Assembly: GCA_000233775.1 (NCBI GenBank)
Contig: CP003096.1
Span: forward strand, 832,501 to 896,500
Length of the DNA stretch: 64,000 nt
Origin: Thermovirga lienii DSM 17291
GTDB lineage: Bacteria; Synergistota; Synergistia; Synergistales; Thermovirgaceae
Direction of reading: 5' to 3'
Both the position numbers and the translations under genes were made by a program. A model generated the notes under the pieces. It did no database searches. It was given only the letters and a program-made list of their open reading frames with translations, and had not been told where the DNA came from. This document shows positions 1 to 64,000 of the stretch, piece by piece. How positions within the stretch are numbered: position 1 is the stretch's first letter; every line of letters begins with the position of its first letter.

Positions 1-3394
<3,394 letters not shown>

Positions 3395-3448
3395 CTCTGT
3401 TACCTAAGGCATCATATATGCTGTCAGTGTGTTAAGTTTTGTAGAGGT

Positions 3449-3566
3449 TTCTGGTGGTCATAGCGGAGGGGAAACACCCGGATCCATGCCGAACCCGGCA
3501 GTTAAGCCCTCCAGCGCCGATGGTACTGCGATGGGTAATCGTGGGAGAGTAGGTCGCCGCCAGAAA
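3449..3566 (+). rRNA. rrf: 5S ribosomal RNA
   Basis: About 117 bases begin TTCTGGTGGTCATAGCGGAG and contain the conserved CACCCGGATCCATGCCGAAC and GGGAGAGTAGGTCGCCGCC. The terminal helix TTTCTGG/CCAGAAA extends outward as AGAGG/CCTCT, so the mature ends are approximate. It follows 23S by about 55 bases, giving the order 16S-23S-5S. The downstream run CTCTTTCT is pyrimidine-rich, but I see no clear intrinsic terminator. Confidence 0.96.
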
Positions 3567-3632
3567 CCTCTATCTCTTTCTACTCCTCATAAAACCCCAT
3601 AACTACTTCTCAATAAATAACCAATAATAAAA

Positions 3633-4421
3633 CTACTCAAAATCCAATCCTATGTGGTAGTTTACCGCCTTGAAGAACTCATCTATGTCTTGTTCTACGT
3701 GTAGCGTAGGTATGTTGCTGGGAAGATATGATTTATTGGTTTCTCCTTTGTTTACGATTATTATCTTACCCCTAGCAAGTCTTGGAAGTAGGGCAGCGGG
3801 AGTAACCACTAGCGAAGACCCTACTACAAAGAGCAGGTCGCATTCTTTTACAAGCTTTTGGCTTTCTTCAAGGTGTTTCACCATTTCACCGAAGAAGACG
3901 ATATCGGGTTTTATGATTCCGCCGCACCGGTCGCACCTGGGAACTTCCTGGGAAAAGACCAACTTCATGCTTTCCTCGTAATCCCAGGTTTTGTTGCAGT
4001 CAATGCAGAAGCTTTTCCATATGCCTCCGTGGATTTCCATGACGTTCTTGCTTCCTGCCATTTGGTGCAATGAATCGATATTTTGCGTTATTATTCCTTT
4101 CAACTTTCCATTTTTTTCCAGAGCAGCAAAGAATTTGTGAGCATATGTTGGCTTTATGTTCTTTAAGGTTTGGAGAAATTCGCGGTGGAACTTGTAAAAG
4201 AAACTAGGGTCCTCAAGAAAATAGTCTATATCGAATATTCTTTCGGGGTTTACACCTAGTTGCCTTCTATATATGCCGTTAGGGCCTCTAAAGTCTGGTA
4301 TCCCGGCGTTGGTTGACATGCCCGCGCCGCTTAGCAGGACTATGTTGTTTGCCTTCTTGATTTCATCGGCACATATTTGAGCTAAGTTACAGTTAGGGAT
4401 CTTTTCGAAACACCCCTCCAA
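3633..4421 (-). CDS. SIR2-family NAD-dependent protein deacylase (sirtuin)
   Basis: This 262-residue protein is predicted to remove acyl groups from lysines using NAD, releasing nicotinamide and O-acyl-ADP-ribose in the cytoplasm. The NAD-binding motif GAGMSTNAGIPDFRG is at residues 32-46, TQNIDSLHQMAG at 112-123, and the catalytic His 131 in HGG. Four zinc Cys are at 139, 142, 163 and 166, and GSSLVVTPA follows. I chose the TTG start at 4421 because AAAGGAGGTG sits seven bases upstream. The open frame continues to 4613, but that extension has no sirtuin similarity and overlaps the divergent permease promoter region. The gene lies convergent to the rRNA operon. The family is certain; the acyl preference and substrates are not visible. 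Confidence 0.93.
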   Translation of the reverse strand: MEGCFEKIPNCNLAQICADEIKKANNIVLLSGAGMSTNAGIPDFRGPNGIYRRQLGVNPERIFDIDYFLEDPSFFYKFHREFLQTLKNIKPTYAHKFFAALEKNGKLKGIITQNIDSLHQMAGSKNVMEIHGGIWKSFCIDCNKTWDYEESMKLVFSQEVPRCDRCGGIIKPDIVFFGEMVKHLEESQKLVKECDLLFVVGSSLVVTPAALLPRLARGKIIIVNKGETNKSYLPSNIPTLHVEQDIDEFFKAVNYHIGLDFE

Positions 4422-4560
4422 ATGAACCACCTCCTTTGGTGAACATAAAAAACTAGGCAACGGAAAAATTATACAAGAAAAAGCTATGCAACCGGTTACA
4501 CAACATGCTAAAATATGGTGGCTCTTATTGGGCATAAACATTAAGGAGGTGTTGGCAGAT

Positions 4561-5943
4561 ATGCCAGGAAGAAGGATAGTGTATGGAGTGGACGACAAGC
4601 CGCCTTTTCCCATAATGGTGTTGGCCGGCTTTCAGCATGTATTGACCCTTTTTGGAGCGACGACGCTAGTTCCTCTTATTTTTGGTCCCGCAATGGGCAT
4701 GACACCGGCGCAAATCGGCTTCTTCATATCTTGTGTTTATTTTGCCATGGGCGTGGCTACGTTGATACAGACTCATCCCAAGATTGGATCTGGATTACCT
4801 ATAGTGCAGGGGTCTAGTTTCAGCTTTATTCCTCCTATCATGACCATAATTGGTGCATACAAAGCTATGGGGCCCAATGTGGTTATGCAGTACATTGGCG
4901 GCGCCTTGGTGGCTGGGGGGCTCATGTTATCAATTATTGGTTATAGTCGTCTCGTGGGGGTAATAAGAAAGATAATAACGCCAGTTGTCATAGGACCGAC
5001 CATAATGGCTATAGGATTTTCCCTTGCTCCTGTAGCCATACAGTACAACGCAGCCAACTACTGGCCTGTATCCCTTTTAGTGGTCTTCTGTGTGTTCTTT
5101 TTCAGTCTTATCAGCAAGAACAAGTTCATCAATATTTTTGCCGTACTGTCCTCGATAGTCATAGCCTACTTGGTTTGCCTCCTTGGAAGCTTCAGTGGAT
5201 TCTTCCAGCCAGGCCATCCTGCCTTCGTAGACTTGAAAGAGGTCGTGCTGGCTCCGTGGTTTAGGTTTAAGTTGATAATGCCATGGGGCGTTCCCAAGTT
5301 CAGTTTCTTGGCTTTCGGGGCGATAATAGCTGGCTTTTTTGCGGTCATGATTGAGTCTATTGGAGATTACCACTCCTGCTCCTATGCGGCCGGCCTGGAT
5401 GATCCCGACTCGGATACTATAAGCAGAGGTATAGGAGCTGAGGGATTAAACTGTGCCTTAGCTGGTATCTTTGGCGCAGTAGGAACCACCTCCTACACTG
5501 AAAACATAGGGCTTATAGGTTTGACTGGTGTGGCGTCGAGATGGGTCGTAAGGACTGGTGCAGTGCTCTTGATAATCATGAGCATGATCGGGAAATTGGG
5601 CGCCCTGATAGCCACAATCCCTAGCCCAGTTATCGGTGGAGCATATATTGCCCTCTTTGGAATAATAGGAGCTTTGGGAATACAGGTTCTGATGAGGGCT
5701 GATATGGGAAGTCAACGAAACGTCCTTATAGTCGGTTTTGCATTTTTAATGGCCCTTGGGCTACCAGGTTGGGTGGAGGGACAGCAGGAGGCCTTTTTCG
5801 CTTATGGTATCCCAGGACAGGTCTTGTGGGCCATACTCAAGACCCCAATGGCTGTTGCCGGTATAAGTGCAGCCTTTTGGGACACCTTAGTTCCCGGGAC
5901 TCAGGAAGAAAGAGGTTTAGTTAGCAGAAAGAAACAGAATTAA
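4561..5943 (+). CDS. NCS2-family uracil/xanthine permease
   Basis: This 460-residue, very hydrophobic inner-membrane protein is a nucleobase:cation symporter of the NCS2 (SLC23) family, expected to import uracil or a purine base. Family motifs include QGSSFSFIPP at about residues 83-92, the conserved acidic segment MIESIGDYHS, and GTTSYTENIGLIGLTGVASR, all involved in substrate binding in characterised members. About 12-14 membrane spans are evident. The ATG at 4561 is set by TAAGGAGGT ten bases upstream. The gene is transcribed divergently from the sirtuin and closed by a strong terminator. No purine or pyrimidine enzymes are adjacent, so uracil versus xanthine cannot be decided. I saw no purine riboswitch in the 139-base upstream gap. 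Confidence 0.92.
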   Translation: MPGRRIVYGVDDKPPFPIMVLAGFQHVLTLFGATTLVPLIFGPAMGMTPAQIGFFISCVYFAMGVATLIQTHPKIGSGLPIVQGSSFSFIPPIMTIIGAYKAMGPNVVMQYIGGALVAGGLMLSIIGYSRLVGVIRKIITPVVIGPTIMAIGFSLAPVAIQYNAANYWPVSLLVVFCVFFFSLISKNKFINIFAVLSSIVIAYLVCLLGSFSGFFQPGHPAFVDLKEVVLAPWFRFKLIMPWGVPKFSFLAFGAIIAGFFAVMIESIGDYHSCSYAAGLDDPDSDTISRGIGAEGLNCALAGIFGAVGTTSYTENIGLIGLTGVASRWVVRTGAVLLIIMSMIGKLGALIATIPSPVIGGAYIALFGIIGALGIQVLMRADMGSQRNVLIVGFAFLMALGLPGWVEGQQEAFFAYGIPGQVLWAILKTPMAVAGISAAFWDTLVPGTQEERGLVSRKKQN

Positions 5944-5973
5944 ACTAGATAGTTGGCTAAAGTCAGGATGTTT

Positions 5974-6005
5974 AGCCCAGAGGGAATATCCCTCTGGGCT
6001 TTTTA
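5974..6005 (+). terminator. Intrinsic terminator after the NCS2 permease
   Basis: A perfect 11-bp stem, AGCCCAGAGGG (5974-5984) with CCCTCTGGGCT (5990-6000), has a five-base loop AATAT and is followed directly by TTTTTA. It ends the permease transcript. Confidence 0.92.
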
Positions 6006-6081
6006 GTGGACTCCAATAGGTGATACAATAACCTCAATAGCATGGAAATTAAATACTACTACCTGCAGAGGAGGTAAAGGA

Positions 6082-6618
6082 ATGAGTGGAGATGGGATAG
6101 ATAAGAGGGCGCTTTTTTTGATCTCTTATGGGTTATACGTAGTATCCTCGCGAATGGGAGACAAGTTAAACGGCCAAGTGGCAAATGCTGTTATGCAGGT
6201 CACATCTGACCCGATGGTATTGGCATGCTGTTTACACAAAGAAAATTTGACGACCCAGTGCATAAAGGATAGTAGACTTTTTACTATTTCTGTACTAGAG
6301 GAAGATACTCCAATGACTTTCATAGGAAACTTCGGATTCAAGTCGGGTAGGGATATAGAAAAGTTCAGCTCCTGTGCCTGTGAGTTTACATCAAGAGAGG
6401 TTCCGTATTCACCTGATTATTCATTGGCTGTCATAGAGGCTGAGGTGATCGATGTAAAAGAAGTCTTTACCCATGTGCTCTTTTTGGGTGAGGTGAAATA
6501 CGCGAAGGTTTTGAAGGAAGGTAAACCTATGACTTATTCCTATTACCACGAAATAAAGAAAGGCAAGTCACCCAAGCACGCTCCAACCTTTGGGCTGGAT
6601 ACAGGTAAGGTCCGATAA
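6082..6618 (+). CDS. Flavin reductase-like (FMN-binding split barrel) protein
   Basis: This 178-residue protein resembles the flavin reductase domain that in many anaerobes is joined to rubredoxin (high-molecular-weight rubredoxin or NAD(P)H:flavin oxidoreductases). The N-terminal stretch GLYVVSSRMGDKLNGQVANA is the typical flavin-binding start, followed by an SDPMVLACCLHKENLT segment. It probably binds FMN and passes electrons in the cytoplasm, for example to a diiron flavoprotein in oxygen defence; that role is inferred from the family. No rubredoxin CxxCG knuckles are present, so it is the stand-alone form. The ATG at 6082 follows GAGGAGGTAAAGG. The next gene begins just after its stop. 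Confidence 0.82.
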   Translation: MSGDGIDKRALFLISYGLYVVSSRMGDKLNGQVANAVMQVTSDPMVLACCLHKENLTTQCIKDSRLFTISVLEEDTPMTFIGNFGFKSGRDIEKFSSCACEFTSREVPYSPDYSLAVIEAEVIDVKEVFTHVLFLGEVKYAKVLKEGKPMTYSYYHEIKKGKSPKHAPTFGLDTGKVR

Positions 6619-6634
6619 ATTTAAAAATATTGAG

Positions 6635-7468
6635 ATGTTTTCGTTTGGTGAGATTCCCCAGCATGCTGAATTAAGGGCATTGTTCGAGGACTTATACCTA
6701 CGCTACAACAGACGTGAATTTGTCCACCCTGACCCAGTGGAGCTTCTTTATTGTTATCAGGAAACAGGAGATAGGGAGGTTGCCGCCCTTTTGGCCGCGG
6801 CCCTTGCCTACGGAAGGGCATCCCAGATTGTAAAAAAAGCATCTCAAGTGCTTGAGGTAATGGGAGCTAGCCCTAAGGGTTTTGTCCTTTCCCATTCCTT
6901 GAAAGAGCTCCAGAAAGTTTTCAAGGATTTCAAGCACCGTTTTACAGATGGCAAGAGCGTTGCAGGTCTCTTTTATGGCATAAGGGGTGTGCTTCTCGAA
7001 TATGGTTCGTTGGAAATGTGCGCTGAATGTTATGTAAATGAAGGACACCTGAAAGCCAAAGAAGCGATAACTGGATTATTTGAAAGCCTGCTTCGCCACG
7101 GCATGCCGAGCTCAGTTCTGCCGGATCCGAGAAAGCCCTCCGCATGTAAGAGGTTGTACTTGTTTTTAAAGTGGATGATTCGTAAAGATTCCATAGATCC
7201 AGGAGGATGGAGCGCTTTGAAGCCAAGTGAGCTAATATACCCTTTAGATACCCATATCTTTTCTATTGCTAGAGCCTTGGGAGCTACAGACAGGAAAAGC
7301 GCCGATTTCAAAGCGGCTTTGGACGTGACGGAGTTTTTCAGAAGGATAAATCCTCTTGATCCGCTGAAATATGATTTTGTGCTGACGCGCTTTGGAATAA
7401 GGCCAGATTTAAATAAAAAAGAGTTTCTTGAAATCTGTTGTGGAAATAGAATGAAAAAGGGACATTAG
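6635..7468 (+). CDS. TIGR02757/DUF2400 family protein, function unknown
   Basis: This 277-residue protein has the signature of the DUF2400 (TIGR02757) family. It shows FVHPDPVELLY near the N-terminus, then a D-R-E-V-A-A-L-L-A-A-A-L-A-Y-G-R segment, and later LIYPLDTHIFSIARALG and LDPLKYDFVLTRFGI. The family is widespread in anaerobes and has no proven function; part of the fold recalls helix-hairpin-helix DNA glycosylases, but that is only a weak hint. The start is uncertain. ATG 6635 is favoured here although its ribosome binding site is weak; the frame is open back to a TTG at 6590, overlapping the flavin reductase gene. Confidence 0.75.
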   Translation: MFSFGEIPQHAELRALFEDLYLRYNRREFVHPDPVELLYCYQETGDREVAALLAAALAYGRASQIVKKASQVLEVMGASPKGFVLSHSLKELQKVFKDFKHRFTDGKSVAGLFYGIRGVLLEYGSLEMCAECYVNEGHLKAKEAITGLFESLLRHGMPSSVLPDPRKPSACKRLYLFLKWMIRKDSIDPGGWSALKPSELIYPLDTHIFSIARALGATDRKSADFKAALDVTEFFRRINPLDPLKYDFVLTRFGIRPDLNKKEFLEICCGNRMKKGH

Positions 7469-7540
7469 GCTATAATAACCCAATAGCCTAAACAGTTAAG
7501 CAGGTTTCTCGAACTAGATGGTTGGGGGGATACGCATATA

Positions 7541-8209
7541 ATGGGGATTTTGCCTTACTGGGATAGAAATGTGGACTTGGAAATAGATTCTTGGGTTCCT
7601 TATAGACTGGATTTTTCTCCTATATCGATCAATTCCATGTACAGCGAACAGTTGGGGCGGATAGCCACGATGGCTTTGGCCTTGGATAGCGAGCTTTTAT
7701 GTGTGGATGGCCTAACCACTGGGCAGGCTGGAGCCTTGTTCAGGCAGAATATATTTGATCCGGAAAGAAAACTTAGGCACGTTGGATGGTTTTCCATGGT
7801 TTTTGGTTACTCCAAGGCCATGGAAAAGTTGATTGGTTTTTTTACTAGTGTGTTTCCAGGTATAACGGCAGGATTGGCTCTTTGCGGTATTTGGGACCGC
7901 AACATGCTTGTTGATGAGCTAAAGACCATTGTGATGGTAAGCGACAAGATAATATTCAATGAATTTGGGTGCCTTGAGGCCCTTGAGGAGTTAATGAGAA
8001 AGGCTGGGAACGAGAAGAGCAGCAGAGGCTTTTTCGCCGAAAAGTTTGGATATAGACGTTTTGGTATCCCCTTTGAAACAGATAATGTAATTCATTTAGC
8101 CATCTCAGATGCCTTATACAATTTCGAGCTGGAGGAGACTAGGGAAATATTAGGTCCGGCACCTGAGGTTCCTTTCCCCAAGAGAAATATAGAGGAGTTA
8201 TTGCGATGA
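7541..8209 (+). CDS. Protein of unknown function, 222 residues
   Basis: I do not recognise this family. The protein is soluble with mixed hydrophobicity; it has no signal peptide and no clear membrane span. The middle contains VCxDGLTTGQAGALF-like and FTSVFPGITAGLALCG-like segments rich in Gly and Ala, followed by an acidic C-terminal part. ATG 7541 follows a run of six G about 12 bases upstream. Its stop overlaps the start of mntP by four bases (ATGA), so the two are translationally coupled. Upstream, a small hairpin at 7466-7490 (TAGGCTAT/ATAGCCTA) overlaps the stop codon of the DUF2400 gene. Coupling to a manganese exporter gives no firm hint of function. Confidence 0.75.
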   Translation: MGILPYWDRNVDLEIDSWVPYRLDFSPISINSMYSEQLGRIATMALALDSELLCVDGLTTGQAGALFRQNIFDPERKLRHVGWFSMVFGYSKAMEKLIGFFTSVFPGITAGLALCGIWDRNMLVDELKTIVMVSDKIIFNEFGCLEALEELMRKAGNEKSSRGFFAEKFGYRRFGIPFETDNVIHLAISDALYNFELEETREILGPAPEVPFPKRNIEELLR

Positions 8210-8772
8210 ATCTCGGAGTAACTTTAGCTTTGGCTTTTGGCCTGTCCATGGACGCCTTTGCCGTTTCCCTCGGTTATGCTCTGGCATCCATAAGATTAAG
8301 GTCTTCTGACATGTTAAAGTTGGCAGCAAGCTTTGGACTATTTCAGGCTGGTATGCCCCTTGCAGGGTGGCTTTTGGCAGATAGGTTCGTGAACATAATA
8401 AAAGCTTGGGACCATTGGGTTGCTTTTTTCCTGTTATTCGCTATAGGTCTGCACATGATCTATTCGGGCTTCCATGGAGATGGAACCTTACCCCAAAAGA
8501 CAGATCGGCTGAGTACCACCACGGTACTTGTGCTTTCGATAGGTACAAGTATCGATGCTTTTGCTGCAGGGATAAGCTTTATTGGCATAGAAGATATTCC
8601 CATAGGCAATACGGTAGCTGTGATAGGTGTAGTGACGTTTATTTTCTCTACTGTTGCGATGATCTTCGGGAAGAGGTTAGGCAAAAGTTTAAGTTCTAAG
8701 GCTACCTTGCTAGGTGGGGTTGTTCTCATAGGCGTTGGAGTTAAGATCCTTTTGGAACATATTTTGAAGTAA
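8206..8772 (+). CDS. mntP: Manganese efflux pump MntP
   Basis: This 188-residue inner-membrane protein is expected to export Mn2+. It has the internal duplication of the MntP family: LSMDAFAVSLG at about residues 14-24 in the first half and TSIDAFAAGISF in the second, each with the conserved Asp in a membrane helix. About six spans are predicted, which matches the family, as does the length. The start overlaps the preceding unknown gene by four bases. No yybP-ykoY riboswitch lies directly upstream, because the gene is inside an operon. Confidence 0.93.
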   Translation: MNLGVTLALAFGLSMDAFAVSLGYALASIRLRSSDMLKLAASFGLFQAGMPLAGWLLADRFVNIIKAWDHWVAFFLLFAIGLHMIYSGFHGDGTLPQKTDRLSTTTVLVLSIGTSIDAFAAGISFIGIEDIPIGNTVAVIGVVTFIFSTVAMIFGKRLGKSLSSKATLLGGVVLIGVGVKILLEHILK

Positions 8773-8793
8773 TATCTGGAGGGTTTGGTTCAT

Positions 8794-9246
8794 ATGAATA
8801 GACCCGATTGGGATGTATATTTCATGTCTATAGCGGAAGTCGTGGCCACGAGAAGTACTTGCATAAGAAGACAGGTGGGTGCGGTAATAGTGAAAAACAA
8901 GCAGATAATAAGCACTGGCTATAATGGTGCACCAAAAGGTATCCCTCACTGTTTTGAAACTGGCTGCTTGAGGGAAGAGCTGGGTGTACCTGCGGGGGAA
9001 AGACACGAGATATGCAGAGGATCTCACGCAGAGATAAATGCAATTGTCCAGGCTGCGTCGGTGGGATCGTCGACTGAAGGGGCTGTGATATATTGTACCC
9101 ATGAGCCCTGTTCTTTTTGCACAAAAGCGATAATAAATGCAGGCATAAAAAAAATTATATACAAAGAAAGTTACCCCGATGCCCTGTCTAGAAAATTGCT
9201 CTCGGAAGCGGGCATAAAAGTAGAAAGACTTATCTTGGAAAGGTGA
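8794..9246 (+). CDS. Deoxycytidylate (dCMP) deaminase, ComEB type
   Basis: This enzyme of about 150 residues is predicted to deaminate dCMP to dUMP, feeding thymidylate synthesis. Zinc-site motifs are complete: HAEINAI with the catalytic His and Glu, and [16 protein letters not shown] with the PCxxC pair. The N-terminal [20 protein letters not shown] and [12 protein letters not shown] are typical of the ComEB/dCMP deaminase family. ATG 8794 is chosen because GGAGGG ends ten bases upstream; an in-frame TTG at 8785 is too close to that site. It is followed at once by the AAA+/TPR gene. Confidence 0.92.
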
Positions 9247-9272
9247 AGTTTTGGAAAGGGGGAACTCCTGGG

Positions 9273-11930
9273 ATGCCTATAGAATTAAAAAAAGGTGGGG
9301 ACAGAAGAGGAGGTATAGAGGACCTTGAACAGCTTGTGGGGCTGCAATCGATAAAAAGAGAGCTTCGCAAGATAGAGTCTATGCTTTGGCTCAATAAGCA
9401 CAGAAAACAGAAAGATCTCGGAGAGTTGAGTTTGCAGTCCTTTCACTTCGTGTTTAAAGGTAGCCCAGGTACAGGAAAGACTACCGTCGCTCGCCTTATT
9501 GGACAAATATTCCGCAAGTATGGTTTGTTGCGCTCTGGAGATGTGGTAGAAGTGGATAGGGCCAAATTAGTGGGGCCCACGCCGGGAGAGACCGAGGTAA
9601 AGGTCCTGAGAACGGTTCGCTCCGCTTTGGATGGAGTGCTGTTCGTGGATGAAGCATACGCATTATCGGGAGGGGGAGACACATCTGATCCTGGCTGGAG
9701 AGCATTAGAGGTTCTTTTAAAGGCCATGGAGGATTACCGCGATTGTCTTGTGGTTATATTTGCAGGTTACACCCATGAAATGGATAGGCTTTTCGATTCT
9801 TTCACAGGGTTAAAAAGCAGGTTCCCCTTCCATTTGGAGTTTGAGAATTATACCCCCTTGGAATTAGTGGAGATAGCTAACTTTATGGCCTCCAGGGAGA
9901 ACCTTGAGATCTCGGAACAAGCGTCTTTGGCCATTATGAACATGATGAAAAAACGCGTTAAGGAAAAAGATTTCTCCAATGCCCGGGAGATACGCAACCT
10001 GATCGATCACGCCAAGACCAAGATGTCGTCGAGGTTACGCAACAAACGAAAAGTAACCTCCTGGGATCTCAAAACCATAACCATTTTGGACCTGGATGAT
10101 CCTTATGGAGAAACATCTTTCTTGGTGGAGAATATAGAGCTAGCAAAAAAAGAGATGTATGCAGATCCCTTAAACAAGGAGCTTAGGTTTAAGTTGGCTC
10201 AACGTTATGAGGATGCAGGGCTGTGGTCTGATGTGGTTGCCACATTGGAACCGGTGGCAAAGGAACTATCTCCTCCTGCTAGGGCCCTCTTGGGTATGGC
10301 TCTTTCGAAGATGGGACAACATAAGGAAGCCCTGGAATATCTAGACGGCGAAAACCTAACTCCGCAGCATGAGTTTCATAAGGGTATTTCGGCCTTATGG
10401 GAAGGAAAGAGAAAAGAAGCTATAGAGCTCTTGAAGGATGCTTCAGAAAAGACAGGAGAATACCCAGAGTTTTATTTGGCCCTATCTTTTGCTTACTTTT
10501 TAGAAGGCCAATGGGGAGAATCTTTCAAAGCTTTTCGTGAGGGGCTTGCGCTAATTAAAAAGCGGGAGGGCATTTTGCCGCCAGAGTCTTTGAGAAGTTT
10601 GCCCTACAAGGATCTGAAAGATGAGCAGGTAAGACAAGCTTTGGAAAGGGCTGTACTCAAGGACTTTAACAATCCAGATGAAGCCTTAATTTCTTTTGCC
10701 GAAGCACTATTATTGAGTACGTCGCGCGGATCTGTGCCAGATGTAATTGAAGAAGCTTTGAGGACCGCTCTCTCCAACATGCCTGATGATCCCAGACCCC
10801 ACAGGGGATTGGCCCATTACTACAAGCATAAGGGAGAAATTATGAAGGCCATAGTTTCTTTGGAGGTTGCCCTCGAATTGGAGCCAAGGAACATAGAAGA
10901 CTGGAAGCTTCTTGCGGAACTTTATTTTGCTGCGGGTCAAAAAGAAAAAGCCGAGGAAGTCCTCCATGATGTGGTGTATGAACAAGTTGGTGCAGGTGCT
11001 CTAGCCTTGGATCTGGCGAAGGCGGAAGAACAAAAGGGTAACAAGGAAGAAGCAGAAAGGCTATATGAGAAAGCTTGGCGACAGGAGTTGTCCCAGGAAG
11101 AAAAAACGTTTTGTGCCGATCGTTTAGGGCAGATGAAAGCGGTCAAGGGTAATTTCTCTGAGGCCATGAGGTATCTAGAGCAAGTAGAGATATCGGAATT
11201 ATCTCCTGAAGGCCAATTTTGGTATGCCAGGGCTCTTATAGAGGCCAGGATGTGGTCGAAGGCGGAGGCCGTATTGAGGGGAATTGGACCTTTGCCGGAA
11301 GAGCTTAGTTCTCCTTATCTTTATTGGAAGATAAGGACACTTGTTGCGGTTAAGGATCTATATGAAGCGAGGAGCGTAGTGGTTAACGAAGGTGCTCCTC
11401 CATGGTTGAGACTTGCCTCTTTAATGGCAAGAGTTGTATCAGGAGACAAGTCTGTTGCCCCTTCCCTCAAAAGTTTCGATTCGAGCGAATTAGGCATGGA
11501 TGGTTTAGGCCTTTTGTGCGTCGGCTTGGCAGGAATAGGAGAATGGGAAGGTCTTTATAGATGTGCCCAGAAGGCCCAACAGGCTCAACATGGCCCTGTT
11601 TTGTGGGAGCTTCAAGACGGCAAATTGAAAGAAGAGCTGGAATACTTGGCGGGCATTGCCGCGGCCCATATGAAAAGATGGGAAACGGCCTTGGAACACT
11701 TCAAAAGGAGCCATACTGTACTCCTTCACCCAGTGACCTTGTATGCCATGGCTGTTTCGATGATCGCTCTTGGGCGAGTAAATGAAGCCAAGAGGTTGTC
11801 ATTTCAACTTAATGCTGCCCCGACACTGAAGAAAAAGGTAGATGACTTGGTAAAGCAGAACACGGGCCTTAGAAAGCTGATAGCAGAACCTATAAGTGCT
11901 GAGGTCCTAGACGCTTTTGCTTTCATATGA
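9273..11930 (+). CDS. AAA+ ATPase (CbxX/CfxQ-like) fused to a long TPR region
   Basis: This protein of about 885 residues has an N-terminal AAA+ domain of the CbxX/CfxQ/SpoVK type. Walker A GSPGTGKT is at about residues 63-70, Walker B VLFVDEA at about 122-128, and an arginine-finger region LKSRFPFHLEFENYTPLE follows. From about residue 290 to the end the sequence is helical with tetratricopeptide-like repeats, for example ALLGMALSKMGQHKEALEYL and RPHRGLAHYYKHKGEIMKAI. The fusion suggests a remodelling ATPase that binds partners through the TPR array; no target is visible. ATG 9273 follows AAGGGGGAACTCCTGGG. A GTG at 9243 overlapping the deaminase stop is the alternative start. The next gene, an HD-domain protein, overlaps its end closely. 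Confidence 0.85.
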   Translation: MPIELKKGGDRRGGIEDLEQLVGLQSIKRELRKIESMLWLNKHRKQKDLGELSLQSFHFVFKGSPGTGKTTVARLIGQIFRKYGLLRSGDVVEVDRAKLVGPTPGETEVKVLRTVRSALDGVLFVDEAYALSGGGDTSDPGWRALEVLLKAMEDYRDCLVVIFAGYTHEMDRLFDSFTGLKSRFPFHLEFENYTPLELVEIANFMASRENLEISEQASLAIMNMMKKRVKEKDFSNAREIRNLIDHAKTKMSSRLRNKRKVTSWDLKTITILDLDDPYGETSFLVENIELAKKEMYADPLNKELRFKLAQRYEDAGLWSDVVATLEPVAKELSPPARALLGMALSKMGQHKEALEYLDGENLTPQHEFHKGISALWEGKRKEAIELLKDASEKTGEYPEFYLALSFAYFLEGQWGESFKAFREGLALIKKREGILPPESLRSLPYKDLKDEQVRQALERAVLKDFNNPDEALISFAEALLLSTSRGSVPDVIEEALRTALSNMPDDPRPHRGLAHYYKHKGEIMKAIVSLEVALELEPRNIEDWKLLAELYFAAGQKEKAEEVLHDVVYEQVGAGALALDLAKAEEQKGNKEEAERLYEKAWRQELSQEEKTFCADRLGQMKAVKGNFSEAMRYLEQVEISELSPEGQFWYARALIEARMWSKAEAVLRGIGPLPEELSSPYLYWKIRTLVAVKDLYEARSVVVNEGAPPWLRLASLMARVVSGDKSVAPSLKSFDSSELGMDGLGLLCVGLAGIGEWEGLYRCAQKAQQAQHGPVLWELQDGKLKEELEYLAGIAAAHMKRWETALEHFKRSHTVLLHPVTLYAMAVSMIALGRVNEAKRLSFQLNAAPTLKKKVDDLVKQNTGLRKLIAEPISAEVLDAFAFI

Positions 11931-11968
11931 TGGGAATATTATTAACAATGGATAAGGAGGAGAGTTTT

Positions 11969-12541
11969 ATGATGAGTCGTGATGAGGCACTGGCGCTATT
12001 GGAACAATATAATAAGGAGCAAAGCCATATCAAGCATGCCTTGGCTGTAGAGGCGGCCATGAGATATTTTGCGGAAAAAGAAGGTGAAGATGGGGATTTA
12101 TGGGGTATAACTGGGCTGTTGCATGACATAGATTGGGAGTTGACCCAAGAAACTCCTGAGAAACACACTCATGTAGGGGCCTCTATTTTGGAGGAAAAAG
12201 GGTTCCCTCCTGAGGTGGTGAGGGCTGTTTTGTCTCATGGTTGGGGAATATGCTCCGACGTGGAGCCTCAAAGCTTAATGGAAAAATACCTTTATGCAGT
12301 GGACGAGCTGACGGGATTCATTACGGCTGTTGCCCTGGTTAGACCAGGGAAGTCTCTACAGGATTTAACGGTCAAGTCAGTTAAGAAGAAATGGAAGGAC
12401 AAGGCCTTTGCCAGAGGAGTTGATAGAGAGGTAATTGCCAAGGGAGCCGAAATCCTAGGAAGGCCCCTGGAGGAGCTCATAGGTGAAGTGATAGAAGCCC
12501 TTAAGCCTATCGAGAAGGAAATAGGGTTAGGAGAAAATTAA
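11969..12541 (+). CDS. HD-domain (HDIG-type) phosphohydrolase
   Basis: This 190-residue protein carries an HD metal-binding domain. HIKHALAVEA supplies the first His, GLLHDIDWEL the HD pair, and AVLSHGW and YAVDELTGFI later ligands. Such proteins hydrolyse phosphate esters, often nucleotides, and the substrate cannot be told from sequence. ATG 11969 is preceded by AAGGAGGAGAG at a good distance, so I prefer it to the ATG at 11927, which overlaps the AAA+/TPR stop. It is probably the last gene of the operon that starts upstream, since a terminator-like hairpin follows. Confidence 0.85.
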   Translation: MMSRDEALALLEQYNKEQSHIKHALAVEAAMRYFAEKEGEDGDLWGITGLLHDIDWELTQETPEKHTHVGASILEEKGFPPEVVRAVLSHGWGICSDVEPQSLMEKYLYAVDELTGFITAVALVRPGKSLQDLTVKSVKKKWKDKAFARGVDREVIAKGAEILGRPLEELIGEVIEALKPIEKEIGLGEN

Positions 12542-12568
12542 AACTGAAACACAAAAGAGCCTGGAAGC

Positions 12569-12606
12569 AAAGGGGGGGCTACGAGTGTGGCCTCCTTTAT
12601 TTTTTA
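12569..12606 (+). terminator. Probable intrinsic terminator
   Basis: AAAGGGGGGGC and GCCTCCTTT pair with a G-U wobble and one bulge around a loop of about ten bases, and are followed by ATTTTTT. This separates the HD-domain gene from the PAS-HD-GYP gene. Confidence 0.6.
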
Positions 12607-12675
12607 CCTGGTAAGGAGTATCATAGGTGATGAATTTAAACTTTCCAGATTTAAACAACAAAAAGGAGAGCAAAG

Positions 12676-13740
12676 ATGCATCTGGACGATGAAGACCAGA
12701 AAAGTTTTGCATTTGAAGAAAAAGATGGTGGCTTAAGTCACTTGGATTTAGCGAAAGAGCTTAAGAAAAAGGACCTTTTGCTTCAGTATCTTTTCGATAA
12801 CGCTCCGCTGGGTATTATGCAGACCCTTCCAGGAGGGGTAATCGTCAGGGCCAATAGAATGGCTCATGAGATCTTTGGCTATAGCTACGGAGAGATGAAC
12901 GGTAAGCTTGTGGATGACTTGGTACTCCCAGACGACAAAAGACTTTCTGGTGAGGAATACACAAGAAAGCTGCATTCAGAAAAGGAAGTAGTGGTTTTTG
13001 AGGATGTGCGTCGAAGGAAGGATGGAAGTCTCTTTTACGCATCCTTTATAGGGTTTCCTGTTCTGATGGACGGCGAGGTAGTTGGAGTTTTCGCTATCTA
13101 TCAGGATATAACCAAGCGCAAAGAGGCCGAACAGGTCTTAAAAGAAAAAGTTGCCTATGCAGAGACTGAAATGAGAACCATGAAGAGGTATTGGGAACAA
13201 ACCATAAGCCTTGTCTCGTCGGTGGTTGAGGCCAGAGACCCATATACCGCAGGGCACCAACAAAATGTTGCTGTTATTTCCAGAGAGATAGGAAGGAAAT
13301 TGGGTCTGTCAGGAGAAGAGATCTATCCAATATATGTGGCAGCCATGGTGCATGATATAGGAAAAGTAGAAATACCATCGGAGATTTTGGCAAAACCTGG
13401 CAAATTGACTTCTTTGGAGAGAGAACTAGTAAAAAGGCATCCAGAGGCAGGAAAAAGGATATTATCAAAGCTTGAGACCCCATGGCCCATAGCCGAAATC
13501 GTGTATCAGCACCATGAGAGGATTAATGGAGGTGGTTACCCAAGAGGACTGAAGAAGAACGATATCCTCCTTGCCGCCCGTATAATTGCTGTTGCCGATG
13601 TGGTGGATGCCATGGAAACTCACAGGCCATATAGGCCCGCGCTGGGAAAGGATGCTGTTTTAGAAGAGCTATACAATGGTAAGGGCGTCCTTTACGATGA
13701 GGATGTAGTAGATGCCTGGATGTGTTTGACAGGACATTAG
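12676..13740 (+). CDS. PAS domain / HD-GYP protein, probable cyclic-di-GMP phosphodiesterase
   Basis: This 354-residue cytoplasmic signalling protein has a PAS sensor at about residues 35-148, ending in the typical DITKRKEAE linker. A short coiled segment leads to an HD-GYP domain at about 175-354. The domain shows the catalytic HD at 226-227 within VHDIGKVEIP, RHPEAGKRIL, QHHERINGGGYPRG with GYP at 287-289, and ADVVDAME. HD-GYP enzymes with these residues hydrolyse cyclic di-GMP. The PAS ligand is unknown. No transmembrane segment is present. ATG 12676 follows AAAAAGGAGAG. It is convergent with the next gene, 18 bases apart. Confidence 0.9.
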   Translation: MHLDDEDQKSFAFEEKDGGLSHLDLAKELKKKDLLLQYLFDNAPLGIMQTLPGGVIVRANRMAHEIFGYSYGEMNGKLVDDLVLPDDKRLSGEEYTRKLHSEKEVVVFEDVRRRKDGSLFYASFIGFPVLMDGEVVGVFAIYQDITKRKEAEQVLKEKVAYAETEMRTMKRYWEQTISLVSSVVEARDPYTAGHQQNVAVISREIGRKLGLSGEEIYPIYVAAMVHDIGKVEIPSEILAKPGKLTSLERELVKRHPEAGKRILSKLETPWPIAEIVYQHHERINGGGYPRGLKKNDILLAARIIAVADVVDAMETHRPYRPALGKDAVLEELYNGKGVLYDEDVVDAWMCLTGH

Positions 13741-13758
13741 CACCCTTTTAGGTGCATC

Positions 13759-14220
13759 TCAATCAGTCAATTTAGCGTCAATCAAATTCCAAGAAATTTT
13801 TCCATTCTGAACTTTAAATTCCAAAAGCATATATCCTCCTATATGGCCATCTTCAAAGTATGCAAGGCACCAATTTGGGGCCATGAACCAAATTAGATCT
13901 TCGTTGTATATGGCCATGTTACCCCCCATGACGCCTTTCCAGGGTATTAAGTCTTTTCTTTTCATGAGGTCCTTTTTCAAATTAGTCTCTGGATCTGCAA
14001 GGCCTAACCTTTCATATCTAGCCCAATCTGGTTGGTCCGGAAGTTTTAATTCTAAGTTTCCTATGATCTGTTCAAATTTTTTGCACTTTTCCGTTAAGAT
14101 TAGTATAGTTTCGTCTTTTTGCATTATCTTTTCGCGGTAATGGGAAAAGACTAGAAAAAAGGCGGATAAAAGAAGTATCGACCCCATAACGGTTACTAAA
14201 AGCCTTTTGTTTTTGGTCAT
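13759..14220 (-). CDS. Membrane-anchored protein of unknown function
   Basis: This 153-residue protein is not recognised. An N-terminal hydrophobic stretch (about residues 8-25, LVTVMGSILLLSAFFLVFSH) after a positively charged start suggests a single membrane anchor with the rest outside the cytoplasm. A short heptad-like coil at about 30-60 follows. The C-terminal half is rich in aromatic residues (WFMAPNWCLAYFEDG) and looks like a small globular domain. The ATG is preceded by TAGGAGGAACAG. It is divergent from the P1 peptidase gene and convergent with the HD-GYP gene. Confidence 0.7.
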   Translation of the reverse strand: MTKNKRLLVTVMGSILLLSAFFLVFSHYREKIMQKDETILILTEKCKKFEQIIGNLELKLPDQPDWARYERLGLADPETNLKKDLMKRKDLIPWKGVMGGNMAIYNEDLIWFMAPNWCLAYFEDGHIGGYMLLEFKVQNGKISWNLIDAKLTD

Positions 14221-14322
14221 CTGTTCCTCCTAGAGTCCTAGTAGTCTAATAATAGTCTACCATGGACAATGGAGCAGAGACACCGTTCAAGAAGAGAAAC
14301 TTACCAGAGAGGGGGAGATTTT

Positions 14323-15255
14323 GTGAATTTTCGCGTTGGGCACGCGCAGGACTTGAGCAAAGCCACGGGTTGCACCGTTGTAATTTTCCCTGAGGGAGCT
14401 GTTGCCTCCTGTGATGTAAGGGGCGGAGCCCCTGCTACCAGAGAGACGGATCTTTTGGATCCTAGTTGTTTGGTGGACAAGATTGATGCTATTTTGCTTG
14501 CTGGTGGTAGCGCCTTTGGGTTAGCCGCAGCTGACGGAGTAATGTCATGGTGCCTTGAAAACAACATGGGTTTCGATACAGGTTTTGGTTTGGTTCCTAT
14601 AGTTTTAGCTTCTTGCATTTTCGATTTCAGCGTGGGAGAAAAGTTGTCTTGGCCAGATCGGGAAATGGGGATTGAAGCCTGTAGGAACGCGCAAGATCCA
14701 TTCAAACTTCCCATGGGAAATTGGGGTGCAGGAACTGGGGCTACCGTGGGAAAGTACTTAGGTCTCCATAGAGCCATGAAATCTGGTGTGGGATGGCATG
14801 TAACTAGAAAAGGAAAAATTAAGGTGTATGCTTTGGCTGTGGTTAACTCCTTCGGTGGAGTTGTTGACCCAAATGGGGCCCTTTTGGCTGGTGCGCTGAA
14901 CGAAGCTGGATACTTGGTTCCATGTGACAACTTCGGGGAGGAAGATAAAAGTTCTCTACTTTGGGGGCAGAACACTACCTTGTCGGTGATTGTAACTAAT
15001 GCCAAACTTTCCAAGGCGGATTGCAAGCGTGTTTCCATTATGGCTCACGATGGTATGGCAAGAGCTATATCACCTGTTCATACACCTTTCGATGGAGATG
15101 TGGTCTTTTGTGCCTCAACGGGAGGGGAGAATAGCTCCGTCTTGGGCGTAGGAATTATGGCAGCAGAAGCGTTATCGGAAGCCATAAGAAACGGAGTTAA
15201 GTTTGCACAAAGCGCCTATGGTTTCAAAGGTAATAGCCTAGCGGGTGTTGATTAA
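14323..15255 (+). CDS. P1-family peptidase (DmpA-type, N-terminal nucleophile)
   Basis: This 310-residue protein belongs to the S58/DmpA family of self-cleaving aminopeptidases and beta-peptidases. Family landmarks are ILLAGGSAFGLAAADGV, GNWGAGTGATVGK, NTTLSVIVTNA near the self-cleavage site, and AHDGMARAISPVHTPFDGD, which is close to the family consensus. Precursor cleavage would yield alpha and beta chains with a new N-terminal Ser/Thr nucleophile. GTG 14323 is chosen because GAGGGGGAG lies just upstream; the frame is open to 14269. The physiological substrate is unknown, though an amino-terminal peptidase would suit peptide use. Confidence 0.87.
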   Translation: MNFRVGHAQDLSKATGCTVVIFPEGAVASCDVRGGAPATRETDLLDPSCLVDKIDAILLAGGSAFGLAAADGVMSWCLENNMGFDTGFGLVPIVLASCIFDFSVGEKLSWPDREMGIEACRNAQDPFKLPMGNWGAGTGATVGKYLGLHRAMKSGVGWHVTRKGKIKVYALAVVNSFGGVVDPNGALLAGALNEAGYLVPCDNFGEEDKSSLLWGQNTTLSVIVTNAKLSKADCKRVSIMAHDGMARAISPVHTPFDGDVVFCASTGGENSSVLGVGIMAAEALSEAIRNGVKFAQSAYGFKGNSLAGVD

Positions 15256-15315
15256 GCAATATGACGGATGCCAAAGGATAATTTTTGACATATAAAAAGA
15301 GCAGGGGGGATAGCC

Positions 15316-15948
15316 GTGACTATAAGAGTGTTTTTGGCGGACGATCACCCTATGACTAGGGCAGGTTTAAGGGATTACATAAAAAGAGAAGAAGATTTTG
15401 AATTGGTGGGTGAGGCAGAAGATGGAGAGGAAGCTTTTAAAGGGATAAAAGAAAAGCAACCAGACATAGCGCTGCTAGATATAAGAATGCCTAAAGAAAA
15501 CGGTGTGGCGCTGACTCGGCGACTGGCTGCTGAGGGACTTGAAACAAAAGTGATAATTTTGACCTCCTATGATGCAAAACAGTACGTAATTTCCTCTCTA
15601 CGTGCCGGTGCCAAGGGTTTCGTGCTCAAGACGGCGAGCCCGGAAGAGTTGGCGAAGGCCATACGAACGGTAGCCTCTGGCAAGTTGTACTTGGATGCTG
15701 AGGTTTCTTCTTCGGTCCATGACGACTTTTCGCCTGAACCTTTATCGAACCGAGAAAGGGAGGTGCTTTTGAAGGCAGCAAAGGGGCTTTCCAGCAAGGA
15801 GATAGCGTCAGAGTTGTATATAAGCGAAAGGACCGTGCACGCTCACCTCGCATCCATCTATGATAAGCTTGGAGCAAAGAACAAGACGGAGGCCATGCTG
15901 CTTGCACTGAAATATGGTGTGGTGGCCTTGGAGGAACTCATAGAATGA
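15316..15948 (+). CDS. NarL/FixJ-family response regulator
   Basis: This 210-residue protein has a receiver domain (residues 1-120) with the acidic pair D9-D10, the phospho-acceptor D55 in LLDIRMP, and the conserved Lys in GFVLKTASPEEL. A LuxR-type helix-turn-helix follows at about 145-205 (LSNREREVLLKAAKGLSSKE). It would bind DNA when phosphorylated by the histidine kinase encoded next, whose start overlaps its stop by four bases. GTG 15316 follows AGGGGGGATAGCC. No target operator could be identified. Confidence 0.94.
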   Translation: MTIRVFLADDHPMTRAGLRDYIKREEDFELVGEAEDGEEAFKGIKEKQPDIALLDIRMPKENGVALTRRLAAEGLETKVIILTSYDAKQYVISSLRAGAKGFVLKTASPEELAKAIRTVASGKLYLDAEVSSSVHDDFSPEPLSNREREVLLKAAKGLSSKEIASELYISERTVHAHLASIYDKLGAKNKTEAMLLALKYGVVALEELIE

Positions 15949-17309
15949 AAAAACACCTTTTGATTTTATTGACTGTCGCTATACTGCTTCCGTCTTTTGC
16001 AGCTCTTTTTGTGGCAGGGTTGGGGATAGTTCAACATAGAAGAGCGATGGAGATGGTCGCAGAATCGTACGTTAAGGACATAGCGCAGAGTGTCGCCACT
16101 CAGATTGAATTTGACTGGGGAAGCCGATTCAGCATGGCGCGGCTTCACACCATGGCAAAATTCCACTGGTTGGCCTTCAATGTCTCTATTCCAGGATGGT
16201 TGGCCATAATTGATTCCGAAGGTCGCATATTAGTTTCCACTGCAGGGGCTGAGATACTATCATCGCTGTGGAACAGGGAAATTCCCGTAGAGACGGCATT
16301 GGAGCTTGAGAGCCCTGAAGGAGAGCGTTTTACCCTTGCTGTCTATCCTGCGGGAACTACAGGGTGGTTCGTGGTTGCTGCAGTATCTTGGGATAAACTG
16401 ATGGGGCCAATGATCAAGTTCAATAGATGGCCACTTCTTGTGGGGCTCATAGGATTGTTGGGTCTCTTATCCGTATATGCTCTATGGAAGTGGTTGGTTG
16501 CCCCGTTGAGAAATCTTTCTCATGAAGTGTCAACATTGAGATGGGGGTCGGATCTGCCGGAAAAAGAGGACCCCATGGCAGTGTTTGAGGTAGACCGTCT
16601 CCGAAAGGTCATCTATCATTTGGCCCAATCAGCTATAGATAGAGCACAGTTAATGAAAAGGTATGTCAGTGATATCGTTAAAGTTCAAGAAGAGGAGAAG
16701 AGCCGTTTGGCGAGAGAGATACACGATGGCCCCCTTCAGGAAGTAACAGCTTTGATGCAGCAGATAAGATTAGCAAGGATGGAGCTTGAGGGGCATGAAG
16801 AAAGCATGAAGAGGTTGCTATTGGCGGAGGAAGAGGCACAAGTAGCGGTGAGGGACTTGCGGGCCTTATGTGATGAACTATCACCACCATGGTTGGAGCT
16901 GGGGCTTAAAGAGGCTTTGGAGGAATTGGCCGAAAGGATATCCAAACACTTTAACGTCACGATCCAAGTGGAAGTCCATAGGGGGATCTGTCTTTCTAAG
17001 GATGTGAGCTTAGCTTTTTTTAGAGTGGTTCAGGAAGCTATACACAACTCCTACCGCCATGGTAAGGCTACAAAGGTGAACGTGAAAGTTTATGAAAGCG
17101 AGGGTTATGTTTTCTTGGAGGTTTATGACAACGGTATAGGATTTAACCCGAGCTTGGATGTGGAGGCGTTGAGGCTTAGCGGACATAGAGGATTGGCCAA
17201 TATGAGTGAAAGAATGAGCCTTATTGGAGGAAGCTTTGAGGTGTTTTCGGAAGAAGGGAAAGGGACCACCGTGCTGTGCAAGGTGTCCGCTACTTGCGCT
17301 TTTGCCTGA
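15945..17309 (+). CDS. Membrane sensor histidine kinase, HisKA_3 (NarX-like) type
   Basis: This 454-residue protein has a membrane segment at about residues 4-30, an extracytoplasmic region at about 31-160 and a second span at about 163-185. A linker leads to a HisKA_3 dimerisation domain with the phospho-accepting H260 in LAREIHDGPLQ. The C-terminal ATPase domain has VVQEAIHNSYRHGKA (N box) and EVYDNGIGF (G1), then GHRGLANMSERM. It pairs with the response regulator upstream (ATGA overlap). The extracytoplasmic domain is not recognised, so the signal is unknown. Its last 20 bases overlap the end of the convergent DUF2179 gene. Confidence 0.93.
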   Translation: MKKHLLILLTVAILLPSFAALFVAGLGIVQHRRAMEMVAESYVKDIAQSVATQIEFDWGSRFSMARLHTMAKFHWLAFNVSIPGWLAIIDSEGRILVSTAGAEILSSLWNREIPVETALELESPEGERFTLAVYPAGTTGWFVVAAVSWDKLMGPMIKFNRWPLLVGLIGLLGLLSVYALWKWLVAPLRNLSHEVSTLRWGSDLPEKEDPMAVFEVDRLRKVIYHLAQSAIDRAQLMKRYVSDIVKVQEEEKSRLAREIHDGPLQEVTALMQQIRLARMELEGHEESMKRLLLAEEEAQVAVRDLRALCDELSPPWLELGLKEALEELAERISKHFNVTIQVEVHRGICLSKDVSLAFFRVVQEAIHNSYRHGKATKVNVKVYESEGYVFLEVYDNGIGFNPSLDVEALRLSGHRGLANMSERMSLIGGSFEVFSEEGKGTTVLCKVSATCAFA

Positions 17310-17805
17310 AATGTCCACCCCATACACCTTTTACATCAGATACGAAAACTACGCCTGAGTTGCCTGTGATACCGTATAGATGCTGTATTTCATCCCTGCG
17401 GCACAGCACCTTTAAAATCAACCTTCTACCCTCTCTGCCCGAGCCATAAAGGACGGTGGTGCCGAAGCCTTCGTTTCTCAACCGCTGGACCAGTTGGGAG
17501 GCTTCCTCCGTGTCTGCAATTATTATTTCTATAAGGACAAAGGAGCTTAAAAATTTTTCTTCAAGGGTGACTCCCAGGAAGTTCCCAGCTGCGTAGCCGC
17601 CAGCGTAGGCTATTATCTGCTCTGGCTCAGATATTCCGCTTTTCAATATATATCCCAATGCAATAAGATATATGGCAGATTCGAAAAAGGCCGTTATGGA
17701 GGCTTGAACCTTCTTTCCTCTGACCAGTAGCAAGATTCTGAACGTCCCAAGGGGGACATCCAGGAGCCTGGAGCAGAAGATGAGCAAAGGTCCTACAATG
17801 TCCAT
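17290..17805 (-). CDS. DUF2179/DUF5698 membrane protein (UPF0316 type)
   Basis: This 171-residue protein has an N-terminal membrane part (about residues 1-85, three hydrophobic segments, starting with DIVGPLLIFCSRLLDVPLGT) and a cytoplasmic DUF2179 domain. The latter shows the family-like ALQ-type turn region GFGTTVLYGSGREGRRLILKV. The family is widespread in Gram-positives and anaerobes and its function is unknown. The ATG follows GGAGGCGATC on the minus strand. The 3' end overlaps the histidine kinase coding region by 20 bases, with no terminator visible between them. Confidence 0.82.
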   Translation of the reverse strand: MDIVGPLLIFCSRLLDVPLGTFRILLLVRGKKVQASITAFFESAIYLIALGYILKSGISEPEQIIAYAGGYAAGNFLGVTLEEKFLSSFVLIEIIIADTEEASQLVQRLRNEGFGTTVLYGSGREGRRLILKVLCRRDEIQHLYGITGNSGVVFVSDVKGVWGGHFRQKRK

Positions 17806-17859
17806 TAAGATCGCCTCCTCGAGCTTGAAATTTTTAGCAGCGGTAGTGCTTGAGCTGCT

Positions 17860-17888
17860 TTTAGCGTACTAATTCATTTTAGTATAGA
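17860..17888 (+). promoter_or_regulatory. Possible promoter of the beta-CASP nuclease gene
   Basis: TTTAGC (17860-17865) and TATAGA (17883-17888) are 17 bases apart. Transcription would begin close to the ATG at 17898, so the message may have almost no leader. Confidence 0.45.
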
Positions 17889-17897
17889 ATATGACAT

Positions 17898-19577
17898 ATG
17901 AATAGGGCTTTAATAAGCGATGATATGGAAGAAAGGGAGGGAAGCCTGCTTTCGGGCGCAGAGATGAGACTTAGAATACTTGGTGCAGCACAAGAGGTTA
18001 CAGGGTCCAACTATCTCTTGGAGGTTGATGGGAGGAGAGTTTTGGTGGACTGCGGTCTTTACCAAGGTGCAAACTCTGGAGATAATCACGTTCCGCTGGA
18101 TTACGATCCTTCGACGATAGATGCAGTACTTTTGACCCATGCTCACTTGGATCACACTGGCAAAGTTCCCCTATTGGTCAAGCAGGGTTACAAAGGACCG
18201 GTCTATGGAACGAGACCTACTTTGGAACTTTGCGATATCCTGTGGAGGGATGCTGCACATATCCAAAAAGAGGACGCCGAATGGCAGAGTAGGAAAAACA
18301 TGCGCAAGGGGCTTCCGCCTGTAGAACCTTTATACACCCTGGAGGATGTGGAACGTTCTTTAGAGCGTCTAAGGTCCGTAGGATACGATGACGTAGTGGA
18401 GATAGTCGATGGTCTGAAGGTGCGATTCAGGGACGCTGGCCATATTTTGGGCAGTGCGATTTTGGAAGTGTGGCTCAACGAGGGTGACGAAGAAGTAAAG
18501 GTGGTATTTTCAGGGGACCTTGGCCCACAGGAGACGGTCATGGAGGCCAATCCAGCGGTCGTGGAGGATGCAGATTTCGTAGTGATAGAGTCTACGTACG
18601 GGAACAGAAACCATAAAACCAACCTGGAGAGCAGAGAAGAGTTTCGACAGACCATGAAGGAGATGCTGAAAGACCACGGTAAGGTCCTGATACCTACTTT
18701 CGTCGTGGATAGGGCCCAAAGGGTTCTATACGAACTGAAGCTTATGCAACAGGAGGGAATACTCCCGGATAACGTGCCGATATATTTTGATTCCCCCATG
18801 GGAATGAAGACTACCGCGGTTTACAGTGAGCATATATCTCTCCTTTCCGCTGAGATTCAGGAAGAAGCAAGGCAAGGACGGGATCCTTTTACGCCCAAAC
18901 AACTTCATATCGTGGAGAGTGTGGACGAATCGAAGGCCATAAACAACATTAAACATGCCATAGTGCTTGCAGGCAGCGGTATGTGTAACGGAGGCAGGAT
19001 AGTTCATCATCTGAAGAACAATCTTTTCAGGGAGAACGCTCACGTAGTATTCGTAGGTTATCAAGCCAAGGGAACATTGGGCAGAAGGCTAATAGATGGC
19101 AGCAAAGTAGTAAGAGTCGCAGGAGAAGAGGTCTCCGTAAAGGCAAAACTACACACTATAAATGGTTTTTCGGCCCATGCGGACAGGAGCGACCTTTTAG
19201 CTTGGGCCAAGAACTTCAAGACCAACCCTTTATTTATTGTCACTCACGGAGAGCCTGAAGCATCAGGTGCACTGGCGGCGTCACTTCAGGAAGAAGGCTT
19301 CTCTGCCGTAGTTCCTAAGTTGGGGCAAGAATTTGTTCTGTCCAAGGCGAAGGAGGTTGTTTCAGTTCAGGAGGTGCCTCCTGTCTTCGGCCAGGAGACC
19401 TTTGAGGACAGGCTAGCACTGGCTTTGGAACAAATAGAGCAAGCTGCAGAAGCTTTAAAGTTGGAAGGAAATATAAGGGATTCGTATGTTATTTCTCTTA
19501 TAGTTTCTGCGGAGACCTTGCTTAAGACTGCCAGGGAGAAGCTAGAAAACCAAAAGGAGAGGGCGGCCAACAAGTGA
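17898..19577 (+). CDS. Metallo-beta-lactamase/beta-CASP ribonuclease (CPSF-like, TTHA0252 type)
   Basis: This protein of up to 559 residues is an MBL-fold RNA nuclease. The zinc motif THAHLDHTG is at about residues 80-88, followed by RDAGHILGSA, FSGDLG, ESTYGNR, the beta-CASP segment with PTFVVDRAQR, and GSGMCNGGRIVHHL. NGFSAHADRSDLLAW and VTHGEPEAS complete the RMMBL region. About 85 extra C-terminal residues are helical and may mediate dimer or partner contacts. It probably acts in RNA processing or decay. The start is uncertain: ATG 17898 lies where transcription should begin and lacks a Shine-Dalgarno, while ATG 17964 is closer to the conserved domain. It precedes the efflux operon, overlapping tolC by four bases. 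Confidence 0.88.
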   Translation: MNRALISDDMEEREGSLLSGAEMRLRILGAAQEVTGSNYLLEVDGRRVLVDCGLYQGANSGDNHVPLDYDPSTIDAVLLTHAHLDHTGKVPLLVKQGYKGPVYGTRPTLELCDILWRDAAHIQKEDAEWQSRKNMRKGLPPVEPLYTLEDVERSLERLRSVGYDDVVEIVDGLKVRFRDAGHILGSAILEVWLNEGDEEVKVVFSGDLGPQETVMEANPAVVEDADFVVIESTYGNRNHKTNLESREEFRQTMKEMLKDHGKVLIPTFVVDRAQRVLYELKLMQQEGILPDNVPIYFDSPMGMKTTAVYSEHISLLSAEIQEEARQGRDPFTPKQLHIVESVDESKAINNIKHAIVLAGSGMCNGGRIVHHLKNNLFRENAHVVFVGYQAKGTLGRRLIDGSKVVRVAGEEVSVKAKLHTINGFSAHADRSDLLAWAKNFKTNPLFIVTHGEPEASGALAASLQEEGFSAVVPKLGQEFVLSKAKEVVSVQEVPPVFGQETFEDRLALALEQIEQAAEALKLEGNIRDSYVISLIVSAETLLKTAREKLENQKERAANK

Positions 19578-20851
19578 GATCAAGAAAAACAGGTCAAAGA
19601 GTGAAGAAATTGCTGTTGTTCTTGTTGGTTGCGATTTTTTTCTCTTCCATGTCTGGAAGGTGCACGGCAGAAGAGGTGAGCTGGGAAGAGGCCTGGCGCA
19701 TTATTACCGATAAAAGCCCATCTTTGAAAGCGACTCTCTACGCTGTGGAGGTTGCCAAAGCATCTTTGAAGTTAGCAGGTGCAGGTAAGAGGATCAGCGC
19801 TGATCTGGCTGTCACTGAGGCCATGCTTGAAGGAGCGTCGGATTCTTTTGTGGGTGGGATTACCCTCAGTTATTCATTGAACCTTGCGGGCAAGGAGGAA
19901 CTTGAGATAGCCTCAGCGAGGATAGCCTATGAGGAAGCCCTATTGGCCTATAGGATTTCCCAGCTTCAACTTTTCAGAAATGCATCCTTTGCCTATTGGA
20001 ACGCGGTTGCAGCGAATGCGGCGCTGAGGGCGGCCGAGGAAGAAATAAAGAAGAGAGAGGCGTTCTTGAAGGACGCAAAGCTGCGCTACGAACAAGGTGT
20101 CGTTCCTCAACTTGATGTTTTAAGGGCTGAAAGTGCTCTCGCGGAGGCAAAAGCCAGCTATGCTTCCAAGCGAGCCATTCGGGAAAACTATTATGCTATG
20201 CTCAAGGGGCTTGCGGGTTGGACTGATATAGAACCTTTGAAAGAGGCCTTCGAAAAGGTTGAGGTCCCAATAAGAGAGCAAGCTCCTAACTATTCTGGAG
20301 TCGTAGAACGTCATCCGTCCGTTGCCCTGCAGTCTCTCAAAGTCGCAAGGAACGAGATCTTGGTGAAATTGGCAAAATCGGGCATGGCCCCTAAGGTTTC
20401 CATATCTGGCACCAGGAACTTGTTCAAGGAAGGCTCCAGCAGTGCTTCTTCCAGCGTTGAAGACAGGTGGAGCGCCCAAGCCACATTGAGCATACCATTG
20501 AGCGATGGTGGTAAAACTAAGTGGAGCGTAAGTCAGGCGAAGGCACAGCTGAATATTGCAAGGGCAGAACTCGGTAAAGAGAAAGCAGCTGTCATGGAGG
20601 AGCTTTTCTCCGCTTGGGAAGATTATAGGTCTGCATTGGAGGATTTCGCTTCTTCGAAGAAACGATTAGAGTTAGTCGCAAGGGAGAGAGAGATTTCGGT
20701 TTTAAGGTACAACGAGGGGCTTTCATCCCAGCTGGATGTTTTGGATGCACAATCTCGCTACGCTGATTCATTGGCAAATTATATAAATGCAAAAAAGAAA
20801 GTGCTGGTGTCTTATTCCAGGCTTGACGCTGCAGAAGGACGGTTGCCTTAG
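19574..20851 (+). CDS. TolC-family outer membrane efflux protein
   Basis: This 425-residue protein is the probable outer-membrane channel of the RND pump encoded downstream. A signal peptide is visible (KKLLLFLLVAIFFSSMSGRC) and mature sequence starts near AEEVSWEEAW. Two similar helical halves carry TolC-like segments such as YEQGVVPQLDVLRAESALAE and YNEGLSSQLDVLDAQSRYAD. GTG 19574 overlaps the previous stop; GTG 19601 just ahead of the signal peptide is equally possible. Cys after the signal core raises the possibility of lipidation, but no clean lipobox is seen. Confidence 0.9.
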   Translation: MRSRKTGQRVKKLLLFLLVAIFFSSMSGRCTAEEVSWEEAWRIITDKSPSLKATLYAVEVAKASLKLAGAGKRISADLAVTEAMLEGASDSFVGGITLSYSLNLAGKEELEIASARIAYEEALLAYRISQLQLFRNASFAYWNAVAANAALRAAEEEIKKREAFLKDAKLRYEQGVVPQLDVLRAESALAEAKASYASKRAIRENYYAMLKGLAGWTDIEPLKEAFEKVEVPIREQAPNYSGVVERHPSVALQSLKVARNEILVKLAKSGMAPKVSISGTRNLFKEGSSSASSSVEDRWSAQATLSIPLSDGGKTKWSVSQAKAQLNIARAELGKEKAAVMEELFSAWEDYRSALEDFASSKKRLELVAREREISVLRYNEGLSSQLDVLDAQSRYADSLANYINAKKKVLVSYSRLDAAEGRLP

Positions 20852-20863
20852 GAGGTTCGTTGC

Positions 20864-21928
20864 ATGGAAAGGCGAAAGAAAGCAGTATTAATATGGGTTT
20901 CAGTAATAATCTTAGTTATTGGCTACGGGACATGGAAAGTGGCTACAAAACCGAAACAAGCTCCGCCTACTAGTGTGGCCACTATCCACGCTCAAAAGGG
21001 AATTCCCGTTACTGCAGAAAAGGCCAGGAGAGGTCCTTGGGAGCACTGGATCAGTCTTTACGGAACGGTCGAATCCTCAAAAGTTGTGCAGATTTCTGCT
21101 GATCGGCAGGAATATGTTTTAGCGGTCTTGTGCGATGTTGGTGACCTTTTGTCTCCTGGTGATGCCATGGCAATCTTGGATACCAGGGAAATCAAAGAGA
21201 AATACGAGGCTCAGAGGGCCAAGGTCAGAGAGCTTTTGGACAATTACAGGAGATTGCAGTCTTTGAAAAAAGCAGGAGGAGCTAGCGCCCAGGAGGTTGA
21301 AAGTGCTCTTTCCGCTTACCTTGACGGGGAAGCTAAGCTGAAGGAGTTGGAAATTGACCTTGATCGCTCTAAGGTGAGCTCTCCAATAGAGGGCATCGTA
21401 ATGGAGAAGTTCGTGGAACCAGGTGACTTGGCTTCTCCTGGAAAGGTTTTGTTTAAGGTGGCGGACCTTGACTCCTTGGAAGTTCATTTGGTAGCTTCGC
21501 CAAAAGATGCACTAAAGCTAGCCAATGCCCACGCTGCAAGGGTTAATACCCCAAAAGGGTGGATTGATGCTTCTGTTAAAAGGGTTGATCCCGTTGCCGA
21601 TGCCCAAACAGGCTTGCTGAAGGTGATACTTGAAGTGCCTTCTGAGTCTGGACTAAGGCCTGGAGAAACAGTTGAAGGTCAATTAAAGGACGAAAATGTT
21701 GCCGAAGCCATATATGTGCCTTACGAGGCGATTCAGCGGCCTGATGAAGGAAAAGCTGCCGTTTTCGTGGTATCGGGGGATGTTGCCGTTCAAAAAGAGG
21801 TGGTCTTGGGAGAATCCTTTAACGGCTATGTGCGAATAATTTCAGGACTTGATGGAGACGAAAAAGTGGTGGTAAGAGGTTCAGACAGGCTTTATCCCAA
21901 CGCGAAGATATGGCTTCAAGGAGAGTAG
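20864..21928 (+). CDS. RND efflux periplasmic adaptor (HlyD/AcrA type)
   Basis: This 354-residue membrane-fusion protein has an N-terminal anchor (about residues 8-25). A split biotinyl-lipoyl domain follows, with GDLLSPGDAMAILDT in the first half and SSPIEGIVMEKFVEPGDLASPG in the second, separated by a short alpha-hairpin. The beta-barrel and membrane-proximal parts end in YVPYEAI and VVSGLDG-like sequence. It would bridge the RND permease and the TolC channel. ATG 20864 follows TTAGGAGGTTCG. Spacing to the genes on both sides is under 15 bases, indicating one operon. Confidence 0.93.
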   Translation: MERRKKAVLIWVSVIILVIGYGTWKVATKPKQAPPTSVATIHAQKGIPVTAEKARRGPWEHWISLYGTVESSKVVQISADRQEYVLAVLCDVGDLLSPGDAMAILDTREIKEKYEAQRAKVRELLDNYRRLQSLKKAGGASAQEVESALSAYLDGEAKLKELEIDLDRSKVSSPIEGIVMEKFVEPGDLASPGKVLFKVADLDSLEVHLVASPKDALKLANAHAARVNTPKGWIDASVKRVDPVADAQTGLLKVILEVPSESGLRPGETVEGQLKDENVAEAIYVPYEAIQRPDEGKAAVFVVSGDVAVQKEVVLGESFNGYVRIISGLDGDEKVVVRGSDRLYPNAKIWLQGE

Positions 21929-21932
21929 GGCC

Positions 21933-24900
21933 ATGGGATTGGTGGAAGTTTCTGTAAGAAGGCCCATACTGACGTCTGTAATAATTGTAATTCTTTTGTT
22001 TTTGGGTATCTATGCTTTCCTTAATGAAGGTGTGGCCTTGCTGCCCAAGGTTGATATCCCTGTTGTGCTGATAAGGACCACATATAAAGGAGCTAGTCCC
22101 CTTGAAGTGGAGAACTTGGTAGTGAAACCCATAGAGGATGCGGTGGCCACGGTCGAGGGAGTCGATGAAATAAACGGATACGCAATTGAAGGAACTGGCT
22201 TTGTGGTTGCCCAACTGACTTACGAGACGGATGTGACGCAGGCAACCCTAGATATATCTACGAGGATAAGGTCAATTATAGGCTCTCTTCCCGAAGATGC
22301 GGATGAGCCAGTAGTTGAGAAATTTGACATCAACGCTAGACCGTTCATGATAATGGTCGCTGAAAGCAACCTTCCGCCATATATGACTAAAAGCATAGTG
22401 GAGGAGCAGATAGCCAAACGAATCACTCAGATCCCAGGGATGGCGAACGTTGACGTTGTTGGTGGGAGGACGAGGGAGATTCATTTGAACGTTTCTCCTA
22501 AGGAATTAGTGGCCAGGAATTTAAGTTTGCGAAAGCTTTCTTCCTATGTGGCAGGGAGCAACCTCAATTCCCCCTCCGGACGGATTTCTCAGGGGCTAAA
22601 GGAAACATCGGTCCGCGTAGTGGGTGAACCCAAATCTGTTTTGGAGTTGGGGAACATAGGTATTCCTTTGGGAGAGGACAAGGTAGTTCTCCTTAAAGAT
22701 ATTGCGGAGATTGAGGACGGGTTGGCCGAAGAGCGGAGCAAGGCTCGTTACAACGGCAAGCCTGCAATTTTATTGGAGCTCGTGGCAAGACCCAACGCAA
22801 ACGTGGTTGAGGTCGCCAAGCAGGTAAAAAAAGTCATAAAAGAAGTCGCCCCTGCCTTCAGGGGTAGCATTTCACTGGAAGCAATCTACGATAGCAGCGA
22901 GTTTGTTGAAAAAGCGGTAAAAAACGTGATAAGGGACATGACCATAGGGACCGTTCTTACTGCCTTGGTCATCTTTCTTTTCCTGCAGCAATTCGGTGCT
23001 ACCTTGGCGGTGGCGGTCTCCATGCCGGCGGCAATTATAGCAACGTTTATTCCCATGTTTCTTATGGGCTTCACTTTGAACGTCATGAGCACCTTGGGAT
23101 TGGCCATATCAGTGGGGGTCTTAGTGAACAATGCTATTTTGGTCTTGGAAAACATTTACCGCTACAGGGACATGGGAGAGACTCCAATAAATGCGTCTAT
23201 CAAGGGTACAAGGGAGATAGAGGTAGCGGTCCTTTCCACGACTGCCACAAATCTAGGAGTTTTCATTCCTGTGGCTTTCATGGGAGGTATAGTGGGTCAA
23301 TTTTTCTATCAGTTTGCGTTGACAGTGGTCTTTGCAACATTGTTCTCTCTGTGGGCCGCTTTCACGGTTACTCCTATGGCAGCAGCCAGATTAGGCGGGG
23401 TGCATAGGGTCTCCAAACCTGCCATGATTCTCACTGGATGGTGGCAAAAAGTTTACTCCACGATTGAGGATGCTCACCATTATTTGGTTCCACGGTGCGT
23501 GCGCCATCCAGTTCGAACGTTGGTGTTCTTTGTTGTGATGCTCGGGGTGGCCCTTTACTTTTCGAGGTATATAGGGTTCCAGTTTTTCCCAAGGGTTGAT
23601 GAAGGAATAATAACGGTAAGTATAGAGTTGTCCAGCACCGCATCTTTGGATGCAACAGATGAGGTAGTTCAATATGTAGAAAAAACGCTGAAGGAGAAAC
23701 CCTACGTCAAGTCGGTAAGTTCCAACGTGGGTGGAGGCTCCAGGCTAGGCGGTGCAAATACAGGACAGGTAAGAGCTTACCTCATTGAGGAGGGGCGTAG
23801 GCCATCTGCGTTTGCCATAGCTTCCATGCTGCGCAAGGAATTTGCTTCTGTGCCTGATGCCAAGATATCGGTAAATGTCTCCAATGGAAGGGGTGGTGGT
23901 AACTCCAAGCCCATACAGATCACCTTGGTTGGTCCAGAGTTGGATGTACTGAACGAAAAATCTCAGGAATTAATAAGGAAATTGAGAGGAGTAGAAGGTT
24001 TAGTGGACCTTGACTCTGATTGGGAAGTAGGACGTCAGGAATTGAGGCTCTTACCGAACCACTTCAAGTTGGCGGGTTTGGGTGTTACTTTGGATGATGT
24101 GGCTTCCGAACTAAGGGGATACATAAGCGGAGTAAAGGCAGGAGTATATAGGGAAAGGGGTTATGAGTACGACATCCTTGTGCAGTTGGGCGAACAGTGG
24201 AGAGACGCCCCCTCAAAGGTGGAGGAATTGCCTCTTTGGACTCCAAAAGGTTTCGTCCCGTTGAAGGAGTTGGTTCATGTAAAATATGAGAAAGGTCCCA
24301 CAGCTATATATAGATTGGACCGACAAAGAAAAGTTACAGTGGAAGGAGAAGTGGCTGGAAGATCAGTAGGAGAAGTTTTCAGAGACATTCAGCCGATAGT
24401 CAGGAAGATTGAGTTGCCCCAAGGGTATAGGTTTATATACAAAGGAGAAATTGAGGACATCCAGGAGAACTTCAGAAGGCTAATAACGGCCTTTGGTATG
24501 GCGACGTTTTTAACTTTCTTGATGATTGCCGGTATAATTGAGTCCTACCTTTTTGCTTTCGTTATAATGCTTACGGTTCCTATCTCCATAATTGGCGTTG
24601 TGCCGGCGCTGCTTTTTACTGGGACGACGCTGTCCATTTATGGACTTTTGGGCCTGATAATGCTGGTGGGTCTCGTTGTCAACAATGCGATAATAATAGT
24701 CGACTACGCTGAACTGTTGAGAAAGAGGGGATACAAGCCTGATGAAGCTGTTATAGAGGCCTGCAACGTTAGGTTGAGGCCTATAATAATGGCGGACGTG
24801 ACAACGTTGATAGCCTTATTGCCTTTGGCCATGGGAATGGGAACAGGGGGCCAATATAGAGCCCCATTGGCCATAGTCTTAATAGGGGGACTGATTGCAG

Positions 24901-24989
24901 GTGGAACCATGGCCTTGTTCCTGATACCTCCCATTTACAACGTGGTTTGGAGGTTAAAGGCCTACGTATCGAAGGGGGGCTTATTGTGA
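21933..24989 (+). CDS. RND (HAE1/AcrB-like) efflux permease with altered proton-relay residues
   Basis: This 1018-residue inner-membrane pump has the full AcrB-type layout: an N-terminal span, a large periplasmic domain, spans 2-6, a second periplasmic domain and spans 8-12. The fourth span reads GLAISVGVLVNNAILVLENI, so residues 399-400 are Asn-Asn where AcrB has the essential D407-D408. The tenth span reads GLVVNNAIIIVDYAE, with Asn 917 where AcrB has K940. The usual H+ relay is therefore missing, although the rest of the family fold is intact; coupling may differ. It probably exports hydrophobic compounds, substrate unknown. The next gene overlaps its stop by four bases. Confidence 0.92.
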   Translation: MGLVEVSVRRPILTSVIIVILLFLGIYAFLNEGVALLPKVDIPVVLIRTTYKGASPLEVENLVVKPIEDAVATVEGVDEINGYAIEGTGFVVAQLTYETDVTQATLDISTRIRSIIGSLPEDADEPVVEKFDINARPFMIMVAESNLPPYMTKSIVEEQIAKRITQIPGMANVDVVGGRTREIHLNVSPKELVARNLSLRKLSSYVAGSNLNSPSGRISQGLKETSVRVVGEPKSVLELGNIGIPLGEDKVVLLKDIAEIEDGLAEERSKARYNGKPAILLELVARPNANVVEVAKQVKKVIKEVAPAFRGSISLEAIYDSSEFVEKAVKNVIRDMTIGTVLTALVIFLFLQQFGATLAVAVSMPAAIIATFIPMFLMGFTLNVMSTLGLAISVGVLVNNAILVLENIYRYRDMGETPINASIKGTREIEVAVLSTTATNLGVFIPVAFMGGIVGQFFYQFALTVVFATLFSLWAAFTVTPMAAARLGGVHRVSKPAMILTGWWQKVYSTIEDAHHYLVPRCVRHPVRTLVFFVVMLGVALYFSRYIGFQFFPRVDEGIITVSIELSSTASLDATDEVVQYVEKTLKEKPYVKSVSSNVGGGSRLGGANTGQVRAYLIEEGRRPSAFAIASMLRKEFASVPDAKISVNVSNGRGGGNSKPIQITLVGPELDVLNEKSQELIRKLRGVEGLVDLDSDWEVGRQELRLLPNHFKLAGLGVTLDDVASELRGYISGVKAGVYRERGYEYDILVQLGEQWRDAPSKVEELPLWTPKGFVPLKELVHVKYEKGPTAIYRLDRQRKVTVEGEVAGRSVGEVFRDIQPIVRKIELPQGYRFIYKGEIEDIQENFRRLITAFGMATFLTFLMIAGIIESYLFAFVIMLTVPISIIGVVPALLFTGTTLSIYGLLGLIMLVGLVVNNAIIIVDYAELLRKRGYKPDEAVIEACNVRLRPIIMADVTTLIALLPLAMGMGTGGQYRAPLAIVLIGGLIAGGTMALFLIPPIYNVVWRLKAYVSKGGLL

Positions 24990-26443
24990 AGAGAGGACTA
25001 TTTTTCTGGGGGGCCTTTATTTTAGTGGCAGTTATTATCGTGGGAGGTTTCTTTTACCTAGGAAGAAAACCTTCCTTGCTTGACCCGCTTAATGCCATAC
25101 CTGAAGTTGAAGCAGATCAATCTTGGCTTTTGCTTGAATCGCCAGGGGATCAATTGAGCCTATTGGAGTGGCCCGAGGACAAAAATGAAGTTAGTACTGT
25201 AGAGGTCTTTACCAAAGATATATTGGGATTGTCTTCGTTATCGTCCAAGGTTGCCCTTTGGGTTCAGCTTCCATATGGCGATCGGTGGTATGGAGCCTTT
25301 CAAATGCCGAAGGAGGAAATTGACTCTTTGAGGGCATTAAAAACTCCAGAACGCTGGAGAAGCAGGTTCCCAAATTGTGTAGTTGGCGAGACCTCAGAAG
25401 GAGCGATTAAAATCAAGTTCTCGGAAGACTCAGAACCTGTGGTGGGTGCGGTCGAAAGGGGGACATTGCTTCTATCGAAGGATGCTCAGGGCCTTTCTAA
25501 GATGTACGAAGCCATTGAAACCCCGTCGAAGCGAATGAAGGTAAAGTGGGATGTGAAGCCTTCTTTGCCAGCCCACTTGGTGGTCTTTGATGATGGAAAG
25601 TTGGCTTCAAAGTTGGGGGAAAAACTTGGCGTAGATGAAGACCTTGGAGAATCTTTACCTTTGACTTTTACCCTTGGATGGGAGTCCTCAGATGATAGAG
25701 GGAATATATTCTGGAATATCAATGGGCTTGAAGATGTTTTCGCTTCAAATGATGTTGCAGATCGTATTGAGCCCATAAGTTGGGAAGGAGAATTTTTCGT
25801 CCCAGATCCACTGGTTGCTGCTTTTGCCTTCAATGCAAAGGGGCTTGTGGCGGACACAATGATGGAAGGGTTTGAGGAGGCTGCTTCCAAGGCTTACAGT
25901 GAAAGGAAAGAGCTATTGGAGCTATTGGATGGGGCTATTATCTCCATGGTCGGAGGAAAATCGAGAGTGGCCTTGTTGTCCTTGCCTGGGATACTCGTTC
26001 AATTGCCAGAAAGGGGCGACAAAGGCGTTGAGGCAGTCAACGAATTATGGGATTCTTTCTGGCTTGATCCAAGGCCTATCGAGGGTTTTGCTGCGGGGGG
26101 AGCTGTTGCTTTCCCCTTTACCCTCATAGGGGCGGCTGATGAGAGATTAGTGCTTTTAGGAGCTATAGATTTAAACACCTTGATAAAAAATAAGAGTGTC
26201 ACAGAGATAATTGGTTATGACAAACCCTCCTTGGGTTGGCTTTACGTTGATTTCCCCAAGGCAGCGGAGGCGTTGGAGGATTTACAGAAAATAGGCAGTC
26301 TTTCAACCAAGGTCGGAGTTACTAATACACCAGACTTGGAGAAGATTGAACAGACTATAAGCAGACTCAAACAACTGGGCAGGCTTAAAATGGTTTTTTA
26401 TGACTTAAAAAGTGGCGAGGCTCGTTGGGAGCCCAGCAATTGA
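24986..26443 (+). CDS. Membrane-anchored protein of unknown function in the RND operon
   Basis: This protein of about 485 residues is not recognised. One N-terminal membrane anchor (about residues 6-26) is followed by a large soluble domain that should lie outside the cytoplasm. The domain is acidic with few Cys and contains repeated Leu-rich short helices. GTG 24986 overlaps the RND permease stop (GTGA) and has AAGGGGGG just upstream, so its translation is coupled to that of the pump. It could be an accessory subunit, or merely a cell-envelope protein sharing the transcript. I found no catalytic motif. Confidence 0.75.
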   Translation: MKRGLFFWGAFILVAVIIVGGFFYLGRKPSLLDPLNAIPEVEADQSWLLLESPGDQLSLLEWPEDKNEVSTVEVFTKDILGLSSLSSKVALWVQLPYGDRWYGAFQMPKEEIDSLRALKTPERWRSRFPNCVVGETSEGAIKIKFSEDSEPVVGAVERGTLLLSKDAQGLSKMYEAIETPSKRMKVKWDVKPSLPAHLVVFDDGKLASKLGEKLGVDEDLGESLPLTFTLGWESSDDRGNIFWNINGLEDVFASNDVADRIEPISWEGEFFVPDPLVAAFAFNAKGLVADTMMEGFEEAASKAYSERKELLELLDGAIISMVGGKSRVALLSLPGILVQLPERGDKGVEAVNELWDSFWLDPRPIEGFAAGGAVAFPFTLIGAADERLVLLGAIDLNTLIKNKSVTEIIGYDKPSLGWLYVDFPKAAEALEDLQKIGSLSTKVGVTNTPDLEKIEQTISRLKQLGRLKMVFYDLKSGEARWEPSN

Positions 26444-26497
26444 GTTTAGAGAATATGAATTGAAAGCAAGTGCTTAAACAAAAGGGGGATTTAGTGG

Positions 26498-27778
26498 ATG
26501 GTACAAAATGCCTTGGCGGTACTTATGGAGCGCAATTGCATAGAATGGTGCAGCAACCCTGAGGAGCTTGGTTCTTTGTTCTCCACAGAGATGGTTACTG
26601 GATACATTGGGTTCGATCCGACAGCAGATAGTCTTCACGTGGGGCATTTGATACCCATAATGGGACTTGCCTGGATGCAGCGGTTGGGTCACAGGCCGAT
26701 AGCAATAGCTGGAGGCGGGACCGGATTGATAGGCGACCCTTCAGGAAAGAGCAAAGAACGAAACCTGCTCACATTGGAACAAGTGGAACAGAACATGGTG
26801 AGTGTTAAAAAACAGCTTGAGCAATTCCTTGATTTCGATTGTGGTCCTAACTCGGCGCTTATAATAAACAACTATGATTGGCTTGGTAAGTTGGGTTTGA
26901 TTGAGTTCCTCAGAGATACGGGCAAGTATTTTACCGTCAATTACATGATAGGTAGGGAGTACGTTAAAAGCCGCCTGGAGGATCCAGAAAAATCCATTTC
27001 CTTCACGGAATTTTCTTACATGCTTCTTCAGGCTTATGATTTTTATCATCTATATAAGGAATATGGGTGCAAACTTCAGATGGGTGGTAATGATCAGCAG
27101 GGGAACATTATAGCAGGCATTGATCTTATACGAAAGAAGGCTGGAGGCCAAGCCTACGGCATAACATATCCTTTGTTGCTGACAGCTTCGGGTCAGAAGT
27201 TTGGCAAGACAGAGGACGGAGCTGTGTGGTTGTCGCCGCAAAAGACATCTCCATATAAATTTTACCAGTTTTGGATAAACACCGATGACAGGGATGTGGA
27301 AAAGCTTTTGAAGTTGTTTACCTTTTTACCTCTCGAAGAAATCAGAGAGTTGATGGAGGAGCACGAAAAAAGTCCTGAGAAGAGGTCCGCGCAGAGACGC
27401 TTGGCATGGGAAGTAACCAAGGTGGTACATGGAGAAACTGCTGCAGCTTCGGTGAGAAGAGCCAGCGAAATACTTTTCGGTGGCTCTTTTGAGCTTTCCG
27501 AATTGGATGAAAATATGCTTTCGGTTCTAAGGCGCGAGGTGCCCTCGGGCCATTTCTCCATGGAGGATTCCCAAAACATAGTAGATGTGCTGGTTGCCAG
27601 TGGAGCATGCAAGAGCAAGGGGGAGGCCAAAAGGCTCATAAAGGGAGGCGGTTTGGCGGTCAATGGAAGGAAGGTATCATCGGAAGACGAGCTTATTCAA
27701 AGAGAGGACCTTTTGTTAGGAAAGTACGTATTTTTGCGCTTGGGTAAAAAGAGATATCACATAGCGGAGAACCAGTAA
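26498..27778 (+). CDS. tyrS: Tyrosyl-tRNA synthetase
   Basis: This 426-residue class I synthetase charges tRNA-Tyr. The HIGH-type motif HVGHLIPIMGL is at about residues 47-57. GGNDQQGNIIAGIDLIRK contacts the amino acid, KFGKT is the KMSKS-type loop, and a C-terminal S4 RNA-binding domain (about 365-426) contains AKRLIKGGGLAVNGRKV. The length matches the bacterial enzyme. ATG 26498 follows AAAGGGGGAT. The gap upstream is only 54 bases, too short for a T-box leader, so expression probably depends on the preceding operon or a nearby promoter. Confidence 0.96.
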   Translation: MVQNALAVLMERNCIEWCSNPEELGSLFSTEMVTGYIGFDPTADSLHVGHLIPIMGLAWMQRLGHRPIAIAGGGTGLIGDPSGKSKERNLLTLEQVEQNMVSVKKQLEQFLDFDCGPNSALIINNYDWLGKLGLIEFLRDTGKYFTVNYMIGREYVKSRLEDPEKSISFTEFSYMLLQAYDFYHLYKEYGCKLQMGGNDQQGNIIAGIDLIRKKAGGQAYGITYPLLLTASGQKFGKTEDGAVWLSPQKTSPYKFYQFWINTDDRDVEKLLKLFTFLPLEEIRELMEEHEKSPEKRSAQRRLAWEVTKVVHGETAAASVRRASEILFGGSFELSELDENMLSVLRREVPSGHFSMEDSQNIVDVLVASGACKSKGEAKRLIKGGGLAVNGRKVSSEDELIQREDLLLGKYVFLRLGKKRYHIAENQ

Positions 27779-27801
27779 ATTAAAAGAGGTGCAAAATAGT
27801 A

Positions 27802-28650
27802 GTGTCCTATATATCGTCCTTCCTTAAAGCTGTTACTTTGTATGTGGGTAAAGGTGGTACAAGAGCAACCCTACTTGATTACCTCTTGTCTGGGATGCTT
27901 AAGACAACGAAACCCAGGGGGAAAGTAGCTATGGATAACCTTTCCATAGCCTTTCCCCAAAGTACTGAAGAGTGGCGTAAAGACATGCTGAGCAAAGTCT
28001 ACAGCCACTTTGCCTCCACCCTCGTGGAGTACATAGTGGCGTTGAATGAGCCCGATCGTTTAACAGGATGGTTCAAGACGGTAGAAGGGAAAAAATACTT
28101 GGATGAGGCTTTGACCAGCGGTAGAGGAGCGGTGTTACTTTTTGGGCATTTGGGTAACTGGGAACTATTGGGAGGTTGGCTTGCACTGTCTGGCTACCCT
28201 GTCTATGCAATGGTTAGAAAGCATGATGACCAAGAGTTGGAAGATCTTATAGATGGTTACAGGCAGCGGATGAATCTCAAGATAATAGATAAGGACAACA
28301 TTAGGGAGCCCATAAGGCAGTTAAAAAAAGGCAATTTTGTTGCCATAGCTGGGGATCAACATTGGGGTAGGGCGGGGCTGGAAGTTCCCTTTCTTGGAAA
28401 GACATGTAGCACTCCATCTGGACCTGCAGTATATGCTATCTTGACGGGAGCCCCAATTATACCCATAGCTGCCTTCAGGCGAGGAAAGTTCGATTATGTT
28501 TTTGAGGCCTATCCCCCAATAGAACCTCAAAGAAAGGGCGATAGTAAACAGGAAACATACAGGTTAACGACGCTCGCCAACCAGGCTATTGAGAAGATGA
28601 TCAGAAAGGCACCGGAACAATGGTTATGGATGCACCGGCGTTGGCGCTAG
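27802..28650 (+). CDS. Lysophospholipid/lipid A acyltransferase (LpxL/HtrB family)
   Basis: This 282-residue enzyme of the LpxL family is expected to add a fatty acyl chain to a lipid A precursor at the inner membrane. The catalytic motif GHLGNWE spans residues 115-121, with H116 and E121 as the dyad. GDQHWGRAGLEVPFLG and PAVYAILTGAPIIPI follow, and PEQWLWMHRRWR ends the protein, as in the family. No strong N-terminal membrane span is present. It supports an LPS-containing outer membrane, as does hldA in this window. The start is GTG 27802 after AAAAGAGGTG. Its stop overlaps the convergent tautomerase gene by four bases. Confidence 0.9.
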   Translation: MSYISSFLKAVTLYVGKGGTRATLLDYLLSGMLKTTKPRGKVAMDNLSIAFPQSTEEWRKDMLSKVYSHFASTLVEYIVALNEPDRLTGWFKTVEGKKYLDEALTSGRGAVLLFGHLGNWELLGGWLALSGYPVYAMVRKHDDQELEDLIDGYRQRMNLKIIDKDNIREPIRQLKKGNFVAIAGDQHWGRAGLEVPFLGKTCSTPSGPAVYAILTGAPIIPIAAFRRGKFDYVFEAYPPIEPQRKGDSKQETYRLTTLANQAIEKMIRKAPEQWLWMHRRWR

Positions 28651-28850
28651 GACTTAGGCCTTGGGTCCCTTTCAGAAATAAGAAATCCTCCTATAGAGTA
28701 GTGGGTTTTGGGCATTTCATCTAGGATGATTCGTACTTGCTGCGGTTGAACTTCCAAAGATTCACATATTGCTTCCGTTACCTTTGAAACTAGTTTCTTT
28801 TTTTGTTCGTAGCTTCGGCCTTCCAAAAAATGGATTTGTACAACTGGCAT
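28647..28850 (-). CDS. 4-oxalocrotonate tautomerase family protein
   Basis: This 67-residue protein is a small tautomerase. The N-terminal MPVVQIHFLEGRS leaves Pro as the catalytic N-terminal residue after Met removal. KKKLVSKVTEAICESL and VRIILDEMPKTHYSIGG follow the family pattern. Such proteins form hexamers and move enol/keto double bonds; the natural substrate here is unknown. The ATG follows GAGGTGATAAAGT. The gene lies 20 bases downstream of mnmE on the same strand and may share its transcript. Confidence 0.9.
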   Translation of the reverse strand: MPVVQIHFLEGRSYEQKKKLVSKVTEAICESLEVQPQQVRIILDEMPKTHYSIGGFLISERDPRPKS

Positions 28851-28870
28851 ACTTTATCACCTCTTGTCCA

Positions 28871-30238
28871 TTATTTACCTATGCAGAAACTGCTGAATAT
28901 GGCATCAAGAAGGGCTTCATCTGCTTCCACGCCCAATATCCTTTCCAGACATTTCCTGGCTTCAGCAAGACACGCAGCTGCCGCGTCCTCCCCTAAGTTG
29001 GTACTCAATGCTTCTAAAGCTGTATCAATGTTTGTGAGGACTCCTTTTAGCTCTTCTATCTGTCTTGTTGTGGCATTGAGTCCCTCGTTTACGTCTCCGC
29101 CTTGGAGAAATAGATCAACGATACTGTCCTTTAGTTCCTCGATTCCAGTACGGTTGTTTGCGGAGATTATGTGCACCTTGCTTTCAGGTAGTATCTTGGA
29201 TATGTCCTTCTCTGTCACTACCAGAGGCAGGTCCGCCTTGTTTATGACCACTATATGTCGTTTGTTTTTCAGGGCGTAAGCGACTTTGAGATCTTCTTGT
29301 TGAAGCCTTTCATTGCCATCTATCACCCATAAAAGAATGTCGGATTCGTGAAGGGCTTTTTGTGCTTTTTCGACACCTATGGCTTCCACTTCATCGGAGG
29401 GTTCCCTTATTCCTGCGGTGTCAACTAACCTTAATGGAACCCCCTTGTGGGTCAAAACTTCCTCTATTATGTCTCTTGTGGTTCCTGGTATAGCAGTGAC
29501 TATGGCCCTTGATTCGTTCAAGAAAGCGTTAAGCAGAGAGGATTTGCCAACGTTGGGGCGCCCCACCAGGGCTACCCTTATGCCCTCCCGAAGAAGATTT
29601 CCCTTTCTTGCACTATCCAAAATTGATGCGGTCTCATTTCGCAGTTCGGTAAGCTTAAGGATGCCGTCTTTTGCGGAAAGAGGGGGAATGTCTTCCTCGG
29701 GAAAATCAAGGTTGGCCTCAAGAAGTACGCAAAACTCCATTATCTCGTCGTAAAGATGCTTTATCTTCTCCGAGAAACTTCCAACGAGGTTTCTTGTAGC
29801 TGATTTCAGGGCTTCTTCGCTCCGAGCTCGAATTATGCCTATCACTGATTCTGCTTGGGATAGATCTATACGACCATTGACAAACGCCCTTCGGGTGAAC
29901 TCTCCCGGCTCTGCCAGCCTTGCCCCCTTTTTCAGTAGTTCTTCCAGACACAGTCTTGCGACCAGGGTTCCGCCGTGGCAGTGGATCTCTGCGACTTCTT
30001 CCCCCGTGTAGCTGTAGGGGGCCTGGAACCACACAGCCAAAACTTCGTCTATGGCTTCGCCCTCTTGATTTATGATATATCCGTGGCACATGAAACGGGG
30101 TGGATAACTTTTCAGCGGTCTTTTGCCTCTGAAAATGGAGTCCACGAGGTCCCTTGAGCCTCTGCCTGATAACTTAACTATGGATATTGCAGCTTCTCCC
30201 CATGCGGTCGCTATGGCCGCAATTATATCTTGTCCCAT
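28871..30238 (-). CDS. mnmE: tRNA modification GTPase MnmE
   Basis: This 455-residue protein works with MnmG to place carboxymethylaminomethyl groups on uridine 34 of certain tRNAs. The N-terminal tetrahydrofolate-binding domain begins DIIAAIATAWGEAAISIVKLSG. The G domain has GRPNVGKSSLLNAF (G1), DTAGIRE (G3) and NKADLP (G4). The C-terminal CIGK, with the essential Cys, is present. Length and layout are normal. ATG 30238 follows AAAAGGGGTAACC. A 12-bp inverted repeat (30266-30305) lies just upstream. Confidence 0.97.
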   Translation of the reverse strand: MGQDIIAAIATAWGEAAISIVKLSGRGSRDLVDSIFRGKRPLKSYPPRFMCHGYIINQEGEAIDEVLAVWFQAPYSYTGEEVAEIHCHGGTLVARLCLEELLKKGARLAEPGEFTRRAFVNGRIDLSQAESVIGIIRARSEEALKSATRNLVGSFSEKIKHLYDEIMEFCVLLEANLDFPEEDIPPLSAKDGILKLTELRNETASILDSARKGNLLREGIRVALVGRPNVGKSSLLNAFLNESRAIVTAIPGTTRDIIEEVLTHKGVPLRLVDTAGIREPSDEVEAIGVEKAQKALHESDILLWVIDGNERLQQEDLKVAYALKNKRHIVVINKADLPLVVTEKDISKILPESKVHIISANNRTGIEELKDSIVDLFLQGGDVNEGLNATTRQIEELKGVLTNIDTALEALSTNLGEDAAAACLAEARKCLERILGVEADEALLDAIFSSFCIGK

Positions 30239-30265
30239 ATGGTTACCCCTTTTACCCAGCTATAT

Positions 30266-30305
30266 TGCAGCTGGGGACACCGAGTTTGCGGCATCCCCAG
30301 CTGCA
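30266..30305. repeat. Perfect 12-bp inverted repeat upstream of mnmE
   Basis: TGCAGCTGGGGA (30266-30277) and TCCCCAGCTGCA (30294-30305) are exact reverse complements around a 16-base loop. It lies between the aminotransferase stop and the mnmE start. No T tract follows on either strand, so it is not a standard terminator; it may be a protein-binding site or a structure in the mnmE leader. Confidence 0.7.
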
Positions 30306-30339
30306 GGCAGTATTATATATCAACTTTACTCTTATTTGT

Positions 30340-31545
30340 TTACAAAAGCTCTCTCAGTGCTTCTCCCAATCTGGATATTCCCTCTTCGGTTTGCTCTTTT
30401 GATGCAAAGGTGAAACACATCCTGAAGTTGTGTTCGCCTCCTCCATTGGGGAAGAAGGGTTCGCCCAACACGAAGGCAACTTTCTTTTCTACCGCCTTCT
30501 CAAATAAGTCTTTGGCCTTCACTTTGGGAGTTTCAAGCCAGTAGAAAAAGCCTCCTCTAGGGGTCAACCACTTGACTTCTCCTTGAGGTAGGTATTTACG
30601 GAAAGCTTCCTCCATGGCATCTCGTTTCTTCCTGTAGTGATCTATTATTTTGGGCAAGAAGCTGTCGAGGTGCCCCAGTCGGCAGTATTCATATACCATG
30701 GCTTGGGCTACTACGCTGGTACAAACGTCGACCCCCTGTTTGAAGACGGTCATCTTTCTTATTACTTCCTTGTTTCCTGCGCACCAGGCCACGCGGGTTC
30801 CGGGGGCCAGAATCTTTGAGAAACTGCAGGCGAAAACCACTCTCCCCGAGGTGTCCATTGAGAATATGGATGGTATCTCCTCTCCGTCGAAGCGCACATA
30901 TCCGTAAGGGTCATCTTCTAGGATAAGAAGATTATATTTCTCAGCGATTTCTATTAGTTTTTTCCTTCTTTCGAGGGAAAGGTCGCATCCCAGAGGATTG
31001 TGGAAGTTTACTATGGTGTAAATGAATTTGACTTTTTTGCCTTCTTTTCGGGCTTTTTCCACCATCTCGGGTATCATGTCCACTTTCATTCCGTTCTCGT
31101 CACATGGAACGGTGAGGAATGAGGCCCCGTGGTTTCTCATAGTTAATGTGGCTCCCAGGAAAGTGGGTTCTTCGCATATGACCCAATCTCCTTTGTCGAT
31201 CAAGACCCAGGACAATAGGTCTACAATTTGAGTGGAACCTGTTGTTATTAGGATTTCATCGGTTGCGAGTTTACGTCCCATTTTAGGTGCGGTCCACTCC
31301 GCGAGGAACTCCTTTAGGGGCAGATAGCCCTCAGTGGTTCCGTATTGCAGTACATCCTTGCCTTCACGGTCTAGTATGCCTGCTGCTTCCTTGAACTGCT
31401 CCACAGGGAATATCTCTGGGTCTGGCATTCCTCCTGCGAAGGATATCATACCAGGCCTCCTTATCAGGTGGAGCATTTCTCTGATAGGCGAAGGCTTCAA
31501 ATTAAACGTGGCTTGGCTGTACAAGCTTTCCAAAAAATTACTCAA
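30340..31545 (-). CDS. PLP-dependent class I/II aminotransferase (2-aminoadipate/KAT-like)
   Basis: This 401-residue enzyme resembles the 2-aminoadipate and aromatic aminotransferase group related to MocR catalytic domains. It has ISFAGGMPDPEIFP near the N-terminus, QYGTTEGYLPL, LITTGSTQIVDLL, LEDDPYGYVRF and the PLP-Lys region ACSFSKILAPGTRVAW. A role in amino acid catabolism or synthesis is likely, but the substrate is open. The start is TTG 31545 after GGAGGGGATGGGAA; an overlapping ATG is in a different frame. It is followed by the inverted repeat and mnmE on the same strand, and preceded by the M48 protease gene 56 bases away. Confidence 0.9.
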   Translation of the reverse strand: MSNFLESLYSQATFNLKPSPIREMLHLIRRPGMISFAGGMPDPEIFPVEQFKEAAGILDREGKDVLQYGTTEGYLPLKEFLAEWTAPKMGRKLATDEILITTGSTQIVDLLSWVLIDKGDWVICEEPTFLGATLTMRNHGASFLTVPCDENGMKVDMIPEMVEKARKEGKKVKFIYTIVNFHNPLGCDLSLERRKKLIEIAEKYNLLILEDDPYGYVRFDGEEIPSIFSMDTSGRVVFACSFSKILAPGTRVAWCAGNKEVIRKMTVFKQGVDVCTSVVAQAMVYEYCRLGHLDSFLPKIIDHYRKKRDAMEEAFRKYLPQGEVKWLTPRGGFFYWLETPKVKAKDLFEKAVEKKVAFVLGEPFFPNGGGEHNFRMCFTFASKEQTEEGISRLGEALRELL

Positions 31546-31601
31546 TTCCCATCCCCTCCATATGTAAAGATTCTCTGCTTTCCTCTGCTATTTAGATCAT
31601 T

Positions 31602-32249
31602 TTAGCTAGCTCCCTTTCCCCCAGATATGGAAATAGTGGTATTTCTAATGTGTTCAAGGCGTCTTTCCGTTGGGGGGTGAGAGTTGAAACCGTTTGGGGT
31701 GGTGGAGTAGCCCGCCTCCTTCATCCGAAGGAGAGCATTGTAGAGCCCCCAAGGGTTGTAGCCCGCTTTATGTGCCAGCTGTACGCCAAAGTCGTCGGCT
31801 TCGACCTCCATTTCCCTGCTGAATCCCGATTCGGCCAAGGCTAGCCCCAACCTCAGGATGGTGGAAGCTGTTTTGTCGTCTTTCCCAAAGGCACGATATA
31901 ACAAGTACCAAATTAGGTTTCTGGAGACGGTCTCTCTGTAGTGGCCCAGTTTTATGTGTCCTATTTCATGGGCGAAGATTCCTGCTATTTCATCATCCTG
32001 ATCCATTATGTTGAGAAGCCCTTTGGTCACATGTATTGAGTAATCAGACCCCCTGAAGGAGACCCAGGCGTTGGGTTCTTCTTTGTCCTCTACGACTAGA
32101 GTTTTGTTTCCTCCGAGCCCAGACACTGTACTGAGCCTGTCCCATACCTTTTGGGCCTGTTTTGGGCTTACTGCCCCCAAGGCAGGGGACCACAAAAATA
32201 CAAAGGTAATTAATATGCAAAGGAAAGGACCCACTATATGTTTTCGCAA
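31602..32249 (-). CDS. M48-family zinc metalloprotease, exported
   Basis: This 215-residue protein has a signal peptide (about residues 1-25, ending SPALGA) and a peptidase M48 domain. HEIGH at 94-98 supplies two zinc His and the catalytic Glu. A third ligand lies in the EMEVEADDFG segment downstream, and NSHPPTERRLEHI is typical of the family. It probably works in the periplasm on misfolded envelope proteins, like BepA-type proteases but shorter and without a TPR region. The start is TTG 32249, placed by GGAGGTAATTTA. It is divergent from the serine operon, and a TATAAT-like -10 on this strand lies at 32284-32289. Confidence 0.9.
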   Translation of the reverse strand: MRKHIVGPFLCILITFVFLWSPALGAVSPKQAQKVWDRLSTVSGLGGNKTLVVEDKEEPNAWVSFRGSDYSIHVTKGLLNIMDQDDEIAGIFAHEIGHIKLGHYRETVSRNLIWYLLYRAFGKDDKTASTILRLGLALAESGFSREMEVEADDFGVQLAHKAGYNPWGLYNALLRMKEAGYSTTPNGFNSHPPTERRLEHIRNTTISISGGKGAS

Positions 32250-32308
32250 TAAATTACCTCCAAATGGCTTTCTTATAAACTAAATTATACATTATTTGCC
32301 TCGTAGTC

Positions 32309-32337
32309 TTTACATGGCAAATTTTTTGTGTTATAAA
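32309..32337 (+). promoter_or_regulatory. Promoter of the serine biosynthesis operon
   Basis: TTTACA (32309-32314) and TATAAA (32332-32337) are separated by exactly 17 bases. Transcription would start near 32344, about 38 bases before the leader peptide ATG. Confidence 0.75.
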
Positions 32338-32381
32338 ACCTCCATTCAAAACATATTTTACAAGAACAGAGAGATGACGCA

Positions 32382-32510
32382 ATGACTAAAAGTAAGAAAA
32401 GGTTACTTGGTATAGGTTGTTCGGGAGCTATGGGTTCTTCTTCCTCCTCTTGGGAAGGAGACAGTTCTTCTATTGTTTTATTTTTGAGGGCTCCCGAAAC
32501 GGATTACTGA
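32382..32510 (+). CDS. Serine-rich leader peptide of the serine operon
   Basis: A 42-codon frame starts at ATG 32382 and stops at TGA 32508-32510. It contains five Ser codons in a row (32436-32450: TCT TCT TCC TCC TCT) and three more at 32463-32471 (AGT TCT TCT). Another Ser (TCG) at 32421 follows a Cys codon. The peptide has no features of a functional protein. The run of Ser codons upstream of a terminator and the serine genes is what an amino-acid-sensing leader peptide should look like: a ribosome short of charged tRNA-Ser would stall there. The ribosome binding site is modest (GAGAG about ten bases upstream). An internal ATG at 32430 is too close to its GGGAG to be preferred. Confidence 0.8.
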   Translation: MTKSKKRLLGIGCSGAMGSSSSSWEGDSSSIVLFLRAPETDY

Positions 32511-32572
32511 GGTAGATTTTAGCAGTTGGGGAAATTTTAAAGGAGGGAGCCTTAAAAGGCTCCCTCCTTTTT
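32420..32572 (+). promoter_or_regulatory. Transcription attenuator sensing serine supply
   Basis: Four segments can form exclusive helices. Segment 1 TTCGGGAGC (32420-32428, inside the leader frame) pairs perfectly with segment 2 GCTCCCGAA (32490-32498). Segment 2, as AGGGCTCCC (32487-32495), also pairs over nine positions with segment 3 GGGAGCCTT (32545-32553). Segment 3 is the left arm of the terminator whose right arm (segment 4) is at 32557-32570. A ribosome stalled on the first Ser codons would cover segment 1, letting 2:3 form and preventing termination. A ribosome reaching the stop codon covers segment 2, so 3:4 terminates. This is the trp/his-leader logic, read directly from sequence; the regulation itself is inferred. 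Confidence 0.8.
32539..32572 (+). terminator. Attenuator terminator ahead of the serine genes
   Basis: A 14-bp stem, AAAGGAGGGAGCCT (32539-32552) with AGGCTCCCTCCTTT (32557-32570), has a four-base loop and ends in TTTTT. It lies upstream of the first structural gene rather than after one, which marks it as an attenuator. Confidence 0.93.
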
Positions 32573-32610
32573 ATTAGGTGCTTAAACTAAAAGGGCAGAG
32601 GAGGATGAGG

Positions 32611-33759
32611 ATGAGAAGATACTTGTTTACGCCAGGGCCGGTAGAGTTAAGCAAGAAGGTTAAAGAAGCCACGAAGGGACAAATGATAAGCCACAGAAGC
32701 AGGGAGTTTTCCAGTTTGATGTCGGGTTTGCAGTTAAAGCTGCGAAAGTTGTTGAATGTCCAAGAACCCGTTTTACTCTTTCCTGGTTCCGGTACATCGG
32801 CACTCGAAGCTTTATTAGTAAATCTGATTTCTAGGGGCGATAAAGTTCTTTCCTTCTCTTGCGGGCATTTTGGCGAACGATTCCGTGAAATTGCCTCTCG
32901 TATTGGAGCCGTAGTGTTATCTTTCGATAAGCCTTATGGAGAAGTTTTCACAAAAGAAGAGGTAGTTGGCGCTGTAAATCTTTATAGTGATGCTTCTGCC
33001 ATATTAATAACCCACAACGAAACATCTACTGGGGCAGCTAACCCCATAGAGGAGATAATAGAAGGCCTTCCTGCAGACGGCCCCCTGGTCTTAGTGGATG
33101 CCGTTAGTTCCATTGGTGCGATGCCGTGCTATCCGGAGAAATGGGGCGTAGATGGTTTGGCCACTTGTTCCCAGAAAGGGCTTATGGCGCCTCCTGGTAT
33201 AGGAATTGTTTGGCTTTCCCGTAGAGCCTGGGAGAAGGTCCGTCAGAATAAAACCTGTCCCTCTTACAGCATGGATTTTCTTCTAATGAGGAAGTACCTT
33301 GAAAAAGAGCTTCCTCAAACTCCTGTTACGCCTCCTGTGTCTTTATTTTTCGCTTTGGATGCATCCCTTGAGGAGGTAGAAGAAGAAGGGGGGTTCTTGA
33401 GACGTTTTGAGGAGCGCAAGGCCTATGCTCAGTCATTATGCAAGGCAGTAGAGGACCTTGGGCTTGAGTTGTTGGTCAAAAACAAGCCTTCAAGGTCCTG
33501 TGGCGTTACTGCTATACGAATTCCAGGCAAGGCAGAGTCAGTGAGGAAGGGATTGCTTGAAAAAGGGATAGAAGTGGCTGGAGGGCAGGGCGCTTTGAGA
33601 AACGAAATAATAAGGGTTGGTCACTATACCAGAGAGGGCTTGTCGGAGCTTTGGGATTTCATTCAAGCTCTCGAAGAAACCTGTAAAGAATTGGGGGTTG
33701 CCGTCGATAAGATGAGCTTCGGCAAGATAGAGGAACTTTACACTGGGAGGTGCAGATAG
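32611..33759 (+). CDS. Class V aminotransferase, probable phosphoserine/serine-pyruvate type (SerC role)
   Basis: This 382-residue PLP enzyme is related to alanine-glyoxylate and serine-pyruvate aminotransferases. It has FTPGPVELS at the N-terminus, LFPGSGTSALEA, THNETSTGAANP, VDAVSSIGAMP and the PLP-Lys 189 in TCSQKGLMAPPG. Together with serA directly downstream (no gap) it most likely performs the SerC step, converting 3-phosphohydroxypyruvate to O-phosphoserine, as in organisms that lack classical SerC. Alternatively it is a serine-glyoxylate aminotransferase. ATG 32611 is six bases after AGAGGAGG; the ATG at 32605 touches that site. The serine attenuator upstream supports the biosynthetic role. 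Confidence 0.87.
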   Translation: MRRYLFTPGPVELSKKVKEATKGQMISHRSREFSSLMSGLQLKLRKLLNVQEPVLLFPGSGTSALEALLVNLISRGDKVLSFSCGHFGERFREIASRIGAVVLSFDKPYGEVFTKEEVVGAVNLYSDASAILITHNETSTGAANPIEEIIEGLPADGPLVLVDAVSSIGAMPCYPEKWGVDGLATCSQKGLMAPPGIGIVWLSRRAWEKVRQNKTCPSYSMDFLLMRKYLEKELPQTPVTPPVSLFFALDASLEEVEEEGGFLRRFEERKAYAQSLCKAVEDLGLELLVKNKPSRSCGVTAIRIPGKAESVRKGLLEKGIEVAGGQGALRNEIIRVGHYTREGLSELWDFIQALEETCKELGVAVDKMSFGKIEELYTGRCR

Positions 33760-35400
33760 ATGTGGAAGATCCTAGTCACTGAGAAGATTCATCCTTCAGG
33801 ATTAAAGGAGCTAAGGAAAGATCCGGAAGTGGAACTGCTGGAAAAAGTGGACATGAGTGAAGAGGAGTTTTTTCACTTGGTCAAAGACGTAGATGCTCTC
33901 GTGACCAGGAGTGGTACCTCTATTGACAAAAGGGTACTAGATGAAGCCAAACGGCTCAAGGTCGTTGCCAGGGCAGGGGTTGGAGTGGATAACATTGATC
34001 TTGATTGGGCAAGTCGGAAAGGTGTAGTCGTTATAAACGCTCCCACAGGAAACACTCTTGCTGCAACTGAACACACCTTTGCTCTCCTTCTGTCTATTTG
34101 CCGCAAGTTGCCTCACGGGTTCAACGACCTGGCGAGGGGCGGTTGGAACAGAAAGGCTTTTATGGGAATGCAGCTTCATGGTAAAACCCTCCTAATAATA
34201 GGGCTTGGCAGGATAGGCAGCCAGGTAGCCAAGCGAGCAGAAGCTTTTGGAATGGAGGTTTTGGCCTATGACCCCTATATAAGCGCTCGGAAGGTGGAAG
34301 AATTAGGGGTTAGAAGGGCACTTGAGTTGGAAGGCGCATTGGCTTTGGCTGATGTGGTTACATTGCATACCCCCTTGACCTCGGAGACCAAGGGAATGAT
34401 AGATGAAAGGACTCTTAAGGCCTTTAAAAAAGGAGCAATTCTCATAAACTGTGCGAGAGGGGGATTGGTGGACGAGCAGGCTTGCGCGGATGCTATAAGA
34501 GAAGGGCGCCTTGCAGGTGCGGCGTTCGACGTGTTTTCCCAGGAGCCCCCTAAAAATGATCACCCGCTTTTCGCGGAGGATATAAGGGATAGGGTAGTCC
34601 TTACCCCCCATATAGGGGCCAACACTCATGAGGCTCAATCGGCTGTTTCTCTCATAATAGCTAAGAATCTTTTGGCGGCATTGAAGGGAGAGCCTTACGA
34701 GCATGCAGTAAACCTACCCTTTATGGAGCATAAGCTCTCTGCTTCGGGCAAACGGTTCTTGGCTTTGGCACGAAAAATGGGCATCTTGGCAGCCTCAATC
34801 GTTGCAGGAGCGCCGGGGAGTGTGCAGTTTTCCATGAGGGGCATACCTGTTGATGATGTGGTTGAGGCAAGAGCTTATGAATATTGTAGCCACTGTCCTT
34901 ATACTATTGCGGCCCTTAAAGGTGTTCTAGAGAGGCATTTGGGGCGAGGTATAAGCTACATGGAGGCTCCGCTCCTTGCACAGGAGAGGGGCATATACGT
35001 AGAGGAGGCGAGCATCTCCGATTCACGTTATCGCTACCTGATGGAATTGAAGGTAAAAAGCGACAAAGAGGAAGTTGTGATATTGGCGACTGTCACAGAA
35101 GATGATGAGAAGCAGCGCATAGTAGGCATAAACGGCTACAGGATGGACTTTGAGCCCAGCGGGAGTTTCATTATATTTCAGAACCATGATAGGCCAGGAG
35201 TTATAGGTAAGATAGGGACCTACCTTGGAGAGAAGGGCATAAATATAGCCAATTTTTACTTGGGAAGAAAAAATGGAAGCGGCTTGGCCTTTGGGGTTTT
35301 GCAGGTCGATGGAGAGGTAGATCAGCAGGTTTTGGAGGATCTTAATGAAGCTGAAGATTTTGTGTGGGTAAGTAGCGTTAAATTTGAGGGGGATAGATGA
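33760..35400 (+). CDS. serA: D-3-phosphoglycerate dehydrogenase
   Basis: This 546-residue enzyme oxidises 3-phosphoglycerate to 3-phosphohydroxypyruvate with NAD, the first step of serine synthesis. The substrate domain starts WKILVTEKIHPSGL. The NAD fold has IGLGRIGSQVAKRAEAFG (about residues 146-163), then CARGGLVDEQA and LTPHIGANTHEAQ with the catalytic His. A long intervening domain (about 320-465) and a C-terminal ACT domain (FQNHDRPGVIGKIGTYLGEK) make it the long form, in which serine can inhibit through ACT. It begins at the base after the aminotransferase stop, so it is co-transcribed and controlled by the attenuator. Confidence 0.96.
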   Translation: MWKILVTEKIHPSGLKELRKDPEVELLEKVDMSEEEFFHLVKDVDALVTRSGTSIDKRVLDEAKRLKVVARAGVGVDNIDLDWASRKGVVVINAPTGNTLAATEHTFALLLSICRKLPHGFNDLARGGWNRKAFMGMQLHGKTLLIIGLGRIGSQVAKRAEAFGMEVLAYDPYISARKVEELGVRRALELEGALALADVVTLHTPLTSETKGMIDERTLKAFKKGAILINCARGGLVDEQACADAIREGRLAGAAFDVFSQEPPKNDHPLFAEDIRDRVVLTPHIGANTHEAQSAVSLIIAKNLLAALKGEPYEHAVNLPFMEHKLSASGKRFLALARKMGILAASIVAGAPGSVQFSMRGIPVDDVVEARAYEYCSHCPYTIAALKGVLERHLGRGISYMEAPLLAQERGIYVEEASISDSRYRYLMELKVKSDKEEVVILATVTEDDEKQRIVGINGYRMDFEPSGSFIIFQNHDRPGVIGKIGTYLGEKGINIANFYLGRKNGSGLAFGVLQVDGEVDQQVLEDLNEAEDFVWVSSVKFEGDR

Positions 35401-35401
35401 C

Positions 35402-36034
35402 ATGCGTTTTTTTCTCATACGCCATGGACGCACTAATTGGAATTCGGAGGGAAGGTATCAGGGCGTAATAGACGTACCTCTAGATGAAGTGGGGAAGAAA
35501 CAAGCTGAATTGTTAGCCAAGTCCTTGAAGTGTGTAACCATTGACAAGGTTTGGAGTAGTCCCTTAAGCAGGGCCAAAGAGACTGCTTGGTATATATCCC
35601 AAGAGCATGGCTGTCCCCTTGAAGTCCATGAGGGACTTACCGAGATCTCCCATGGAGAATGGGAGGGCAAATATGCTCATGAGGTAAAGGCTCTCTGGCC
35701 TGAGCTCTATGATCTTTGGTATAAGGAACCCCAAAAGGTTAAAATGCCTTCTGGAGAGACTTTGGAGGAGGTTGCGAATAGGGCAAAAGGTGCGTTGGAG
35801 TTTATCCTAGGCGAGGGAAAAGACCCAGTGGCTGTTGTAACCCATGACGCAGTGATAAAAGTGCTTTTGTGCCATTTTTTGGAGTTGCCTTTGGCCAAGT
35901 TTTGGAGTTTTCATGTGGCCAATTGTTCCGTTACCATGATTGAGAGAAAGGGAAAAGAATTTTGCATTTACCTTTTGGGAGAAAGGCCTTGGGCTTCCAA
36001 TAGGTACGATTGGGAAAAACAGGCTGGGCTCTAA
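35402..36034 (+). CDS. Histidine phosphatase family protein, probable metal-independent phosphoserine phosphatase
   Basis: This 210-residue cytoplasmic enzyme has the phosphoglycerate-mutase-like fold. R7-H8-G9 in FFLIRHGRTNW carries the phosphohistidine, LTEISHGEWEG the general acid region, and VVTHDAVIKVLL the second His. Segments such as GRYQGVIDVPL and LAKFWSFHVANCSV strongly recall the cofactor- and metal-independent phosphoserine phosphatases described in Hydrogenobacter. It follows serA directly, and no classical HAD-type SerB is nearby, so it probably dephosphorylates O-phosphoserine and completes the pathway. A cobalamin CobC-type or mutase role is the alternative. ATG 35402 follows GAGGGGGATAG. 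Confidence 0.82.
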   Translation: MRFFLIRHGRTNWNSEGRYQGVIDVPLDEVGKKQAELLAKSLKCVTIDKVWSSPLSRAKETAWYISQEHGCPLEVHEGLTEISHGEWEGKYAHEVKALWPELYDLWYKEPQKVKMPSGETLEEVANRAKGALEFILGEGKDPVAVVTHDAVIKVLLCHFLELPLAKFWSFHVANCSVTMIERKGKEFCIYLLGERPWASNRYDWEKQAGL

Positions 36035-36118
36035 GGCGATACTTGAAACGTGGACATATGTTTTTTTTGGGTGTATTTTCAAAGTGTAGTGGTGACATCT
36101 CGTGGGGAGGTGGTTGTT

Positions 36119-37333
36119 TTGCTCAATAAGAGGATGGAAATTTTAAAGCAGCTTGCTACAGAAGCACCGACCAAGATAGTTATGTTGGTCATAGATGGTC
36201 TAGGCGGATTGCCGGACAAAGATGGCATGACGGAGCTGGAAAGGGCGTTCACACCCAACTTGGACGAAATAGCATCAAGGGGTGAGACAGGTCTCTTGGA
36301 GATGGTGGATGTAGGGATAACCCCTGGTAGTGGACCAGGACATTTGGCTCTGTTCGGCTACGACCCCGTGGAATTTACCGTGGGGAGGGGCATACTTGAA
36401 GTATTGGGAACAGGGGGCAAGGTCTCCCGAGGAGATGTATGTGCTAGGGGCAACTTCGCGACCTGGGGGGTGCAAGACGTAATCCTGGACAGAAGGGCTG
36501 GAAGGATAGAGACGGATAAATCAAGAGAGCTCGTAGAAAGGCTTAGCGAGGCAATAAAGGAGATAGACGGAGTGAGGATTACGTACTATCCAGGTTTGGA
36601 GCACCGATTTTCAGTGGTGTTTTCCGGTGATGGCCTTTGTGACTGTGTGAGTGACGCCGACCCTCAAAAGGATGGGGCTTCTATGAGGTGGGCTGAGCCT
36701 TTGTCCGAGGAAGGATCCAAAATGGCCGACATAGTAAATAAGTTCATTCGTGAGGCAAGGAATGTTTTAGATGGTGAGCCCAAGGCAAACGGCTGCCTTT
36801 TGAGAGGTTTCTCAGGAGTTCCAGATATCCCTCATCTTGGAGAGTTGTATAAAATCAAACCCCTTGGCTTGGCTTCGTACCCCATGTACAGGGGACTCGC
36901 GAGCTTAGTGGGTATGGACGTTTTGGAGGTGGAAAACAACCCAATCAAGCTAATTGAAGAGTTGCAGGCTAGGTGGGATGCTTACGACTTTTTCTACTTG
37001 CATGTCAAGCATGGGGATAGCAGGGGAGAGGACGGGGACACCTTGGGCAAGATTAAGGTAATAGAAGAGGTGGACAAAGTCATGCCATTGCTGATGGAGT
37101 TGAGCCCCGATGTTTTGGTTGTGACGGGAGATCATAGTACCCCGTCGAGGATGAAAGGGCATTCTTGGCACCCATCCCCTTTGGTTTTGTTGAGTCCCTA
37201 TGTAAGACCCGATGGGATTTCCACGTTTGGGGAGAGGGATTGTGCAAGAGGCAGCTTGGGTATAATACCCGCATGGAAGCTTATGGGGCTGCTTTTGGCC
37301 CATGGAAGGCGGTTGAAGAAGTTTGGAGCATAA
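36119..37333 (+). CDS. apgM: 2,3-bisphosphoglycerate-independent phosphoglycerate mutase, archaeal type
   Basis: This 404-residue enzyme interconverts 2- and 3-phosphoglycerate. It belongs to the alkaline-phosphatase superfamily (ApgM). KIVMLVIDGLGGLP holds the first metal Asp, GITPGSGPGHLALFGYDP the phospho-Ser region, and VVTGDHSTPSRMKGHSWHP the remaining metal ligands. The start is TTG 36119, eight bases after GGGGAGGTGG; the frame is open to 36050 but that part is not conserved. It lies about 85 bases downstream of the phosphatase and probably belongs to the serine operon, where it could supply 3-phosphoglycerate to SerA. Confidence 0.92.
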   Translation: MLNKRMEILKQLATEAPTKIVMLVIDGLGGLPDKDGMTELERAFTPNLDEIASRGETGLLEMVDVGITPGSGPGHLALFGYDPVEFTVGRGILEVLGTGGKVSRGDVCARGNFATWGVQDVILDRRAGRIETDKSRELVERLSEAIKEIDGVRITYYPGLEHRFSVVFSGDGLCDCVSDADPQKDGASMRWAEPLSEEGSKMADIVNKFIREARNVLDGEPKANGCLLRGFSGVPDIPHLGELYKIKPLGLASYPMYRGLASLVGMDVLEVENNPIKLIEELQARWDAYDFFYLHVKHGDSRGEDGDTLGKIKVIEEVDKVMPLLMELSPDVLVVTGDHSTPSRMKGHSWHPSPLVLLSPYVRPDGISTFGERDCARGSLGIIPAWKLMGLLLAHGRRLKKFGA

Positions 37334-37349
37334 GGACATAAAAAAGGTG

Positions 37350-38402
37350 ATGGACTTGGCTTCTCCGGTAAGCAATCTACCGAAAACCCGGAATATTGGA
37401 GACATAAAAAACCTAGAACCTGGCGAGCGTTTTCGGGCTGTTGTGGCCCTCACCGCGGCAAAGCAAAGGAGAGATAAAAACGACAGGATTTTTTGGGAAG
37501 TATCCGTAATGGACTCCTTTGGAAACCTTGAGGCGAAGGTTTGGTCTGATGCCAAATGGTGGAACGCAAAAAATGGCAACAAGGAGCCCATGGTGGCTGA
37601 AAACATAAACCCCCAAGAAGATCTTTTAAACAAGCCTGTGGGGGTAATAGGTGTAGTTACAGAATTCAAGGGCAGGTTGCAGTATAACTTCAACGAAGTT
37701 TATCTTTTGGATCCGGGGAAACACCCCATTTCCAGCTTCCTTCAGAAATCCCCTGTTCCTTTGGCGGAGATGGAAAAAAATTTCTGGAGCATAGTGGAAA
37801 AATGCGGGGACCCTGTTAAGGGGTTTTTGCATTTTGTGTTCAGAGGCGACTTATGGGAAACCTTCAGGGACGCTCCTGCTGCGGTATCCCACCATCATGC
37901 TTACGTACATGGCCTTTTGGAGCATACTCTAGCTGTAGCGAGTTCAGCGATTGCCATAGGCGAGTCCTACGTTGCCAGGGACTTTCCTGTAGACATGGAT
38001 ACGTTGATAGCAGGGGCTTTACTCCATGATCTTGGCAAAGTTGAGGCTTATTCCCTTGAACCCTTTCCAAGTATGACCCTCAAGGGGACGGTAATAGACC
38101 ACATCCCGTTAGGCTACGCTAGATTCATCAATCTTGCGTCGGAATATGACCTTTGCGAAGATGTAACTTTGGCTGTGGGACACATAATAATAAGCCATCA
38201 TGGAAGGAAGGAATATGGGTCTCCAGTTTTACCGGCTACCCCGGAGGCTTTGATCGTCTCCATGGCGGATGAGCTTGATTTTATATTGCACTGTTGGGAA
38301 GCGACCGGAGTACAGGGAGATGGCGAGATCACTGATTTTAGCTATTCCGCCCAGAGGCGCTTTTGGAAGCGGTCAGCGACAAAAGACAAAAAGGGAGAAT
38401 AA
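37350..38402 (+). CDS. OB-fold/HD-domain 3'-5' exoribonuclease, YhaM-like
   Basis: This protein of about 350 residues joins an N-terminal nucleic-acid-binding OB fold (about residues 20-120, RFWEVSVMDSFGNLEAKVWS-like) to an HD domain with HHAYVHGLLEHTLAVA and GALLHDLGKVEAY. A C-terminal part follows with HIIISHHGRKEYGSPVLP and MADELDFI. This is the layout of YhaM, a Mn2+-dependent 3'-5' nuclease acting on RNA and single-stranded DNA. The start is uncertain: ATG 37350 or GTG 37347 follow AAGGACAT, and an upstream TTG 37323 would overlap apgM. It precedes the pseudouridine synthase by three bases. Confidence 0.87.
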   Translation: MDLASPVSNLPKTRNIGDIKNLEPGERFRAVVALTAAKQRRDKNDRIFWEVSVMDSFGNLEAKVWSDAKWWNAKNGNKEPMVAENINPQEDLLNKPVGVIGVVTEFKGRLQYNFNEVYLLDPGKHPISSFLQKSPVPLAEMEKNFWSIVEKCGDPVKGFLHFVFRGDLWETFRDAPAAVSHHHAYVHGLLEHTLAVASSAIAIGESYVARDFPVDMDTLIAGALLHDLGKVEAYSLEPFPSMTLKGTVIDHIPLGYARFINLASEYDLCEDVTLAVGHIIISHHGRKEYGSPVLPATPEALIVSMADELDFILHCWEATGVQGDGEITDFSYSAQRRFWKRSATKDKKGE

Positions 38403-38405
38403 AAT

Positions 38406-39362
38406 ATGCCGTTTAAGTTCAAGATCGATAATCATCAGCAGGGGCGCAGGCTAGACAAGGTGTTGAGGGGTAAATGGCCTAATTTGCCTCTGGGGGCATT
38501 GATGAAATACTTCAGAAAAAGACAAATCTTGGTAAATGGTAGCCCCGCAAATTACAATGACAAAGTGATTGCAGGACAGGAAATACAGGTGCCATGGGAT
38601 GACTCCCCTGTGAAGAAAAACATTACTCCTCAAGGGCCTTCGGTTAGAGTTCATCTGGACATAATCTATGCTGATAGCAACATATGCATAATCAATAAAC
38701 CATGGAACTTGTTGACACAACCAGCCAAAAGGAACGATGACTCTGTAATAGCGAGGATAATAAAGGAACTTGGTTGGCGGGACAATTCTTTCCTTCCCAC
38801 CCCTGTTCACCGATTGGATAGAAATACTTCTGGAATTTTGGTGGTGGCCTTGAATGGAGAGGCTCTAAGGGTTCTGAACGAAGCTTGGAGGAATGGAAAG
38901 GTGAGAAAGAAGTATCTTGCCCTCGTGTCGGGGAATCCTAAGGATAAGGGAACTGTAAAAGTCGCTCTGGTCAAAGACACCTCAAAAAATATGGTGACGC
39001 CGGTAAAATCAGAGGGGCTCAATGCGGAGACTAGATACCGTACGATCAAGGGCAATGGAGATGTAGCCTTGGTGAGTCTGGAGCTTCTCACAGGGAGGCC
39101 CCATCAAGCCAGGGCCCATATGGCCTATGTGGGCAATCCCATTATAGGGGATAGAAAATATGGGGACCAAAAGATAAACCAAAAGTGGGTTCAAAAGGGC
39201 ATAAAAAGACCGTTGCTACATGCAAGGACCATAACGTTTGATGAAAATTTTCCTGCGCCCTTAGAGTACCTTTCAGGTAGGACTTTCAATGCACCTCCGC
39301 CCGATGATTTTTTGTCTGTCCTGAGGGAAAGGGGTTGGCATATATACAATTGGGGGGTATAA
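38406..39362 (+). CDS. RluC/RluD-family rRNA pseudouridine synthase
   Basis: This 318-residue enzyme isomerises specific uridines in 23S rRNA. An N-terminal S4 domain (GRRLDKVLRG ... RQILVNGSPA) is followed by the catalytic domain with HRLDRNTSGILVVA, where D138 is the conserved nucleophile. KKYLALVSG, VSLELLTGRPHQARAHMAYVG and GDRKYGD complete the family pattern. The target uridine cannot be read from sequence; RluC- and RluD-like members look alike. ATG 38406 comes three bases after the preceding stop, with AAAAAGGGAG upstream. Confidence 0.92.
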   Translation: MPFKFKIDNHQQGRRLDKVLRGKWPNLPLGALMKYFRKRQILVNGSPANYNDKVIAGQEIQVPWDDSPVKKNITPQGPSVRVHLDIIYADSNICIINKPWNLLTQPAKRNDDSVIARIIKELGWRDNSFLPTPVHRLDRNTSGILVVALNGEALRVLNEAWRNGKVRKKYLALVSGNPKDKGTVKVALVKDTSKNMVTPVKSEGLNAETRYRTIKGNGDVALVSLELLTGRPHQARAHMAYVGNPIIGDRKYGDQKINQKWVQKGIKRPLLHARTITFDENFPAPLEYLSGRTFNAPPPDDFLSVLRERGWHIYNWGV

Positions 39363-39396
39363 TTATTCTGTAAAAATAATCGTGGAGGTGCACGGA

Positions 39397-39711
39397 ATGG
39401 TAGCCAATAAACTAGAAATATCGGCTTCTGCCAGAGAGAAGCTCAAGAAGATGGGAGACGAAGCATACGTGATAGTGAGAAGGATAGGGGCTGGATGAGG
39501 AGCCCGTTACGCTGCTCTCGTTGAGAGCGGCAAGCCCCCAGTAGAGGAAGGATACGTGGCCTTGGAGGATGAAGGACTAAAGGTATGGGTCCCAGAGGCC
39601 ATGAATTTTGAAGATGATACTGTCCGTATTGATGAAAGAGGTTTTCTCTGGAGTAAAAGTATCGAGGTCGTGAATGCAAGAATTCCAAGGGGAGGTTGCG
39701 GCTGCGCGTAA
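39397..39711 (+). CDS. HesB/IscA-like selenoprotein with in-frame TGA (Sec34)
   Basis: One 104-codon frame runs from ATG 39397 (GTGGAGGTG just upstream) to TAA 39709-39711, interrupted only by TGA at 39496-39498, codon 34. The product aligns with the A-type iron-sulfur carriers: YVIVRRIGAG-U-GARYAAL puts selenocysteine where IscA has its first conserved Cys, and the C-terminal RGGCGCA supplies the CGC pair (C101, C103), 67 residues later. A 9-bp hairpin beginning 12 bases after TGA is a good bacterial SECIS. Coding character continues without change after TGA and a terminator follows, so a frameshift or pseudogene is unlikely. It resembles the known CC/Se-motif or HesB-like selenoprotein family; its function is unproven and may be redox or metal handling. 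Confidence 0.87.
39511..39531 (+). promoter_or_regulatory. SECIS-like hairpin for selenocysteine insertion
   Basis: GCTGCTCTC (39511-39519) pairs over nine positions, one of them U-G, with GAGAGCGGC (39523-39531), leaving a GUU apical loop. The stem starts 12 bases after the TGA at 39496, inside the reading frame, as bacterial SECIS elements require; the G-U in the loop is also typical. Confidence 0.8.
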
Positions 39712-39718
39712 CCTGTTA

Positions 39719-39754
39719 AGAGGAGGAGATCAAGAATCTCCTCCTCTATTTTTT
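39719..39754 (+). terminator. Intrinsic terminator after the selenoprotein gene
   Basis: A perfect 12-bp stem, AGAGGAGGAGAT (39719-39730) with ATCTCCTCCTCT (39736-39747), has the loop CAAGA and is followed by ATTTTTT. Confidence 0.93.
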
Positions 39755-39797
39755 ATAGTGCATATTATATGGAATTGTTGAAAATTTTTTATTCACC

Positions 39798-39831
39798 TTG
39801 ACAAGCTCCACCTTTCACATAAACTTATAAT
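39798..39831 (+). promoter_or_regulatory. Promoter of gdhA
   Basis: A consensus -35 TTGACA (39798-39803) has TAAACT 16 bases later (39820-39825) and a perfect TATAAT directly after that (39826-39831). The leader to GTG 39923 is about 85-90 bases. TTAGAT (39837) and ATCTAA (39899) could close a weak stem around it. Confidence 0.6.
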
Positions 39832-39922
39832 CGTTATTAGATTTCAGGTGAGGTAAGCTGAGGATAGTAAGCCCTGCATACAGCAAGGTGTACATATTAT
39901 CTAAAAAATTGGAGGGATTTTC

Positions 39923-41269
39923 GTGAGTTGGGTGGATGAAGTACTTGAAAAACAGGTCAAGGAAAGATGGCCATGGCAGAAGGAGTTTATTCAGGCGGTT
40001 ACAGAGTTCGTCAACGCAGTAAGGCCAGTCCTGGAGAGCGACCCCAAGTACAAAAAGCATGCCATTCTTGAGAGAATCATAGTCCCCGAGAGAACCATTA
40101 TTTTCAGGGTCACCTGGGAGAGGGACAATGGAGATATCGAAGTAAACTACGGGTACAGAATCCAGATGAACAGCGCCCTTGGTCCATACAAGGGTGGTTT
40201 GAGATTCCATCCTACAGTTAACCTCAGCGTTCTCAAGTTCCTCGCCTTTGAGCAGATTTTCAAAAATTCCCTCACTGGCTTGCCCCTCGGCGGCGGTAAG
40301 GGTGGAAGCAACTTTGACCCCAAGGGTAAGAGCGACGACGAGGTGCGTCGTTTCTGCCAAGCTTTCATGACTGAGCTTTATCGTCACGTCGGTTCCGATA
40401 TAGATGTTCCAGCGGGCGACATAGGCGTAGGAGCAAGGGAGATAGGTTACCTGTTTGGCCAGTACAAGAAGATTGCAAACCTCCACGACGGCGGCGTTCT
40501 AACCGGAAAGACTGTCGGTTGGGGCGGAAGTTTGATCAGACCAGAGGCCACTGGTTACGGCTGCGTATACTTCGCCGAGGAGATGCTAAAGACCAAGGGT
40601 GATTCCATCGGTGGAAAGAGAGTTCTTATCTCCGGTTCTGGTAACGTTGCTCAGTACGCTGCTGAGAAGGTCAACCAGCTGGGTGGTAAGGTAATATCCC
40701 TCTCCGACTCTGGCGGTACCGTTATCGACGAGGACGGAATCAGCGGCGAGAAGTGGGAGTACGTCATGGAGCTCAAGAACGTCAAGAGGGGCAGGATCAA
40801 GGAGTACGTCGAGAAGTTCCCAACGGCCAAGTACTACGAAGGCAAGAGGCCATGGGGTCTTGCGGAGGCAGAGATAGCCATGCCCTGCGCAACCCAGAAC
40901 GAGCTGGATCTCGACGATGCGAAGGCCCTCGTCAAGAACGGCTGCATGGTCGTAGCAGAAGGTTCTAACATGCCCACGACCTTGGAGGCAACGGACTACC
41001 TCCTCGAGAACAAGGTGCTCTTTGCTCCCGGTAAGGCTTCCAACGCTGGTGGTGTTGCCACCTCTGGTCTTGAGATGTCTCAGAACAGCATGAGGCTTTT
41101 CTGGACCAAGGAAGAAGTTGATAGCAAGCTTCACAACATTATGGTGAACATTCACCAGAGCTGCTTGGATGCTGCTAAGGAGTTCGGTCATCCTGGAAAC
41201 TACGTTGTTGGAGCCAATATCGCTGGTTTCCTCCGCGTAGCCAAGGCAATGATAGACCAGGGCTTCTAA
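39923..41269 (+). CDS. gdhA: NADP-type glutamate dehydrogenase
   Basis: This 448-residue enzyme interconverts glutamate and 2-oxoglutarate plus ammonia. It has the bacterial hexameric layout: NYGYRIQMNSALGPYKGGLRFHP with the substrate Lys, LPLGGGKGGSNFDPKG, and DVPAGDIGVGAREIGYLFGQYK with the catalytic Asp. The dinucleotide fold VLISGSGNVAQYAAEKV follows. Codon use differs from neighbours: many C-ending codons (GTC, CTC, GAC, TTC), a sign of high expression rather than transfer. It has its own promoter and a very strong terminator. In an amino acid fermenter it would be a central nitrogen enzyme. GTG 39923 follows TTGGAGGGATTTTC. Confidence 0.97.
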   Translation: MSWVDEVLEKQVKERWPWQKEFIQAVTEFVNAVRPVLESDPKYKKHAILERIIVPERTIIFRVTWERDNGDIEVNYGYRIQMNSALGPYKGGLRFHPTVNLSVLKFLAFEQIFKNSLTGLPLGGGKGGSNFDPKGKSDDEVRRFCQAFMTELYRHVGSDIDVPAGDIGVGAREIGYLFGQYKKIANLHDGGVLTGKTVGWGGSLIRPEATGYGCVYFAEEMLKTKGDSIGGKRVLISGSGNVAQYAAEKVNQLGGKVISLSDSGGTVIDEDGISGEKWEYVMELKNVKRGRIKEYVEKFPTAKYYEGKRPWGLAEAEIAMPCATQNELDLDDAKALVKNGCMVVAEGSNMPTTLEATDYLLENKVLFAPGKASNAGGVATSGLEMSQNSMRLFWTKEEVDSKLHNIMVNIHQSCLDAAKEFGHPGNYVVGANIAGFLRVAKAMIDQGF

Positions 41270-41297
41270 AAAGAGACCTATTTGTAAATAATTTCAA

Positions 41298-41343
41298 CGC
41301 CATAAAAAGAGAGGGGGCAATGCCCCCTCTCTTTTTAATGGCG
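41298..41343. terminator. Strong, nearly symmetric terminator after gdhA
   Basis: The core AAAAAGAGAGGGGGCA pairs with TGCCCCCTCTCTTTTT around a minimal loop. The flanks CGCCAT/ATGGCG extend the stem. Poly-A on the left and poly-T on the right make it able to act in both directions. Confidence 0.95.
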
Positions 41344-41469
41344 TGTACTAAGGCCTGAAAGTTATGTATAATACACTAAACTGGCGGCGCTAATAAGGAT
41401 ATTTTGGTTTTTTACGTTTATCCGTGATATATCTTAAAGTGGAAATGTTTTCGAGGAAGGAGCGCTTGA

Positions 41470-42660
41470 ATGATTGATATGTCTGACACTCCAGAGTTGG
41501 TAGAGGTTCTTTTATCCCAATCTGAAGACCTTGTTGATGAAATGGTATCGTGGCGAAGGGAGTTCCATCAGTTTCCTGAGCTTGGTTTCGAGGAGAATAT
41601 AACTTCCGCCAAAGTGGTTTCAGCACTGGAGGCCATAGATTCAGTCGAGGTAATAAAGGGTTTTGGTATTCCTACATCCGTCATTGGAGTTTTAGGTGGA
41701 GAATTAGGGGGCCCTGCTTTGGTGATCAGAGTGAACATGGACGCAGTGCCCATACAGGAGAAAACAGGCTATCCCTTCTCTTCATGTTTTCCCGGCATGA
41801 TGCATGCTTGTGGCCATGACTCTCACATGGCGGCTTTATTGGGAGCAGCGAGAATACTCAGCATGCACAAAGAAAAACTTAAAAGGCCCGTGGTTTTCCT
41901 CTTTCAACCAGCAGAAGAAGGTAAAGGCGGAGCAAAGAAGATTATAGAAGAAGGTTTTTTAAGTAAGTTTAAGGTAGGCAAGATGCTGGGGTTTCACTTT
42001 TGGCCCAAGATACCTTACGGAGAATTTCGCACCAAAAAGGGATTGTTCACAGCATTATCAGACCGTATTCACATAGCCGTGCGCGGTGTTGCCACTCACG
42101 CTTCAAGTCCCCATTTAGGTGTTGACCCTTTAATTGTAGCAGCAAATATAATGCTGGCAGTGCAGGGAATACTTACCAGAGAGTTGGATCCAACCAAAAC
42201 AGCAGTCATAACTTTCGGGCAAATGGAGGCTGGAGAAATATATAATATTGTCCCCGAATCTGCCCATCTGTGGGGTACGTTAAGGACCTTCAGTGAGGAT
42301 GTTAGAGATTTTATCAAGGATCGTTTGGAGACCATGGTCCCTCTTATCGCTCAGGCTCACAGGGCGGTTGCAAGCGTGGAATATGTCAAGAATTATCCTA
42401 GTCTTATCAACGATCCGCTGTTGACAGAAGAGGTTGTGAGCTTGGCCAGGTCTTTCTTTGGGGAGGAACAGGTTTCCAATATGGACGGTCCCATTCTGAA
42501 CGGCGAGGACTTCGCCTTTTACTCCTTGAAGGTTCCGTCTTGCTTCATGCTTTTAGGAACTGGCTTGGATGTGGGCTTGCACAGTGCAAAATATGATGTG
42601 CCAGAGGATTTGATTCCCATGGGTGCTGCTTGGTTGGCCTATCTGGGGCTCAAGGCATGA
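41470..42660 (+). CDS. M20-family amidohydrolase (N-acyl-amino acid type)
   Basis: This 396-residue zinc/manganese hydrolase belongs to the M20D group (hippurate hydrolases, N-acetylamino acid deacylases). The metal ligands C114 and H116 are in MHACGHDSHMAALLGAARIL. FQPAEEGKGGAKKIIEEG holds the catalytic Glu pair, a His lies in GVATHASSPHLGVDPL, and the C-terminal NGEDFAFYS and GLHSAKYDVPED supply the last ligand. It probably frees amino acids from N-acyl or small peptide substrates in the cytoplasm. ATG 41470 follows GGAAGGAGCG. A TATAAT at about 41365 may be its -10 element. The acyl-CoA synthetase gene follows after 46 bases. Confidence 0.92.
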   Translation: MIDMSDTPELVEVLLSQSEDLVDEMVSWRREFHQFPELGFEENITSAKVVSALEAIDSVEVIKGFGIPTSVIGVLGGELGGPALVIRVNMDAVPIQEKTGYPFSSCFPGMMHACGHDSHMAALLGAARILSMHKEKLKRPVVFLFQPAEEGKGGAKKIIEEGFLSKFKVGKMLGFHFWPKIPYGEFRTKKGLFTALSDRIHIAVRGVATHASSPHLGVDPLIVAANIMLAVQGILTRELDPTKTAVITFGQMEAGEIYNIVPESAHLWGTLRTFSEDVRDFIKDRLETMVPLIAQAHRAVASVEYVKNYPSLINDPLLTEEVVSLARSFFGEEQVSNMDGPILNGEDFAFYSLKVPSCFMLLGTGLDVGLHSAKYDVPEDLIPMGAAWLAYLGLKA

Positions 42661-42706
42661 TTGTTTAAATGTTTTGAGTATTCTTAGAACGAGGGGGTAA
42701 AGTTTT

Positions 42707-44182
42707 TTGAGTCGCTTAGAAGAACACATTTTTGCAATATGTAAAAAAGCAGGGGGAGAGAAAGCCTTTTGGTGGAGAGGGGCCTGGTGGTCCCGTAACG
42801 TACTGTACGAGATGATATCCAAGTGTAGGGACACCTTGAAGGATGCAGGTTTTGGAGAGGGGCAGATTTTAGCTGCTATAATGCCCAATTGTCCCTTGTT
42901 TTTGTCTTTGGCCGTAGCGGTTTGGAGCCTAAGGGGAACCCTTTTGCCTCTCAACCTTCAGGCAGGCCGACTTAACATGGCTAAGAACTTGAAGCATGCT
43001 GGGGTTTCTCTAGCTATCATGCCGGAGGGAATGGAAAGCGTAGCAGAAAGTCTCACTGAGATGGGGATCTTGACTGTAACTGCTCCGTTGGAAGGGCCGC
43101 TACCTTCAGTAAAGGTTAAAGGAGTTAAGTCTTCAGATGCGGAAAAAGCGGTGCTGTTTTATACCTCCGGCACAACTGGAGCCCCAAAGGCTGTTCCTTT
43201 GACTCACAGAAACCTATTGGACAATGTTAGCAAATCCATAGAGCATTTCATGGAGCTTCAACCTGAGGACAGATTTTTGAACGTCCTTCCAAACTTTCAT
43301 GCCTTAGGGTTCACTACCAGCAGCTTGTTGCCCCTTTTGGGGGAATTCTCGCAGGTTATCCTTCCCAACTTCATGCCCGCGGAGAACACTTTGGCGGCGA
43401 TCAGGGAGGCAGAGGTCACTGCTGTAATTGCGGTGCCCACGATGATAGCTTTGATGTTGGGGGCCATAGCCAGAGGAGCGGATGTGCCTCGTTCCATCAG
43501 GATATTGGTTTCTGGTGGTGATAAGTTTCCCCCTCTTTTAGATCAGAGAATTCAGAAAGTTTTTGGATTAGGTGTTCTTGAGGGATACGGACTTACTGAG
43601 ACTTCACCTGTCGTTTCGGTGAACCCTGGACAGAAGGTCAGAAAGTTGGGTACAGTGGGCACCATCTTGAAGGGGTACGAGGTTCAGATTAGGGATAGAG
43701 AAGGCAACATAGTTAAAGATCCAAAAGAAGAGGGAATTTTGTGGTTAAAAGGACCATCGGTGTTCCAAGGTTACTTTAAGGATCCTGAGCGTACAGCTGA
43801 GAGGATAAAGGACGGGTGGTTCAATACCGGTGACATAGTAAAGATAGATGAGGATGGGTACTTAAGCATACTTGACAGGGAAAGCGACATAATAATAGTT
43901 GGTGGGTTCAACGTGTACCCTGCTGAGGTGGAGGAAGTGATTCGGTCCATCCCTGGAGTTTTGGAGTCAGCTGTCGTAGGGGTTCCTCATCCCATAAGTG
44001 GAGAGATAGTTAAAGCATATGTGGTTAAAAGACCTGGAGCAGAGCTTCAGCCAAGGGAGATAATTTCTTATTGCAAGGAGCGCCTTGCGCATTACAAGGT
44101 CCCCAGGGTTGTGGAGTTCATTGATGAACTTCCTCGTTCAAGCATCGGAAAAGTATTGAGAAGAGAACTTAGAAACAGGTGA
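42707..44182 (+). CDS. AMP-forming acyl-CoA synthetase/ligase
   Basis: This 491-residue member of the acyl-adenylate-forming superfamily activates a carboxylic acid with ATP and CoA. The P-loop-like motif FYTSGTTGAPKAVPLTHRN, GYGLTETSPVVSVN, WFNTGDIVKIDEDGY and the C-terminal SSIGKVLRREL with the catalytic Lys are all present. The ADP-binding linker DRESDIIIVGGFNVYPAEVEEV is of the medium/long-chain type. The exact acid is unknown; adjacency to an acyl-amino acid hydrolase could mean it activates the released acid, which is inference only. The start is TTG 42707 after GAGGGGGTAAAG. Confidence 0.9.
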   Translation: MSRLEEHIFAICKKAGGEKAFWWRGAWWSRNVLYEMISKCRDTLKDAGFGEGQILAAIMPNCPLFLSLAVAVWSLRGTLLPLNLQAGRLNMAKNLKHAGVSLAIMPEGMESVAESLTEMGILTVTAPLEGPLPSVKVKGVKSSDAEKAVLFYTSGTTGAPKAVPLTHRNLLDNVSKSIEHFMELQPEDRFLNVLPNFHALGFTTSSLLPLLGEFSQVILPNFMPAENTLAAIREAEVTAVIAVPTMIALMLGAIARGADVPRSIRILVSGGDKFPPLLDQRIQKVFGLGVLEGYGLTETSPVVSVNPGQKVRKLGTVGTILKGYEVQIRDREGNIVKDPKEEGILWLKGPSVFQGYFKDPERTAERIKDGWFNTGDIVKIDEDGYLSILDRESDIIIVGGFNVYPAEVEEVIRSIPGVLESAVVGVPHPISGEIVKAYVVKRPGAELQPREIISYCKERLAHYKVPRVVEFIDELPRSSIGKVLRRELRNR

Positions 44183-44189
44183 TAAACAC

Positions 44190-45170
44190 ATGAAAAGCTT
44201 GTTCTCTGGCTGCTCCGTCGTCGTGGTGGGAGACGTTATGGTGGACCATTACATATGGGGTGATGCATCAAGAATATCTCCTGAGGCACCAGTTCCGGTA
44301 GTACACGTCCACAAAGAAGAATACAGGCCTGGAGGGGCTGCCAACGTGGCTGCTAACGTCGTAGGCTTGGGTGGGGAGGCTGACCTGATAGCATTTTACG
44401 GAAAGGATTTTGGAGGCAACATACTGGAAGCCCTTGCAAAAAAGTACATGTACAATTTTGACAAATCCATAGTTGTTGAGGGATTCAAGACCATAAGGAA
44501 GACCAGAGTCGTGGCCAGGGCCCAACAGGTGGTAAGAGTGGATTGGGAAGAAAAACTCATATTGGATGGTGCCAAAGAGGAAATTTTGTGGCAGAGACTG
44601 TCGAATAAACCTTCGGCGTGTAGGGTTCTTGTGATCTCCGATTATGGGAAAGGAATGATAGGAGACCAAAGGGCTGCCAAGCTGATCCACTGGGCCAGGG
44701 AACGAAACATGGATATAGTTATAGACCCAAAACCGCCAGCTAAGAAGGGGTATTGTGGAGCCACCGTGGTCACGCCCAATAGGAAAGAAGCGGAGATCAT
44801 GTCCGGCGAAAGCATAGATACCTTATTGGATGCAGAGAGAGTGGCATCTAAACTTAGGCAGGAATTGGAATTAGAGGCGTTGTTTTTAACCCTTGGAGGA
44901 GATGGCATGATGTTGGCCACTCAGGATGGGTGTGCTCATTACCCTGCTCTTGAACAAGAGGTGTATGATGTTTCAGGCGCTGGTGATACGGTAGTTGCCT
45001 GTGTGGCCTTGTCCATAGCCGCAGGTTTGGACTATCATGTCGCCTCACAATTGGCTATGATAACGGCAGGTGTAGCCGTTTCAAAGGTTGGTACAGCGGT
45101 CGTTCATTGGGAGGACGTCTTGAAGACAAAGGAATGGAAGACATTAAGGGAAACAATCTACAAGGGCTAG
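44190..45170 (+). CDS. hldA: D-glycero-beta-D-manno-heptose-7-phosphate kinase
   Basis: This 326-residue PfkB/ribokinase-family protein matches the kinase half of HldE (RfaE1). Landmarks are VVVGDVMVDHYIWGDASRISPEAPVPV at the N-terminus, RPGGAANVAANVVGLGG, TPNRKEAEIMSG and DVSGAGDTVVAC with the catalytic Asp. It phosphorylates heptose-7-phosphate at position 1 for ADP-heptose, a precursor of the LPS inner core. No nucleotidyltransferase half is attached, so a separate HldC must be elsewhere. With the LpxL homologue it indicates an LPS outer membrane. ATG 44190 comes seven bases after the synthetase stop. Confidence 0.93.
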   Translation: MKSLFSGCSVVVVGDVMVDHYIWGDASRISPEAPVPVVHVHKEEYRPGGAANVAANVVGLGGEADLIAFYGKDFGGNILEALAKKYMYNFDKSIVVEGFKTIRKTRVVARAQQVVRVDWEEKLILDGAKEEILWQRLSNKPSACRVLVISDYGKGMIGDQRAAKLIHWARERNMDIVIDPKPPAKKGYCGATVVTPNRKEAEIMSGESIDTLLDAERVASKLRQELELEALFLTLGGDGMMLATQDGCAHYPALEQEVYDVSGAGDTVVACVALSIAAGLDYHVASQLAMITAGVAVSKVGTAVVHWEDVLKTKEWKTLRETIYKG

Positions 45171-45189
45171 CTAAAGGGGGTGGAATGTT

Positions 45190-46251
45190 ATGTTTGGAAT
45201 TAACGTAAGCCTGTTTACCCCTCCTTCGCCGGAAGAAGAAAAGATTATAAAAGCCTTTTTGGAAGAGCATGGGTTGGTTTACGAAGGAAAACCTGACGCT
45301 TCAGTGATTGTGGAGGATCCGCAAGGTAGAGTAATAGCCACCGGGAGTCTATCGGGTAAAGTTCTGAAGATGTTGGCTATCGACCAGGAGTGGAGGGAGG
45401 CCAACCTCTCTGGAACCATAATGACCCGGTTGATAGAGTACGGCCGAAGCAAGGGACTTACCCACTTTTTCGTGTTCACCAAACCTGATGTAGCGGACAA
45501 ATTCCTTTCATTTGGTTTCAGGGAACTGGCGAGATACAAAGAGTATGCGGCAGTTTTAGAGATGGGACATCCAGGAGTGGACCATTTCAAAAAGTATCTT
45601 TTGGAGAACAAGAAGGAACTTGAAGAAGGAAAGACCGCTGGAGCTGTAGTGGTTAACTGCAATCCCTTTACTAGAGGCCACCAGTATTTGATAGAGCAAG
45701 CTTCCAGGGCTGTTGACTTTCTTTATGTAATAGTGGTGGAGGCAGACTTGTCTTCCTTCCCGTTCAAGCACAGGTTCGAGTTGGTGAAGCAAGGGACTGC
45801 TCATCTTGATAACGTAACGGTGATTAGGAGTGGAGACTATGCAGTTTCCCCTGCTACGTTCCCTTCATATTTTATGAAAGGCGCCTCAGTGGAAAAGATA
45901 GCATCTATTCAAGCGAGATTGGATGTAACCTTGTTTGCAAATTTGTTTGTGCCCACTCTTCAGATTTCTAAACGTTTCGTAGGAACTGAGCCGTATTGTG
46001 CCGTGACAAGTTCCTACAATGAAGCCATGAAGGAGATCCTTCCCGCCAGAGGTGTGGAGCTTGTTGAGATTCCACGGCTTACTACCGAAGACGGTATGGT
46101 GGTTTCTGCTTCCACAGTTAGAGATCTTATAAGAAAGGATGATTGGGAGAACATCAAGAAGCTAGTGCCCCAATCTACCTGGAACTATTTAGTATCTGAC
46201 GAGGCTAAAGACGTTCTGGAGAAGATAAAAAAGGGCGCAGGGCGGCATTAG
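45190..46251 (+). CDS. citC: [Citrate (pro-3S)-lyase] ligase
   Basis: This 353-residue enzyme acetylates the thiol of the prosthetic group on citrate lyase, switching the lyase on. An N-terminal acetyltransferase-like domain (about residues 30-125, KMLAIDQEWREANLSGTIMTRLI) is followed by a nucleotidyltransferase domain with VNCNPFTRGHQYLIEQAS and SFPFKHRFELVKQG. VSASTVRDLIRKDDWE near the end is typical. The lyase subunit genes citD, citE and citF are not in this window; citX is about 10 kb downstream. ATG 45190 follows GGGGGTGGAATGTT. Confidence 0.92.
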   Translation: MFGINVSLFTPPSPEEEKIIKAFLEEHGLVYEGKPDASVIVEDPQGRVIATGSLSGKVLKMLAIDQEWREANLSGTIMTRLIEYGRSKGLTHFFVFTKPDVADKFLSFGFRELARYKEYAAVLEMGHPGVDHFKKYLLENKKELEEGKTAGAVVVNCNPFTRGHQYLIEQASRAVDFLYVIVVEADLSSFPFKHRFELVKQGTAHLDNVTVIRSGDYAVSPATFPSYFMKGASVEKIASIQARLDVTLFANLFVPTLQISKRFVGTEPYCAVTSSYNEAMKEILPARGVELVEIPRLTTEDGMVVSASTVRDLIRKDDWENIKKLVPQSTWNYLVSDEAKDVLEKIKKGAGRH

Positions 46252-46282
46252 CCAGATTCAATTTGATGGTTTGGAAACCAGG

Positions 46283-46909
46283 ATGGCGCAAAGGCTTTTC
46301 CTCCTAAGTATTGTCGTATGTTTGATTACTGCAGGAATTGCAGGAACACCAGAAGAGGCAAAGGGTGGGGCCAAGATAATGCCTCTGAGGGAGGACTCTG
46401 TTATTTTAGCATTTGGCGACAGCCTAACCTATGGAACAGGTGCGCCCAAGGACAAATCTTACCCTTCCTTGCTTCAGCGAGAGCTCAAACTTAAAGTTAT
46501 AAATGCTGGAGTCCCGGGAGAGCTGATTTCTGAGGGGGCCCTTCGACTTCCTGGGCTTCTGGAAGAATACATGCCTTCTTTGGTCTTGATTTGTCATGGA
46601 GGCAACGATATTTTGCGGGGTAGAGCGGATGAGCTTATAGAAAAGGATTTGGCGGCAATGGCGGAGATGGTGAAAGCCACCCCTGCGGATTTAGTTATAA
46701 TAGGAGTTCCAAGGCCAGGCTTGGGGCTTGTGGTCCCGGACTTTTATGAAAGAGTAGCTGAACGTTATGAAGCGTTGTACGAGGGACAAATTTTGAGAAA
46801 AGTTCTTTCGCGACCAGAGCTTAAGAGCGACCTGATTCATCCAAACGCTAAGGGATATCAACTTATGGCAAAAGCTTTGGCGCAGCTTATAAAAAGCTCT
46901 CAGTGGTGA
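46283..46909 (+). CDS. SGNH/GDSL hydrolase, exported (TesA-like)
   Basis: This 208-residue protein has a signal peptide (about residues 2-20) and a GDSL esterase domain. Block I FGDSLTYGTGAP contains the Ser, NAGVPGELISEG the Gly, CHGGNDILRG the Asn, and SDLIHPNAKGY the Asp-His pair. It resembles TesA-type lysophospholipase/thioesterases of the envelope. ATG 46283 is preferred because it begins the signal peptide; a TTG at 46271 is possible, and neither has a strong ribosome binding site. It is convergent with the HAD phosphatase gene, 16 bases apart. Confidence 0.88.
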   Translation: MAQRLFLLSIVVCLITAGIAGTPEEAKGGAKIMPLREDSVILAFGDSLTYGTGAPKDKSYPSLLQRELKLKVINAGVPGELISEGALRLPGLLEEYMPSLVLICHGGNDILRGRADELIEKDLAAMAEMVKATPADLVIIGVPRPGLGLVVPDFYERVAERYEALYEGQILRKVLSRPELKSDLIHPNAKGYQLMAKALAQLIKSSQW

Positions 46910-46925
46910 ACAATACAATAATCTT

Positions 46926-47768
46926 TTATTTGGGGCATGCCAGCTTTCTGGCAAAAAGGAAGGCCAGAGCCTCTTTTAAGTTCTCGAAGCTGTTTGGGTA
47001 CCCCTCAAGATAGTTGCCTATTGCAAAGAAAGTGCCTTTTCCGTAGGCCTTGAAGGCCTCAAGATCACTTTTGGTGTCTCCAAAATAGTAGATGCTGTCG
47101 AACTTCAATGTTTTTGAAAGGATGTAGAATCCTTCCGGAGAAGGTTTTGTTATTCCCATATCTGATGTTACGTAATGTTCTTCAGGCAAGTCGGACCAAC
47201 CTAAAATCTCAAGGGCAAGTTTAAGTTCAAAGCGGCTTCTTCCGGTGTATATGCCTACTGGAAGATCAAATTGACTCCAATGGGTTGTAATGTTGGGGCT
47301 TTCAAGGTGCCACAGTCCTCTTGCAAATATATTTTGTGGAGACCTGCCGTTGATATTCTGCAGTGCGTCCTTGCCAAAATATATTTCCTCGCAGAGCCTA
47401 CGAACTTTTTCCCTTTCGGGGGCAGATTTGAAGGTAGAGTAAACCCACGGAATGGGATTGTCTTCTTTGCAACTAGACAAGATGCGGCTCCATTCCGCCG
47501 GGGTTATTCTATTTTCCGATAATTTTTTAGCCTTGCGGCTGGATAGGAACGATATGAACGCCCATGCTATGTCGTAATCGTCGTTGAAAGAGGGATGATT
47601 TTTCGTGATTTTATAATGCTCTTCTCCGAAGGGTCTGCAATCTATCGACAGACCTAATTTATACTTACTCCACCATTGGATTGCTGTAAAAACGACGTTT
47701 GGGAACGACCTGGACGTGTCCACCAGTACGCCGTCAACGTCGAAAATAAGTGCTTTTCTATCTTTCAT
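46926..47768 (-). CDS. HAD-superfamily phosphatase, candidate histidinol-phosphate phosphatase
   Basis: This 280-residue protein shows all four HAD motifs: FDVDGVLVD with nucleophile D10 and D12, YTGRS with the motif II Thr, the Lys in ITKPSPEGF, and [10 protein letters not shown]. An alpha-helical cap domain sits between motifs I and II. It is the last gene of the histidine cluster and overlaps hisIE by 11 bases. The cluster lacks HisN and a HisB phosphatase domain, so this protein is the natural candidate for dephosphorylating histidinol phosphate. That role is inferred from context; the HAD family assignment is firm. The ATG follows CACGGAGGTAACC. Confidence 0.85.
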
Positions 47769-48399
47769 GGTTACCTCCGTGCCTCGAAGAAAGTTCTTCC
47801 CATATTTTCACCAAGGGCAGTTCCAAGTATGTTAATGCAACTAAGCAATGGTAAAGCAGGTCGGACATTTCCGCAACTACCTCATCGTTTTTGCCTGTCG
47901 CTGCGGCCAGGGCCGTCTCTACGCCTTCTTCGCCTATTTTCTGCGCGATGCGCTCTATGCCAGAGGAAAACAAAGAAGCCGTATAACTTCCTTTCGGCAT
48001 GGATGACTTTCGGTCTTTCAGTGTAGACACTAGCTGGTGCAGAAAGGTTATGTTGTCCTTTTTAGGAGGAGTTTCTCCATCGAGAGAGGTAAAAAAACAT
48101 GATGCTTCCCCCGTGTGACATGCAGGGCCTTGGGGTTCCACTAAAGCTAATAAAGTGTCACCGTCGCAGTCCAGTAAAATTTCTTTAAGCTTCATTGTGT
48201 TGCCGCTGGTCTCTCCCTTGTGCCACAATTTTCCTCTGGACCTGCTCCAGAAGACGAGTTCCCCTTTTTCGAGCGTCATTGCAAGTCCTTCTTTGTTCGT
48301 CCATGCCATCATCAGGACCAAGCCAGTTTCTTGGTCCTGAACTATTATGGGTATTAGGCCTTGATCGTTAAATTTAACCTTTTCGATTTGGAAACTCAT
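47758..48399 (-). CDS. hisIE: Phosphoribosyl-AMP cyclohydrolase / phosphoribosyl-ATP pyrophosphatase
   Basis: This 213-residue bifunctional protein carries out steps 2 and 3 of histidine synthesis. The N-terminal HisI domain has [38 protein letters not shown] and the metal Cys/His of [14 protein letters not shown]. The C-terminal HisE domain has [22 protein letters not shown] and the metal-binding [11 protein letters not shown] segment followed by [10 protein letters not shown]. It overlaps hisF by 26 bases upstream and the HAD gene by 11 bases downstream. Confidence 0.96.
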
Positions 48400-49165
48400 A
48401 TAGATCTTCCTCTCTTATGGGTATTCCCTTTGATTTTAGGTATTTCTTTAGTTCCTTTATATTTATTTGTCCATAATGAAAGACCGATGCGGCCAAGACA
48501 CCATCCGCGCCAGCCTGTATAGCATATAGGAAATCTTCTTTGCTTCCTGCTCCTCCGGAAGCTATTATAGGAACCTGCACAGCATTGGCGGCTTCGTTTA
48601 TAAGACGCAAATCGTATCCTTGCTGAGTGCCATCTCTGTCTATGGAGGTCAGCAGTATTTCCCCGCAACCCATGGAGACCCCCTTTTTGATCCAATTTAT
48701 GGCATCAAGATCAGTCGGGGTAGTTCCACCTTGTACAAATACCTCATATCGTTTTTTCTCTTGATTGAACGCCGCGTCGACAGCCAAAACCACTGCCTGG
48801 CTGCCTAGAAGGTCGGAACATTCTTTTATCAGGTTTGGATCTTTTACGGCCGATGTGTTTAAGGAGATTTTGTCTGCTCCCAAGCTTATTATGAACTTTG
48901 CCTCTTCGACGGAGCTTATGCCTCCGCCCACGGTGAAGGGAATGAAAATGCGTTCTGCTGCTCTTTCTACCCACTGACTCATGGTTTTTCTGCGTTCGTT
49001 GGAGGCAGAAATGTCCAAGAATACTATTTCGTCGGCTCCTTCGTTCATGTAGGCGAGCGCCATTTCGGCGGGATCTCCGGCATCTTTCAATTCTTTGAAG
49101 TTTATACCCTTCACAGTGCGTCCGTTTTTGACGTCCAAGCAAGGTATTATGCGTTTGGTCAACAT
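48374..49165 (-). CDS. hisF: Imidazole glycerol phosphate synthase, cyclase subunit
   Basis: This 263-residue TIM-barrel enzyme takes ammonia from HisH and closes the imidazole ring, giving imidazole glycerol phosphate and [28 protein letters not shown] at the start contains the catalytic Asp, [10 protein letters not shown] and [17 protein letters not shown] the second Asp, and [12 protein letters not shown] the phosphate site. The ATG follows CTGGAGGTCACAAACC on the minus strand. It overlaps hisA by seven bases and hisIE by 26. Confidence 0.97.
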
Positions 49166-49881
49166 TGGTTTGTGACCTCCAGTGCTTCAGATATTTTTAT
49201 CTTCCCCTCATATAGGGCTTTACCTAATACAACTCCGCTCACTCCGGACCGTTTCAGTTCGAGTATGTGGGAAATGCTTGCTATACCTCCGGCGGCGATT
49301 ATTTCCGGCTTGGGTGTTGCTTGGGTGATAATGGCGTCGTACAGAGCGATGTCAGGTCCCATCAATGTTCCGTCACGATCCACTGACGTGATGAGGAAGG
49401 TTTTGTAGCCTATTCCCAAAAGTTTTCTTACCGCATCGGAGGGACTGAGGGAGCAAGTTTTTCCCCAACCATGAGTGGCTACCATACCTTTTTTTATGTC
49501 TATGGCAGGGACTATCCTGTTGCCAAATTTATTGATTAGCACCATGGGGGCTATTTCATCTTTGAACAACAGGCTCCCAACCATTACGCGAGAAGCTCCC
49601 GAAGTTAAAGCTTTCTCTACGTCATCAAAGGTTCTTAGGCCTCCTCCAAACTGCACTTTAAGGCCCAATTGGGATAGTTCCTTTAACAAATCTAGGTGTA
49701 CAGGAGCTCCCTTTTGGGCTCCTTCCAAATCCACTACGTGCACCCACTTAGCACCTTGTGCTGCAAAGTTTTCAGCGGTTTTGATGGGGTTTTCGCTGTA
49801 GATGGTTGTTTTATTGAAATCTCCTTTATAGAGTCTTACAACTTTTTGATCAAAGATATCCAAAGCAGGGAATACTTCCAT
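49159..49881 (-). CDS. hisA: ProFAR isomerase (1-(5-phosphoribosyl)-5-[...] imidazole-4-carboxamide isomerase)
   Basis: This 240-residue TIM barrel opens the ribose of ProFAR by an Amadori rearrangement. EVFPALDIFDQKVVRLYKGD carries the catalytic Asp, VQFGGGLRTFDDVEKAL the first phosphate site, TSVDRDGTLMGPD the second Asp and AAGGIASISH the second phosphate site. ATG 49881 is placed seven bases after GGAGG; the ATG at 49887 is nearly on top of that site. It starts two bases after the hisH stop. Substitution of ALDL by ALDI is mild. Confidence 0.96.
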   Translation of the reverse strand: MEVFPALDIFDQKVVRLYKGDFNKTTIYSENPIKTAENFAAQGAKWVHVVDLEGAQKGAPVHLDLLKELSQLGLKVQFGGGLRTFDDVEKALTSGASRVMVGSLLFKDEIAPMVLINKFGNRIVPAIDIKKGMVATHGWGKTCSLSPSDAVRKLLGIGYKTFLITSVDRDGTLMGPDIALYDAIITQATPKPEIIAAGGIASISHILELKRSGVSGVVLGKALYEGKIKISEALEVTNQC

Positions 49882-49883
49882 TG

Positions 49884-50495
49884 TCATTCCTCCAGTTTTT
49901 GTATAGCCCAATCCAAGAGCATAAGCCCCCTTATGCCGCTTCTCTCAGGATGGAACTGAAACCCGATGGCATTTTTTTTCTGCACTATGGCAGAAAAAGA
50001 GGTTCTTCCATAACTGGTTACGCCCGTAGTGTATCTTGAAACCTCAAGTGCGTAGGAGTGGACAAAGTAAAAATAAGCTTCTTCGTATTTACCCCCCCAC
50101 GGAATGGGAGAAGGACCTATCCATTTAACGCTGTTCCAGCCTATGTGGGGCAACTTGGGTACATCTGTCAGTTTTTTTATGGTTCCCTCAAACAACCCCA
50201 ATCCCTGCGAATAACCACCTTCCAAGCTGTTTTTACACAAAAGCTGCATTCCGAGGCAAATTCCTAGAACAGGTTTTTTTTGTTCTTCCCAATTTTTTAT
50301 AAAGTCGAACCAACCACTTTTTTGGAGCATTTCCGAGGCCGGACCGAAAGCTCCTACTCCTGGAAGGAGCAAAACCTTTGTTTTGTCTGGCAAATCAGAG
50401 GGTTTTTGAGCAACAAAGGTGTTTTTGCCAATGGCCTCTAGTGCCCTTATGAGATTGCCAATGTTTCCTGCGCCGTAATCTATTATGGTTATCAT
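49884..50495 (-). CDS. hisH: Imidazole glycerol phosphate synthase, glutaminase subunit
   Basis: This class I glutamine amidotransferase of about 203 residues feeds ammonia to HisF. IIDYGAGNIGNLIRAL is at the N-terminus, PGVGAFGPA forms the oxyanion strand, and GICLGMQLLC holds the nucleophile Cys. The His-Glu of the triad lies in GFQFHPERSGIRG. ATG 50495 follows AAGGGAGTGTGGGC; GTG 50501 is possible. It overlaps hisB by four bases. Confidence 0.96.
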   Translation of the reverse strand: MITIIDYGAGNIGNLIRALEAIGKNTFVAQKPSDLPDKTKVLLLPGVGAFGPASEMLQKSGWFDFIKNWEEQKKPVLGICLGMQLLCKNSLEGGYSQGLGLFEGTIKKLTDVPKLPHIGWNSVKWIGPSPIPWGGKYEEAYFYFVHSYALEVSRYTTGVTSYGRTSFSAIVQKKNAIGFQFHPERSGIRGLMLLDWAIQKLEE

Positions 50496-51061
50496 GCCCA
50501 CACTCCCTTTGTGCTTGGGTCTAATTGGCTGGGTGTCATGGCCTGTCCCAAGGAGAGTCCGACCCCCTTGAACATTCCCTCAGCCAGGTGATGGGAATTG
50601 TCACATGACAGGGCTTTGATGTGTATAGTCATTCGTCCTTCTCGTGACAATGCTCTAAAGAACTCTTCTACTAGCTCCATATCGAAATCTCCGCACTTTG
50701 GCGCTGGAAAGGTTGCATCGAAGGAACAGTAGGCTCTTCCTCCCATGTCTACTGCCACCATGACCAAGCTTCCATCCATTGGCAAAAGGCACCATCCATA
50801 GCGTTTATATTTGTTTTTTGAGAATATTTTGTTCAAATGGATGCCCAAGGTTACACCGACATCCTCCGTTAGATGATGGTAGTCTATGTCGGTATCGCCT
50901 TTCCCCCGTATTTCACCACTCCAACCAGCATGGTGCAGCAGCTGCTCCAGCATGTGCGCCAAGAATGGGCATGGAATGTCCATGTCTATGGGACCTGGCT
51001 GTAGGTTTATCTTCACTGTGATTTCCGTTTCTTTTGTCTTTCTTCTTGTCTCATTCATCAT
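50492..51061 (-). CDS. hisB: Imidazoleglycerol-phosphate dehydratase
   Basis: This 189-residue monofunctional enzyme dehydrates imidazole glycerol phosphate to imidazole acetol phosphate. The N-terminal RRKTKETEITVKINL is followed by FLAHMLEQLLHHAGW, DIDYHHLTEDVGVTLG and NSHHLAEGMFKGVGLSLGQA, which contain the Mn-binding His clusters. It lacks the phosphatase domain found in the E. coli fusion, so histidinol-phosphate phosphatase must be encoded separately. It overlaps hisG (ATGA) and hisH. Confidence 0.97.
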   Translation of the reverse strand: MMNETRRKTKETEITVKINLQPGPIDMDIPCPFLAHMLEQLLHHAGWSGEIRGKGDTDIDYHHLTEDVGVTLGIHLNKIFSKNKYKRYGWCLLPMDGSLVMVAVDMGGRAYCSFDATFPAPKCGDFDMELVEEFFRALSREGRMTIHIKALSCDNSHHLAEGMFKGVGLSLGQAMTPSQLDPSTKGVWA

Positions 51062-51702
51062 CTGTGTTTCCTTTCTTTTAAGATCCTTGTTTTTTCAATA
51101 AATCTGATCAGTTTATCCCAGTGTTCGTGTATGCTTTTGTTGTTTGCCACTATCCTTAGAGAGACCTGGGCGACTTCTTCCAAAACGTGCAGGCCGTTGG
51201 CTCTTAAAGTTTCTCCTGTTTGTACAATGTCCAGAATTCCATCGCTCAACCCGAGGATTGGGGCCAATTCTATGGACCCTTTCAGGGGGATTATCTCTGG
51301 TTGTATCCCCCTGTGGGAAAAGTACTGCTTGGTGATTCGAGGGTACTTTGTCGCGATCTTTATTCCCATCAAACTACTCTTGTGTTTCATGAAGCGCTCT
51401 GCCAAGCTTTTCGGTCCTGCTATTGCCAGTCTACAAAGCCCCTCTTTCGTGTCTGCTATCTCCACCAAAGATGCTCCTGTTTCCCATATAACGTCGCTCC
51501 CTACAAAGGCCGCATCAGCGACACCGTGGTGGACGTAGGTAGGTACGTCCATGGGTTTTACTAAAATGTACCTCACTTGTTCCTCCTCTATTACTAGTTC
51601 CCTGCCTCTTTTCTCAATTTTTTTGCAAGGCATATGCATTTCCTCTAAGAGCTTTAAGCACGTTTGTAGCATCCTTCCCTTTGGGAGAGCGAAAGTCAGC
51701 AT
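51058..51702 (-). CDS. hisG: ATP phosphoribosyltransferase, short form
   Basis: This 214-residue catalytic subunit joins ATP and PRPP, the first committed step. ALPKGRMLQTCLKLLEE, VKPMDVPTYVHHGVADAAFVG and the PRPP loop SDGILDIVQTGETLRANGL are present. It lacks the C-terminal regulatory domain of the long form, so it needs HisZ, encoded directly upstream. ATG 51702 is set by GGAAAGGAGCAAG; the frame extends to 51726 but inside hisZ. It overlaps hisZ by seven bases. Confidence 0.96.
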   Translation of the reverse strand: MLTFALPKGRMLQTCLKLLEEMHMPCKKIEKRGRELVIEEEQVRYILVKPMDVPTYVHHGVADAAFVGSDVIWETGASLVEIADTKEGLCRLAIAGPKSLAERFMKHKSSLMGIKIATKYPRITKQYFSHRGIQPEIIPLKGSIELAPILGLSDGILDIVQTGETLRANGLHVLEEVAQVSLRIVANNKSIHEHWDKLIRFIEKTRILKERKHR

Positions 51703-52904
51703 GTTTCTTGCTCCTTTCCCAACCATTCAATTAGTTCATGTTCTTCTTTTTCCTCCAGATCGTAGATCTTGCTTGTAAGGGCATTGAGCCACCACTTATA
51801 TTTACGCCTTTTAGCTAAATCTATGGAGTGCTGCCTGTTCTCCGTCCAGCTAAGTTCCACGTTGAATCCTTTATCTGTGAGCAGGTCTGCTCTTGTCATT
51901 GCCACTTCAGGAGGCGTTTTGCCGGACCATATCATTATGGAGTTGGAACCTATTTTTGTCTCTTTGACCAGGGCTATCTCCTCCAGGTCGAGTGCGAAAC
52001 CTATAGCTTGCCCTATGATTCCGTAAGAGGAGAGTAGGGAGTCATACCTTCCCCCTCCACCGAGAAGCTTTCCTGCCCTTGGACTGTACACCTCGAAGAC
52101 AGGACCGCTGTAGTAATTCAACTTTCTTGATAGTGCAAGGTCCACAGAAACCCTTTCTCCATATCCCATTTTCTCCAGAGTGGAAATTATATGTTTTATG
52201 TCTGATAGAGGTGTTCCTTTGGGCAACAAACTTTCGGCTTTGTTCAGTATGCTTCTTTTGCCCTTCAGGGTTGGAAGGGCTAAAAGAGCAGATAGCTCAA
52301 TATCCGGCACTGGGTGCTTTTCCAGGGTGTTGTAATACTCAGCAAGGGATTGTCTCAGTAATGCGTCCCTAAGAGATTTGGCTATGTTGGGAACGGTGTT
52401 CTTGAGCATGAAGTCTATTATGTTGGTGTCTCCGATGACTACTTGGGCGTCCCTGTGACCAAGGAGATCCAAGACTTTGAACATTATGGAGATGACCTCA
52501 ACGTCCGCGCCACTTCCGTCCCATCCTATTAGCTCTGCTCCTAGTTGTAGGCGTTCCAGGTTGGTCTCAGGTTCTTCTGGCCCCAGGAATATTCTATCGG
52601 CATAACAGATCCTCAAAGGGCGTTCTTGCGGTGCATAGTGGGACGAGATGTATGATATGGCAGTCAATGTCAGGTCGGGTCTGAGACATGCAGCCTCTCC
52701 ATGGGGAGTGTTTAGTATCAAAAGTTTCTCTCTTATGGTAGATGGTAATTTGCTCCAGCACGACGAGACAAGCTGTATGGTGGATGGGCAGAATACCTTG
52801 TATCCGAAGGCAGAGAACACCTTCAAGAAGGTGTTACGGGCTTCTTCCATGGATTCGGCTTTTGGGCCACTGTATATTCGACAACCTATGGGGATCTTAG
52901 TCAT
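51696..52904 (-). CDS. hisZ: ATP phosphoribosyltransferase regulatory subunit
   Basis: This 402-residue paralogue of histidyl-tRNA synthetase forms the octameric complex with short HisG and carries the histidine feedback site. Class II synthetase motifs remain in part: LRPDLTLTAISYISSH, RPLRICYADRIFLG and KLLGGGGRYDSLL. Position next to short hisG supports HisZ rather than HisS, and there is no full anticodon-binding domain. ATG 52904 follows AGAGGTGAAACC and overlaps hisD; the open frame extends to 53003 within hisD and is not needed. Confidence 0.93.
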   Translation of the reverse strand: MTKIPIGCRIYSGPKAESMEEARNTFLKVFSAFGYKVFCPSTIQLVSSCWSKLPSTIREKLLILNTPHGEAACLRPDLTLTAISYISSHYAPQERPLRICYADRIFLGPEEPETNLERLQLGAELIGWDGSGADVEVISIMFKVLDLLGHRDAQVVIGDTNIIDFMLKNTVPNIAKSLRDALLRQSLAEYYNTLEKHPVPDIELSALLALPTLKGKRSILNKAESLLPKGTPLSDIKHIISTLEKMGYGERVSVDLALSRKLNYYSGPVFEVYSPRAGKLLGGGGRYDSLLSSYGIIGQAIGFALDLEEIALVKETKIGSNSIMIWSGKTPPEVAMTRADLLTDKGFNVELSWTENRQHSIDLAKRRKYKWWLNALTSKIYDLEEKEEHELIEWLGKEQETC

Positions 52905-54156
52905 TGGTTTCACCTCTGAGTTCCATGGACAATTTGTGGGCCAAAAGGCCTTCTTTGCTGGCCAAGACCTGTCCGCTTTTGGACAAAGAAGCTGCTCCTT
53001 CACGTTCGAGCTTTAGCATGTATTGTGGCCTCATGAATGTGCCAGTCCACAATGCGCCATTCCACCTGGCAGTTCCAGCAGTAGGCAGAATATGATTGGT
53101 GCCTGCTATATAGTCCCCAAAGGCTTCGGCGCTCCAGCATCCCAAAAATACTGCACCGTATGATTTGAACCTTTCTACGTAAGCGTCAGCGTTAGCTATG
53201 GAAAGCTCAAGGTGTTCAGGAGCCATTTCGTTGGCAAAATCGATGGCTTCATTGATGGTTCCCACGTATATTTCTCCGTTTCCGTTCCAACAGGCTTCTA
53301 TGCTTCCTGTTTTGTCGATGGTTTTTAGGTGTAGTTTTAGATACTTTAGGACTTCCTCAGCAAGGGTTTCGCTTGTAGAAAACAGTACGCTTCTTGCCAA
53401 GGGATCGTGTTCTGACTGGGCCAACAAGTCTGCTGCAACGTAGCTGGGGTTCGATGTCTCGTCGGCTATTATCAAGACCTCGCTGGGGCCTGCTAGTCCG
53501 TCGATTCCGATTGTTCCGAATAGCTGTCTTTTGGCTTCCGTTACATAGACGTTGCCCGGGCCAACTACAAATTCTACTGGCCTTATCCCTTCGACACCGT
53601 AAGCAACGGCACCAATACCGTGAGCCCCTCCCATTGCATACACTTCCTCGATCCCTAAAAGCCTTAAAGCAGCCAGGATCGTTGGGTGTATCCCTTGTGT
53701 GCCTCTTGCTGGGGAGAGGGCCACTATCCTGGGAACTTGGGCCTCTTGGGCAGGTATGACGGACATAAGGACCGTGCTCGGAAGAGGATATCTACCAGAG
53801 GGTATATACACGGCCGCGCTCTCCACAGGTGCGAAACGTATGCCAGCGATTACTCCCTTTTCCGTGGCCAATGTGGTCTCTTTGATCATGTTTCTTTGAG
53901 CTCTGTGGAAAGATCTTATGTTCTTTATGGCCCTCTCTAAAGCTTTTAAAAGAGCAGGAGGGGTGGATTTTAGGGCTCGGTCCATCTCCTCGATTCTCAC
54001 CTTGAGGGGGCCTTCGTATCCATCTAACTCTTTCACTAATTTCAACAAAGCCTCCTTGCCTCCAGTCTTGATGGCGTGCAGTATTTCTCTCACACGGTTT
54101 TCGAGGCTCGTTGTTTCAACAGATTCCCTTACGTTTCGGGCCTTTATGCACTTCAT
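52897..54156 (-). CDS. hisD: Histidinol dehydrogenase
   Basis: This 419-residue zinc enzyme oxidises histidinol to histidine in two NAD-dependent steps. AVYIPSGRYPLPSTVLM, EVYAMGGAHGIGAVAYG, VGPGNVYVTEAKRQLFG, DGLAGPSEVLIIAD and the zinc ligand region LLAQSEHDPLA are intact, and APEHLELS and GTNHILPTAGTAR complete the set. It is the first gene of the minus-strand his operon. ATG 54156 follows ACGGAGGGTGTCC, and a promoter is predicted about 60-90 bases upstream. Confidence 0.97.
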   Translation of the reverse strand: MKCIKARNVRESVETTSLENRVREILHAIKTGGKEALLKLVKELDGYEGPLKVRIEEMDRALKSTPPALLKALERAIKNIRSFHRAQRNMIKETTLATEKGVIAGIRFAPVESAAVYIPSGRYPLPSTVLMSVIPAQEAQVPRIVALSPARGTQGIHPTILAALRLLGIEEVYAMGGAHGIGAVAYGVEGIRPVEFVVGPGNVYVTEAKRQLFGTIGIDGLAGPSEVLIIADETSNPSYVAADLLAQSEHDPLARSVLFSTSETLAEEVLKYLKLHLKTIDKTGSIEACWNGNGEIYVGTINEAIDFANEMAPEHLELSIANADAYVERFKSYGAVFLGCWSAEAFGDYIAGTNHILPTAGTARWNGALWTGTFMRPQYMLKLEREGAASLSKSGQVLASKEGLLAHKLSMELRGETND

Positions 54157-54217
54157 AGGACACCCTCCGTTGCAATAATTTATCCTGATAAAAAGATAGA
54201 AGATTAACCGAGCAAGA

Positions 54218-54247
54218 ATATTACCATGCTGTCCCCATTTTTGTAAA
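54218..54247 (-). promoter_or_regulatory. Probable promoter of the his operon
   Basis: On the minus strand, TTTACA (54247-54242) and TAATAT (54223-54218) are 18 bases apart. No His-rich leader peptide fits between here and hisD, so his-type attenuation is not seen. Confidence 0.5.
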
Positions 54248-54265
54248 GTCTAAAAATTAAGCTTG

Positions 54266-54293
54266 TTGACAGACTTTGGCTTCAAGTGATAAA
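54266..54293 (+). promoter_or_regulatory. Probable promoter of hisC
   Basis: A consensus TTGACA (54266-54271) has GATAAA 16 bases later (54288-54293). It lies back to back with the his operon promoter, so a shared regulator could act on both. Confidence 0.5.
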
Positions 54294-54349
54294 CTGCCCT
54301 TCGTGCATGATGATGTGTTATTATGCTAAAGAGGTAGGAGGTAGGATCG

Positions 54350-55438
54350 ATGCTTCAGAATGCTATGCTAGGCGATAGCTTTATGGATGAAAGCTTTCAG
54401 AATACGGTGTATCTTGACAAAAACGAAAACCCTTATGATGTGGCTCCATCCTTGAAGGAGGAGTTGCGCATGAGGTTGCAGGATTTGAGTTTCAATCGAT
54501 ATCCTGATGTAGAAAATCGCAGGCTCAGGGAGGCTTTAGCCTTAGAGGCAGGGCTAGACGCCGAGAACGTGACGGTCGGAAATGGTGGGGATGAGATAAT
54601 TCAGATGCTTTTTCTTGCTTTCACGAAGCCCGGCTCTACCGTTATGACTTTGAGCCCCTGCTTTTCTCAGTACTGTCACCTATGTAAGGTGTTCCCCGTG
54701 GAGCAGAAGGCCGTTTCCTTTAAGTTGTCCCAAGGCCAAGTATTATTTGACGAAGAAAAGTTCCTGGATTGTCTGTCCTCTTACTCTCCTGATTTGATCT
54801 TACTGGACAGGCCAAACAATCCAACTGGGAAAAGTTTATCTTTAAATTTCGTAAAAAGGGTGATAGAGCTTTCCCGTGGCGTGGTCTTGGTGGATGAGGC
54901 ATACGCTGAGTTTGATACTGGTTCCATCTTGGATTTCTACGGTGCAAAGAACTTTCCCGAAAATCTGGTGGTGCTTAGGACCTTTTCAAAGGCTTGGGGC
55001 ATGGCTGGGCTGAGGATAGGCTATGGGTTCACCTCTTATGGTTTGCGGAAATCCTTGGAGAGGGTGAGGCCTCCGTTCAATCTCAATATCATATCCGCTG
55101 AAGCTGCCTTGATAGCCCTGAAGTATAAAGAGTGGATGCTGAACAGGGTGGAGGGCATAAAGTGCACCAGAGACAGATTTATAAGTAACGTCAATAAGCT
55201 TTGTGGTTGGAAAGCCTATCCTAGTTCTGCCAATTTTGTGTTGGTCGAATCTCAGTGCAATAGGGGAGCTTTGAGGGAAGCACTGAGGATAAACGGTCTT
55301 AATGTCAAGTTTTTAAATAGTTCCATGTTTTCATCCTTGACCGACGAAAAGGGAGACAACAAGGTTTGGTTCAGGGTGACAATTGGGCAAGAAGAGGATA
55401 TGGGCCGGTTAATAAACATATTCAAAAGTTTATCTTAA
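54350..55438 (+). CDS. hisC: Histidinol-phosphate aminotransferase
   Basis: This 362-residue PLP enzyme transaminates imidazole acetol phosphate with glutamate. The N-terminal YLDKNENPYDV, NGGDEIIQMLFLAF, DRPNNPTGKSLSL, VDEAYAEF and the PLP-Lys region LRTFSKAWGMAGLRIGYG are all typical of HisC. It is divergent from the rest of the his genes and supplies the step missing from that cluster. ATG 54350 follows GAGGTAGGAGGTAGG. Confidence 0.94.
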   Translation: MLQNAMLGDSFMDESFQNTVYLDKNENPYDVAPSLKEELRMRLQDLSFNRYPDVENRRLREALALEAGLDAENVTVGNGGDEIIQMLFLAFTKPGSTVMTLSPCFSQYCHLCKVFPVEQKAVSFKLSQGQVLFDEEKFLDCLSSYSPDLILLDRPNNPTGKSLSLNFVKRVIELSRGVVLVDEAYAEFDTGSILDFYGAKNFPENLVVLRTFSKAWGMAGLRIGYGFTSYGLRKSLERVRPPFNLNIISAEAALIALKYKEWMLNRVEGIKCTRDRFISNVNKLCGWKAYPSSANFVLVESQCNRGALREALRINGLNVKFLNSSMFSSLTDEKGDNKVWFRVTIGQEEDMGRLINIFKSLS

Positions 55439-55459
55439 CCAATTAAGCCTTGGTCGTTT

Positions 55460-55471
55460 TATAATATAGCG
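55460..55471 (+). promoter_or_regulatory. -10 element almost touching the MocR start codon
   Basis: A perfect TATAAT (55460-55465) ends five bases before GTG 55471. Transcription would start at or within a base or two of the start codon, so the message is probably leaderless. The -35 is weak (TTAACC at 55435, 19 bases upstream). Confidence 0.5.
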
Positions 55472-56877
55472 TGAACAGGAAATATTTGGACGAACATATA
55501 TCGAAGGGATTGTGGGCTTTGTTGGAGATTCCACTGGATCGCTGTTCAGACGTATCCCTTTATAAGCAAATATCCTATCATCTGAAGAGAATGATAGAGT
55601 CAGGGACGCTCCAGGTGGGGATGCGCCTTCCTGGCTCTAGATTTTTGGCCAGGACCCTTGGTGTTAGCCGTAACACAGTGGTTTTGGCCTATGATTTGTT
55701 GGAAGACGATGGTTACATTGAACAAAGAGGTAGGAAAGGCGCCTTCGTGACTTTCAGGAGAAAAGTCCTATTGGATCTACCAAAGCCCGAAGGCCCAACG
55801 TGGGATCTTGCGAGTGGTACTCCCTCAATGGATTTGATCCCATGGAAAGAGCTAGGTTCCATAAGTAGAGAGATAATATACGCGAAAGGGTCCCTATCTT
55901 TGACGCCTCCGCCTTTGGCCGGGTTGCCAGAACTGAGAAAAGCTCTGGTTCGGCACGCCGCTTCCAGAGGTATTCCAGCAAGGTGGGAGGATGTGGTCGT
56001 CACCACTGGCGGTAAGCAGGGGCTGTTTTTGTCCTTGATGTCTCTTGCCGAGATAGGGGTCCAGAAGATTTGGGTTGAGGAACTGACTTATCCAGACATA
56101 TTTCCAATGATTAACAAACTCAAACTCCAAGTCGAAACAGTGCCCATGGCTCCAGCGGATATGCTGGAAAGGTGTAACATCCTGAAGGAAAAGGATGCTC
56201 TTTATCTAATTCCTAGCTTCCACAATCCAACAGGGCGGACTATGGACTATGAAACTAGAAAAGAGGTTTTGGCCCTTGCTAAGAAAAAGGGTTTTTGGAT
56301 AATTGAGGACGATGCGTATGGAGAATTGAGGTATTCTGCCCAATCTGTTCCCGCCATGAAAGCTATGGAAAATGCTGAAAAGGTCATTTATCTAGGTTCG
56401 TTCAGTCAATTGCTTTTCCCAGGATTGCGAAACGGTTACGCTCTTGTTCCCAACCAGTTGAAAGAAGAGTTTCGTGAGGCCTTAGCCTGTTCTGCTGGGA
56501 CAGTCTCCTCATTGGTGCAGTATTTGGTAAGTGCTTTCCTTTCCGAGGGGTTGTTGGAAAACTGCCTGGAAAGGGCAAGGAAGGAAATATCCAAGAGAAT
56601 GGACTGCCTAATCTCAAGCATTGAAAAACTCCTTCCACATGCCCTGGCTGAGAAGCCTTTAGGAGGTATATATCTTTGGGTTACCCTTCCAGGGCTTTCG
56701 GATGAAAGCTTACATGCGTTGGCCCTTTCAGAGGATATATCGGTGGTGCCGGGGAAGGAATTTACGAAGGATAAACGGGAGACCTTTTCCGTGCGGCTTT
56801 CCGTCAGCAGTCTGGGGATAAATGATTTGAAACAGGCAGTTGAAAGGTTGGCTAAAGCCTGGGGTGATAAGCAATGA
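55471..56877 (+). CDS. MocR-family transcriptional regulator (GntR HTH + aminotransferase domain)
   Basis: This 468-residue protein joins an N-terminal GntR winged helix (about residues 25-95, SLYKQISYHLKRMIESGTLQ and RTLGVSRNTVVLAYDLLEDD) to a class I aminotransferase-like domain. That domain has VTTGGKQGLFLSL, PSFHNPTGRTMDYETR, EDDAYGELRY and a Ser-rich segment YLGSFSQLLFPGLRNGY, where the PLP Lys of SFSKxxxP is replaced by Gln. PLP may therefore not form the usual internal aldimine, a point worth checking. The start is GTG 55471 without a Shine-Dalgarno. Its stop overlaps citX by four bases. Confidence 0.87.
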   Translation: MNRKYLDEHISKGLWALLEIPLDRCSDVSLYKQISYHLKRMIESGTLQVGMRLPGSRFLARTLGVSRNTVVLAYDLLEDDGYIEQRGRKGAFVTFRRKVLLDLPKPEGPTWDLASGTPSMDLIPWKELGSISREIIYAKGSLSLTPPPLAGLPELRKALVRHAASRGIPARWEDVVVTTGGKQGLFLSLMSLAEIGVQKIWVEELTYPDIFPMINKLKLQVETVPMAPADMLERCNILKEKDALYLIPSFHNPTGRTMDYETRKEVLALAKKKGFWIIEDDAYGELRYSAQSVPAMKAMENAEKVIYLGSFSQLLFPGLRNGYALVPNQLKEEFREALACSAGTVSSLVQYLVSAFLSEGLLENCLERARKEISKRMDCLISSIEKLLPHALAEKPLGGIYLWVTLPGLSDESLHALALSEDISVVPGKEFTKDKRETFSVRLSVSSLGINDLKQAVERLAKAWGDKQ

Positions 56878-57395
56878 AGCTGAAACGGATCTTGGAGGGG
56901 CGCGAAGCCAGAGCTAGGGCACAAAGGTGGCTTTTGGGCAAAGTAGACGTGGTGGCTCAGGTTTCCCTCAATATCCCAGGTTTCCCGAAGGATGTAGAAG
57001 GTAGTAGAGTTCTGATTCATAAGGTTGCGGCCAGTTTCACCGAAAAGGTTTTGAGAGCTGGTGGGATTGTGCCAGTAGAGATGACGTTGGAGAATGGTGC
57101 GGGGGTTGCCGCATTTTTGGGAATTACTTCCTTGGATGCCGTTGAAGTCAAGAAGATTGCAGTGGCTTTGGAAGAGGTCCAAGAGTGGGGGAGGATCCTA
57201 GACATAGACATTTTGACGCAAGCAGGGGCTCTCTCAAGAGAGAAGATGAATAAACCTTCCAGAAAGTGTTTAGTGTGCGAAAGGGACGCTAAATGGTGTG
57301 CCAGCACGCAGAGGCACGACATAAAAGATCTAAGGAAGAAGGCTATAGATTTAATTCAAGAGGCCGTAAAGGCTTTCAGTGGTCCTTTGGGTTAA
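56874..57395 (+). CDS. citX: Apo-citrate lyase phosphoribosyl-dephospho-CoA transferase (CitX-like)
   Basis: This 173-residue protein matches the CitX family, which attaches the prosthetic group precursor to the citrate lyase acyl carrier protein. It shows ILEGREARARAQRWLL at the N-terminus, VLIHKVAASFTEKVLRAG, DIDILTQAGALSREKM and the C-terminal KCLVCERDAKWCASTQRHDI with the paired Cys. No lyase subunits are adjacent; citC is about 10 kb away on the same strand. It overlaps the MocR regulator (ATGA), so the two are coupled. Its last 20 bases overlap a convergent small gene. Confidence 0.85.
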   Translation: MKLKRILEGREARARAQRWLLGKVDVVAQVSLNIPGFPKDVEGSRVLIHKVAASFTEKVLRAGGIVPVEMTLENGAGVAAFLGITSLDAVEVKKIAVALEEVQEWGRILDIDILTQAGALSREKMNKPSRKCLVCERDAKWCASTQRHDIKDLRKKAIDLIQEAVKAFSGPLG

Positions 57396-57600
57396 TTTCT
57401 TTATCCTTGTCTTGCAAAAACAAAGCTATATAACGGTGCCACAAGTAGACGGCTCCTATGGCGCATGCGAAGCCTCCGCTTAATCCCCAGACTATCCTGA
57501 AAGGGTCAGGTCTTCCCACTATATATCCCCATAAACCTGCGATCCCATGACCGAAAAACACCAGTGTTGCGATGGAAAGGATTAGCACTATAAGTCTCAT
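57376..57600 (-). CDS. Small membrane protein of unknown function
   Basis: This 74-residue protein has two hydrophobic segments (about residues 3-29 and 39-58) and a charged C-terminal tail, DKDKEINPKDH. It is not recognised. ATG 57600 follows TTAGGAGGTTGTAA, a strong site, which supports it as a real gene. It overlaps the citX 3' end by 20 bases in the opposite direction. Confidence 0.7.
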   Translation of the reverse strand: MRLIVLILSIATLVFFGHGIAGLWGYIVGRPDPFRIVWGLSGGFACAIGAVYLWHRYIALFLQDKDKEINPKDH

Positions 57601-57633
57601 TTACAACCTCCTAAAATTGTTCGGTTTAAACTG

Positions 57634-57662
57634 TTGTGTGCACGTATGTAAAATGGTATCAT
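57634..57662 (+). promoter_or_regulatory. Probable promoter of the GntR/FCD regulator
   Basis: TTGTGT (57634-57639) and TATCAT (57657-57662) are 17 bases apart. The imperfect palindrome GGTATCATAAATATTATCC overlaps the -10 element and could be an autoregulatory operator. Confidence 0.5.
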
Positions 57663-57728
57663 AAATATTATCCGACTGTACATTATTGAGAAGAGGACTG
57701 GAGTTCAGGTAGAAGGGAGGAGAACATC

Positions 57729-58382
57729 ATTAGAGAACCAAAACTATACACAACCTCTGCGGATTATGTGTATCATGAGATAAGACATAAAATCATCACC
57801 AAGCAGTTGAAGCCCGGCCAGAGGCTGCCTGAGGTGAATATCGCTGCAGAGTTGGGAGTTAGTCGAACACCCGTTAGGGAGGCCCTCAGGAGGCTGGCGA
57901 GTGAGGGGTTGGTGATGATTATCCCCAACAGCGGGGCACGTTTGGCTTCTCCAAGCAGGAAGGAAATGGAGAATACTTATGTGGTAAGGGAAGCCCTTGA
58001 GTGTCTGGCTGCTGAACTGGCCGCGAAAAACATTACAGAGAGAGCTCTTCGTAGGTTGGAAGACACCATTGCAGATGAGATAAGAGCGTTTGAGGAAAAG
58101 AACTTGGAGCTGTACCTGGAGGTAAACGAAGAATTTCACAGGATCATAGCTGATTCGAGTGGTAACAGGGTATTGGCTGAGTACATTGAAAACATACTAG
58201 CAAGAACCAACGCCTATGTAATGTTTTATGATCCTTTCTATGACATAGAAGACAACCCCAGCATTGAACAGCACAAGGGCATAGTAAAGGCCTTGAGGAT
58301 GAGGGATCAGGAGAAGGCGGTAGAACTCATGAGAGAACATTTGAAGCTTTCCTTGTTGGACCTCAGAAAGCCCGAGGAGTAG
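57729..58382 (+). CDS. GntR-family regulator with FCD ligand-binding domain
   Basis: This protein of about 217 residues has a GntR winged helix (about residues 12-75, VYHEIRHKIITKQLKPGQRL then NIAAELGVSRTPVREALRRL) and an all-helical FCD domain (about 85-210). EVNEEFHRIIADSSGN and later NPSIEQHKGIVKAL supply the metal-binding Asp/His set. Members usually sense small organic acids. The start is unusual. The only good ribosome binding site, GGGAGG at 57715-57720, points to ATT 57729; the next usual start, GTG 57768, has none and would cut into the DNA-binding helix. An AUU start is rare and can indicate translational control. Confidence 0.85.
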   Translation: MREPKLYTTSADYVYHEIRHKIITKQLKPGQRLPEVNIAAELGVSRTPVREALRRLASEGLVMIIPNSGARLASPSRKEMENTYVVREALECLAAELAAKNITERALRRLEDTIADEIRAFEEKNLELYLEVNEEFHRIIADSSGNRVLAEYIENILARTNAYVMFYDPFYDIEDNPSIEQHKGIVKALRMRDQEKAVELMREHLKLSLLDLRKPEE

Positions 58383-58421
58383 GTTTTTTTCAGGTAACAA
58401 ACCACTAAGTGTCGCTTTTAA

Positions 58422-58453
58422 ATGGTGGGAATTCTATTCCCGCCATATTTTTT
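58422..58453 (+). terminator. Intrinsic terminator after the GntR/FCD gene
   Basis: ATGGTGGGAAT (58422-58432) pairs with ATTCCCGCCAT (58436-58446), one G-U included, around a three-base loop and is followed by ATTTTTT. Confidence 0.9.
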
Positions 58454-58551
58454 GCCAAAAAATGACCCCTCAGGGGAAAATTATGTTTTGAGAGGCTATA
58501 ATTATCAGCGAGGAACTTTTGAATTCAGATTCGAGCAGAGGAGGATTTAAA

Positions 58552-59682
58552 ATGCCAGACAGAACCCTTCCTTCTTTCGACTTAAAGAGGAACTTTAAAC
58601 GAGTGAAAGAGGAAATAATGGAGGCGCTGGAAAGAGTGTTGGAGAGCCAGCACTTTATTCTTGGCCCTGAGGTTAAGGCTTTTGAGGAGGAGGTAGCTTC
58701 ATATTTGGGAGTTGAACATGCCATAGGTTGTGCTTCAGGCTCTGATGCTTTGCTTTTGGCTTTGATGGCGTTAGACATCTCCGAAGGAGATGAAGTTATA
58801 ACTACGCCCTACACGTTTTTCGCCACTGCCAGCTGTATAGCCCGTTTAGGAGCTAGGCCAGTTTTCGTAGATGTAGAGCCTGATACGTACAATATCTCCG
58901 TTGATGGTATAAAGAATGCCCTTTCAGAGAGGACGAAGGCGATCCTGCCTGTCCATCTGTTCGGCCAGATGGTAAAGGTGGAGGAAATAAAAGAGGTAGC
59001 CCCTGGTATCACAATAGTGGAGGATGCAGCGCAAGCCATCGGAGCCGTTAGGTTCGTTGATGGCAAAGCTATCAAGGCTGGAACCTTTGGAGAGCTAGCA
59101 TGTTTTTCCTTCTTTCCAACGAAGAACCTCGGCGCCTACGGAGATGGAGGCATGGTAGTCGCAAAAAGCAAAAAGCTTGCTGATAGAATCTTCCGGCTTA
59201 GAGTTCATGGGGCGGGAAGGCAGTACATGCACGAAGAAATAGGAATAAATAGCAGGCTTGATGCCCTTCAAGCGGCTATACTCAGGGTTAGATTGAGGCA
59301 CCTTGAGATTTGGAACGAGGAAAGAAGGAAAGCAGCTTTTAGATACGATCTGTTGATAGCGGAGAAAGGTTTGAATGAGTGGGTAACGCCCCCGAGGGCA
59401 GATGAACATAACCACCACACATACCACCAGTATGTGGTCCGTTGCCAAAGGCGAGATCAATTGCAGAAATTCCTGCAGGATAAGGGGATAACGACCCGGG
59501 TTTATTACCCGGTTCCCTTGCATTTGCAAAAATGTTTCCAGTATCTAGGTTATAAGGAGGGCCAGTTTCCGGTCTCTGAATCGCTCTCGAAGGAAAGTTT
59601 GGCACTTCCAATGTTTCCAGAGATAACACCTGAGGAGCAGGAATGGGTAATCGATAGCATTAGGCAATTCTACTTAAAATAA
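58552..59682 (+). CDS. DegT/DnrJ/EryC1/StrS aminotransferase
   Basis: This 376-residue PLP enzyme aminates keto-sugars, usually nucleotide-bound, for cell-surface glycans. ILGPEVKAFEEEVASYLG, CASGSDALLLAL, EDAAQAIGA and the PLP-Lys 191 in SFFPTKNLGAYGDGG are family marks, and LRVHGAGRQYMHEEIGINSRLDA is typical. It stands alone rather than in a sugar pathway cluster, so the product is not known. ATG 58552 follows GAGGAGGATTTAAA. A TATAAT lies at 58497-58502 without a good -35, which may mean activator-dependent expression. Confidence 0.92.
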   Translation: MPDRTLPSFDLKRNFKRVKEEIMEALERVLESQHFILGPEVKAFEEEVASYLGVEHAIGCASGSDALLLALMALDISEGDEVITTPYTFFATASCIARLGARPVFVDVEPDTYNISVDGIKNALSERTKAILPVHLFGQMVKVEEIKEVAPGITIVEDAAQAIGAVRFVDGKAIKAGTFGELACFSFFPTKNLGAYGDGGMVVAKSKKLADRIFRLRVHGAGRQYMHEEIGINSRLDALQAAILRVRLRHLEIWNEERRKAAFRYDLLIAEKGLNEWVTPPRADEHNHHTYHQYVVRCQRRDQLQKFLQDKGITTRVYYPVPLHLQKCFQYLGYKEGQFPVSESLSKESLALPMFPEITPEEQEWVIDSIRQFYLK

Positions 59683-59693
59683 TTTGACCTTTA

Positions 59694-59722
59694 TTGATTA
59701 AGCTGTCTGGATATTGTAGAAT
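59694..59722 (+). promoter_or_regulatory. Probable promoter of the YugP-like protease gene
   Basis: TTGATT (59694-59699) and TAGAAT (59717-59722) are exactly 17 bases apart, about 45 bases before ATG 59767. Confidence 0.6.
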
Positions 59723-59766
59723 TAGTATTGCTGAATGTTGTCGATTCAGGAAATGGAGGTGTTGGG

Positions 59767-60459
59767 ATGTTCTATCCGTTTTTTTTCGATCCCACTATAA
59801 TTTTGCTGTTGCCGGCTCTCTTTTTGGCCATATGGGCGCAGATGAAGGTCAAGGGAGCTTATGCTGAATACAGTAGAGTTGCCACTATAAGAGGAATAAG
59901 GGCTCAAGACGCAGCTCGAATGATCCTGGACAGCCATGGATTGAGAAACGTTACCATAGAGCCCGTGCCAGGTAATCTGACAGATCATTACGACCCGCGC
60001 TCAAAGGTGTTGAGGTTGTCTGAAGGCGTGTATAATAGCGCCAGCATAGCTGCCATAGGTATAGCAGCCCATGAAGCTGGGCACGCCCTTCAGGATATGG
60101 ATGGGTATGCACCTTTGAAGTTGCGGAACATGATCGTGCCTGTGGCAAACCTGGGTTCGGGCTTGGCTTTTCCCTTGTTTTTCATAGGGTTCTTGTTCGG
60201 TTCACCTACCATGATGGATATGGGAATTTTGTTCTTCCTGGGAGTTTTGGTGTTTCACTTGGTCACTTTGCCTGTGGAGTTCAACGCTAGCGGCAGGGCT
60301 ATAAAGGTTCTTGCCGGTACAGGTATGTTTACCCAAGATGAGCTATATGGGGCCAAGAAGGTTCTTGATGCGGCGGCTCTTACGTATGTAGCGGCTACGG
60401 TTATGGCGGCAATGCAGCTTGTGAGGCTTTTGGCGTTGCGGGGGATGCGTAACGACTAG
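59767..60459 (+). CDS. YugP-like neutral zinc metallopeptidase, membrane-bound
   Basis: This 230-residue protein has an N-terminal membrane span (about residues 8-25), a zinc motif HEAGH at 102-106, and further membrane segments at about 125-150 and 155-180. LPVEFNASGRAIKVL downstream fits the family's third ligand region. RGIRAQDAARMILDSHGL and DHYDPRSKVLRLSEGVY are close to the YugP consensus. It probably digests membrane or envelope proteins; substrates are unknown. ATG 59767 follows AAATGGAGGTGTTGGG; the frame is open to 59728. Confidence 0.92.
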   Translation: MFYPFFFDPTIILLLPALFLAIWAQMKVKGAYAEYSRVATIRGIRAQDAARMILDSHGLRNVTIEPVPGNLTDHYDPRSKVLRLSEGVYNSASIAAIGIAAHEAGHALQDMDGYAPLKLRNMIVPVANLGSGLAFPLFFIGFLFGSPTMMDMGILFFLGVLVFHLVTLPVEFNASGRAIKVLAGTGMFTQDELYGAKKVLDAAALTYVAATVMAAMQLVRLLALRGMRND

Positions 60460-60501
60460 CCGTTGAACTCTGAACGTTGGCATTCTTGGTTATGGTGATA
60501 T

Positions 60502-60533
60502 CATAATAGGGTGACGGTTGTCACCCTATTATG
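60502..60533. repeat. Perfect 14-bp inverted repeat
   Basis: CATAATAGGGTGAC (60502-60515) and GTCACCCTATTATG (60520-60533) are exact complements around the loop GGTT. It lies between the YugP-like gene and the next. No poly-T follows, so it could be a weak bidirectional terminator or a regulator site. Confidence 0.8.
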
Positions 60534-60582
60534 TTCCTTGGGGTTTTGGATTATTTGGTTTGAGTGGATGGGAGGATATATC

Positions 60583-61275
60583 ATGCCCCTTTTAATTTTA
60601 GCGATTTTATTTCTTTTTGTTATGCCCTGGTTGGGCATTTTGTTTTTGGCTTTTTCCTTGCTCCTTTTAGTTTTGATTCCTTTAGGCTTTGCTGCTAAAT
60701 CATTGGTTTGGCTTTTCATAGGTCCGAGAGAGCTTTTAAGGGTAATGGTCAACAAGAAGGTCAGAAAGAACCACGCCCTTGAACATGCCACCATAAATGT
60801 GATCGAAGAAAGATATGGCATAGACATGCTTTCGGGAATATCCACGGAGGAAGGGTTTTCCGTAAACGGGCCCGTTTCCCCAGAGCTAGCTCTTACAGCG
60901 GCTTCAGAAGCTTTGTCCAGACTAAAAAAGGGAGAGAAAGAGTTAGCCATTCATGCCAGATGTGGAACAACCATAGTCGTGGTCAATACCTTGTCTTCTT
61001 TGGTTTTTATCTTGGCCCTGATTGCTACAGATACTCTAGGACTTGCTACAGTGCTTTTAGCTATCCTAGTTGCTTGGATTTTAGGGCCTTACATTAGCCG
61101 ATATGCCCAGGCTTATATAACTACCCTGGCGGAGGTAGATGACCTTGTGATAACGGGTGCCGAGATAAAACCAAGAGAGGTAAGAATTTGGGGCATGAGG
61201 GTCTTGGTTCCTGGAGAGATATTCATAAGGACCCGTACGCTTGATGAGCCCTTGAAAGTGGAGGTTTTAGATTGA
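60583..61275 (+). CDS. DUF6391-like membrane protein
   Basis: This 230-residue protein has two or three N-terminal hydrophobic segments (about residues 1-50). A conserved NHALEHATINVIEERYG motif is followed by a soluble part with HARCGTTIVVVNTL, then two more membrane spans at about 140-180. The NHALEHAT motif is characteristic of the DUF6391 family, whose function is unknown; the His residues might bind metal. ATG 60583 is set by GGGAGGATATATC. The open frame reaches back into the inverted repeat at 60511. Its stop overlaps the rsmB start by one base. Confidence 0.75.
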   Translation: MPLLILAILFLFVMPWLGILFLAFSLLLLVLIPLGFAAKSLVWLFIGPRELLRVMVNKKVRKNHALEHATINVIEERYGIDMLSGISTEEGFSVNGPVSPELALTAASEALSRLKKGEKELAIHARCGTTIVVVNTLSSLVFILALIATDTLGLATVLLAILVAWILGPYISRYAQAYITTLAEVDDLVITGAEIKPREVRIWGMRVLVPGEIFIRTRTLDEPLKVEVLD

Positions 61276-62597
61276 TGCGAGGTATAGAGGTCGCCCTCGA
61301 GGTTTGGAGAGATGTTAACGAAGGCCTTTTTGCCAGCGAGGCGTTGAGGAAGAAGTCCTTGGGGCTTCCCGAAGGGGACAGGGTCTTAGCTAGTACTTTG
61401 GTTTACGTCTCCATCCGAAGGGCTTCGTTTTGGAAATATTTGGTCAAGGAGTATTCTGGGCGTTCCTTGAGAGAATTTTCTCCTGCAGCAGGTGACGCCT
61501 TAGTTTTGGGTGTGGCAGGCATAGCCGAGCTTCGCAGGTTTCACCCAGCTTCTCTGGTGAACGCGTTGGTGGAGTTCGTGAAAAAGAAAGGTTCCAGAAG
61601 AGAGGTTTCGGTCGTAAATGCAGTTCTGCGGAGAGCTGCCAGAGAAGCAAAAAAGGATCTTGAAAGGTTTCTCCATAGCCCCCAACTCAAGGACTTGTGC
61701 TTGGTGTGTGGAGTTCCATACTGGGTGGGCACTAGCCTGAGTGACAGTTGGGGGAGGAAAGAAGCTAGGCAGCTTCTGAAATTGATGACTATGAGAAGTT
61801 ATGTTTCTCTGAGGTTATCTCCGGGGGTAGACAAAAGAGAGGTTATATCTAACCTTGAAGGTTCTGGTTACAGAGCTTGGGAATCCTCTCTGTTGGATTA
61901 CTCTATCAGGCTGGCGTCTTCTGCCTTTCCACCTAACCTTTATGGATACGATAAAGGTTGGATAACGCCACAAACTGAGTCGTCCATGATGGTTGCCGAG
62001 GTAGTATCTTCAAATTATGAAGGCGGGGCAATACTTGATATGTGTTGTGGTAGAGGGGTGAAGACAGCTCAGATAGCGCAGGTCCTTACTGGAGCGCCCA
62101 TTGAGGCATGGGAATTATCCCAAGGCAGGCTGAAGGCAGCCGAAAGAGAAATGGAAAGATTGAGGATAAAGAGGGATTCTATAATCTTCAAAAGGGGCGA
62201 CGCTCTAGAGCTAAATCCAAATGAAAAACCGTCTTTGATCTTTTTGGACGCACCATGCAGTGGAAGTGGAACATGGGCCAGGCATCCTGATGGAAAACTG
62301 AGGCAGAGTAAGGAGAAGTTGCAGCATCTTACTGACCTGCAGCGGGCAATGCTCTTAAGGGCTCTTGAGATGGTAAAGCCGGGAGGTAAGGTGGTTTATT
62401 CCACGTGTAGCTTGTTGAGGCCAGAGAATGAGTTAGTGGTCGGTGAGGTGGTCGGAAAGGTGCCCGATGTGGTTGAAATTCCTGTGAGCTGGCCATATGA
62501 TTATGTGAGGCGAGGCCGGCCGTGGGGGTATTACGTTTGGCCGGCGTTACCGTGGGTTGATGGGTTCTATGTAGCAGTTCTCAAGAAGCGGCCATAG
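61275..62597 (+). CDS. rsmB: 16S rRNA (cytosine-C5)-methyltransferase, RsmB/Sun family
   Basis: This 440-residue protein has an N-terminal NusB-like RNA-binding domain (about residues 1-140, ending VNALVEFVKKKGSRREVSVVNAVLRRA) and a C-terminal SAM-dependent methyltransferase domain. ILDMCCGRGVKTAQIAQ binds SAM, DAPCSGSGTWARHPD holds one catalytic Cys and YSTCSLLRPENE the other. It should methylate C967 of 16S rRNA, as RsmB does. The methyltransferase first motif has DMCCGRGVKT instead of the common DxCAAPGGKT, a mild variation. It is followed by the PASTA protein and rpe. Confidence 0.92.
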   Translation: MRGIEVALEVWRDVNEGLFASEALRKKSLGLPEGDRVLASTLVYVSIRRASFWKYLVKEYSGRSLREFSPAAGDALVLGVAGIAELRRFHPASLVNALVEFVKKKGSRREVSVVNAVLRRAAREAKKDLERFLHSPQLKDLCLVCGVPYWVGTSLSDSWGRKEARQLLKLMTMRSYVSLRLSPGVDKREVISNLEGSGYRAWESSLLDYSIRLASSAFPPNLYGYDKGWITPQTESSMMVAEVVSSNYEGGAILDMCCGRGVKTAQIAQVLTGAPIEAWELSQGRLKAAEREMERLRIKRDSIIFKRGDALELNPNEKPSLIFLDAPCSGSGTWARHPDGKLRQSKEKLQHLTDLQRAMLLRALEMVKPGGKVVYSTCSLLRPENELVVGEVVGKVPDVVEIPVSWPYDYVRRGRPWGYYVWPALPWVDGFYVAVLKKRP

Positions 62598-62608
62598 GAG
62601 GTTTATCA

Positions 62609-63688
62609 ATGCGTAACCTTTTGAAGATAGTATTGCTTTTGACAATTTTGATAATAGTGGGTTCGGGTGCTTTCGCCATTTACTCGGTTTTTTGGGGATT
62701 CAGGGACGCTACCGTTCCCAACTTGGAGGGGATGAAAGTAGCTGATGCGGCTTCCCTTGTTGAGGGAATGGGGATAAAGCTCCGTATAGATAAGGTGGAT
62801 TCTGTCCGTCCAGAAGGTACCATAGTGGAACAGTGGCCTAAAGCTGGGACAATGGTTAAAAAAGGTCAAATTGTAATATTGAAGGTCAGTAGAGGAGGGG
62901 AGCGCCTACCCTTACCAGATGTGAGGGGTATGGAATATGGACAGTGCGTGGCCTTACTCAAAGAAAAAGGTTTTGTCGTGGGAGATATTGTAAGGGTTCA
63001 CAGCGAGGAGAGGCCAGCAGGTGTTGTGATTGCTCAAAGCCCCGCAGCTCCGGCCTTGGTTGCGCAGGGTAGACCTATAGACCTGATGGTAAGCCTTGGC
63101 CCTGCACGGGTCGATGGCAAGGTTAAGGTCCCCAACGTCCTGGACAGAAGTGAGAAAGTGGCAAGGCAGATTTTAGGCCAGAGCGGGCTTAGAGTGAAAG
63201 AAGTTAAGTATCGCTATACCCAGCTGACACCTTCCGGCATGGTCATGGACATGAGTCCAAGGCCGGGGGAGGAGGTGTCTGAGGGTAGTCCTGTGGTTCT
63301 TGTCGTTGCAACCGCAAAAAAGCCTGAGACGAAAGAGGATAAAGTTGTCTCCAAGGAAGATCAGGAAGAGGCCCAAAAAGCTGAAAAAGATACTGCCGAA
63401 AGTAAGCCCAAGGAAACTGAAAAAAAGGATGAAAGCCCTAAAACTGTAGATGAGCAGCCACCTAGCCAAGAGCCTACAAAGGTTGCCAAGATACGATACC
63501 AGGTTCCTCCACTTGCGAGGTCCATGGAGCTGAAAATTGAGCTGATTGATGAAAAGGGAGTAAGGACGATTTTGAAGCGGGAGGTTAGCTCAGGGGAATA
63601 TATATCCATTGATGCTCCCTTTGTGGGAGATGCGGCAGTTACTATTTATTTAGGAGGACAATTCGTATGGCAAGATCGATATCGGTAA
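62609..63688 (+). CDS. PASTA-domain membrane protein without a kinase domain
   Basis: This 359-residue protein starts with a membrane anchor (about residues 4-27) followed by three PASTA repeats (about 32-100, 101-168 and 170-236), each beginning with a VPNLEGM-, LPDVRGM- or VPNVLDR-like strand. A Lys/Glu-rich low-complexity linker (about 237-295) and a small C-terminal domain follow. PASTA repeats bind peptidoglycan fragments, normally as the sensor of PrkC-type kinases. Here no kinase domain is present, although the gene sits between rsmB and rpe, where firmicutes often carry prkC. It may be a wall-binding scaffold. ATG 62609 follows AGGAGGTTTATCA. Confidence 0.87.
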   Translation: MRNLLKIVLLLTILIIVGSGAFAIYSVFWGFRDATVPNLEGMKVADAASLVEGMGIKLRIDKVDSVRPEGTIVEQWPKAGTMVKKGQIVILKVSRGGERLPLPDVRGMEYGQCVALLKEKGFVVGDIVRVHSEERPAGVVIAQSPAAPALVAQGRPIDLMVSLGPARVDGKVKVPNVLDRSEKVARQILGQSGLRVKEVKYRYTQLTPSGMVMDMSPRPGEEVSEGSPVVLVVATAKKPETKEDKVVSKEDQEEAQKAEKDTAESKPKETEKKDESPKTVDEQPPSQEPTKVAKIRYQVPPLARSMELKIELIDEKGVRTILKREVSSGEYISIDAPFVGDAAVTIYLGGQFVWQDRYR

Positions 63689-64000
63689 GCAGTCAGGAAG
63701 TGCTGATAGCTCCTTCAGTGCTTTCCGCAAATCCCTTGAGAATGGCTGAGGCAGTGAACGCTCTTTCAGGGGAGTATGACATGCTTCATGTGGATATAAT
63801 GGACGGTCATTTCGTGCCTAACCTATCCTACGGGCCTGATTTGGTCCGAAGTATGAGAGAAGAGTGGCCAGATGTGTTATTGGATACTCACTTGATGGTC
63901 GAAAGGCCCCAAGACTTCATAGATGTTTTCGCCGATGCGGGGACGGATATATTGACGGTGCATGTTGAAACGGCTCCTCACCTGCATAGAGTGTTGGAGA
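63667..64000 (+). CDS. rpe: Ribulose-phosphate 3-epimerase, N-terminal part
   Basis: The window ends inside this gene; 111 codons are visible. It begins at ATG 63667 after TTAGGAGGACAATTCG and overlaps the PASTA gene by 22 bases. The TIM-barrel sequence IAPSVLSANPLRMAEAV, HVDIMDGHFVPNLSYGP and LDTHLMVERPQDFID matches Rpe, with the conserved Ser, His and Asp of the active site. The enzyme interconverts ribulose-5-phosphate and xylulose-5-phosphate. The remaining half lies beyond the window. Confidence 0.95.
   Translation, partial: MARSISVSSQEVLIAPSVLSANPLRMAEAVNALSGEYDMLHVDIMDGHFVPNLSYGPDLVRSMREEWPDVLLDTHLMVERPQDFIDVFADAGTDILTVHVETAPHLHRVLE

Follow-up and report, generated by a model that had tools for sequence, protein, structure and literature searches.

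Upstream of the presumed serine biosynthesis operon of Thermovirga lienii DSM 17291 lies a short open reading frame rich in serine codons, followed by a strong hairpin, and the locus raises the question of whether the two form a switch through which serine supply controls the operon. Attenuators of the trp, his, leu, thr, phe and ilv operons combine a leader ORF carrying codons for the end product, an intrinsic terminator, a competing antiterminator and coupling to the ribosome. A first-pass annotation of the window (the whole 64,000-nucleotide stretch analysed, contig CP003096.1, to which positions refer) had proposed such a device for serine. Having compared the locus with those of relatives and modelled its RNA, we consider it likely, with a probability of roughly 0.86, that a ribosome-mediated transcription attenuator controls the operon; it is probably a classical trp/his-type attenuator with a new specificity, serine.

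Leader elements in the window

A promoter-like pair of hexamers was found where the first-pass annotation had placed it (Table 1), with TTTACA at 32309–32314 and TATAAA at 32332–32337 on either side of a 17-nt spacer, and the pair is also conserved in the sister species (G005, leader L007). Similar pairs, matching in at least 10 of 12 positions, stand ahead of 56 of 68 leaders, compared with a frequency of 2% in shuffles. The window pair is missing from the list of a general promoter scanner because that scanner demands a T at the last −10 position. The 42-codon frame is likewise present as described, with its five consecutive Ser codons and three more (Ser at positions 4, 14, 19–23 and 28–30); many relatives have better ribosome-binding sites, of the AGGAG type, than its AGAGAGA. 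Among the sites of five consecutive TCN triplets in the genome, the leader alone has a longest overlapping frame, on either strand, of fewer than 100 codons, all others lying in or opposite longer open frames.

The base pairing claimed for the window also held. Segment 1 is the exact reverse complement of the segment 2 core (32490–32498, GCTCCCGAA) over nine bases, and segment 2 can pair with the terminator left arm through GGCTCCC (32489–32495) and GGGAGCC (32545–32551), giving 7 bp, or the nine positions originally counted once wobble pairs are included. The terminator ahead of the first gene has the 14-bp stem described (−26.2 kcal/mol, z −4.0 against shuffles), and the complete leader folds with a z of −3.3, none of 200 shuffles being as stable.

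The codons of the Ser run can themselves pair with a purine-rich stretch shortly after them, GGGAAGGAGA, to give a 10-bp hairpin (32436–32461) that might serve for early pausing. Elsewhere in the genome (G000:C1:1714244–1714398), about 50 TCR triplets read as Ser in one frame and as a run of Asp (GAY) on the other strand; this array lies inside a longer open frame and likely encodes a low-complexity acidic protein.

Table 1 Features of the leader and operon (positions in the window)
Feature	Position	Strand	Basis or detail
Sigma-70-like promoter, TTTACA-17-TATAAA	32309..32337	+	Sequence; kept in sister species
Weak purine-rich ribosome-binding site AGAGAGA, 7 nt before ATG	32368..32374	+	Sequence
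Leader peptide ORF, 42 codons, 10 Ser codons, MTKSKKRLLGIGCSGAMGSSSSSWEGDSSSIVLFLRAPETDY (stop)	32382..32510	+	
Segment 1 (protector), TTCGGGAGC	32420..32428	+	Exactly complementary to segment 2; forms in MFE folds
Five consecutive Ser codons, TCT TCT TCC TCC TCT, putative stall site	32436..32450	+	
Three more consecutive Ser codons	32463..32471	+	Sequence
Segment 2, pairs with segment 1 or terminator left arm	32488..32498	+	
Intrinsic terminator	32539..32572	+	Left arm (segment 3) 32539–32552; right arm 32557–32570; U run to 32572
Class V aminotransferase, presumed phosphoserine aminotransferase	32611..33759	+	PF00266; below NCBIfam SerC cut-offs
serA, 3-phosphoglycerate dehydrogenase	33760..35400	+	TIGR01327 587 bits, cut-off 454
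Histidine-phosphatase family protein, phosphoserine phosphatase PspA-like	35384..36034	+	PF00300
apgM, cofactor-independent phosphoglycerate mutase	36050..37333	+	NF003160 571 bits, cut-off 468

The genes behind the leader

Behind the leader stand genes that would make the amino acid whose codons it carries: serA, the aminotransferase, the PspA-like phosphatase and apgM, which together would lead from glycolytic phosphoglycerate to serine; for the aminotransferase and the phosphatase the assignment comes from context. The aminotransferase, for which the ATG at 32611 was preferred to the listed GTG at 32578, scored far under the SerC cut-offs and nearer the aspartate-glyoxylate/phosphonate aminotransferase group; it is possibly a non-canonical phosphoserine aminotransferase. 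For the phosphatase, the best NCBIfam E-value was that of PspA, yet under the PspA cut-off, and an alpha-ribazole phosphatase model scored marginally over its own. The start codon of apgM is probably further in than listed. No Ser leader was seen just upstream of the second class V aminotransferase gene of the genome (L015).

Serine-rich leaders in relatives

A search of 188 genomes of the same phylum gave the aminotransferase in 71 and serA in 87. Upstream regions were drawn from 85 operons, 82 of them with at least 250 bases; G003 and G037, whose upstream regions are truncated, were left out. When a genome collection was scanned with the aminotransferase, one distant archaeal relative came back and was set aside as well. 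In 70 regions, from 30 genera and 9 families, we scored a Ser-rich ORF at the position expected for a leader, with a strong hairpin behind it. Among the full-length regions the exact count is 69 of 82, because truncated G171 (229 bases upstream) belongs to the 70 and falls outside the 82. Within those 82, no leader was found before the operon in four outgroup genomes (f11), before serA in G135, G148, G149 and G174, or in two genomes of genus g44 and three others.

The leader peptides are strongly diverged (for example MTKSKKRLLGIGCSGAMGSSSSSWEGDSSS..., VIFDHILFGMGSGSSSSSSGWSGRAGLPLPA... and MRRPAYLVFNGISSSSLSSGVSSSCGGSGCHC...). Across leaders, the first Ser codon lies 104–137 nt, and the stop codon 26–57 nt, from the terminator (10–90% ranges); the elements are conserved by position and function, not by sequence. 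Where the gene order differs (G018, G020–25, G034, G038 and G047) the leader precedes serA, and in the serA-first operons (families f2 and f3; G034, G038 and G047) it does so directly: the Ser-rich ORF goes with the operon, not with any single gene.

Because leader ORFs were selected by their Ser content, only the controls (shuffles, antisense and other frames) carry weight here, and the genera are related and not independent data points, so that p values overstate independence. The best 10-codon window held a mean of 5.4 Ser, compared with 2.9 in antisense and about 3.0 in dinucleotide shuffles, and the enrichment was individually at p ≤ 0.05 in 52 of 82 regions. In frame, 31% of core residues were Ser, where composition predicts 11% and the other two frames have 6%, and this richness in product codons over controls (6–11%) was seen in 30 of 30 genera. 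All six Ser codons occur, TCN predominating. Between related leader pairs pN/pS was 0.66, and indels within the Ser run were of whole codons, in frame; with these features and its RBS-like sites, the ORF may be translated. A leader-peptide attenuator specific for serine is very probably conserved across an order.

Some lineages depart from the common pattern. In genus g44 (L036 of G150 and L053 of G151) the Ser run is gone; in G150 the terminator survives, as may the antiterminator (GATCTCAAA / TTTGAGAGATC), which suggests decay of the sensor. After the Ser run, the motif SGWSGRAGLP(L/V)PA is strongly conserved in L009, L010, L011, L013 and their relatives; it spans two families (f1 and f6), exceeds what Ser sensing needs and encodes the nested inverted repeats CTTCCGG/CCGGAAG and GGAAGG/CCTTCC. 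Hairpins are strong in relatives, but the U run is poor or missing in L007 (G005), L040 (G186), L088–L091 (f3) and G020–25; termination in these leaders may depend on a factor, or the hairpin may have another role.

Antiterminator and ribosome position

In the mechanism that we propose, RNA polymerase would start near 32344 and a ribosome would trail it, translating the Ser-rich leader. When Ser-tRNA is scarce, the ribosome would stall at the first Ser codons, covering segment 1 and leaving segment 2 free to capture the terminator left arm, and transcription would run on into the operon. When Ser-tRNA is ample, the ribosome would instead reach the stop codon and cover segment 2, the terminator would form and transcription would probably end at about 32572. 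Serine supply would thus be the signal read by the leader, and the switch would most likely let the cell turn on serine production only once the supply of serine to its ribosomes is exhausted.

The antiterminator was assessed with ungapped helices joining the terminator left arm to sequence beyond the Ser run, compared with shuffles. Gapped RNA duplex energies were dropped as a test, since long gapped duplexes arise by chance, and ungapped helices and a ribosome-position model were used for that reason. In 27 of 30 genera the 2:3 helix scored above its shuffles (mean z 1.6, p 1e-7). Segment 2 fell among the final 50 nt of the ORF in 52 of 70 genomes, against 36 expected. This significance arises because relatives were compared: across genera the antiterminator shares the terminator left arm, while the window taken by itself does no better than shuffled sequence, either in the 2:3 helix (p 0.26) or in the switch (p 0.48).

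The f9 sub-group carries a 12-pair antiterminator in which 9 of the 12 pairs are kept in every sequence, a C-G to U-A exchange occurs in 7 of 14 sequences and a G-C to A-U exchange in 6 of 14; these are compensatory changes. Pairs were counted by a script on the bulged and unbulged forms, plus a tool on six pairs, because a general MAFFT alignment mis-registers bulged against unbulged antiterminators.

In the ribosome-position model, a partition function is computed for the RNA free downstream of the ribosome. The terminator left arm was predicted to be sequestered at 0.73 with the ribosome on the Ser codons and at 0.34 with it at the stop codon, which agrees with the earlier suggestion that the spacing suits read-through on stalling and termination at the stop. 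The difference, 0.37 compared with 0.12 for shuffled sequence, held in 29 of 33 genera (Wilcoxon p 4e-8); there are 33 genera here rather than 30 because the run took in G102, G114 and G177, later classed as leaderless. Ribosome position is computed to select the fold. Several lineages that carry the SGWSGRAGLP motif have their best segment 2 directly after the Ser run, so the order of switching there may differ.

The first-pass annotation had proposed looking in relatives for the Ser run and for both helices. The run and the 2:3 pairing were borne out, as given above, but the 1:2 protector helix, perfect over 9 bp in the window and kept in sister species G005 as seven Watson–Crick and two GU pairs, does not appear to be general, because the modelled arm is sequestered almost equally with no ribosome (0.66 on average) and with a stalled one (0.73).

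Relation to known systems

Leader-peptide transcription attenuators form a described class (PMC1183508, PMC3766115), for which Rfam holds His, Leu, Thr and Trp motifs only, Ile/Val and Phe being known in addition (PMC3766115). The serine leader resembles the proteobacterial trp, his, leu, thr, phe and ilv attenuators in its product-codon ORF, terminator, antiterminator and coupling of ribosome position to termination, and differs in its Ser specificity, its phylum and a protector helix that is not general. Firmicutes His leaders follow the same logic outside Proteobacteria with unrelated sequences (PMC2965389, PMC9413887) but have His codons and precede his or hisS genes; the accessible part of PMC9413887 mentions Synergistetes solely for the HisR repressor. 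Short ORFs with codons for a serine-derived amino acid are found before mycobacterial cys operons (PMC1262725) and, as uORFC-8-2, before cysS in Rhodobacterales (PMC8632094); these carry Cys rather than Ser codons, and the mycobacterial cases are without a conserved terminator. In sinR of Bacillus subtilis, slowing of ribosomes at TCN Ser codons serves as a serine sensor, but acts via translation of the gene itself, which its authors contrast with leader-peptide attenuation (PMC3862929).

The earlier statement that no established serine-codon version is known for an aminotransferase/serA operon of this kind agrees with our search: none is described in the 5.39 million open-access papers searched, and the main text of a study of T. 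lienii intergenic regions (PMC6429828) leaves serine unmentioned. If confirmed, the leader would add serine to the amino acids sensed by leader-peptide attenuation and extend such attenuation to another phylum, most likely Synergistota. It would also offer a ready serine-starvation reporter and some 70 diverged leaders in which to study how an attenuator can stay functional as its sequence is lost.

Alternative readings of the leader

The ORF might simply encode a functional small Ser/Gly-rich peptide, with the hairpin as its terminator and no switch, and its promoter, possible ribosome-binding site and terminator would fit this. However, the window peptide has no Pfam match, the leader peptides vary freely in sequence but keep their Ser content and spacing, the ORF is always on the same strand ahead of serine genes, and modelled left-arm sequestration varies with ribosome position, so we regard this reading as very improbable. 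Slightly more improbable still is sensing of serine, or of a metabolite related to it, by a T-box, a riboswitch or a protein-bound leader, in which case the Ser ORF would be incidental. Such control has precedents: according to the accessible part of PMC8002221, Paenibacillus serine operons are under T-box control, and before serA of P. polymyxa Ser-tRNA charging controls serine synthesis via a leader RNA, as here, but by direct tRNA binding and with no translation. Alphaproteobacterial serC also carries a structured element (PMC1273637; RF00517), which stands before serC-serA, as the present leader stands before serine genes, but is a two-stem element masking the serC ribosome-binding site, with no leader peptide described. 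Yet neither the window leader nor the loci of 20 relatives gave a match at gathering score to any Rfam family, the T-box model included, RF00517 gave no match in the window at gathering score or up to an E of 10, and the leaders' primary sequence is not conserved as that of an aptamer would be. The Rfam matches in the window leader were weak and sub-threshold; one, ylbH (28 bits, cut-off 50), was judged to be a shared terminator shape.

A third reading keeps the ribosome-mediated attenuator and concerns what it senses: stalling at Ser, Gly and Cys codons may report the pooled supply of the serine family, in a manner resembling Ile/Val/Leu leaders. We hold this as a tentative possibility, raised because in-frame Gly and, more weakly, Cys are over-represented. 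The wider proposal, that pooled charging of three tRNA families sets entry into serine and one-carbon metabolism across the order, is somewhat more doubtful. The Gly and Cys excess could reflect sensing of serine-derived amino acids or some other constraint; RNA pairing or spacing may account for the Gly codons, the Cys enrichment is modest, neither amino acid comes close to the concentration of Ser, and the window leader has a single Cys. Among non-Ser core codons, Gly reached 23% against 14% expected from the composition of these non-Ser codons themselves (29 of 30 genera, p 3e-8) and Cys 9% against 5% (25 of 30 genera, p 4e-4), with Trp, Leu and Arg not enriched; the excess is frame-specific, the other frames giving 6% Gly and 2% Cys.
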